Of a stretch of 32,488 nt of DNA, positions 1-32,488 are shown piece by piece (the stretch's first letter is position 1; each line of letters opens with the position of its first letter). The position numbers and the translations under genes are program-made. Location of the stretch: NCBI GenBank assembly GCA_944324555.1, contig CALUWU010000104.1, positions 1 to 32,488 on the forward strand, given 5' to 3'. The stretch comes from an uncultured Desulfovibrio sp. GTDB lineage: Bacteria; Desulfobacterota; Desulfovibrionia; Desulfovibrionales; Desulfovibrionaceae. The notes beneath the pieces were generated by a model. That model searched no databases and had not been told where the DNA came from. It saw nothing but the letters and a program-made list of their open reading frames with translations.

Positions 1-1720
1 GTCGCAGGGGGGAGGTCATGGGCGCGTAGCGGGCCAGCCCCAGCGCCGCATGGGGTCGCGCCTGCACCTCAAGGCTGGAGGGAATGAGCGCCCGCATGAT
101 GCGCGTCATGTCCTGCGGCGCGGACCAGACGCCCGCGTATTCGCGCGGGAGGGCCACGTCCTGCGTGCGGTGCAGCAGGGGCAGGGAACGGGCGGCGGCC
201 CAGTCGGCCGCCGAGGCGCTTGCGAGAATCATCATTTCCGCAACCATCGGCTGCGTATCCGGGCAGGGCTTGTCCTGCGTCACATAGACCCGCACGTCCG
301 CGCCCTCGCCCACCAGCGTCACATACGGTTCGGGCCGGTCCATGATCACGGCGCCGTCCGCAATGCGGGCGGCCTGCCGCGCCCGCGCAAGCTCCCTCCC
401 CAGCCGCAGCTGTTCGCCAAAGGCGGCCGCGGGGTTCTCCCCGTCGGGAGCGCGCCCCTCGTCTAGCGCGTCAAGCGCGTCCTGGCAGTCGGTATAGGTC
501 AGATTGGCCGCCAGACGCACGCGGGCCGTCCGCAGGTCGCACTCGCCCAGGCTCCCGTCGGCGCGCACGTCCACCCTGACGCACAGGGCCGGACGCGCCT
601 CGCCGCTCCTCAGCGAAAGCAGATCGGTGCCCAGACATTCCGGCAGCATGTGGCAATCGCCTTCCGGCAGATAGATGCTTGTGCCCCGCCGCAGCACGGC
701 CTTGTCCAGCGCGCCGCCAAAGGGCCAGCAGAGCGCCGGACAGGCAAGGGCCAGCGTCAGGCGCCAGCCGCCGTCGGGAAGGGGTTCGACAAAAAAGGCG
801 TCGTCCACATCGCGCGTGCTGGCGCTGTCGATACTGATAAAGGGCAGATCGCTGACCGGCAGATCAAGCGCGGCGCCGTCGCGCAGGAGCTTGTCCACCT
901 CGTCCCCATAGGGACGCCACCAGTCGTCGCCGGGCGCGTACCCCGCGCGATCCATCCAGAAATTATAGTGCGGCGGAATTTCGCCCCAGGCCGCAAGCAG
1001 CTGGTAAGGCAGGTGCGGAACGTCGGGCAGTCCCTTGGAAAGCATGCGCCACAGGGCGTCGTCTTCCTGCGTCTCGGGATCGGCCATGCGCCGGAAAAGC
1101 AGGGAACGAAGACGCGCGGCAACTTCGGGCGAAGGCCGCGTCACGGCGTCGTCCGGCGACAACACGCCCTTTTTTCCGGCGATATCCAGAAGGGCGCGCA
1201 GAAAGGCGGCCCCTCCCGCAATCAGCGCCTCCCGCTCTTCCCGCTCGCGCTGCTCCTCAAGCCGCTTCCGCACCGTTTCCTCGTCAAAGACCTGAAACAG
1301 CGGCGGCTGAAAGCGAAAATGACTCTTGCAGGCCAGCAGGGCCCGCCCGCAGGCGGCCACCCCGTCGGCATCCGTCGGCAAACCGGCCAGCTCGGCGAAC
1401 CAGAGCGCCGCGGCTTCGGGGACTTCCCCCTGCGCCATTTCCCAGATATCCAGCACGGGAACGGCCTCGGCCGCCTCCTCGCGCTTGCGGCGGCAGGCTT
1501 CCAGCGCCTTGACGCCCTCCTCCTTGCCCAGCGAGGCGGACAGGGCCGGGCCGGCCCAGGGAAGCAATCGCGCCGCCGTCAGGCGCGTTTCCCGCCTGTT
1601 GGGCAGCAGAAGCCGCAACTTGCCCGCGTTTTCTTCCATGACGAGGGCTATTTGAACCGCATTGCCTTCCAAATACTCCACCACGCATCCGGCGGAGGGA
1701 TACTGCACCAGTGCCGACAT
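1..1720 (-). CDS. RNB-family exoribonuclease (RNase II/R-like), 3' end of gene outside window
   Basis: This is the first 573 residues of a processive 3'-5' exoribonuclease acting on mRNA and structured RNA. The RNB catalytic core is visible: the acidic cluster reads ISIDSASTRDVDDAF, with D298, D304, D306 and D307 in the D-x5-D-x-D-D spacing of E. coli RNase II (D201, D207, D209, D210), so the enzyme should be active. It is followed by the usual YLPEGDCHMLPE stretch, and the window edge falls at a TSPLR motif typical of the end of the RNB domain. The N-terminus (about residues 1-60) looks like a small beta-barrel rather than the two cold-shock domains of E. coli RNase R, so it is nearer the short RNase II-like enzymes. 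The ATG at 1720 has AAGGAG five bases upstream. It is divergent from the citrate synthase gene. Whether an S1 domain follows cannot be seen. The family call is firm; the R versus II subtype is open. Confidence 0.9.
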   Translation of the reverse strand, partial: MSALVQYPSAGCVVEYLEGNAVQIALVMEENAGKLRLLLPNRRETRLTAARLLPWAGPALSASLGKEEGVKALEACRRKREEAAEAVPVLDIWEMAQGEVPEAAALWFAELAGLPTDADGVAACGRALLACKSHFRFQPPLFQVFDEETVRKRLEEQREREEREALIAGGAAFLRALLDIAGKKGVLSPDDAVTRPSPEVAARLRSLLFRRMADPETQEDDALWRMLSKGLPDVPHLPYQLLAAWGEIPPHYNFWMDRAGYAPGDDWWRPYGDEVDKLLRDGAALDLPVSDLPFISIDSASTRDVDDAFFVEPLPDGGWRLTLALACPALCWPFGGALDKAVLRRGTSIYLPEGDCHMLPECLGTDLLSLRSGEARPALCVRVDVRADGSLGECDLRTARVRLAANLTYTDCQDALDALDEGRAPDGENPAAAFGEQLRLGRELARARQAARIADGAVIMDRPEPYVTLVGEGADVRVYVTQDKPCPDTQPMVAEMMILASASAADWAAARSLPLLHRTQDVALPREYAGVWSAPQDMTRIMRALIPSSLEVQARPHAALGLARYAPMTSPLR

Positions 1721-1796
1721 AGTCACTCCTTGAGGCATACAATCGGGCATTTTGTCGCCGCTGGCAAGAGGACGGGGCCGCCTGCCGGAAGAGGCT

Positions 1797-1825
1797 TTGA
1801 CGCTACGTCCAAATCGGCGTATATT
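1797..1825 (+). promoter_or_regulatory. Sigma-70-type promoter of the Re-citrate synthase gene
   Basis: TTGACG (1797-1802) and TATATT (1820-1825) are separated by exactly 17 bases, close to the sigma-70 consensus and standing out in GC-rich surroundings. Transcription would start near 1832, giving a leader of about 45 bases before the ATG at 1879. It is one of the two best promoter matches in the window. Confidence 0.75.
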
Positions 1826-1878
1826 ATCGGCTTCACAATGTCTCTTCCGCCCGTCCGCGGGCGCACAGGCGGTTTATC

Positions 1879-3690
1879 ATGAGCGTACTCCATCATACGG
1901 GCAGCAGCCGTCCCCTGCAGTTGCAAAACTGCGACGATCCGCAGCTGTATCGCGAAATCTTCCCCTACACCAGCATCTGCCGGACAACGTTCGACGAAAC
2001 CCTGCTGGCGCCGCGCCCAGCGGAGCAGATGCGCATCACCGACACGACCTTCCGCGACGGGCAGCAGGCCCGGCCCCCCTATACGGTCAAGCAGGTCGCC
2101 AAGATGTTTGACTTCCTGTACCGGCTCGGCGGCAAGTCCGGCCTCATTTCGGCGTCGGAATTCTTTCTGTATTCCGCCCGCGATCGCAAGTGCGTCGATA
2201 TCTGCCGCGCGCGCGGCTATCGCTTCCCCCGCGTCACGGCCTGGATTCGCGCCAACAAGGACGACCTCAAGCTGGCGCGCGACATGGAGTTCGACGAAAC
2301 GGGCATGCTGACCAGCGTTTCCGACTACCATATCTTCCTCAAGCTGGGCAAAACGCGGCAGCAGGCCATGGACATGTACACGGGGCTGGCCGAGCAGGCG
2401 CTGGAATGGGGCATCATCCCCCGCTGCCACTTCGAGGACGTCACCCGCGCCGATATCTACGGCTTCTGTCTGCCCCTGGCCCAGCGGCTCATGGAGCTTT
2501 CGCGCCAGAGCGGCATGCCCGTCAAAATCCGCCTGTGCGACACCATGGGCTACGGCGTGCCCTACCCCGGCGCGGCCCTGCCCCGCTCCGTGCAGCGCAT
2601 TGTCCGGGCCTTTACCGACGAGGCCGGCGTGCCCGGCGAATGGCTGGAGTGGCACGGACACAACGACTTCCACAAGGTGCTCGTCAACGGCGTCACGGCG
2701 TGGCTGTACGGCTGCGGCGCCGTCAACAGCACGCTGTTCGGCTTCGGCGAGCGCACGGGCAACACCCCGCTTGAAGCGCTGATTATCGAGTACATTTCCC
2801 TGACCGGCGACGACGGCGCGGCGGATACGGCCATTCTGAGCGAAGTCGCCGACTTCTTTGAAAAGGAACTGGATTACCGCATCCCCCACAACTACCCCTT
2901 CGTCGGCCGCGACTTCAACGCGACCAGCGCGGGCGTGCATGCCGACGGTCTGACCAAGAACGAGGAAATCTACAATATCTTCGACACGCGCCGCCTGCTG
3001 GGCCGTCCCGTGCCCATCATCATCACGGACAAGACCGGACGCGCGGGCATCTCCTACTGGATCAACAACAATCTCCGCCTGCCCGAGGAGCGTCAGGTTT
3101 CCAAGAAGCATCCCGCCGTGGGGCGCATCTACGACGCCATTGTCGAGCTCTACGAAAACGGCCGCACCACCCACATGTCGCACGACGAAATGCAGGCGCT
3201 GGTGCAGCGCTTCATGCCCGAGCTCTTCGCGACGGAATTCGACAAGATGAAGCAGCTCGCCGGAGACCTTGCCGCGCACCTCATCGTCAAGCTGGCCTCC
3301 CGCCAGGAGCTGCGCGACTTCGGCAAGCAGGCCTGCGCGCGTCTGGACGCCTTCGCCGCCGACTATCCCTTCATTCAGTATCTGTACCTGACCGACAGGG
3401 ACGGCAAGCTCAAGTGCGCGACCATCACGGACCCCGCCTACAAGGAAAAGTATCAGGCCCTGCCCATAGGCTACGACTTCTCGCAGCGCGAGTGGTTCAG
3501 AATGCCCATGCAGACCGGCGATCTCCATATCATGGACGTGTACCAGTCGCATTTCACGGACAAGCTGATCATCACCGTTTCCTGCGCCGTCACGGACGAG
3601 GAAGACAACATCATGGGCGTGCTTGGCGTGGACATGCAGCTTGAACAGCTGCTCAAGCGGGCGCAGGCCCTGCGGCAGGAAGCGCGGTAG
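1879..3690 (+). CDS. Re-citrate synthase (homocitrate/isopropylmalate synthase family) with C-terminal Cache-like domain
   Basis: The predicted reaction is condensation of acetyl-CoA with oxaloacetate to citrate with Re-face stereochemistry, as in Clostridium kluyveri and classical Desulfovibrio strains. The N-terminal part (about residues 1-450) is an HMGL-like TIM barrel: it has ITDTTFRDGQQA at about residue 53, HFEDVTRADIYGF, and the metal-binding WHGHNDF. The reading as Re-citrate synthase rather than isopropylmalate synthase rests on resemblance to the clostridial enzyme over the SEFFLYS, SDYHIF and CDTMGYGV stretches, recalled from memory. The C-terminal part (about 480-598) is unusual: YLYLTDRDGK, DFSQREWF, a DVYQSHFTDKLIITVS block and GVLGVDMQLEQL follow the order seen in Cache/PDC sensor domains. 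The protein has no membrane segment, so this would be a cytoplasmic ligand-binding extension. The gene ends at a terminator and is followed by isocitrate dehydrogenase and an aconitase. The start is the ATG at 1879; the ribosome site is weak. Confidence 0.82.
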   Translation: MSVLHHTGSSRPLQLQNCDDPQLYREIFPYTSICRTTFDETLLAPRPAEQMRITDTTFRDGQQARPPYTVKQVAKMFDFLYRLGGKSGLISASEFFLYSARDRKCVDICRARGYRFPRVTAWIRANKDDLKLARDMEFDETGMLTSVSDYHIFLKLGKTRQQAMDMYTGLAEQALEWGIIPRCHFEDVTRADIYGFCLPLAQRLMELSRQSGMPVKIRLCDTMGYGVPYPGAALPRSVQRIVRAFTDEAGVPGEWLEWHGHNDFHKVLVNGVTAWLYGCGAVNSTLFGFGERTGNTPLEALIIEYISLTGDDGAADTAILSEVADFFEKELDYRIPHNYPFVGRDFNATSAGVHADGLTKNEEIYNIFDTRRLLGRPVPIIITDKTGRAGISYWINNNLRLPEERQVSKKHPAVGRIYDAIVELYENGRTTHMSHDEMQALVQRFMPELFATEFDKMKQLAGDLAAHLIVKLASRQELRDFGKQACARLDAFAADYPFIQYLYLTDRDGKLKCATITDPAYKEKYQALPIGYDFSQREWFRMPMQTGDLHIMDVYQSHFTDKLIITVSCAVTDEEDNIMGVLGVDMQLEQLLKRAQALRQEAR

Positions 3691-3709
3691 GCCGACGAAT
3701 AACCATTTC

Positions 3710-3744
3710 GGGGAAAGCGGCGCAAACGCCGTTTTCCCCTTTTT
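3710..3744 (+). terminator. Rho-independent terminator after the Re-citrate synthase gene
   Basis: A 13-bp stem (3710-3722 with 3727-3739, one G:U pair) closes a four-base CAAA loop and is followed immediately by five T. It begins 19 bases after the stop codon. It should end most transcripts before the isocitrate dehydrogenase gene, so that gene is either expressed by read-through or has its own weak promoter in the 45 bases that follow. Confidence 0.85.
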
Positions 3745-3789
3745 CCACCGTTTCGAGCGACACGGCTTGAAAGAGACCGAGGAAACACA

Positions 3790-4929
3790 ATGAAAAAAAC
3801 TGTCTACTGGATCGAAGGCGACGGCATCGGGCCGGAAGTCTGGAGCGCCGCGCGTCCCGTCATCGACGCGGCCCTGGCCAAGGAAAGCGATATCCGCATC
3901 GACTGGGTGGAGCTGCTGGCCGGCGAAAAGGCCCAGAAGGAAACGGGCGGCCCCCTGCCTGAAGAAACCGTCCGGACCCTGCGCGGCGCGGAAGTGGCCA
4001 TGAAAGGCCCCCTCGGAACGCCCGTCGGTTCCGGGATACGGAGCCTGAACGTGGCCCTGCGCCATACGCTGGATCTTTACGCCTGCATCCGTCCGGTTCG
4101 CCACTTTGAAGGGCTGGAAACGCCCGTCAAGCATCCCGAAAAGGTGGATATGGTCATCTTCCGCGAAAATACGGAAGACGTCTACGCGGGCATCGAATAT
4201 CAGGCGGGCACGCCCGAGGCGAAAAAGCTGGTCGCCTTCCTGCGCGACGAGCTGGGGGTAACGAAAATAGACGACGCCGCCGCCGTGGGCATCAAGCCCA
4301 TGACCGAACGCGGTTCCAAGCGCCTCGTGCGCCGCGCCCTGCGCTTCGCGCTGGATACGGGACGTACCAGCCTTACCCTTGTGCACAAGGGCAATATCAT
4401 GAAGTTTACCGAAGGCGGCTTCCGCCAGTGGGGCTATGATCTCGCCGCCGAGGAATTCGGCGATCTGACCTGCACGGAAAAAGAGCCCGTTTCGGGCAGG
4501 CTCGTTATCAAGGACCGCATTGCCGACGCCATGTTCCAGGAAGCGCTGCTGCGTCCGGAACAGTATTCCGTCATCGCCACGCCCAACCTCAACGGCGACT
4601 ATCTCTCCGACGCGCTGGCCGCGCAGGTGGGCGGACTCGGCCTTGCGCCCGGCGTGAACATGTCCGATTCGCTCGCCTTCTATGAGGCCACGCACGGCAC
4701 CGCTCCCACCATTGCCGGACAGGACAAGGCCAATCCCGGAAGCGTCATTCTCTGCGGCGCGCTCATGCTGGAGCATATCGGCGTGCCGAAGGCCGCCGAG
4801 CGCATTCGCAATGCGGTTTCCAGGGCGATCAAGAACGGCGCCGTTACCGTGGACCTCGCCGCGCAGGTGGAAGGCGCCAGGGTCGTTGGCTGCCGCGCCT
4901 TCGGCGATATCATCGGCGAAAATCTCTAG
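3790..4929 (+). CDS. icd: Isocitrate dehydrogenase, prokaryotic type, predicted NAD-dependent
   Basis: Oxidative decarboxylation of isocitrate to 2-oxoglutarate. The 379-residue protein has the signatures of the isocitrate/isopropylmalate dehydrogenase family: GDGIGPEV near the N-terminus, RSLNVALRH (S85 matches the E. coli phospho-serine 113), FRENTEDVYAGIEY (Y132), LVHKGNIMKFTEG (K200) and NLNGDYLSD (D274). The serine-asparagine substrate motif marks it as isocitrate rather than isopropylmalate dehydrogenase. It is shorter than E. coli Icd (416). The four E. coli residues that hold the NADP 2'-phosphate (K344, Y345, Y391, R395) correspond to T307, I308, V354 and A358, so NAD use is predicted. 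The ATG at 3790 has GAGG about seven bases upstream. The gene lies between Re-citrate synthase and the aconitase homologue, which supports a role in glutamate supply. Confidence 0.93.
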   Translation: MKKTVYWIEGDGIGPEVWSAARPVIDAALAKESDIRIDWVELLAGEKAQKETGGPLPEETVRTLRGAEVAMKGPLGTPVGSGIRSLNVALRHTLDLYACIRPVRHFEGLETPVKHPEKVDMVIFRENTEDVYAGIEYQAGTPEAKKLVAFLRDELGVTKIDDAAAVGIKPMTERGSKRLVRRALRFALDTGRTSLTLVHKGNIMKFTEGGFRQWGYDLAAEEFGDLTCTEKEPVSGRLVIKDRIADAMFQEALLRPEQYSVIATPNLNGDYLSDALAAQVGGLGLAPGVNMSDSLAFYEATHGTAPTIAGQDKANPGSVILCGALMLEHIGVPKAAERIRNAVSRAIKNGAVTVDLAAQVEGARVVGCRAFGDIIGENL

Positions 4930-4935
4930 ACGGCG

Positions 4936-4958
4936 GGGGGAACGCGCGGCGTTCCCCC
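4936..4958 (+). terminator. Hairpin after isocitrate dehydrogenase gene
   Basis: A perfect 10-bp stem (4936-4945 with 4949-4958) with a three-base loop lies just after the icd stop. Only two T follow, so it is a strong hairpin but a weak intrinsic terminator. It ends 18 bases before the start of the LysE-type gene and could also stabilise the icd mRNA 3' end. Confidence 0.6.
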
Positions 4959-4976
4959 TTCCGCGCCGCACAGCCG

Positions 4977-5627
4977 ATGCACGCTCTCGTTATCTTTGCT
5001 CCCGTGGCGGCCCTGATGGTCGTCCTGCCCGGGCCGGACTTTGTCCTGATCTCGCGCACGGCGCTGGCCGAAGGCCGCGCGCGGGGGCAGGCCGCCGCGC
5101 TGGGCGTGGCCTGCGGCGTGCTTCTGCATACCGCGGCGGCCATGATCGGCCTCTCCGCCGTCATTGCCGGTTCCCCCCTGCTTTTCGGCGTCCTGACCTA
5201 CGCTGGCATCGCCTATCTTGGATGGATGGGGCTTTCTTCCGTGCGTCATGGTCTGCGTATTGCGGGTTCCGTCGCCGATATCGACGAGGAACGCCCCGCG
5301 TCCGCGCCCGCCATGACGCCGGGGCAAGCCTTTCGTCAGGGATTTCTGACAAATGTCCTGAATCCCAAGGCCGTGCTTTCCTTTCTCACGCTGCTGCCGC
5401 AGTTCATGACGCAGACGGCGCCCCTTCCTCCGCAATTTCTGGCGCTGGGCGGCATGCTCTCCCTGTTCTGCCTTCTCTGGTTCTGCACGCTGGCATGGCT
5501 GCTCGGCCGCCTTCGCCGCGCCTTTGCGCGTCCGGTCTTTCAACGGCGGCTGCACATTGTCGCGGGCTGCGTCTTCTTGCTGTGCGCCGCATTGCTGTTG
5601 ATGTTCCACGCGGGCGGGCGCGTCTGA
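4977..5627 (+). CDS. LysE/RhtB-family amino acid exporter
   Basis: A 216-residue inner-membrane protein with about six hydrophobic segments, of the size and layout of LysE/RhtB carriers that export amino acids or homoserine lactones by proton antiport. The two family landmarks are present: VVLPGPDFVLISR after the first helix and FLTNVLNPKAVLSFL at the start of the fourth. A charged linker (DIDEERPASAPA) lies between helices three and four. The substrate cannot be read from sequence; threonine or homoserine is suggestive because threonine synthase is two genes downstream, but glutamate-family amino acids are equally possible given the citrate genes. The start at 4977 has no convincing ribosome site; the upstream hairpin occupies that space. 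Confidence 0.85.
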   Translation: MHALVIFAPVAALMVVLPGPDFVLISRTALAEGRARGQAAALGVACGVLLHTAAAMIGLSAVIAGSPLLFGVLTYAGIAYLGWMGLSSVRHGLRIAGSVADIDEERPASAPAMTPGQAFRQGFLTNVLNPKAVLSFLTLLPQFMTQTAPLPPQFLALGGMLSLFCLLWFCTLAWLLGRLRRAFARPVFQRRLHIVAGCVFLLCAALLLMFHAGGRV

Positions 5628-5677
5628 CGCGCCGCCGCGCTGTTTTGCCAACCCTTCTCTCCATAAAGGATTGTCCC

Positions 5678-7990
5678 ATGATTCAGCTTGACGACAGGGC
5701 CGTCGTTGTCGACGGCGACGCGCTGCTTTCCGTCGACGAGGCCGCCGCGCGCGGCATAGACGCCGGCCAGGCCCGCAAGAACACCCTCGCGAGCCGCATT
5801 CTCGCGGCGCACGACGTCTCCGGCGGACGGGACGGAACCCTGCGCCTGCGCTTCGACGCCCTGGCCTCCCACGACATCACCTATGTGGGCATCATTCAGA
5901 CGGCCCGCGCCAGCGGTCTCGAACGCTTCCCCATGCCCTACGCCCTCACCAACTGCCATAACAGCCTCTGCGCCGTGGGCGGCACCATCAACGAGGACGA
6001 CCATCTGTTCGGCCTCACCGCCGCCCGCAAGTACGGCGGCATCTTCGTGCCGCCCCACATGGCCGTCATTCATCAGTACGCGCGCGAAATGCTGGCCGGC
6101 TGCGGCAAGATGATCCTCGGTTCCGACAGTCACACCCGTTACGGCGCGCTGGGAACCATGGCCGTGGGCGAAGGCGGGCCGGAACTGGTCAAGCAGCTTC
6201 TTGGCAAGACCTACGACGTGAACGAACCCGAAGTGGCGCTTGTGTGGCTGGAAAACGCGCCCCAGCCCGGCGTCGGCCCCCAGGACGTGGCGCTGGCCAT
6301 CATCGGCGCCGTCTTCAAGAACGGCTTCGTCAAGAACCGCGTCATGGAATTTGCCGGCCCCGGCGTCGCGGGACTGTCCGTGGAATACCGCTGCGGCATC
6401 GACGTCATGACCACGGAAACCACCTGCCTGTCCTCCATCTGGCGCACGGACGACAAGGTGCGCGACTACCTCGCCCTGCACGGCCGCGCCGACGCCTACG
6501 CGGAACTGAAGCTTGAGGCCCCGGCCTGCTACGACCGCCTGATCCGCGTCGATCTCGCCGCCGTGCAGCCCATGATCGCCCTGCCCTTCCACCCCAGCAA
6601 CGCCTACCCCATTGCGGAATTCATCCGCCATGCGGACGATCTGCTGGGGACGGTCGAGGAAGAAGCCCGCAAACAGTTCGGCAAGGCGGCCGAAGGCCTG
6701 CGGCTGCGCGCCAAGATCCACGACGGCGGCGTCTGGACCGATCAGGGCGTCATCGCCGGCTGCGCGGGCGGCTCCTTTGAAAACTGCGTTCTGGCGTCGG
6801 CCATTCTCGACGGCGGAAGCACGGGCAACGGCGCGTTCTCCCTCTCGGTCTATCCCGCCAGCGAACCGCAATCCCTCGCCCTTGTCCGCAACGGCGCGGC
6901 GGCAAAGCTCATGGCGGCGGGCGCCATCATCAAGAACGCCTTCTGCGGCCCCTGTTTCGGAGCGGGAGACACCCCCGCCCACGGCGCGCTGTCCATCCGT
7001 CACTCCACGCGCAATTTCCCCAACCGCGAAGGCTCCAAGCCCGGCAACGGGCAGGCCAGCGCCGTGGCGCTCATGGACGCCCGTTCCATTGCGGCCACGG
7101 CGGCAAACGGCGGCAAGCTCACGCCCGCGACGGATCTCGACTGGACGGATTCCCGTCTCCAGCCCGATCTGCGCTATGATTTCGACGCGAACCTCTACGC
7201 CCGCCGCGTCTACAACGGCTACGGCCATCCCGAGCCGGAAACCGAGCTCAAGCTCGGGCCGAATATCACCGACTGGCCGCGCATGAGCCCCCTGCCGGAG
7301 CATCTGCTGCTCAAGGTGGCCTCGGTGATCACCGATCCCGTCACCACGACGGACGAGCTGATTCCCTCCGGGGAAACCTCCTCCCTGCGGTCCAATCCGC
7401 TGCGCCTGTCCGAATTCACCCTGTCGCGCAAGGACCCCGCCTATGTGGGGCGCGCCAGGGATACGCAGGCGCTGGAAAAGGCGCGCCTTGCCGATCCCGC
7501 CGACGCTTCCCTGCTGGAAACCGTGCGCGGGCTGTGCGCCGCTCTCAAGACGGCCGACGCCGGAAGCTATGCCGATCTCTGCGGCGCGTCGCTCAAGGAA
7601 ACGGGCCTCGGTTCCACCATCTTTGCCCTGAAGCCGGGCGACGGTTCCGCCCGCGAACAGGCCGCCTCCTGCCAGAAAGTGCTGGGCGGCTGGGCCAACA
7701 TCGCCGCCGAATACGCCACCAAGCGCTACCGCTCCAACCTCATCAACTGGGGCATGCTGCCGCTTGTGGCCGACGCCGCGCTTGCGGAACAACTGAACGT
7801 GGGCGACGCCGTGGCGCTGCCGCATATCCGCAAGGCCGTTACGGAAAAGAAGGAATCCATTCAGGGCTGGCTGCTGCCCGCCGGCGGCGGCGACGCCAGG
7901 CCGCTGACCTTTACGCTCAGCGGTCTTACCGACGACGAGCGCCAAATCATTCTCGACGGCTGCCTCATCAACTTTTATAATAGACATTAG
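5678..7990 (+). CDS. Aconitase-superfamily hydratase, probable aconitate hydratase
   Basis: A 770-residue [4Fe-4S] hydratase, probably interconverting citrate and isocitrate. The reading frame is open far upstream, but the real start is the ATG at 5678, seven bases after AAAGGA. Cluster ligands are present at canonical spacing: C362 (in GCAGGSFENC), C423 and C426 (in CGPCFGAGD), against 358, 421 and 424 in mitochondrial aconitase. The SDSHT motif is at 149-153, and GDGSAREQ gives S657 and R659, matching catalytic S642/R644. The usual CTNSS box is replaced by CAGGS, and the NRNF region reads TRNFPNREGSKPG, so this is a divergent branch of the superfamily, resembling the uncharacterised E. coli YbhJ type. 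Its place with Re-citrate synthase and isocitrate dehydrogenase argues that it is the working aconitase. Another alpha-hydroxy-acid hydratase cannot be excluded. Confidence 0.85.
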   Translation: MIQLDDRAVVVDGDALLSVDEAAARGIDAGQARKNTLASRILAAHDVSGGRDGTLRLRFDALASHDITYVGIIQTARASGLERFPMPYALTNCHNSLCAVGGTINEDDHLFGLTAARKYGGIFVPPHMAVIHQYAREMLAGCGKMILGSDSHTRYGALGTMAVGEGGPELVKQLLGKTYDVNEPEVALVWLENAPQPGVGPQDVALAIIGAVFKNGFVKNRVMEFAGPGVAGLSVEYRCGIDVMTTETTCLSSIWRTDDKVRDYLALHGRADAYAELKLEAPACYDRLIRVDLAAVQPMIALPFHPSNAYPIAEFIRHADDLLGTVEEEARKQFGKAAEGLRLRAKIHDGGVWTDQGVIAGCAGGSFENCVLASAILDGGSTGNGAFSLSVYPASEPQSLALVRNGAAAKLMAAGAIIKNAFCGPCFGAGDTPAHGALSIRHSTRNFPNREGSKPGNGQASAVALMDARSIAATAANGGKLTPATDLDWTDSRLQPDLRYDFDANLYARRVYNGYGHPEPETELKLGPNITDWPRMSPLPEHLLLKVASVITDPVTTTDELIPSGETSSLRSNPLRLSEFTLSRKDPAYVGRARDTQALEKARLADPADASLLETVRGLCAALKTADAGSYADLCGASLKETGLGSTIFALKPGDGSAREQAASCQKVLGGWANIAAEYATKRYRSNLINWGMLPLVADAALAEQLNVGDAVALPHIRKAVTEKKESIQGWLLPAGGGDARPLTFTLSGLTDDERQIILDGCLINFYNRH

Positions 7991-8066
7991 AGCGGCGTTC
8001 CCGAGGCCGTTCGACCGGCGCCGGACGGTTCGTGCCCGCCGGCGCAAATATATCAAGGAGTTTTCT

Positions 8067-9512
8067 GTGAGCCACAAAGATTTTCCGTCCTACAGAGGCG
8101 CGATGGAATACGTCTGCCTCGGCTGCGGGGCGCGTCGTCCCGGCGACGACCTGCTGTACACCTGCCCGGACTGCGGCGGCGTCTTCCTGCTGGAGAACAC
8201 CGCCTTTGACGAACTGCGCAAGACCAGCGGCCCCCAGTGGCGCGCCATCTTTGACGAGCGCGCCGCGACGCGCGTCACGGCCCTGCGCGGTATTTTCCGT
8301 TATTACGAACTGCTGGCCCCGCTGATGGACGAGGAAGATATCGTCTATCTGGGCGAAGGTCTCACCCCCATCATCGAAGCGGCGCCCGCGCTGCGGGACG
8401 ACGTGGGCGTGCCCTTCGCCTACAAGAACGACGGCCAGAACCCCAGCGCCTCGTTCAAGGACAGGGGCATGGCCTGCGCCTTCAGCTATCTCAAGTGGCT
8501 GTGCCGCCGCCACAACTGGGAAGAAGTGCTGACGGTCTGCGCCTCCACCGGCGACACCTCCGCCGCCGCCGCGCTCTACGCTTCCTATGTGGGCGCGCCG
8601 CTCAAGTCCGTCGTGCTGCTGCCCCACGGCAAGGTCACGCCGCAGCAGCTTTCGCAGCCGCTGGGCAGCGGCGCGAAGGTGCTGGAGCTGCCCGGCGTCT
8701 TCGACGACTGCATGAAGGTGGTGGAACATCTGGCCGAGAACTACCGCGTCGCGCTGCTCAACTCGAAAAACAGCTGGCGCATTCTCGGGCAGGAATCCTA
8801 CGCCTACGAAGTGGCGCAATGGTACGGCTGGAACGTGGCGGATCTCTGCCTCTTTGTGCCCATCGGCAACGCGGGCAATATCACGGCCATCATGTGCGGC
8901 TTCCTCAAGATGCTCGATCTGGGCATCATCACCAGCCTGCCGCGCATCTTCGGCGTTCAGAGCGAACATGCCGATCCGGTGTACCGTTACTATGCCGCGC
9001 CGGCCTCGCAACGCTCGTGGGCGCCCGTAACCGTTACGCCCAGCGTGGCGCAGGCCGCCATGATCGGCAACCCGGTCTCCTTCCCGCGCGTCAAGGCCCT
9101 TGCCCAGCGCTTCATCGAAGCCGGCGGCGATCGCGCCTTCCAGGTCATTCAGGTTACGGAACAGCAGATCATGGACGCCATGATCGAAGCCAACCGCCAC
9201 GGGCATATCGCCTGCACCCAGGGCGGCGAATGCCTTGCCGGTCTGCGTAACGCCAAGGCGCTCAACCTCATAGACGGCAACGAGCATGCGGTTCTGGACG
9301 CCACGGCCCACAGCCTGAAGTTCTCCGGCTTCCAGGACATGTACTTCAACGACAGCTTCCCGGCCGCTTACGGCGTGCGGCCGCGCCCCGAGCTTGCCAA
9401 CAAGCCCGTGCTGCTGCTCCCCGAAAACGCCCGCGAAGGCAAGGACATTGCCGAATACGCCCGCCTCGGCGCCGAAGCCGTCGTGGCGCAGCTTGGTTTG
9501 TGCAAGAAGTAA
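8067..9512 (+). CDS. thrC: Threonine synthase
   Basis: PLP-dependent conversion of O-phosphohomoserine to threonine. The 481-residue protein opens with a zinc ribbon (C17, C20, C33, C36), followed by the fold-type II PLP domain with the Schiff-base lysine K131 in NPSASFKDRG and the CASTGDTSAA phosphate-binding loop. The zinc-ribbon form is common among bacterial thrC proteins of this length. The start is GTG at 8067, chosen because AAGGAG lies six bases upstream. It follows the aconitase gene by 76 bases and ends at a strong hairpin. Together with asd at 16823 it covers the aspartate-to-threonine route. Confidence 0.93.
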   Translation: MSHKDFPSYRGAMEYVCLGCGARRPGDDLLYTCPDCGGVFLLENTAFDELRKTSGPQWRAIFDERAATRVTALRGIFRYYELLAPLMDEEDIVYLGEGLTPIIEAAPALRDDVGVPFAYKNDGQNPSASFKDRGMACAFSYLKWLCRRHNWEEVLTVCASTGDTSAAAALYASYVGAPLKSVVLLPHGKVTPQQLSQPLGSGAKVLELPGVFDDCMKVVEHLAENYRVALLNSKNSWRILGQESYAYEVAQWYGWNVADLCLFVPIGNAGNITAIMCGFLKMLDLGIITSLPRIFGVQSEHADPVYRYYAAPASQRSWAPVTVTPSVAQAAMIGNPVSFPRVKALAQRFIEAGGDRAFQVIQVTEQQIMDAMIEANRHGHIACTQGGECLAGLRNAKALNLIDGNEHAVLDATAHSLKFSGFQDMYFNDSFPAAYGVRPRPELANKPVLLLPENAREGKDIAEYARLGAEAVVAQLGLCKK

Positions 9513-9520
9513 AAACACAG

Positions 9521-9570
9521 AGGGGAGAGACCGTCGCGACGGTCTCTCCCCTTAGCCCTTAGCATTTTTT
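9521..9570 (+). terminator. Terminator after thrC
   Basis: A perfect 15-bp inverted repeat (9521-9535 with 9538-9552) begins eight bases after the thrC stop. A six-T run follows at 9565-9570, twelve bases from the stem, so termination may be assisted by the second hairpin downstream. It lies between convergent thrC and the helicase gene. Confidence 0.75.
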
Positions 9571-9632
9571 CCGCTCGCTTTGGGCCGGGCGGCGCTGCGC
9601 CGCCGCCTCGCGTTTTACCTTAAATCGTTCTT

Positions 9633-9718
9633 CTGGGGGGGAAGGGAAACCCCTCTGCTAGCGCGAGAGGGGTTTCCCTTCCCCCCCAGCCCCCCATCCC
9701 TTCCCCAGCGCGCTTTTT
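9633..9718 (+). repeat. Long hairpin repeat, GGGGGAAGG family, copy 1
   Basis: A perfect 23-bp inverted repeat (9633-9655 with 9667-9689) with an 11-base loop. The arms carry GGGGGAAGGG and CCCTTCCCCC, and the right arm is followed by AGCCCCCCATCCCTTCCCC and then a T run. The same arm core and the same GCCCCCCATCCCT flank recur at 27514-27580. It sits between convergent genes (thrC and the helicase-exonuclease gene), so it may be a bidirectional terminator that belongs to a dispersed repeat family. Confidence 0.8.
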
Positions 9719-12700
9719 CAGCCCTGAAGGCGCGACGTTTCCTCCCCGGAAAAATCGACTGGAACGCGGACGCGCTGTCCGGCCTTGTTGCGGAATAAAA
9801 TAAATCCGTGCTCAAGGCCGAAACGATACAGTCGCATGGTCAGCAGCACGTCGTCCCGACAGTAGGCCTCAATCTTGTCAAGGCGTCCTTCCTTCCACCA
9901 GCGCAGGGCTTGCAGCCCGTCGGCGCTCTTGGGCGCGTCCAGAGTAGCCTGCGCCGCATTGTCCAGAGAAACGCGGTAGTGCAATCTATCCTGAATACGC
10001 CGCAGAAGATCGACGTGCGGCAGCGTCTTGAGGTCATAGGGGGCGAAGGGCTGAAGAACCGCACAATCGAAACGCAGCGAATTAAAGCCGACAACAGCGT
10101 CCGCTGAACGCAACAGGGTAAAAAAGCCGTCAAGAGCATCCTGGGTATAGCTGACACACTCCTGCGTCAGGCTGTCATAGGCGACAAGAATACTGACGCC
10201 CATTTTCCCCGCAAGATGCCAGCCGCCGACCTCCGCCGCGCTGCGTCGTGTTTCAACATCAAAGACGATAAATCGTTCTGGAATACGCACAGCAGCCTTG
10301 CCGCGTTCCAGATGTTCCACGGGAAACATACCACCTTCCGGCGAATCGCATTGTTCCACGAGAAACATCTTTCGCTCTTGTTTTCCATTATCTTTGCCGT
10401 CGACCTTTTCCTTGTCAGAAAAATTTTCCGCCGGGCTGATAACCAGCGCGGCGGCAAAATGTTCGCCTTCAGAATCCGCACCTTCTTCCAGCACATCCTG
10501 CAACAATGCGACCGCCCCGCTCTTGCTTATGGGCCGGTTCCCTGAGCCGCATTTGGGAGAATGCACGCAGGAAGGACACCCGTCCTCGCACGGGCAGGAC
10601 AAGATAACGTCGCGCGTTATGGCAAGCAGATCGCGCGCTCGTGGAAAAATCTCCCGCGTCAGGCCGGCGCCGCCGGGCAAGGCGTCGTAAATAAAGACGC
10701 AGGCATGGCCGACCTGCGCGTGCAGCGGCGTGGAAATCTCTCCAAAGTCGTTGCGATCCGCCATGACTTCCAGCGGCAGCATCCCGATAGCCGCATGCTC
10801 AACGGCATGAATGCTGCCCATGAAATGCAGAAAGCGTTCCTCCAGCCGCTCGCGACAGGCATCGGGAAAGACAAACCACAGGCCTTCCGTTTCAAAGACA
10901 TGCGGCGGCGCTTCCAGAGGCACGATTGTCAACAGCCTGTTGCCCGACGAAGAACGTTTCTCATAGCCCGTCACCCTGTCGGTAATCCGCAACCGTCCGT
11001 AGCAGACAACGGCGCGGCCGGCGGCGCGGCGCGCCTTCTCCTCCAGGATTTCCGTACTCTTTGATCCCCGCGTGCGCGTAAAATAGGAAACTTTCTCCGG
11101 CCGCGCCTTCACGCATCCCCGCGCCGCGTCCAGTTCCTCAATGACATACGACCGCCCCCTGTGCAGATAAACGGCCCCCGGATGCGTCTCCCTCCAGGCC
11201 CGGAAGCTGTCCACCGAACCGATTACCTTCCCTTCCGTATCCTCAATCACAAGGCTGCGGCCGGCGCCGCGCAGATCGACCAGACGCTGCGGACGCTTGC
11301 GGGAAGCAAGCCACTGCTCGCCGTCGGCCGAACGCAGCGCATCGCCATTGCGTTCCAGCTCTTTCAGCGCCTCGCGCGCGGCGGCGCTCCGCAGCCAGGG
11401 TTCGTCCCGCCGCAGGGGCTGTTCCGCCGCGGCGCACTCCAGATGACGCGCCAGAATGGCGGGATTGTCCGGATTGACGACCGCCAGCTCCGGCGGCCGG
11501 GAAAAGAAATCTTCAGGATGGCGCAGAAAATATTGATCCAGGGCGTCGTCCCCGGCCACCAGCACGACGGCGGATTCCCGCAGGGCGCGCCCCACGCGCC
11601 CGCCGCGCTGCAAGGTCGCCGTTACCGTGCCCGGATAGCCGACGAGAATGCAGACGTCCAGCCCGCCAATATCTATCCCAAGTTCCAGGGCGCTGGTGGA
11701 AATGACGGCCAGCAGCTCCCCCGAGGCCATGCGCGCCTCTATCTCCCGCCTTTCCTCCGGCAGGAAGCCCGCCCGGTAGGCGGAAATTCGTCCGGCAAGC
11801 GGCCCCTCCACCGCTCCGGCCCACAGGCTCACAAGTTCCGTCATGCGCCGGGAGCGGCAATAGACTATCGTGCGCAAGCCCCGCGCGACGGCCGCCTTGA
11901 GCAGATCGATGGCGGCGCTTGCCGGACTTTGCGACGGGTCGAGAAAGATATAGTGCCGCGCCCCCTGCGGCGCCCCGGACTCGCGAATGACCGCGGGGGC
12001 GCGCCCGCCCTCCGTCTCCGTTCCCGGCGCCGGCAGGCCTGCCAGCGCCGCCGCTAGTTCGCCGGGATTGCCGACCGTCGCCGTGCAGAAAATGAAGACG
12101 GGATCGGCGCCGTAACGCGCCGCCAGACGGGACAGACGGCGAAAGACGCCCGCCATGTGCGCCCCGAAAACGCCCCGGTAAACGTGCGCCTCGTCAACGA
12201 CAATGTGGGAGAGGCCCGCCAGAAAGGGGGCCCACTGCTCATGATGCGGCAGAATCCCCAGATGCAGCATTTCAGGATTGCTGACCAGAACGGTCGGGGG
12301 CTGGCGGCGGATCTTGCGCCGGGCATAATCCGAAGCGTCGCCGTCATAAAGCGCAATGGAGGGACGCGCCTCCTCTGGCCAGGCTTCCGTCAGGGCCCGG
12401 AAGGCCGCCGCCTGATCCTGCGCCAGCGCCTTGAGCGGGAAAAGATACAGCGCCCGCGCGTCGGGGTCCCGCAGGAATTCGGCCAGCACCGGCAGGGTGT
12501 AGACAAGGCTCTTGCCGCTGGCCGTGGGAGTGGCAACGACAATGCTTCTGCCGGAACGGACCAGATCCGTCGCTTCGGCCTGATGACTGTAGAGGCTTGC
12601 GCTTCCCTGCTCCAGCCCCCGTTCCCGCAAGGCCTTTTCTATGGCCTGCGGCCACGGCAGGCGGCAGCGTCCCGGCGCGGCTTCCCGCGCGGGCAGACAG

Positions 12701-12786
12701 CGATGATGCCGCACCTGCCCGCCCAGCCGCTCCGAAGCCAGCAGCGCGCGCACATACTCGCCCACGTCGCCCTGTATCAAACGCAC
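9718..12786 (-). CDS. MrfA-type DEAH helicase fused to an MrfB-type DEDD exonuclease
   Basis: A 1022-residue DNA-repair protein. Residues 1-785 are a superfamily 2 helicase of the YprA/MrfA type: Walker A TPTASGKS at 86-93, DEAH at 198-201, STSALELGIDIG and QRGGRVGR in the second RecA domain, and a zinc-binding cysteine cluster (C731, C733, C737, C740, C746). After a charged, flexible linker (about 790-835) the C-terminal 184 residues form an RNase H-like 3'-5' exonuclease with D843 and E845 (FDVET), D907 (NSLRFD) and Y975/D979 (YCRDD), a DEDDy set. In Bacillus subtilis these are two adjacent genes, mrfA and mrfB, which repair mitomycin C damage independently of UvrABC; here they are one chain. 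The start is GTG at 12786, preceded by GGGAG. The linker DNA is visibly less GC-rich and carries two parS-like sites. Confidence 0.92.
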   Translation of the reverse strand: MRLIQGDVGEYVRALLASERLGGQVRHHRCLPAREAAPGRCRLPWPQAIEKALRERGLEQGSASLYSHQAEATDLVRSGRSIVVATPTASGKSLVYTLPVLAEFLRDPDARALYLFPLKALAQDQAAAFRALTEAWPEEARPSIALYDGDASDYARRKIRRQPPTVLVSNPEMLHLGILPHHEQWAPFLAGLSHIVVDEAHVYRGVFGAHMAGVFRRLSRLAARYGADPVFIFCTATVGNPGELAAALAGLPAPGTETEGGRAPAVIRESGAPQGARHYIFLDPSQSPASAAIDLLKAAVARGLRTIVYCRSRRMTELVSLWAGAVEGPLAGRISAYRAGFLPEERREIEARMASGELLAVISTSALELGIDIGGLDVCILVGYPGTVTATLQRGGRVGRALRESAVVLVAGDDALDQYFLRHPEDFFSRPPELAVVNPDNPAILARHLECAAAEQPLRRDEPWLRSAAAREALKELERNGDALRSADGEQWLASRKRPQRLVDLRGAGRSLVIEDTEGKVIGSVDSFRAWRETHPGAVYLHRGRSYVIEELDAARGCVKARPEKVSYFTRTRGSKSTEILEEKARRAAGRAVVCYGRLRITDRVTGYEKRSSSGNRLLTIVPLEAPPHVFETEGLWFVFPDACRERLEERFLHFMGSIHAVEHAAIGMLPLEVMADRNDFGEISTPLHAQVGHACVFIYDALPGGAGLTREIFPRARDLLAITRDVILSCPCEDGCPSCVHSPKCGSGNRPISKSGAVALLQDVLEEGADSEGEHFAAALVISPAENFSDKEKVDGKDNGKQERKMFLVEQCDSPEGGMFPVEHLERGKAAVRIPERFIVFDVETRRSAAEVGGWHLAGKMGVSILVAYDSLTQECVSYTQDALDGFFTLLRSADAVVGFNSLRFDCAVLQPFAPYDLKTLPHVDLLRRIQDRLHYRVSLDNAAQATLDAPKSADGLQALRWWKEGRLDKIEAYCRDDVLLTMRLYRFGLEHGFILFRNKAGQRVRVPVDFSGEETSRLQG
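10313..10328 (+). promoter_or_regulatory. parS-like ParB binding site 1
   Basis: TGTTCCACGGGAAACA matches the near-universal chromosomal parS palindrome TGTTYCACGTGRAACA at 15 of 16 positions; the single difference is the T of the right half-site. It lies inside the helicase-exonuclease gene, where the reverse strand encodes the peptide MFPVEH, a variant of the MFHVEH-type peptides that parS sites encode when they fall in genes. A second site starts 39 bases away. Confidence 0.6.
10352..10367 (+). promoter_or_regulatory. parS-like ParB binding site 2
   Basis: TGTTCCACGAGAAACA, again 15 of 16 to the parS consensus, with the mismatch at the same position as in site 1 (A here, G there). The two sites are in the same orientation, 39 bases or 13 codons apart, and encode MFLVEQ and MFPVEH in the flexible linker of the host protein, where amino-acid sequence is likely under little constraint. 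Confidence 0.6.
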
Positions 12787-12831
12787 GTTACGCTCTCCCT
12801 TGAAGAGGATCGGAAGTCAGAGAATCGCGGG

Positions 12832-12888
12832 AAAAAAGACGGCCGGCGGGGCCGCTGGGGAGGTTCGGCGCGACGCCGAGCCCTCCCC
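12832..12888 (-). terminator. Terminator after the acyltransferase gene
   Basis: Read on the minus strand, a GC-rich hairpin (12888-12857, stem interrupted once) is followed by a second five-bp hairpin (12854-12840) and then a run of six T (12837-12832). It separates the four-gene minus-strand cluster from the helicase-exonuclease gene. Confidence 0.6.
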
Positions 12889-12916
12889 GGGCGGGATATG
12901 AAACGGGCGCGGCGCG

Positions 12917-13579
12917 CTATTCGCTCGCCAGCCGGCGAATGACGCGCGCCGGATTGCCCGCGGCCAGACAGAAGGAAGGAATGTCGCGCGTGACCACGCT
13001 GCCCGCGCCGATGATGGCGCCGCGTCCGATATGGACGCCCTTGAGGATATGGCAGTTCATGCCGATCCAGACGTAATCGTCGATGCGGACGGGACGATCG
13101 CGCTCGGTTCCGGGAGAAGCGGCCCGGGCTTCCGGAGGCCAGGGCGCGTGGAAATCGGCGTCCGTAATAACGCAATTGGGGCCGACAAGCACCTGACGCC
13201 CGAGGGTGACGGACGTGGAGCGCACCGCAATGGACGTTCCCGACAGTTCGCAGGCAGGGCCGATACTGATGACCGCGTCGGGGCCGAAGGTACGCAGGCG
13301 GGCGGGCGCCGCGAGCGTGCAGGCCGTTGCCCGCCGCCACGAGGAAATGATGCTGACGTCGTCCCCGATGTCGATACGGCTGCCGGGCCAGCGCAGCAGG
13401 CCGACCGCCCCGTGGGCCCGCACGCCCCGCCCGAGCCGCACGCCCAGCAGCAGGGTCTTGCAGCGCAGGCGCAGGGTCCCCATTACGACGCCCCAGAAAC
13501 GCATATGCTGCAAGGACAGATAGGAAACGACGTTGCCCGGCGTCAGTCCGCGTTCCAGGGCCTTCCGCCACAGGCTCAT
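12917..13579 (-). CDS. Hexapeptide-repeat acyltransferase (LbH/WcaF-CysE-like)
   Basis: A 220-residue left-handed beta-helix acyltransferase, of the type that O-acetylates sugars in polysaccharide or lipopolysaccharide assembly. The C-terminal half holds hexapeptide turns (VRIDDYVWIGMNCHILKGV, IGRGAIIGAGSVV), the catalytic-type histidine in ITDADFHAPW, and the ending AAGNPARVIRRL, typical of the CysE/LacA/WcaF group. The start is the ATG at 13579, which overlaps the TGA of the upstream tRNA-thiolation gene by four bases (ATGA) and has AAGGAG eight bases upstream; the frame is open further but without a better site. The glycosyltransferase two genes upstream makes a cell-surface glycan role plausible. 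The acceptor is unknown. Confidence 0.85.
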   Translation of the reverse strand: MSLWRKALERGLTPGNVVSYLSLQHMRFWGVVMGTLRLRCKTLLLGVRLGRGVRAHGAVGLLRWPGSRIDIGDDVSIISSWRRATACTLAAPARLRTFGPDAVISIGPACELSGTSIAVRSTSVTLGRQVLVGPNCVITDADFHAPWPPEARAASPGTERDRPVRIDDYVWIGMNCHILKGVHIGRGAIIGAGSVVTRDIPSFCLAAGNPARVIRRLASE

Positions 13580-14487
13580 GATTTCTGCTCCTTCAGGGCT
13601 TCCCGGATGCGGCAGACGCCGCACAGATCGCCAGAGGAGGTCGGATAGCCGCAGGCAATGCAGGGCGCCAGCGCCACGCCCTCCTCGGCTTCCCGGCGGG
13701 CAAAGACAGTACGCCCGCGCTTGAGAAAGCCCTGATAGAAATCCAGCTTGCGACCCGGCATGGCGGCCTCCAGACGCTGCAACAGCCCCTTGAGGGTCGT
13801 GAAGCTCGCGCCGGGGCTGTAGGGACAGGGGGCGTAATGGTGTTCTATGCCCATCAGAAAGGCGTAATTGGCGGTTTCAAATTCCGTCAGGCGCCACAGG
13901 GGCTTGACCTTGCGGGCGAAACCGTCCTCGCCGTCCAGCCTCGGCCCCTGATCCGAAAGGTAGGCCGTATCCCAGCGCAAGGTATTGCTGAAAAGGCGGG
14001 CCGCCTCGTCGTCCAGATTATGCCCTGTCGCAAGGGCGTCAAAGCCGCCGTCGAGCGCAGCCTTGTTGAAGAAGTGGCGCTTTATCTTGCCGCAGGCCGA
14101 GCAGACGGGCCGCTTGAGACGTTCCTTGACGTCGGGAATGGCCAGCCCTTCGGCCGTCATGTCCTTGATCATGAGCTTCAGACCGTGCCTTTCGCAAAAG
14201 CGTTCCACAACGCCGCGCGCGGCCGGCGAAGAGCCGGGAATGCCAAGGTCGATATGGAGGCCGGTCACATTGTAGCCCTGCCGCGACAGCTCCAGCATGA
14301 GGGCCAGCGAATCCTTGCCGCCGGAGAGGGCCACAAGGATCTTTTCATCATGGGTGAACAGCTTCTGGCTTTCTATGCCGCGCTCCACCTGCCGCGCGAA
14401 AAAGGCCTTGTAGCATTCGGGGCAAAAGGCGGCATTGTGGCTGCGAAGCGCCACGACGGCTGTTTCCTTGCAGATCTTGCACTTCAT
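13576..14487 (-). CDS. TtuA/TtcA-family tRNA 2-thiolation ATPase
   Basis: A 303-residue ATP pyrophosphatase that activates a tRNA base for sulfur insertion. The PP-loop SGGKDS is at 55-60. Three cysteine sets are visible: an N-terminal zinc finger (C3, C6, C22, C25), the catalytic iron-sulfur ligands C129, C132 and C221, and a C-terminal zinc finger (C276, C279, C289, C292). The catalytic trio is nearly at the Thermus TtuA positions (130, 133, 222), and paired terminal zinc fingers are the mark of the TtuA/Ncs6 branch rather than E. coli TtcA, which lacks them. The likely product is 2-thiouridine or 2-thiocytidine in tRNA; sequence does not settle which. It overlaps both neighbours by four bases. 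Its presence among glycan genes looks like operon packing rather than shared function. Confidence 0.88.
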   Translation of the reverse strand: MKCKICKETAVVALRSHNAAFCPECYKAFFARQVERGIESQKLFTHDEKILVALSGGKDSLALMLELSRQGYNVTGLHIDLGIPGSSPAARGVVERFCERHGLKLMIKDMTAEGLAIPDVKERLKRPVCSACGKIKRHFFNKAALDGGFDALATGHNLDDEAARLFSNTLRWDTAYLSDQGPRLDGEDGFARKVKPLWRLTEFETANYAFLMGIEHHYAPCPYSPGASFTTLKGLLQRLEAAMPGRKLDFYQGFLKRGRTVFARREAEEGVALAPCIACGYPTSSGDLCGVCRIREALKEQKS

Positions 14488-15782
14488 GAAGACTCGGAAA
14501 GGTTTTTCGACCGCGAGCGGTCTTTCTTGCGATGTTTTGAACCGCCGCCTTCCTTGTCGGCGGGCGGCGCCTCGTCCTCCGCGGGCGCGTCCTTCTCCTG
14601 CGGGGAAACGTGTTCCGGCTGCATGACCCAGCCGCGCCGCGTATACCAGTTTTCAAAAAAGGCGCACAGGGCGCGGGCCGCGTCGTCCGGCAGGCGGCTC
14701 AGGACGGCCTCGCGGCCGCGTCCGGCCAGCTCCGCGCGCAACGGGGCTTCGTGCATGAGGGTGATCATGGCTTCGGCCAGGGCCTGCGGATTGCCGTCCT
14801 CGAAAAACAGCGCGGCGTTCTCGCAATTGCGCAACCGCTCTTCATGCAGGGGACAGCGGCTGACAATGGACGGCAAGCCGGCGGCCAGCCCGCTCCAGAG
14901 TGTCGCGGGCGCCTCTTCGGGGGAGCTGCCGGGCGCGAGAAAGGCGTGCGCCTGCCGCAGGGCGGACTTCATGATGTCGGCGTCCTGCTCTCCCAGCAGC
15001 GACAGGCGCGACGTCACGCCAAGCGCGCGGGCCTCGTCGAAGACTTCCGCAAAGCGGTCGCCGCCGCCGTACAGACGCACTTCCCACGGAGGCAGATCCG
15101 TGCGCTGCCAGAGGGCGGCCATGGCGCGGGTGACCAGCGTGGCGCCGGAACGGGGCAGCAGGCTTTCCCGCATGCAGAAGACGAAGCGCCCCCCCTTTTC
15201 GGCGACGACCGGCGACAGGTCCAGCAGGGACGCGCTTTCGCCGTCCACGACGGGGGGCAGCAGCCGCAGGCGGCGTTCCCCCGGCCCCTGCGGCGTGAGG
15301 GCGTCCGCCTGATGTTCCGCAAGGCGATCCCGGACGTGTCTCGAACCGCAAAGGATGCAGTCCGCGGCGACGAGACTTCGCAGCCAGCCTCCCTGCAAAA
15401 GATTCCGGGACGGAGGGGAGTTGAGAAAGGCGTGCCCCAGCAGGGTCGCTCCCCGGGGGCGAAGCCGCTGTATCCTGCCGCCGAGCGAGACGGACGCCTG
15501 ACCGAAGGTCTGCACCAGCAGCCCCCGCCAGTGACGGCAGCGCCAGCGCAGGCGCAGGGCGGCCAGCCCTTCGGCCATGAGGCCGCTTCCTATGGCAAGG
15601 TGAGGTATCTTTTGTTCGCACAGGGCCTCGGCCAGCAGGCTGCCGCGCGAGCAGACCACGAAGGGCGCCATGCGGCCGCCGTCGCGCATGACGCGCGCGA
15701 GGGTCAGCGTCATGCGCGCTTCCATGCGCTGCTCCAGCGGAGTCGCGCCCGTATTTTCCAAAGCCAGCAAAAGACAGCGCAT
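14484..15782 (-). CDS. Glycosyltransferase, GT-B fold (group 1-like)
   Basis: A 432-residue protein of the GT1/GT4 type that would transfer a sugar from a nucleotide donor in lipopolysaccharide or another surface glycan. The C-terminal domain shows the donor-site pattern PGSSPEEAPATLWSGLAAG followed by P-x-I-V-S and a trailing LAEAMITLMHE helix; RFVFCMRESLLPRSG and RLYGGGDRF are the usual strand-turn elements before it. The N-terminal domain is poorly conserved (acceptor side). The last 40 or so residues are a low-complexity charged tail rich in D, E, K, R and S, predicted to be disordered. Its start overlaps the upstream aminotransferase stop by one base (TGATG), and its end overlaps the tRNA-thiolation gene by four. 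Donor and acceptor are unknown. Confidence 0.8.
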   Translation of the reverse strand: MRCLLLALENTGATPLEQRMEARMTLTLARVMRDGGRMAPFVVCSRGSLLAEALCEQKIPHLAIGSGLMAEGLAALRLRWRCRHWRGLLVQTFGQASVSLGGRIQRLRPRGATLLGHAFLNSPPSRNLLQGGWLRSLVAADCILCGSRHVRDRLAEHQADALTPQGPGERRLRLLPPVVDGESASLLDLSPVVAEKGGRFVFCMRESLLPRSGATLVTRAMAALWQRTDLPPWEVRLYGGGDRFAEVFDEARALGVTSRLSLLGEQDADIMKSALRQAHAFLAPGSSPEEAPATLWSGLAAGLPSIVSRCPLHEERLRNCENAALFFEDGNPQALAEAMITLMHEAPLRAELAGRGREAVLSRLPDDAARALCAFFENWYTRRGWVMQPEHVSPQEKDAPAEDEAPPADKEGGGSKHRKKDRSRSKNLSESS

Positions 15783-16720
15783 CAGAAGGTCGTCCCCCCC
15801 CGAATCATGGCGCGCAGGACTTCTTCCCGCAGAAGCGCGGCCGCCGGGCCGGGCTTCCCGTCGCCCACGGGCGCGCCGTCAAAGGATGTGATGGAAAGAC
15901 AAAGGCTGGCGCTGGTAAAGAGCAGCATTTCCCGGGCGCTGGCGATGTCTTCGCGAGTAACGTCGCGGCGCAGGGCGCTCATGCCGCGCCTTTCGGCCGC
16001 GGCAAGGGCGGCCCGCATGGAGGTGCCCGCGAGGATGCGTTCCGGCGGCGGGCAGATCAGCGCGCCGCCGGCGTCCACAATGCCCACGCTGGCGATGGCG
16101 GCTTCGCACATGCGGCCGCGCTCGTCGAAGGCCACGGCCACGTCCATGCCGCGCTCCGCCGCTTCCTGCGCCATGAAGACGTTCGGCAGATAATTATTGC
16201 TCTTGATGCGCGCCAGATAGGGCTGTTTCGGGGGCACCGCGCTGGTAAAGGCCGAAAGGCCCCGCGTCAGGGCTTCGGGACGGGGCGGCGCGCTTTCCAG
16301 CGCAACAATGTAGAGGCTGGAAACGGGGCATTCGGCAGGCGCGATGCCGAAACCGCCGGGACCGCGCCCAAGCAGCACTCTCAGACCGCAATCGTCCTTT
16401 CCCGAGGCGCGGGCCGTATCCACAATGCGCTCCCGCAGGAAATCCCACGGGCAGGGAGGTTCCAGCCGCAGGGCGGCGGCTCCTTCGCGCAGGCGGGCAA
16501 GGTGATCGTCAAGGGCGAAAATGACGCGATTCCGGCAGGCCAGACTTTCAAACAGGCCGTCGCCGCGCAGGCAGAGGTGATCGTCCAGCGGCAGGAAGAG
16601 CAGACGCTGATCCGTGCAGATCCTGCCGACGCGGTGATCATAAAAGGCAAGCGCGCCTGTGCGCGGACGGGGCGCCTGCAGCAGAGCCGCCAGATACTCG
16701 TCGAAGCCCACGGCCTCCAT
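15782..16720 (-). CDS. Class IV PLP aminotransferase (BCAT / aminodeoxychorismate lyase type)
   Basis: A 312-residue fold-type IV PLP enzyme. The Schiff-base lysine is K173 in ARIKSNNYLPN and the pyridoxal-nitrogen glutamate is E206 in CEAAIASVGIVD; the GDGLFESL stretch near residue 53 and the ILAGTSMRAAL block (PLP phosphate binding) complete the family pattern. Members are branched-chain aminotransferases, D-amino-acid aminotransferases or 4-amino-4-deoxychorismate lyases (PabC), and sequence alone does not choose among them; the length and GDGLFE motif fit either of the first two or PabC. The ATG at 16720 has GAGGAG six bases upstream. It is the first gene of the overlapping minus-strand cluster. 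Confidence 0.85.
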   Translation of the reverse strand: MEAVGFDEYLAALLQAPRPRTGALAFYDHRVGRICTDQRLLFLPLDDHLCLRGDGLFESLACRNRVIFALDDHLARLREGAAALRLEPPCPWDFLRERIVDTARASGKDDCGLRVLLGRGPGGFGIAPAECPVSSLYIVALESAPPRPEALTRGLSAFTSAVPPKQPYLARIKSNNYLPNVFMAQEAAERGMDVAVAFDERGRMCEAAIASVGIVDAGGALICPPPERILAGTSMRAALAAAERRGMSALRRDVTREDIASAREMLLFTSASLCLSITSFDGAPVGDGKPGPAAALLREEVLRAMIRGGTTF

Positions 16721-16754
16721 GAGCTGCTCCTCGTGCTGGAAGGAAAGGGAAGAT

Positions 16755-16812
16755 CGGGCGAAAGCCCGGAAAGGACACGACGCGCGGGGCGCGCCGACGG
16801 CCGCGCCCCGCG
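16755..16812 (-). terminator. Hairpins between asd and the aminotransferase gene
   Basis: Read on the minus strand, a perfect 11-bp GC-rich stem (16812-16802 with 16793-16783, eight-base loop) lies ten bases after the asd stop, followed by a five-bp stem (16768-16755). There is no long T run, so termination is uncertain; the hairpins may instead bound the asd mRNA. Confidence 0.5.
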
Positions 16813-16822
16813 ATGCTTCGGA

Positions 16823-17866
16823 CTACATGAAGACGTTGCGATCCCTTACGCCCAGCAGATCGCGACGAAGCAGCTCTTCCGCAATCTGCACGGCGTTCAG
16901 CGCCGCGCCCTTGCGGATATTGTCGGCCACGATCCAGAGGTTCAGGCCGTTCTCGATGCTTTCGTCGTCGCGGATGCGGCCGACAAAGGCCTCGTCCGTT
17001 CCGGCGGCGTACAGCGGCATGGGATAGAGCTTTTCACGGGGATTGTCGAAGACCTTCACGCCGGGCGCCTGCGAAAGCAGCACGCGGCAGTCCCGGGCGG
17101 TCAGTTTTCTCTCGGTTTCCACGTTCACCGATTCGGCGTGCCCGTAGAAAACGGGAACGCGGGCGCAGGTGGCGGTCACGCGCACCTTGTCGTCGCCCAG
17201 AATCTTCTTGGTTTCGTTCACCATCTTCATTTCTTCCTTGGTGTAGTCGTTCTCAAGGAAGACGTCGATATGCGGCAGGATGTTGAAGGCGATCTGGTAA
17301 GGATAGGTCTTGCATTCCGGATCGCGCAGGTTGAAGACGTCGCGGGTCTGGCGTTCCAGTTCCTCGATGCCCTTCTGCCCCGTGCCGGAAACGGCCTGAT
17401 AGGTGGAGACCACGATGCGCTTGATGCCCGCGGCGTCGTAGATGGGCTTGAGCGCCACGATCATCTGGATGGTGGAACAGTTCGGATTGGCAATGATGCC
17501 GTTGTGCTTTTCCAGCGCCTGCGGATTCACTTCGGGCACCACCAGCGGGCAGCGGTCGTCCATGCGCCAGGCGGCCGAATTGTCCACAACCACGCAGCCG
17601 GCGTGGGCCGCGTGGGGAGCGAACTGCAGCGACGCGCTGCCTCCGGCGGAAAAGATGGCGATATCGATGCCGTCGAAAACGTCTTCTTTCAGCTCCTGCA
17701 CCGTCAGCTCGCCGTCTCCGTACGGCACCTTGCTGCCGGCGGAACGCGCGGAGGCGAACGCCCGCACTTCCGTGGCCGGGAAATTGCGTTCATGCAGGGT
17801 CTTCAACATTTCGCGGCCCACGGCCCCGGTGGCGCCCACTACGGCGACGGTCAACGATTTGCTCAT
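16823..17866 (-). CDS. asd: Aspartate-semialdehyde dehydrogenase
   Basis: Reduces aspartyl phosphate to aspartate semialdehyde with NADPH, the branch point to lysine/diaminopimelate, threonine and methionine. The 347-residue protein begins with the dinucleotide-binding VAVVGATGAVGREM; the catalytic cysteine is C130 in NPNCSTIQ and the general-base histidine is H243 in YGHAESVNVE. Length and motifs match the bacterial peptidoglycan-type enzyme. The frame is open for 47 more codons upstream, but the ATG at 17866 has AGGAG eight bases before it and starts exactly at the conserved N-terminus. Divergent from pyrK; a TATACT at 17957-17952 on the minus strand is a possible -10 element without a clear -35. 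Confidence 0.95.
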   Translation of the reverse strand: MSKSLTVAVVGATGAVGREMLKTLHERNFPATEVRAFASARSAGSKVPYGDGELTVQELKEDVFDGIDIAIFSAGGSASLQFAPHAAHAGCVVVDNSAAWRMDDRCPLVVPEVNPQALEKHNGIIANPNCSTIQMIVALKPIYDAAGIKRIVVSTYQAVSGTGQKGIEELERQTRDVFNLRDPECKTYPYQIAFNILPHIDVFLENDYTKEEMKMVNETKKILGDDKVRVTATCARVPVFYGHAESVNVETERKLTARDCRVLLSQAPGVKVFDNPREKLYPMPLYAAGTDEAFVGRIRDDESIENGLNLWIVADNIRKGAALNAVQIAEELLRRDLLGVRDRNVFM

Positions 17867-18013
17867 GATTTCACTCCTGATCTTTGCGCGCCGGGACTGT
17901 GCCGGCGGAATGGCGCCGAGCCGCGGCGTGCCCGGCCTGACGCGGCACGCAAGTATATCCGGGCTTTCCCCAAAAGGGAAGGCGCAAAAATAACGCGCGC
18001 CGGGCATATTTTG

Positions 18014-18042
18014 TTGACCCTCGGGGAAAGTGTCTTTATACC
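18014..18042 (+). promoter_or_regulatory. Sigma-70-type promoter of pyrK, nearly leaderless
   Basis: TTGACC (18014-18019) and TATACC (18037-18042) have a 17-base spacer. The expected transcription start (about 18048-18051) falls at or within a few bases of the pyrK ATG at 18051, and no ribosome binding site precedes that ATG. The element lies in the 184-base divergent gap between asd and pyrK. Confidence 0.6.
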
Positions 18043-18050
18043 TCTGTATT

Positions 18051-18863
18051 ATGTCTACACCCCCCTCTTCTTCGCTGTTGACGGTTCTGGATCTTGTGCC
18101 GTTCGGTCAGACGGGCGGCGAATCCCGTTATTTCGCGCTGCGGATATCCAGACCCGACTGGGAAAACTGGCGTCCCGGCCAGTTCGTCATGCTGCGTCCC
18201 GTTTCCTTCGGGCTGGAAATGCCCTGGGCGCGGCCCTTCGGCATCTGCCACATGACCACCCGCCACATGATCTGCTTCTTCCAGGTTGTCGGACGCGGCA
18301 CGCGCCGCATGGCCGAACTCAAGGCGGGCGATCAGATTCGCGTCTGGGGGCCGCTGGGCAACGGTTTCGCCGTGGAGCCGGAAACCCCCACCCTCCTTCT
18401 GGCGGGCGGCATGGGCATCGTCCCCTTTGTCGGTTACGTGGCGCGGCACCCGAACCCGTGGAACGTCTCCATGCTCTTCGGGCATCGCGATCCCCTGAGC
18501 TGCTATCCGGTTGACAGCATCAACGAACACGTCACCCTCGACACGCTTCAGGAAACCGTGCCCGGCGATCTGGACAACTTCATCTACACCCTGCAGGAGC
18601 GCATCCGCGAATACGCCGAACAGAAAGGCCTGGTGCTGGCCTGCGGCCCCCTGCCCTTCCTGAAGACCGTGCGCTCCTTCGCGCTCCAGTACGGCGCGCG
18701 GACGCAGCTTTCGCTGGAAAACCGCATGGCCTGCGGCGTCGGCGCCTGCCTCGGCTGCGTTACGCGCACGACCGACGCATGGCCCGTGCCGGAAAAGCGC
18801 GAAGGGCTCGTCCAGGTCTGCAACCACGGCCCGGTCTTCTGGGCGGATCAAATCGAACTCTAG
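18051..18863 (+). CDS. pyrK: Dihydroorotate dehydrogenase B electron-transfer subunit PyrK
   Basis: The FAD/[2Fe-2S] subunit that passes electrons from dihydroorotate oxidation to NAD. In the 270-residue protein, the FAD domain shows RPFGIC, the NAD-binding domain begins LLLAGGMGIVPFVGY, and the C-terminal iron-sulfur loop has C228, C233, C236 and C257 in the PyrK spacing (MACGVGACLGC ... VCNHGPVF). It is encoded just before pyrD, as expected for the heterotetrameric type 1B enzyme. A GTG seven codons upstream (18030) is an alternative start with a poor GGGGAAA ribosome site, but it would lie between the predicted -35 and -10 elements, so the ATG at 18051 is preferred. Confidence 0.92.
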   Translation: MSTPPSSSLLTVLDLVPFGQTGGESRYFALRISRPDWENWRPGQFVMLRPVSFGLEMPWARPFGICHMTTRHMICFFQVVGRGTRRMAELKAGDQIRVWGPLGNGFAVEPETPTLLLAGGMGIVPFVGYVARHPNPWNVSMLFGHRDPLSCYPVDSINEHVTLDTLQETVPGDLDNFIYTLQERIREYAEQKGLVLACGPLPFLKTVRSFALQYGARTQLSLENRMACGVGACLGCVTRTTDAWPVPEKREGLVQVCNHGPVFWADQIEL

Positions 18864-19013
18864 GCCCCGCCCCGCTCGCGGACAGACGCCGCGCGGCCCG
18901 GCCGCCGCGCCATTCCCCGCGCCCGGGGCGGATGCGGAATACCGCATTGCTCATGCGGATTCGCCGCAAACTTCCGGCCCGACGCCCCACACCTCTTGCT
19001 TCCAGGAAACGTC

Positions 19014-19955
19014 ATGAGTTCTTCGATGGATTTGTCGGTTGTTCTTGCCGGCCCCACCCATACCCTGCGCCTCAAGAATCCGGTCATGACGGCGTCGGGC
19101 ACCTTCGGCTACGGCGCGGAATTCGCCCCCTACGGCGATCTGACCAGGCTCGGCGGCATTGTCGTCAAGGGACTCTCCCTCCTGCCCCGCGAAGGCAACC
19201 CCTGCCCCCGCATTGCGGAAACCACGGGCGGCATGCTGAACGCCGTCGGCCTGCAAAACGACGGCGTGGAAACCTTCTGCAAGCGCAAGCTGCCGCAGCT
19301 GCCCTGGCGGGAACTCCCCGTCGTGGCCAATCTCTACGCCACCTCGCCGGAGGAATTCGGCGAACTGGCCGCCCGCCTCGACGCCGAGGAAGGCGTCGCG
19401 GCGCTGGAGGTCAACGTCTCCTGCCCCAACGTCAAGGAAGGCGGCGTCCTGTTCGGGCAGGACCCCGATCTTGCGGCGGCCGTCACGCGCGCCGTCCGCG
19501 ACGCCGCGCCCAACAAGCCCGTCATCGTCAAGCTTTCGCCCAATGTCACCGACATTGCCGCCATGGCGCGGGCCGTTGAAGGCGCCGGGGCGGACATGAT
19601 TTCCTGCATCAACACCCTGGCCGGCATGGCCGTGGACGTGGCCACCCGGCGCCCGCGTCTCGCCAACGTCATCGGCGGGCTCTCCGGCCCGGCCATCAAG
19701 CCCGTGGCCCTGCGCTGCGTCTGGCAGACGGCCCGCGCCGTCTCCATTCCCGTCATCGGCATCGGCGGCATCGTCTGCGCCGAGGACGTGCTGGAATTCA
19801 TCCTTGCGGGCGCTCACGCCGTGCAGATCGGCACCGGCAACTTCCTGCGCCCGGACTGCGCCTTCGATATCGTCAGCGAACTGCCCGCCGCCTGCGCCCG
19901 TCTCGGGGTCTCCAGCCTGGAGGAGCTGCGCGGTTCCCTGCGCCTGAAGGATTAG
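19014..19955 (+). CDS. pyrD: Dihydroorotate dehydrogenase B catalytic subunit PyrD
   Basis: Oxidises dihydroorotate to orotate, the fourth step of pyrimidine synthesis, in the cytoplasm with PyrK. In the 313-residue TIM barrel, C137 in [13 protein letters not shown] is the catalytic base that marks class 1 enzymes (class 2 uses serine). [32 protein letters not shown] and IGIGGI are the FMN and substrate loops. The ATG at 19014 has AGGAA six bases upstream; a TTG six codons earlier is less likely. It lies 150 bases after pyrK with no clear promoter or terminator between, so they are probably cotranscribed. Confidence 0.95.
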
Positions 19956-19962
19956 ACCGCAC

Positions 19963-21138
19963 ATGAACGACAGACGCAATGCCGCTGTCCCCGCGACTGC
20001 CGACGCCGTGCGTATCGCGGCTGTTCGCGACGAACGCGCCCTGAACAGCTTCGTGACCCTGCCCTGGAGCATCCATGCGCGGAATCCTCTCTGGGTTCCG
20101 CCTCTCCGCTCTCAGGACAAGGCCCTGCTCTCGCCCGGCAGACATCCCTTCTGGAACGCCGCCCGGCGCGAGCTCTTTCTCGCAATGCGCGGCAATGAGA
20201 TTGTCGGACGCGTTGCGGCCATTGTGGACGACAACCACAATGCCTACGCCCGCGAGCGCTGTGGCGTCTTCGGCTTCTTTGAATGCCGCAACGATCGCCC
20301 CGCCGCGCACGCGCTCTTCGCCGCCGCGCGGGACTGGCTCGCCGACCAGGGCATGGCCTTCATGCGCGGCCCCATAAACCCCTCGACCAACTATACCTGC
20401 GGCATGCTGGTGGACGGCTTCGAGCATCCGCCCGCCATCATGATGCCGTGGAATCCTCCCTATTACGCCGAACTCGCGGAAAGCTGGCACCTGCGAAAGG
20501 AACAGGATCTGTTCGCCTATCTCATAGAAAGGGAAACCCTCAATCTGCCCGAATGGCTGCGGGACGAAGTGAACAGGATCAAGGCCGAAGGCCGCTTCAC
20601 GCGCCGCAGTTCCAGCCGGGCGACGCTGGCCGAGGATATCCGCATCATGCTGGATCTCTATCGCGAATCCTGGGCCCAGAACTGGGGATTCACGCCCCTT
20701 TCCCCGGCCGAGGCGGACGAGCTCGTCAGCGAACTGAAAACCTATCTCCAGCCCGACTTTTTCGTGCTCTTCTTCCACAAGGGCATCCCGGCGGCGGGCA
20801 TGGTGGCCCTGCCCGACTTCAACCCGCTGCTCAAGCGCCTTGACGGAAGCATAGGCCTTACCGCGCCCTGGCACTTCTGGAAGGCGCGCAAGGAAATGCG
20901 CGGCAGTTATCGCATCATCCTGTTCGGCATCAAGCCGGAGTTCCGCCTCATGGGCCTGCCCCTGCTGCTGCTGGACTACATGCTGGAACAGGCCGCGGCG
21001 CACCCGGACTTCAAGCGCGTCGAGGGCTCCTGGGTGCTGGAAGACAACGCGGCCATAGACGATCTGATCGAAGACTTCTCGGGCCGCATTACCAAGCGTT
21101 ACCGCCTTTATCGCCGCGATATCGCGGCGCGGGCCTGA
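19963..21138 (+). CDS. YghO-like GNAT-fold N-acyltransferase
   Basis: A 391-residue protein resembling the uncharacterised E. coli YghO family: two GNAT-like halves, with NEIVGRVAAIVDDNHN and GFFECRND in the first, and GPINPSTNYTCGMLVDGF plus MMPWNPPYYAE in the middle, followed by a second acyltransferase-like half ending EGSWVLEDNAAI. The family assignment is from remembered motif resemblance. The bacterial ceramide synthase of Caulobacter is a GNAT-type acyl-CoA N-acyltransferase of similar architecture, and that pathway also uses an NAD-dependent epimerase-like ceramide reductase; an SDR epimerase is the next gene here. That link is inference, since no serine palmitoyltransferase gene is in the window. 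It starts eight bases after pyrD and is probably in its transcript. Confidence 0.7.
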   Translation: MNDRRNAAVPATADAVRIAAVRDERALNSFVTLPWSIHARNPLWVPPLRSQDKALLSPGRHPFWNAARRELFLAMRGNEIVGRVAAIVDDNHNAYARERCGVFGFFECRNDRPAAHALFAAARDWLADQGMAFMRGPINPSTNYTCGMLVDGFEHPPAIMMPWNPPYYAELAESWHLRKEQDLFAYLIERETLNLPEWLRDEVNRIKAEGRFTRRSSSRATLAEDIRIMLDLYRESWAQNWGFTPLSPAEADELVSELKTYLQPDFFVLFFHKGIPAAGMVALPDFNPLLKRLDGSIGLTAPWHFWKARKEMRGSYRIILFGIKPEFRLMGLPLLLLDYMLEQAAAHPDFKRVEGSWVLEDNAAIDDLIEDFSGRITKRYRLYRRDIAARA

Positions 21139-21158
21139 CGCGGACAAGGAGTCGGCCC

Positions 21159-22259
21159 ATGACGACGACCTTTCTTCCCGAGGAACTGCTGGAAAGTCTT
21201 TGCAGACGCATGACCCACCTTCAGGGCGCATCCATTCTCGTCACCGGCGGCACCGGCTTTATCGGGCGGCATCTGACGCCCCTGCTGGTGCGGGCGGGCG
21301 CCCGCGTTGCCTGCTTTGTCCGCCCCTCTTCCGATACAAGCCGCCTGCCTCCCGGCGTGGAGTGCATCCGGGGCGACCTCATGAACGGCTACGGCCTCGC
21401 GCAGGCCATGAAGGGCCGCGACATCGTCGTCCATCTGGCGGCGGTGCTGTTCAGCGGCGACTGGCAGGATTATCTGCGCGGCAACGCCGGGGCCGCCGAG
21501 GCTCTGGCGGAAGCCTGGCGCCTGCTGGACAAGGCCGGCAGCGCGCCTAGGCGGCTGATCTTCGTCTCCAGCCTTTCCGCAAGCGGCCCGAGCGCCCTCG
21601 CGCCGGGCAAGACGGACGCCGACGCCGAAGACGGGCGGGATCGCCCGGTCTCCGCCTACGGCTGGTCCAAGCTCTTCGCCGAGCATATCCTTTACCGGGC
21701 CGCCGGTTCGCGTCTGGTCGTGCTGCGCCCCCCCATCGTCTACGGCAGCGGCGATCGGGGTCTTCTTCCTCTTTTCAAAAGCATTTCCAGAGGTCTGGCC
21801 GTGCTTCCGGGACGCAACCGCGCCTTCCCCGTCTCCGCCGTTCATGCGGTCGACGCGGCGCAGGCTGTCATGCTCTGCTGCCTCCCGCAGGCCTGCGGCT
21901 GGTACCACCTCAACGACGGGCACGTGTACTCCATCGAACAGTTCTGCCGCGCCATGGGCAAGGCTCTCGGCAACGACAATCTGCGTATCGTCGCCGTCCC
22001 TCTCTGGGCGGCCGGCCTTAGCGCCAGACTGTGCGGCGCGGGCGCGCGTCTGCTCGCGGCCGTTTACGGCTTGCGCGGCGTAAAGCGCCCCGGCGTGCCC
22101 AAATGGAATGACGACAAGTTTCGCGAAGCCCGCCAGAACGGCTGGTTGTGCGACGACAGCCGCATCAAGGGAGAACTGGAGTTCTTCCCGGTAGTTGGCG
22201 AGCTGTCCGTCGGCATGGATGAAGCCGTCAAGGGCTATCGCGCCGAGGGTCTTTTATGA
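21159..22259 (+). CDS. Extended SDR: NAD(P)-dependent epimerase/dehydratase/reductase
   Basis: A 366-residue extended short-chain dehydrogenase. The nucleotide-binding loop TGGTGFIGRHL has glycines at 30, 33 and 36; the catalytic pair is Y167 and K171 (SAYGWSK) with the upstream serine in FVSSLSASG. VLRPPIVYGSGDRG is the usual substrate-side motif. It could act on a nucleotide sugar, a 3-keto lipid or a flavonoid-like substrate; sequence does not decide. The C-terminal 100 residues include a hydrophobic stretch (about 280-310: VPLWAAGLSARLCGAGARLLAAVYG), which hints at membrane association and a lipid-like substrate. The ATG at 21159 has AAGGAG eight bases upstream. It ends overlapping the ABC-F start by four bases. 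Confidence 0.8.
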   Translation: MTTTFLPEELLESLCRRMTHLQGASILVTGGTGFIGRHLTPLLVRAGARVACFVRPSSDTSRLPPGVECIRGDLMNGYGLAQAMKGRDIVVHLAAVLFSGDWQDYLRGNAGAAEALAEAWRLLDKAGSAPRRLIFVSSLSASGPSALAPGKTDADAEDGRDRPVSAYGWSKLFAEHILYRAAGSRLVVLRPPIVYGSGDRGLLPLFKSISRGLAVLPGRNRAFPVSAVHAVDAAQAVMLCCLPQACGWYHLNDGHVYSIEQFCRAMGKALGNDNLRIVAVPLWAAGLSARLCGAGARLLAAVYGLRGVKRPGVPKWNDDKFREARQNGWLCDDSRIKGELEFFPVVGELSVGMDEAVKGYRAEGLL

Positions 22260-24244
22260 AAATAACGATTCAGGAGCTCTCCAAATCGTTTGGCGGGCGC
22301 GATATCTTCAACAATTTTTCCCTGGAGGTCGATTCCGGCGTCCGGCTCTGCGTCTGCGGCCCCAACGGCACGGGCAAGTCCACGCTGCTGCGTCTGCTGG
22401 CCGGCGTCGAACCTGCGGACGGCGGGCGCGTCATCCTGCCCCGAGGCTGCCGCCTCGGCTATGTGGAACAGGAACTTTCCGAAGAAGCCCTGCAAACGCC
22501 CCTGCTTACCTACGTGCTGGACGTGCTGCACGACTGGAGCGACTTCTGGGCCCAATGGGAAGAAGCCGCCGCTTCCGGCGATCAGACCCGGCTCGGGCAG
22601 CTCATGCAGCGGCAGGGCGAGCTGGAAAGCTCCTACGGCTACAACCCGGAACACCGCGCCAAGGCCGTGCTTTCCGGTCTGGGCTTTGCGGAAAACAAAT
22701 GGTACCGCAAGCTCGGCGAACTCTCCGGGGGCTGGCGCGAACGCGCCAAGCTCGCCCGCGTGCTTACCGCCGGGGCCGACGTGCTCCTGCTGGACGAACC
22801 CACCAACCACCTCGACGTGGAAGCCGTGGAATGGCTGGAATCCTTCCTGCTCGACTTCAAGGGCGCTCTCGTCTTTGTGGCCCACGACCGCGTTTTCATG
22901 GATACCGTGGGCACGCACGTCCTTTATCTGGGCCTTTCCCGCCCCATCTTCCGCAAGGCCACCTACAGCCAGTTTCTGGACCTTCAGGAAGAATACAACG
23001 CCCAGAGAGAACGGGAAGCCAGGGCCATACAGGACGAGCTGAACCGCAAGATGGCCTTCGTGGAACGCTTCCGCGCCAAGGCCACCAAGGCAAGGCAGGC
23101 CGGTTCCCGGCAGAAGATGGCCAAAAAGCTGGAAAAGGAGCTGGAAGACTACCGGCCCGAACCAAAGCGCAAGGAACTGAATTTCACCTGGCCGGAAGCC
23201 CCGCACTCGGAAAAGGTCGTCCTCGCCGCCGCCGATCTGGCCTTCCACTTCCCCGACGGAAAGACCATGTGGCCGCCCCTGACCTTCACCATCTACAGGG
23301 GGCAGCGAACGGCCCTGGTCGGGCACAACGGCTGCGGCAAGTCCACCCTGCTCAAGCTGCTGGCCGGCACGCTGGAACGCTGCGGCGGCAACATTGTTAC
23401 CGGCTCTCAGGTGCGGATGGGCTACTACACCCAGCATCAGATGGACACCCTGCGCCCGGATACCACCGTGCTGGGGGAAATCCGCCGTCTCTCCGATCCG
23501 CGCACGACGGAAGAGGAGCTGATGAGCGTGCTCGGCCTCTTCCTGCTCGGGCAGGAATACTTTGATCGGCAGGTTTCCAAACTGTCGGGCGGCGAAAAGG
23601 CCCGCCTTGTGCTTGCGAGCCTCTTCCTCAAGCGCTGCAACTTCCTGCTGCTGGACGAACCGACCAACCATCTGGATCTCGAAAGCCGTGAAGCCCTGGC
23701 CGCCGCGCTGGAAAAATTCGACGGCGCCCTGCTCATGGTGGCGCACGACCGCTGGCTGCTCTCGCAGGTCGGCGCCGAAGCCTGGGCCCTGAACGCCGAC
23801 GGCATTACCGTCTACCCCGACTTCCGCAGCTACGACGAAGCCCGGCGGGAAGCTCAGGAAAAGGAAACCGGCGTCCGCAACGGCGCGCCCCGCCCCGACG
23901 CCGACGCCCAGAAAACGGGCGGAGGACTCTCGCGCGAGGAACAGAAGCGCATCAAGCGCGAACAGGCGGAACGGCGCAACGCACTGTACAAGGAACTGAA
24001 ACCCTTGCAGCAACGCTACGCCGCTCTTGAAAAGGATCTTGAAAAGACCATGACCGAACAGGCCGACGTGGAACAGCAGCTGGCGGACCCCGCCGTCTAT
24101 GCCGACGGCGCCCGCTCCACGGAACTGCTCAAGTCCTTTTCCGCATTGCGCGACGCCTGCGAACGCATTATGGAAGACATGGCGGCGCTGGAAGAACAGA
24201 TAGCCGCCATCGAAGCCAAACGAGCGGATTGTGCAGGAGAGTGA
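22256..24244 (+). CDS. ABC-F family ATPase (Uup/YheS-like)
   Basis: A 662-residue soluble ATPase with two ABC domains and no membrane segments, acting on ribosomes or on nucleic acid rather than in transport. The first Walker A is GPNGTGKS at 35-42, with signature LSGGW (156-160) and LLLDEPTNHLD at about 177-187. The linker is a charged helix with the ABC-F interdomain pattern (RFRAKATKARQAGSRQK). The second domain has GHNGCGKS, LSGGEKARLVLASL and LLLDEPTNHLD. The C-terminus (about 570-660) is a coiled coil, as in Uup and YheS. All catalytic elements are intact, so it should hydrolyse ATP. Overlaps the epimerase gene (ATGA) and precedes a Nudix gene by one base, a tight operon. Which ABC-F subgroup is uncertain. 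Confidence 0.92.
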   Translation: MKITIQELSKSFGGRDIFNNFSLEVDSGVRLCVCGPNGTGKSTLLRLLAGVEPADGGRVILPRGCRLGYVEQELSEEALQTPLLTYVLDVLHDWSDFWAQWEEAAASGDQTRLGQLMQRQGELESSYGYNPEHRAKAVLSGLGFAENKWYRKLGELSGGWRERAKLARVLTAGADVLLLDEPTNHLDVEAVEWLESFLLDFKGALVFVAHDRVFMDTVGTHVLYLGLSRPIFRKATYSQFLDLQEEYNAQREREARAIQDELNRKMAFVERFRAKATKARQAGSRQKMAKKLEKELEDYRPEPKRKELNFTWPEAPHSEKVVLAAADLAFHFPDGKTMWPPLTFTIYRGQRTALVGHNGCGKSTLLKLLAGTLERCGGNIVTGSQVRMGYYTQHQMDTLRPDTTVLGEIRRLSDPRTTEEELMSVLGLFLLGQEYFDRQVSKLSGGEKARLVLASLFLKRCNFLLLDEPTNHLDLESREALAAALEKFDGALLMVAHDRWLLSQVGAEAWALNADGITVYPDFRSYDEARREAQEKETGVRNGAPRPDADAQKTGGGLSREEQKRIKREQAERRNALYKELKPLQQRYAALEKDLEKTMTEQADVEQQLADPAVYADGARSTELLKSFSALRDACERIMEDMAALEEQIAAIEAKRADCAGE

Positions 24245-24245
24245 T

Positions 24246-24659
24246 ATGAAGAATATCGACGTGGCCGTCGGCCTGATCTGGCGCAAGGGGCGCGTTCTCG
24301 CGGCCCAGCGCCCCGAAGGCAAGGCCCACGAAGGTTACTGGGAATTTCCCGGCGGCAAGCTGGAACAGGGCGAAAGCCCCAGGGAGGCCCTTGCCCGCGA
24401 ACTGGCCGAAGAGCTGGGCATCGGCGTTCGCGCCTGCCAGTTCTGGAAAGGCGCCAGTCACGTCTATGACGACTACGGGCTCGAAGTCCGGTTGCACTTC
24501 TTCCATGTGACGGCCTTTGCCGGCGAGCCCTGCGCCCGCGAAGGGCAGAACATGCGCTGGGTCACGCCCTCCGAGGCCGCCGAGCTGCCCCTGCTGCCCG
24601 CCGATATCGAGCTTGTCGCCTCCCTTCCCCCCAACGGCCCGCTGGAGGAAACAGCGTGA
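24246..24659 (+). CDS. mutT: Nudix hydrolase, MutT-like
   Basis: A 137-residue enzyme predicted to remove oxidised dGTP or a related nucleotide. The complete Nudix box is present: GGKLEQGESPREALARELAEELGI fits G-x5-E-x7-REUXEEXGU, and the preceding YWEFPGG and the WVTPSEAAELPLLPAD tail are typical of MutT (8-oxo-dGTPase). MutT and other small Nudix enzymes are hard to separate by sequence alone. The ATG at 24246 has AGGAG six bases upstream, inside the end of the ABC-F gene. It overlaps the next gene by four bases (GTGA). Confidence 0.85.
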   Translation: MKNIDVAVGLIWRKGRVLAAQRPEGKAHEGYWEFPGGKLEQGESPREALARELAEELGIGVRACQFWKGASHVYDDYGLEVRLHFFHVTAFAGEPCAREGQNMRWVTPSEAAELPLLPADIELVASLPPNGPLEETA

Positions 24660-25732
24660 ATCCCGATACCTGCGCCCGCCGCCGCGAAAAACTGAGAGCC
24701 GCCGTCCGGCGTCGCGGTCTCGACGCGCTGCTCGTCAGCGCCGCCCCGAACCGCTACTACCTCTCCGGCTTTGAACTCCACGATCCGCAATTCAATGAAA
24801 GCGCCGGCCGGCTTGTCGTCTGCGCCGACGGCCGCGACTGGCTCGCCACGGACGCCCGCTATACCGACGCCGCGGCCCGCATCTGGGACGAGGATCGCAT
24901 CTTTATCTACAAGGGCGACGGCGTTGCCGATCTCGCTCGTCTGTTGCGTTCCTGCGGTCTGCGCGTCGGTTTTGAGGCCGACAGCGTCAGCCACGGCTTC
25001 GTCCGCGCCCTGCGCCGCGCCGCGCCCGGCCTCGGCCTCGAAGCCGCCGACGGACTGGTGGAAGAGCTGCGCGTCGTCAAGGACAGCGAAGAAATCGCCG
25101 CCCTGCAAGCCTCCTTCCGCCTCAACCACGCTCTGCTTGACCGGGCGCGCGACTTCCTCCTCCCCGGACGCAGCGAGCAGGAAATCAGCTGGGATATCGA
25201 ACGCTATTTCCGCGAAAACGGCGCCTCCGAACTGGCCTTTGCCAATATCGTCGCCACAGGCCCCAACGCCGCGCTGCCGCACGCCGTCCCCGGGACGGAT
25301 CGCCTCGGCGAAAACGGCCTTGTCCTGCTCGACATCGGCTGCCGCGTGCAGGACTACTGCTCCGATCAGACCCGCACCCTCTGGGTCGGCGACGCTCCGA
25401 CGGAGGAATTTCAACGCGCCCTGGATCTCGTTCAGAAAGCGCAAAAGGCCGCCATTGCGGTTCTGCGCCCGGGCCTGCCCATGCGCGACGCCTACGCGGC
25501 GGCCCGTCGCGTCTTTGAAGACGCCGGCGTGGAAAAGCGCTTTACCCACGGCCTCGGGCACGGCGTCGGCCTCGAAACCCACGAAGCCCCCAGCCTGAAC
25601 CCGCGTCGCGCCGATCTCCTCCGGGCCGGCATGGTCGTCACCGTGGAGCCGGGTCTTTACTATCCGCAATGGGGCGGGGTTCGCTGGGAGCACACGGCCC
25701 TTATCACCGAAGACGGCGCAACGCTGTTCTGA
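24656..25732 (+). CDS. M24-family Xaa-Pro aminopeptidase/dipeptidase
   Basis: A 358-residue metallopeptidase that removes N-terminal residues next to proline or splits Xaa-Pro dipeptides in the cytoplasm. The pita-bread metal ligands are all present: D226 (LLDIGC), D237 (CSDQTRT), H302 (GLGHGVGLETHE), E331 (VTVEPGLYY) and E345 (VRWEHTALIT). In the last motif the usual R-x-E-D reads R-W-E-H, a conservative departure that keeps the ligand. The N-terminal creatinase-like domain (about 1-135) contains PNRYYLSGF. The start is GTG at 24656, overlapping mutT. It is the last gene before a 20-bp hairpin. Confidence 0.9.
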   Translation: MNPDTCARRREKLRAAVRRRGLDALLVSAAPNRYYLSGFELHDPQFNESAGRLVVCADGRDWLATDARYTDAAARIWDEDRIFIYKGDGVADLARLLRSCGLRVGFEADSVSHGFVRALRRAAPGLGLEAADGLVEELRVVKDSEEIAALQASFRLNHALLDRARDFLLPGRSEQEISWDIERYFRENGASELAFANIVATGPNAALPHAVPGTDRLGENGLVLLDIGCRVQDYCSDQTRTLWVGDAPTEEFQRALDLVQKAQKAAIAVLRPGLPMRDAYAAARRVFEDAGVEKRFTHGLGHGVGLETHEAPSLNPRRADLLRAGMVVTVEPGLYYPQWGGVRWEHTALITEDGATLF

Positions 25733-25750
25733 CCGTCTTTCTATATCAAG

Positions 25751-25795
25751 AAACATTGGGGAAAGGCCCTCGCGAAGGGCCTTTCCCCAATGTTT
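25751..25795 (+). terminator. Terminator of the pyr-to-aminopeptidase gene run
   Basis: A perfect 20-bp stem (25751-25770 with 25776-25795) with a five-base loop starts 18 bases after the aminopeptidase stop. It is symmetrical and flanked by AAA and TTT, so it could work in both directions, although only three T follow on the plus strand. The rest of 25733-25896 holds a second, 8-bp hairpin (25803-25824) and a TATAAC at 25860-25865 without a good -35. Confidence 0.75.
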
Positions 25796-25896
25796 CCCGC
25801 CTCCCGGCAGCGCGCCCTGCCGGGGAAGGCAATAGCCGCGTTTCAGGCGCGTTTCCCCGTATAACCGTTTCCCGGCGCGACCGCAGGTAATCCATC

Positions 25897-26427
25897 ATGT
25901 CGCTTCTCTTTCTTGTCGGGCCGCGCGCCTGCGGCAAAACCACCATCGGCAGGCGTCTTGCCCAGTCGCGCCGCATCCCCTTCATCGACACCGACGCCCT
26001 TCTCCAGGAACAGGCCGGACGCACCGTCGCCGAAATCGTCGCGGAAGAAGGCTGGCCCGGTTTTCGCCGCCGCGAAACCGACGCCCTTCTGGAAGCCGCC
26101 CGGCGTTGCGGCTACCCCGACGCCCCTCGGGGCGTTATCGCCACCGGCGGCGGCATGGTGCTGGCGGAAGAAAACCGCCGCTTTCTCCGTCAGGCGGGAA
26201 CCGTCGTCTTCCTTCAGGCGCCCGCCTCCGTCCTTGCCGCCCGTCTGGCCCGGCACGGTCTCCCGTCCCAGCGTCCCAGCCTCACAGGCGGCGACATCGC
26301 GCGGGAAGTTGAAACGGTTCTGGCGGAGCGTCTGCCGCTCTACAAGGCGACGGCCCGCCACTGGGTAGACGCCACCCTGCCCGTCGCCTCGCTCTGCGCC
26401 CTCTTGCGGCGTCTCTGCCCCAAATAG
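25897..26427 (+). CDS. aroK: Shikimate kinase
   Basis: Phosphorylates shikimate in the aromatic amino acid pathway. In the 176-residue protein, the Walker A loop is GPRACGKT at 8-15, the shikimate-binding DTD is at 31-33, the ATGGGM glycine loop has GGG at 84-86, and the lid arginine is in RPSLTG (R126). The Walker A and lid wording are nearer E. coli AroL than AroK, so the symbol marks the function rather than the paralogue. The ribosome site (CAGG about nine bases before the ATG) is modest. It is followed ten bases later by a glycosyltransferase gene. Confidence 0.93.
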   Translation: MSLLFLVGPRACGKTTIGRRLAQSRRIPFIDTDALLQEQAGRTVAEIVAEEGWPGFRRRETDALLEAARRCGYPDAPRGVIATGGGMVLAEENRRFLRQAGTVVFLQAPASVLAARLARHGLPSQRPSLTGGDIAREVETVLAERLPLYKATARHWVDATLPVASLCALLRRLCPK

Positions 26428-26437
26428 CTTCGCGTCC

Positions 26438-27502
26438 ATGAATCCGCGAATATCTGTTCTTCTCCCCGTCTACAACGCCGCCGCCGACGGCGGAACGGCG
26501 CTGCGGCGCTGTCTGCAAAGTCTGTTCGCGCAATGCGGCACGCCGGAAGCGCCGCTGCCCCCGACGGAAATAATCGCGCTCGACGACGGCTCCACCGACG
26601 CGAGCGGAGCCGTGCTGGACGCCCTTGCGCTTCTTCGCCCGCAAGGCGCGCCGGAGCTGCGCGTCTGTCATCTGCCGCACGCCGGTATCGCCCCGACCCT
26701 CAACGCGGGTCTGGAACTGGCCAGAGGCCCGTATATCGCCCGCATGGATGCGGACGACGTCTCCCATCCGCGCCGCCTCTCTCTCCAGTACGCCCGTCTT
26801 GCCGCCGACCCGGACATGGGCGTCTGCGCCGCCTGCGCGACCTTCGGAGGCGATCCGGAAACGGCCTTTGGATTCGCGCATTTCGTGGACTGGCAAAACA
26901 GTCTCCTCACGCCGGAAGACATACGCGACGGGCGCTTTCGCGACGCGCCCGTCTGTCACCCGACGGTGATGTTTCGGCGGGAAATCGCGGAGCGCGAAGG
27001 CCCCTACCGCGACGGCGATTTTGCGGAAGACTGGGAACTCTGGCTGCGCTGGCTTGATGCCGGCGTCCGCTTTTGCAAATTGCCGCAAGCCCTCTACCAG
27101 TGGAACGATCCGCCCCAGCGTCTGACCCGCACGGACAATCGCTATTCCGATGCCGCCAATAACGCCCTGCGCGCCTTCTGGCTGCGCCGGGAATGCCGCC
27201 GCAAGCCCGTCCGTCTCTACGTCTGGGGAGCCGGGCGCATGGCCCGTCGCCGTCTGGCGCCCCTCTGGGACGCGACGCTGCTCCCGGTCGCCTTCATCGA
27301 CATTGATCCGCGCAAGATCGGGCAGTACGTCCGCAATCTTCCCGGCCCTCCCGTACCCGTCATAGCTCCGCAAAACCTTCCTCCCGCCGCGGAAGACGCC
27401 CTTCTCCTCAACGCTCTGACCGCCCACGGCGCGGCGGAACAGGCGGCCGCCTGGCTGGAAGCGCACGGCTGGCGGCGGGGCGTCCACTGGTTGCTGACGT
27501 AA
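26438..27502 (+). CDS. Family 2 glycosyltransferase with a C-terminal Rossmann-like domain
   Basis: A 354-residue GT-A fold glycosyltransferase, likely in cell-surface polysaccharide synthesis. The GT2 markers are SVLLPVYNA near the start, ALDDGSTD at 48-54, and the metal-binding ARMDADD (about 101-107), followed by PVCHPTVMFRRE and EDWELWLRWL on the acceptor side. After about residue 255 an additional domain begins RLYVWGAGRMARRRL and continues PVAFIDIDPRKIGQ, a glycine-rich nucleotide-binding-like motif followed by an acidic strand end. This resembles a Rossmann/CoA-binding fold and may be a sugar-nucleotide or cofactor domain; its role is not known to me. Not obviously linked to the shikimate kinase upstream except by transcription. 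Confidence 0.85.
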   Translation: MNPRISVLLPVYNAAADGGTALRRCLQSLFAQCGTPEAPLPPTEIIALDDGSTDASGAVLDALALLRPQGAPELRVCHLPHAGIAPTLNAGLELARGPYIARMDADDVSHPRRLSLQYARLAADPDMGVCAACATFGGDPETAFGFAHFVDWQNSLLTPEDIRDGRFRDAPVCHPTVMFRREIAEREGPYRDGDFAEDWELWLRWLDAGVRFCKLPQALYQWNDPPQRLTRTDNRYSDAANNALRAFWLRRECRRKPVRLYVWGAGRMARRRLAPLWDATLLPVAFIDIDPRKIGQYVRNLPGPPVPVIAPQNLPPAAEDALLLNALTAHGAAEQAAAWLEAHGWRRGVHWLLT

Positions 27503-27513
27503 CGCTACGTCCA

Positions 27514-27580
27514 GGGGGAAGGGAGAGCCCCTTTTGAAAAAGGGGCTCTCCCTTCCCCCCGGGCCCCCCATCCCTCTCCC
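27514..27580 (+). repeat. Long hairpin repeat, GGGGGAAGG family, copy 2
   Basis: A perfect 22-bp inverted repeat (27514-27535 with 27538-27559) with a two-base centre, twelve bases after the GT2 stop. Arms GGGGGAAGGG/CCCTTCCCCC and the flank GGGCCCCCCATCCCTCTCCC match copy 1 at 9633-9718 closely, and the upstream ACGCTACGTCC resembles the sequence before the related arm in the dispersed repeat. Probably the GT2 terminator. Confidence 0.8.
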
Positions 27581-27687
27581 GAAAACTTTTGATCGGAACA
27601 ACAGGCAATGCGGTTTCCCCGCCGCCTTCCAGCAGCCGCGCGTCTCCCGGCGGCGCCGCGTCGCCCGCGTCTCAGAGTGAGCGGAAA

Positions 27688-27795
27688 AGCAGCGACCGAC
27701 GGACGGCCGCAGGCCGCGTCCGTTGCGACGAAGGAAGCTACGGGCATCGCCAGCAGCGCAAAGGCGTTTCTTCCCCCATCAAGAAAACCGTAGCG
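27688..27795 (-). repeat. Dispersed repeat, copy A (partial)
   Basis: About 108 bases, roughly nine tenths identical by eye to 29594-29702, including a 29-base block with no change (27721-27749). It contains the stem 27699-27708 with 27712-27723 (two-base bulge). Relative to copy B it has kept one outer arm (AAAGGCGTTTCTTCCCCC) but lost the other, so it cannot form the long outer stem. It lies beyond the terminator of the MerR-like gene. Confidence 0.85.
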
Positions 27796-27807
27796 CGTCC
27801 TGCCCCC

Positions 27808-27848
27808 AAAAAAATGCAAGGGGGAAGAGAAACTCTTCCCCCTTGCAT
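27808..27848 (-). terminator. Rho-independent terminator of the MerR-like gene
   Basis: On the minus strand, a perfect 16-bp stem (27848-27833 with 27829-27814, three-base loop) is followed directly by a run of seven T (27814-27808). It begins 40 bases after the stop of the MerR-like gene. Confidence 0.9.
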
Positions 27849-27855
27849 CAGGAGT

Positions 27856-27871
27856 ATACCGTTAACGGTAT
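27856..27871. promoter_or_regulatory. Perfect 16-bp palindrome (possible protein-binding site)
   Basis: ATACCGTTAACGGTAT reads the same on both strands with no central gap. It lies 16 bases beyond the MerR-like gene stop and before its terminator. A hairpin without a loop is unlikely, so a dimeric DNA-binding protein is the simplest reading; the adjacent HTH protein is one candidate. Confidence 0.45.
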
Positions 27872-27887
27872 GGCAAGCATCGCCGCG

Positions 27888-28463
27888 CTACATGGCGGCG
27901 ATTTGGCGTTGGCGGTTCTGGATGACGCGCCCCATCCATTGCCGCAGTTGTTCTATATCGGCCTGCTGGGTCTTTTCGGAGGCATCCAGCAATGTCCGCA
28001 ACGTATCGATATCTTTCCGCAATGCGCTGGCGTCTTCCTTGGATTCATCCATATGATCGGACATCCGCTGCACCAGCCCTTGCAAAACCATCAGAATCCC
28101 TTCCAGGGCCGTCGTCTGACGCTCTATGAGCTGAAGGGCGGCGGGAGGCAGATTCGCGGCCGGCAGGTGCTCTTCCGGCAGGGCCAGCTGCGTTTCCGAA
28201 AGCGCCACGGCGTTGCGGGGGAACAGGGTCTGCAAGGCCTCGTCCACGGCGACGGCCGTACGCGATTTCTGCATCTGATCAAGAATGGCCTGAATGACAT
28301 CCAGGGTTTCCGTACGATAACGGCGCCTGCGACCTTCGCCGACGCTGGGAATGTAGGCGGCAAAGCGCTTGCAGTAATAGCGGGTCGTCGATTCCGGCAA
28401 GGAAAAATGGCGTGAAATATCCGCTATGCTCAATAACGCTTCCGTCTTGGGCGATTTTCTCAT
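27888..28463 (-). CDS. MerR-like HTH protein with C-terminal coiled coil
   Basis: A 191-residue protein with a winged-helix DNA-binding head and a long helical tail. Residues 10-52 (LLSIADISRHF, PESTTRYYCKRF, GRRRRYR) follow the MerR helix-turn-helix and wing pattern. Residues 55-85 are helical, a proline-containing spacer follows, and 108-187 are a charged, heptad-like helix (EGILMVLQGLVQRM, LRKDIDTLRTLLD, IEQLRQWMGRVIQ), probably a coiled coil. There are no metal-binding cysteines and no ligand domain of the classical MerR regulators. Size and layout recall Bacillus RacA (HTH plus coiled coil), a chromosome-anchoring protein, but no sequence relationship can be claimed. The ATG at 28463 has GGAGG about eight bases upstream. 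Monocistronic, ending at a strong terminator. Confidence 0.75.
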   Translation of the reverse strand: MRKSPKTEALLSIADISRHFSLPESTTRYYCKRFAAYIPSVGEGRRRRYRTETLDVIQAILDQMQKSRTAVAVDEALQTLFPRNAVALSETQLALPEEHLPAANLPPAALQLIERQTTALEGILMVLQGLVQRMSDHMDESKEDASALRKDIDTLRTLLDASEKTQQADIEQLRQWMGRVIQNRQRQIAAM

Positions 28464-28631
28464 AATGGCCCCTCCGTTACAGGTCAGAGACGAACGCGCA
28501 TATCCCCTGCAGGGCCGCGGGGCGCGACCTCGTCCGCCTCGTCCATACAGTTTTCGGCGTGCCGTACGCCGAATTTCTCCCCTCCCTGCCGTTTTCCGGC
28601 GCAGCGCCGGAACGTCCGCGCCGTGCCGCGG

Positions 28632-29126
28632 CTACAGAACGCGACGCACGGCAATCAGACGCTTGCGCCAATGAGGTTCGTCCAGACTCTCCACGCGGAC
28701 CTTTTCGCCGCGCTTGGGGCTGTGGATGAAGGCATTGTCGCCGGTATAAATGCCGGTATGCAGACCGCGGGGACTGTTTCCCGTACGGAAGACCACAATG
28801 TCTCCAGCCCTGGCCATGCGCGAAGGAATCTTGACGCCCGCTCTGGCCTGATCGCTGGTTATGCGGGGAACGCTGACCCCGTTTTCCTTGTAGGCCCACC
28901 AGATCAGACCGGAACAATCAAAGCCCTTTTGCGGCGAAGCGCCGCCAAGACGATAATTTTTTCCCATCTGCTTATAGGCTGTAGCAACAATGCGTTGCGC
29001 CTTTTCCGGCGGGGGACCCTCGTCAATTTGCGGCCCCAGCAATCCACAGCCGCCAAACATGAGGGCTGCAAGCGGAGCGAGACATGTCTTCGCCAATACA
29101 CGATACAAACGTGCAAGCCTGCTCAT
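28632..29126 (-). CDS. NlpC/P60-family peptidoglycan endopeptidase lipoprotein
   Basis: A 164-residue envelope protein predicted to cut peptide cross-bridges or stem peptides of peptidoglycan. The N-terminus is a lipoprotein signal with two positive residues, a hydrophobic core and the lipobox FGGC, giving C27 as the lipidated residue. The NlpC/P60 triad is C71 (FDCSGLIWWAY), H123 (LHTGIYTG) and H135 (AFIHSPK), all present. The frame is open upstream, but the ATG at 29126 has GGGAG six or seven bases before it and starts directly at the signal peptide. Its upstream region is the AT-rich island, so it probably has its own regulated promoter. Confidence 0.92.
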   Translation of the reverse strand: MSRLARLYRVLAKTCLAPLAALMFGGCGLLGPQIDEGPPPEKAQRIVATAYKQMGKNYRLGGASPQKGFDCSGLIWWAYKENGVSVPRITSDQARAGVKIPSRMARAGDIVVFRTGNSPRGLHTGIYTGDNAFIHSPKRGEKVRVESLDEPHWRKRLIAVRRVL

Positions 29127-29224
29127 GACTTCTCCCTCTCTTCGTCCGTCCACTATGACAATGGAAAAAATTCCCTTGTGCCGTTGCGGACGAAAAGAAC
29201 GCAAAAAATTTGGGCCAAGGGAAT

Positions 29225-29248
29225 TGTCAAGCGCAATGATAGCGCAAT
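29225..29248 (-). promoter_or_regulatory. Candidate -35 element with 11-bp-spaced direct repeats, NlpC gene
   Basis: Two copies of AGCGCAAT (29230-29237 and 29241-29248, plus-strand reading) lie 11 bp apart, one helical turn, directly beside and upstream of a consensus TTGACA on the minus strand. This placement is typical of activator sites. A matching -10 is not evident (the region 17 bases on is a T run), so the promoter assignment is weak. Confidence 0.35.
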
Positions 29249-29384
29249 ATTGATGTAAAAGGGAAGAAATTTTTTAAATTTACACAAAATATAAACAGAG
29301 TTGAAAAAATATTTAGACATAATTTATACGCAATTTATCGTTTTGATTTCGCTAAAAATTTTCAATTCGAGACAAACATTAGCC

Positions 29385-29420
29385 TTTTTCCTCATTTTAT
29401 CTTGATAAAATGAAGAAAAA
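29385..29420. promoter_or_regulatory. 36-base AT-rich palindrome
   Basis: Arms TTTTTCCTCATTTTATC and GATAAAATGAAGAAAAA pair at 16 of 17 positions around a two-base centre. On either strand T-rich sequence comes before and A-rich sequence after the stem, the wrong polarity for an intrinsic terminator, so an operator or cruciform-forming site is more likely. Confidence 0.45.
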
Positions 29421-29479
29421 ATTCTTTATACCTGAGTCCTGTTTCTTTCAAAAATATTTTTCTTCAGGCCGCATCCTGC

Positions 29480-29517
29480 AAAAAAAAGAGAACCGGAAAA
29501 TCTGCTTTCCGGCTCTC
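29480..29517 (-). terminator. Rho-independent terminator of the rlpA operon
   Basis: On the minus strand, a 12-bp stem (29517-29506 with 29499-29488, one G:U pair, six-base loop) is followed by eight T (29487-29480). It lies 200 bases after the rlpA stop, so the rlpA transcript would include repeat copy B. Confidence 0.88.
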
Positions 29518-29563
29518 CTCAGGAATTGCGGCAAGGCGCCGCGCGCAAAAGGGTAGGGGGAGT

Positions 29564-29702
29564 TTGAGGGGGAAGGAACCCCTTTTTGCCGCGAGCAGCG
29601 ACCCGACGGGCGGCCGCAGGCCGTGCCCGTTGCGACGAAGGAAGCTACGGGCATCGACAGCAGGGCAAAGGGGTTCCTTCCCCCTCAAGAAAAAACGTAA
29701 CG
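29564..29702 (-). repeat. Dispersed repeat, copy B, within a long hairpin
   Basis: The outer stem is 22 perfect pairs (29564-29585 with 29667-29688) carrying the GGGGGAAGG/CCTTCCCCC arms of the hairpin family. The 81-base interior contains an inner stem (29606-29615 with 29619-29630) and the 29-base block shared with copy A. The unit lies just after the rlpA stop and would be transcribed as its 3' UTR. Confidence 0.85.
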
Positions 29703-29717
29703 AGTAAGGAAAACGCT

Positions 29718-30530
29718 CTAATTTCCGATCACGAACGCATGCGGATAGATGGAACGCAACCGCTCCAGCTGCCGGCGAGCGGCCGCCGTATCCGGCCACG
29801 GGCCGACCTGCACGTTCCAGAGGTTGTTATTGCCGAAAACGGAACGCGCGCCCATGCCGGAGGAACGCGCCTTGGCCGCCAGCCGTTCGGCATTGTCCTT
29901 GTTGCCGAAAGCCCCGATCTGCACGAAGAAGCTGCCGGCAAGATCGGTAACGCTGCCGCCGACGTCGCCCCAGCCGCCGGACGAGGAAGAAGTCACGGAA
30001 CCCCGCTGACTTGCCGCCTGGGCCAGCGCGGCGGCCACGGGCGAACTTTCCTCCGCTTCCGGCACGTCCCCGATACTCTGAATGCGGACGCGGCCGGTGC
30101 CGTTGGCGACAATGCCGATGCGGGTTCCCGCCGCGCGCGAAAGATCGATGACGCGATCATCCGCAAAGGGGCCGCGGTCGTTGATCCGCACAATAACGGA
30201 CTTTCCGTTGCCAAGGTTTGTGACGCGCACCTTGGTGCCCAGCGGAAGAATCTTGTGGGCCGCGGTCATGGCGTACTGATTGAAGCGCTCGCCGCTGGAC
30301 GTGGTCTTGCCGTGAAAGCCCGGACCGTACCAGGAGGCGGTGCCCACTTCCACAAAACCGTGAGCGGACTTGAGCGGATAATACGTCTTGCCGCGCACGG
30401 TATAGGGCTTGCTGCCGGGCACGCCGCCAGACCGCCACGAAGGCTGTCCGCAGCCCCCCGCCAGCAGAAGCCCCGCCAGCGCCAGCGCCAGACAGAAACG
30501 GGATGCCGAAAGACGCGATTCTGCTTTCAT
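29718..30530 (-). CDS. rlpA: RlpA septal-ring lytic transglycosylase lipoprotein
   Basis: A 270-residue outer-membrane lipoprotein that cleaves denuded glycan strands during cell separation. The signal ends at a lipobox (LAGGC) giving lipidated C27. The double-psi beta-barrel domain (about 58-150) carries TASWYGPGFHGKTTSSGE, the catalytic-type histidine in TAAHKILPLGT and aspartate in INDRGPF, the pair needed in Pseudomonas RlpA. After a Ser/Gly-rich linker, the C-terminal 75 residues (FFVQIGAFGNKDNAERLAAK to WNVQVGPW) are a SPOR domain that binds denuded peptidoglycan at the septum. The ATG at 30530 overlaps the upstream gene by four bases and has GGAGG just before it. Last gene of a three-gene operon. 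Confidence 0.95.
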   Translation of the reverse strand: MKAESRLSASRFCLALALAGLLLAGGCGQPSWRSGGVPGSKPYTVRGKTYYPLKSAHGFVEVGTASWYGPGFHGKTTSSGERFNQYAMTAAHKILPLGTKVRVTNLGNGKSVIVRINDRGPFADDRVIDLSRAAGTRIGIVANGTGRVRIQSIGDVPEAEESSPVAAALAQAASQRGSVTSSSSGGWGDVGGSVTDLAGSFFVQIGAFGNKDNAERLAAKARSSGMGARSVFGNNNLWNVQVGPWPDTAAARRQLERLRSIYPHAFVIGN

Positions 30531-31405
30531 GCCTCCTCCCTGTCGCCGCAGGCGTCGGCCATGGCGGCGCTTCCCGCCGCCGCGGCCACGGCCAGCGCGG
30601 TTTCCGCCAGCAGCCCCCGCCCTTCGTTGTCGAGTCCGCCGCGCGCGGCGGCGCTTTCAAGCAGGGCCAGGGCCTCGTCCCGGCGGCCGGCTTCCAGCAG
30701 CTCGCGCGCCGCCAGCAGCGGCAGGAGCTGGGGCTTGTCGCCATAGAGGGCGCGCAGCAGGCTCGCATACTGCTCGCCAAAGGCCTCGCGCGCCTGACGT
30801 TCTTCTCTGGCCAGCCAGCGGGCCAGAGGGCGATTGTCTCCCTGCCCTTCCAGAAAGGCGGGCAGCAGGGCCATGCCGTGACGCAGCACATGGAGAATCC
30901 GTTGCAATTCCCGGCCCGCGCTTTCCATTGTCTGGGTCGTGAGATCCGCCAGCGGCGTATAGAAAGCAGCGGGCACACCCTCGCAGCGGCCGAGCTGCGT
31001 CAGCCGGTTGCCGTAGTGCTGACGTTGAAAGGCGTCTTCCTTCAGCTTGGCGCATTCATGGAAAGCGTAGCCCACGCACCAGTCCAGCAGGGCCTCCACG
31101 GGGCGCTGGCGCGCGTCGCCGCTGGGATGGGGGCTGGCGGCAAAGCGCCAGTCCGCCGGAAGGGTTTCCCCTTCCCCCCCTCCGGGCGTCACGCGGAAAA
31201 GATGGTGCGCCGTATCCTTCAGACGCCAGAAAACGCCCTTTCGCATGGCCTCGCCCATCAGCTCGCGCAGGCCCGAATAGGACATGGAGCCGTCGTGGTC
31301 GAAACGCCGCGCCTGCTCGGCAAGGATAAGAAAAACCTGACAATAATCGCGCACAAAATCGCGCACGAAGGCTTCGCGCCGCGCAAGCACCCAGTGTGCG
31401 CTCAC
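30527..31405 (-). CDS. Hypothetical protein, 292 aa
   Basis: I do not recognise this family. The protein is predicted soluble and mostly helical, with no signal peptide or membrane segment. The N-terminal third holds YCQVFLILAEQARRFD and a conserved-looking SYSGLRELMGEAMRKGVFWRLKDTAHHLFR block; the middle has DWCVGYAFHECAKLKEDAFQRQHYGNRL, with a C/H-containing helix that could bind a metal, and the C-terminal third is alanine-rich repeats of short helices (LLAARELLEAGRRDEALALLESAAARGG), TPR-like in rhythm. The start is GTG at 31405 with GGAGGAG upstream, and the stop-start overlaps on both sides (GTGA, ATGA) show translational coupling to the 89-residue protein and rlpA. A role with RlpA is suggested by coupling only. 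Confidence 0.75.
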   Translation of the reverse strand: MSAHWVLARREAFVRDFVRDYCQVFLILAEQARRFDHDGSMSYSGLRELMGEAMRKGVFWRLKDTAHHLFRVTPGGGEGETLPADWRFAASPHPSGDARQRPVEALLDWCVGYAFHECAKLKEDAFQRQHYGNRLTQLGRCEGVPAAFYTPLADLTTQTMESAGRELQRILHVLRHGMALLPAFLEGQGDNRPLARWLAREERQAREAFGEQYASLLRALYGDKPQLLPLLAARELLEAGRRDEALALLESAAARGGLDNEGRGLLAETALAVAAAAGSAAMADACGDREEA

Positions 31406-31671
31406 GCCCGCTCCTCCCTCAAAAGCACCTGAGCCACGGCGGCGTCGTACAGCTTCAGGGGATCGGCGTCGGGGTTGCGTTCGGCGCGGTAGATGCGCGC
31501 GGCGTTCTCGATGACGGACAGGGGAATCCAGCCGTGCCGCTCCCAGACTTCCGGGTGCTGCGCCTGCCAGAGGCGAAATTCAATTTCTCCATGCTCTCCC
31601 TGCCGGACGTAAACTCTGGCTTCGCGATTCCCGGCCTGGGGGTAATAATACAACCCGCGTTCGTCTTTCAT
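31402..31671 (-). CDS. Small hypothetical protein, 89 aa
   Basis: First gene of the rlpA operon. The sequence is rich in tyrosine and charged residues (GLYYYPQAGNREARVYVRQG, EFRLWQAQHPEVWERHGW) and ends in a helical LKLYDAAVAQVLLREERA; no signal peptide, membrane helix or known motif. The start is taken as the ATG at 31671, with AGGA six bases upstream; an ATG two codons earlier touches the ribosome site. The frame stays open for 800 bases upstream, but that extension runs antisense into dsrA and is an artefact. I do not recognise the family. The coupled overlap with the next gene makes it a real gene. Confidence 0.7.
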   Translation of the reverse strand: MKDERGLYYYPQAGNREARVYVRQGEHGEIEFRLWQAQHPEVWERHGWIPLSVIENAARIYRAERNPDADPLKLYDAAVAQVLLREERA

Positions 31672-32181
31672 GTTCATTCCTACATTAGATAGAAGTGCCG
31701 CGCCGGCCCCTTCCGCGATGCCGCCGGGGCATGCCCGGGAGAAAAAAATCGCATCGCCGGCAGGCGCGCGCCCTGTCCCGGAACGGTGATTTTCCGGCGA
31801 TCCTGCGGCGCCGGAAGCCTCTCCGCGCGGGGGACGTTTCCCGTCTTGTACGGCAAAAGGACCGCCTTTGCCAAGGCCGCCTCCTGTCGCGCCCGGAAGG
31901 AAAGCAACGTCATTTCGCGGAGATGCCTTGAAAAGCATGGAAAAACCGCTTTTGACGCGAGGGGAGTTGTCATCGCTGGACAAATAGGATAGAGGAGAGG
32001 AAATTGCGTAGAAGTCCATGCCGGGGAATGCCTTGCTTGTTTTTTCACAGGCGGTATTCCCGTCGCAACGCGCTTTTGCGATCAGGCAGGGAGCGCAGGG
32101 GCCGTCAAGGCCCGCCGCGCGCGAAAGCTCGTCAGAGCGTTTGCGTCGTGATACAACCAAACCACTTGTGGAGGTATGGCA
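31672..32181 (+). other. Divergent intergenic region upstream of dsrA
   Basis: A 510-base region without a credible gene between the minus-strand rlpA operon and dsrA. On the plus side, TTGCTT (32033-32038) and TATTCC (32055-32060) with a 16-base spacer are the best dsrA promoter candidate, which would give a leader of about 115 bases. A GGGCC/GGCCC hairpin (32099-32113) lies in that leader, and an interrupted TTGTC-N7-GACAA palindrome (31967-31983) lies just upstream. For the minus strand, TTGGCA and TACAAG (31874-31869 and 31850-31845, 18-base spacer) are a weak candidate. All are by eye and uncertain. Confidence 0.45.
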
Positions 32182-32488
32182 ATGGCGAAACATGCAACCC
32201 CCTTGTTGGACCAGCTTGAGACCGGCCCCTGGCCGAGCTTCGTGTCCGACATCAAACAGGAAGCGGAAAACCGCGCCAAAAATCCCAAAGGCCTTGACTA
32301 TCAGATCCCGGTGGACTGCCCTGAAGACCTGCTGGGCGTGCTTGAGCTTTCCTACGAAGAGAAGGAAACGCACTGGAAGCACGGCGGCATCGTGGGCGTG
32401 TTCGGTTACGGCGGCGGCGTTATCGGCCGTTACTGCGACCAGCCCGAAAAGTTCCCCGGCGTGGCCCACTTCCACACCATGCGCGTGG
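32182..32488 (+). CDS. dsrA: Dissimilatory sulfite reductase alpha subunit, 3' end outside window
   Basis: The first 102 residues of the siroheme/[4Fe-4S] subunit that, with DsrB, reduces sulfite in the last step of sulfate respiration. The sequence [19 protein letters not shown], followed by [50 protein letters not shown] and [12 protein letters not shown], is close to Desulfovibrio DsrA as I remember it. The siroheme cysteine motifs lie beyond the edge. Of two in-frame ATGs, the second (32182) is chosen because GGAGG lies seven bases before it; the first (32176) is only one base from it. dsrB and dsrD are expected next. Confidence 0.96.

Follow-up and report, generated by a model that had tools for sequence, protein, structure and literature searches.

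Chromosomal ParB loads at parS sites, closes there as a CTP-dependent clamp and slides into the adjoining DNA. The ParB-coated origin domain is segregated by ParA, and SMC is loaded there. Mismatched as well as intragenic parS sites are known in Pseudomonas aeruginosa, whose ParB accepts two mismatches in a site and binds more strongly if one of the arms has been left intact (PMC4368675). Half-sites are bound by several ParB proteins (PMC7022226), and the NBS differs from parS by two bases (PMC7383237). The two probable sites described here are a new example of the mismatched and intragenic kind. The titles found in a literature search gave nothing on parS in Desulfovibrio; the survey by Livny and colleagues might contain an earlier prediction.

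The window, by which we mean the whole analysed stretch of 32,488 nucleotides, contains on its minus strand a gene of 1022 codons (9718–12786) that by its domain matches encodes a helicase joined to an exonuclease. The helicase part comprises a DEAD/DEAH helicase, an HRQ1-type winged helix and an MrfA Zn-binding (MZB) domain, and the other part an RNase_H_2-type exonuclease domain. In Bacillus subtilis the helicase MrfA and the exonuclease MrfB are described as the products of two genes (PMC11194089). In 9718–12786 the MrfA-like and MrfB-like parts make up a single polypeptide, a form also found in those orthologs of the genus whose matches span both parts. Two parS-like sites lie between these parts. 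Site H1 (10313–10328, plus strand, TGTTCCACGGGAAACA, which reads TGTTTCCCGTGGAACA on the coding strand) and site H2 (10352–10367, plus strand, TGTTCCACGAGAAACA) each agree with the parS consensus TGTTYCACGTGRAACA at 15 of 16 positions; the mismatch falls on consensus position 10 in both, and one arm is intact. They stand on the same strand, 39 bp from start to start and hence with 23 bp in between, and their codons specify MFPVEH (at 10313) and MFLVEQ (at 10352). The Pfam MZB match extends to residue 741, and residue 876 is the first of the RNase_H_2 match. Of the linker between them, the part at 10276–10437 (minus strand, about residues 784–837) is diverged and gapped outside the two sites. 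The two 200-base segments that include H1 and H2 have GC contents of 0.51 and 0.53, against 0.545–0.72 in the other segments of the gene, the lowest of which adjoin the sites. When the window was scanned with TGTTYCACGTGRAACA allowing up to 3 mismatches, H1 and H2 were the only matches; shuffled versions of the window gave 0.15 matches on average, and none of the 100 shuffles reached two. The first-pass annotation of this DNA had reported the two 16-mers with their shared mismatch, their orientation, the encoded peptides and their place in a comparatively GC-poor stretch between two enzyme domains, and had held such a pair to be very unlikely by chance; all of this is borne out, with the spacing it gave being that from start to start. 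A tandem duplication or a mobile repeat found no support, the repeat unit found being 17 nt long and the pair together with one site before parA being the only matches in the genome at up to one mismatch.

Among 79 genomes of the genus, a match to the protein is present in 68. In all three close relatives with the gene (G098, G022 and G020, 85% identity) the pair is kept at its spacing of 39 bp. Across the four species H1 is invariant at 16/16 positions, and the invariant run is exactly the 16-mer; H2 is invariant at 12/16, departs from the consensus at 2 positions in two of the three relatives, and is drifting. Outside the sites the linker of the three relatives is only 29–34% identical to that of the window, with gaps, and the four species agree in 15 of 103 ungapped columns. 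Since other parts of the gene contain nine invariant runs that are longer, what matters is how the sites differ from the linker around them and not the length of the run. The pair is the only candidate footprint that was found without using the motif. At more distant loci (L113–L138, at most 76% identity) none of the 26 had a match at up to 3 mismatches; a scan restricted to the linker, covering 25 of these 26 since no linker could be made out in L128, gave a best match with 4 mismatches. In a further relative, L069, the 450-nt stretch taken held two matches with 3 mismatches. Among the loci scanned the sites are seen solely in the four-species clade.

The genome of the window (G000) is a draft of 2.89 Mb in 192 contigs and is 88% complete. 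At up to one mismatch it contains, apart from the window pair, a single further site, TGTTTCACATGAAACA, which has a CACATG centre and begins 34 bp before parA. The chromosomal parA and parB lie on contig C67, a different contig from that of the window, with the start of parB 1.2 kb past that of parA. A perfect parS was found in none of the four assemblies of the clade (88, 99, 91 and 79% complete). At up to two mismatches there were 10 matches in the genome of the window versus 2 for the reversed pattern, and 9 versus 7 in G098 (the assembly that is 99% complete), 12 versus 3 in G022 and 8 versus 2 in G020. With the two central bases left free (TGTTYCACNNGRAACA) the genome of the window gave 4 matches and the control 1. 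We also noted a second full-length ParB in G022 (L195, contig C236), 51% identical to that of the window genome and accompanied by its own parA and a parS-like site; its recognition region is that of G066, so that it may be contamination.

Since the genome of the window is a draft, its position relative to the origin can be judged only indirectly, by synteny in relatives. Seven genomes of the set consist of one contig, and all of them but G102 have a match to the protein. In these six (G006, G092, G062, G065, G089 and G021) the gene is without exception 79–234 kb from parB, which corresponds to 5–13% of the half-chromosome, as expected had the window, as earlier proposed, come from the ParB-bound origin domain. 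In G006 and G062, the two genomes sampled for GC skew, the skew changes direction near parB, to within the sampling steps of 140–163 kb. The genes adjoining the other near-parS sites are 12–301 kb from parB, excepting an nrdJ-like gene at 510–774 kb; in the genome of the window this gene and an sfsA-like gene share one 58-kb contig. In the six closed relatives, matches at up to two mismatches numbered 26, against 35 for the reversed pattern, and therefore their number alone shows nothing. Within 10% of the half-chromosome from parB, there were 13 of the 26 real matches versus 4 of the 35 control matches, and 8 of these 13 are parA sites. As a separate observation, each of the six one-contig genomes has a lower-scoring DnaA-family match about 16–20 kb from parB, the best one being far away; in the genome of the window such a match is found about 16 kb from parB (C67:24239–25201). 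All these DnaA-family matches, best and lower-scoring, stay under the cut-off of the model.

To place the central mismatch we compared the sites before parA across the genus. The 64 parB loci used come from 63 genomes, out of 72 in which ParB was matched (G085, G030 and G099 are among the genomes outside this sample). The stretch from G011 has no parA, and that from G005 has no site at up to 3 mismatches. The other 62 loci divide into 38 with a CATGTG-type centre, 16 with a perfect site, 4 with a pair of TGTTTCCCGTGAAACA and 4 of other kinds. TGTTTCCCGTGAAACA carries the central variant of the window, and its pairs, 23–24 bp from start to start, stand before parA in the piger-type genomes G006, G070, G091 and G092. 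At least two sites precede parA in 28 of the 64 loci, some second copies having 3 mismatches, and the spacing is mostly 21–45 or 71–76 bp, and 39 bp once. An exact search with TGTTYCMCGTGRAACA matched 34 of 79 genomes, against 1 for the reversed control. Among the matches listed, 13 were of the C-variant: 8 in the pairs before parA, 2 in the linker (G000 and G022), 2 in G080 and 1 in G035, on the contig that also carries the parA sites and 24 kb away from them; the linker sites of G098 and G020 appear in the TGTTYCMCGTGRAACA counts, outside the matches listed. The first-pass annotation had left open whether the shared mismatch reflects a preference of ParB in this lineage or decay; that four piger-type genomes have this central variant before parA speaks for a preference. 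We also compared the residues of ParB that correspond to positions 173, 179, 184 and 201, which were taken from PMC7383237 and placed by alignment; 25 of the 64 ParBs were not picked up by the residue motif and were left unscored. The ParB of the window genome has R/A/Q/G, the parS-binding R..G class, as have the four ParBs that go with a CCCGTG pair, but R/A/Q/G is also found in ParBs whose parA sites have a CATGTG centre or are perfect, and the class therefore does not by itself predict that this variant is accepted. The parA site of the clade itself has another centre, CACATG.

Other near-matches in the clade were less informative. Taking all conserved matches at up to two mismatches as evidence had to be rejected, because sites B, D, E and G lie within coding DNA that is conserved together with its flanks and because one identical reversed-pattern 16-mer, a control match with 2 mismatches, recurs in 3 of the 4 clade genomes. 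Site C (C124:7185, TGTTTCATATGAAACA), which follows an mtnA-like gene and was aligned through its flanks by BLAST, is identical at 16/16 positions in four species versus 50/120 in the flanks. There TGTTTCATATGAAACA is an invariant part of a hairpin (L170:2186–2201, L180:2547–2562, L183:2582–2597 and L194:1446–1461) whose arms change in step in the four species, with energies of −18.6 to −20.4 kcal/mol that none of 200 shuffles equalled. Given the matching changes of the arms, a role in RNA is possible, and TGTTTCATATGAAACA may be a variant of parS, belong to an RNA hairpin, or do both. Site F (C151:56583), after the sfsA-like gene, keeps 13 of 16 positions versus 14 of 142 in the flanks, figures which are partly circular since the windows compared were centred on the motif. 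Independently of these sites, a repeat of about 140–150 bp was seen in many copies in the clade genomes (L105, L174, L176, L178, L185, L188, L190, L191, L193 and others), with cross-matches of about 72–94% identity.

The question of what selection has preserved in the linker, the DNA or the peptide, is not trivial, because the peptide is conserved as well. The repeated peptide xFPVEx might itself be the conserved element, for example as a linear interaction motif, with the resemblance to parS as a by-product: F-P-V-E-H is found in 4 of 4 species at H1 and nearly so at H2. In the alignment of the same gene, codons for these amino acids are identical at rates of 0.57 (F), 0.48 (P), 0.39 (V) and 0.35 (E), and by the product of such rates the chance that all codons are identical, given the amino acids, is about 0.04 for H1 and about 0.008 when the F and V codons of H2 are added. 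Synonymous conservation beyond the peptide is therefore modest when taken by itself. Most of the replacements that did occur, M/V, E/K and H/Q, fall outside the 16-mer or on a degenerate R position and leave the consensus intact, the exceptions that break it being one P/L and one H/R. Together, codons and replacements favour a constraint on the DNA without proving it, and the two sites look conserved as DNA. A peptide motif would also leave aside that both copies match at 15/16 a known 16-bp target in a genome that encodes a chromosomal ParB, that the gene is origin-proximal in relatives and that the same central variant stands in the DNA upstream of parA in sister species. Hence we consider the peptide reading improbable.

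Still less credit is due to the view that H1 and H2 are decayed remnants of formerly perfect parS sites without present function. That no site in the clade is perfect, and that H2 has 2 mismatches in two species, would agree with it, but H1 is invariant at all 16 positions within a linker of low identity, and the central variant occurs at parA in four other species. Moreover, the distant linkers were scanned without finding a site, which makes a gain in this clade more likely. Chance resemblance within ordinary conserved coding sequence could draw on the recurrence of the reversed-pattern 16-mer, but hardly deserves belief when two matches never arose in the 100 shuffles, even at 3 mismatches, and when the linker has diverged nearly everywhere except at the sites.

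Hence H1 and H2 are very probably imperfect but working secondary parS sites in the origin domain. We suggest that at these points, in an interdomain linker under little constraint within an origin-proximal repair gene, nucleation of the chromosomal ParB, whose gene lies beside parA, would occur as a secondary event. On H1 or H2 ParB might load, form its CTP-dependent clamp and then slide along the adjoining DNA, where it could add to the ParB-coated origin domain and so to segregation by ParA and the loading of SMC. The binding of ParB, its loading as a clamp and whatever part the sites may play in segregation or in the loading of SMC are what we infer from the DNA. The checks proposed with the first-pass annotation came out mostly in favour of its interpretation. 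It had been suggested that the linker was recruited as a centromere; a secondary parS pair is supported, but the term is too strong since the site before parA is likely the primary centromere. As a more tentative idea, which we would not yet favour, the whole centromere of the clade might consist of imperfect, asymmetric parS sites spread over a few hundred kb around the origin. A centre-tolerant ParB would read them, and some would be placed in protein linkers that must meet the demands of two codes simultaneously; such sites would mostly have one intact TGTTYCAC arm and a relaxed centre. The pair is a clean example from nature of how a ParB site has probably left its footprint within coding DNA, and it leads to the prediction that ParBs of the genus accept altered centres (CATGTG, CCCGTG). 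If this were true, searches for perfect parS would miss the centromere in many genomes, as the site before parA is perfect in 16 of the 63 loci that hold parA.

With the chromosomal parS of P. aeruginosa the sites share the 16-bp palindrome and its consensus, the presence of several sites, the proximity to the origin, as judged from relatives, and a chromosomal parAB. The clade differs in that no perfect site was found in its four assemblies, and the window pair in its mismatches at central position 10 and in its location within a barely conserved interdomain linker. The window sites fit the pattern of mismatches with an intact arm described for P. aeruginosa (PMC4368675).

There is also a likeness to the NBS of Noc. 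H1 has C for A at a position that is probably among the two by which NBS and parS are told apart. On this mapping the pair has at most one NBS-specific base, in one arm of one site; in an NBS such bases would be expected in both arms. The ParB of the window genome has none of Q173, K179, K184 and R201 (it has R, A, Q and G), its score on the NCBIfam Noc model, 228.8 bits, lies below the cut-off of 315, and the Noc/NBS reading was rejected for this ParB. A further likeness is to the pairs of the piger-type genomes, where TGTTTCCCGTGAAACA also stands in tandem and ParB has the same four residues; the difference is one of place, the putative sites there lying directly before parA and the window pair in a helicase gene.
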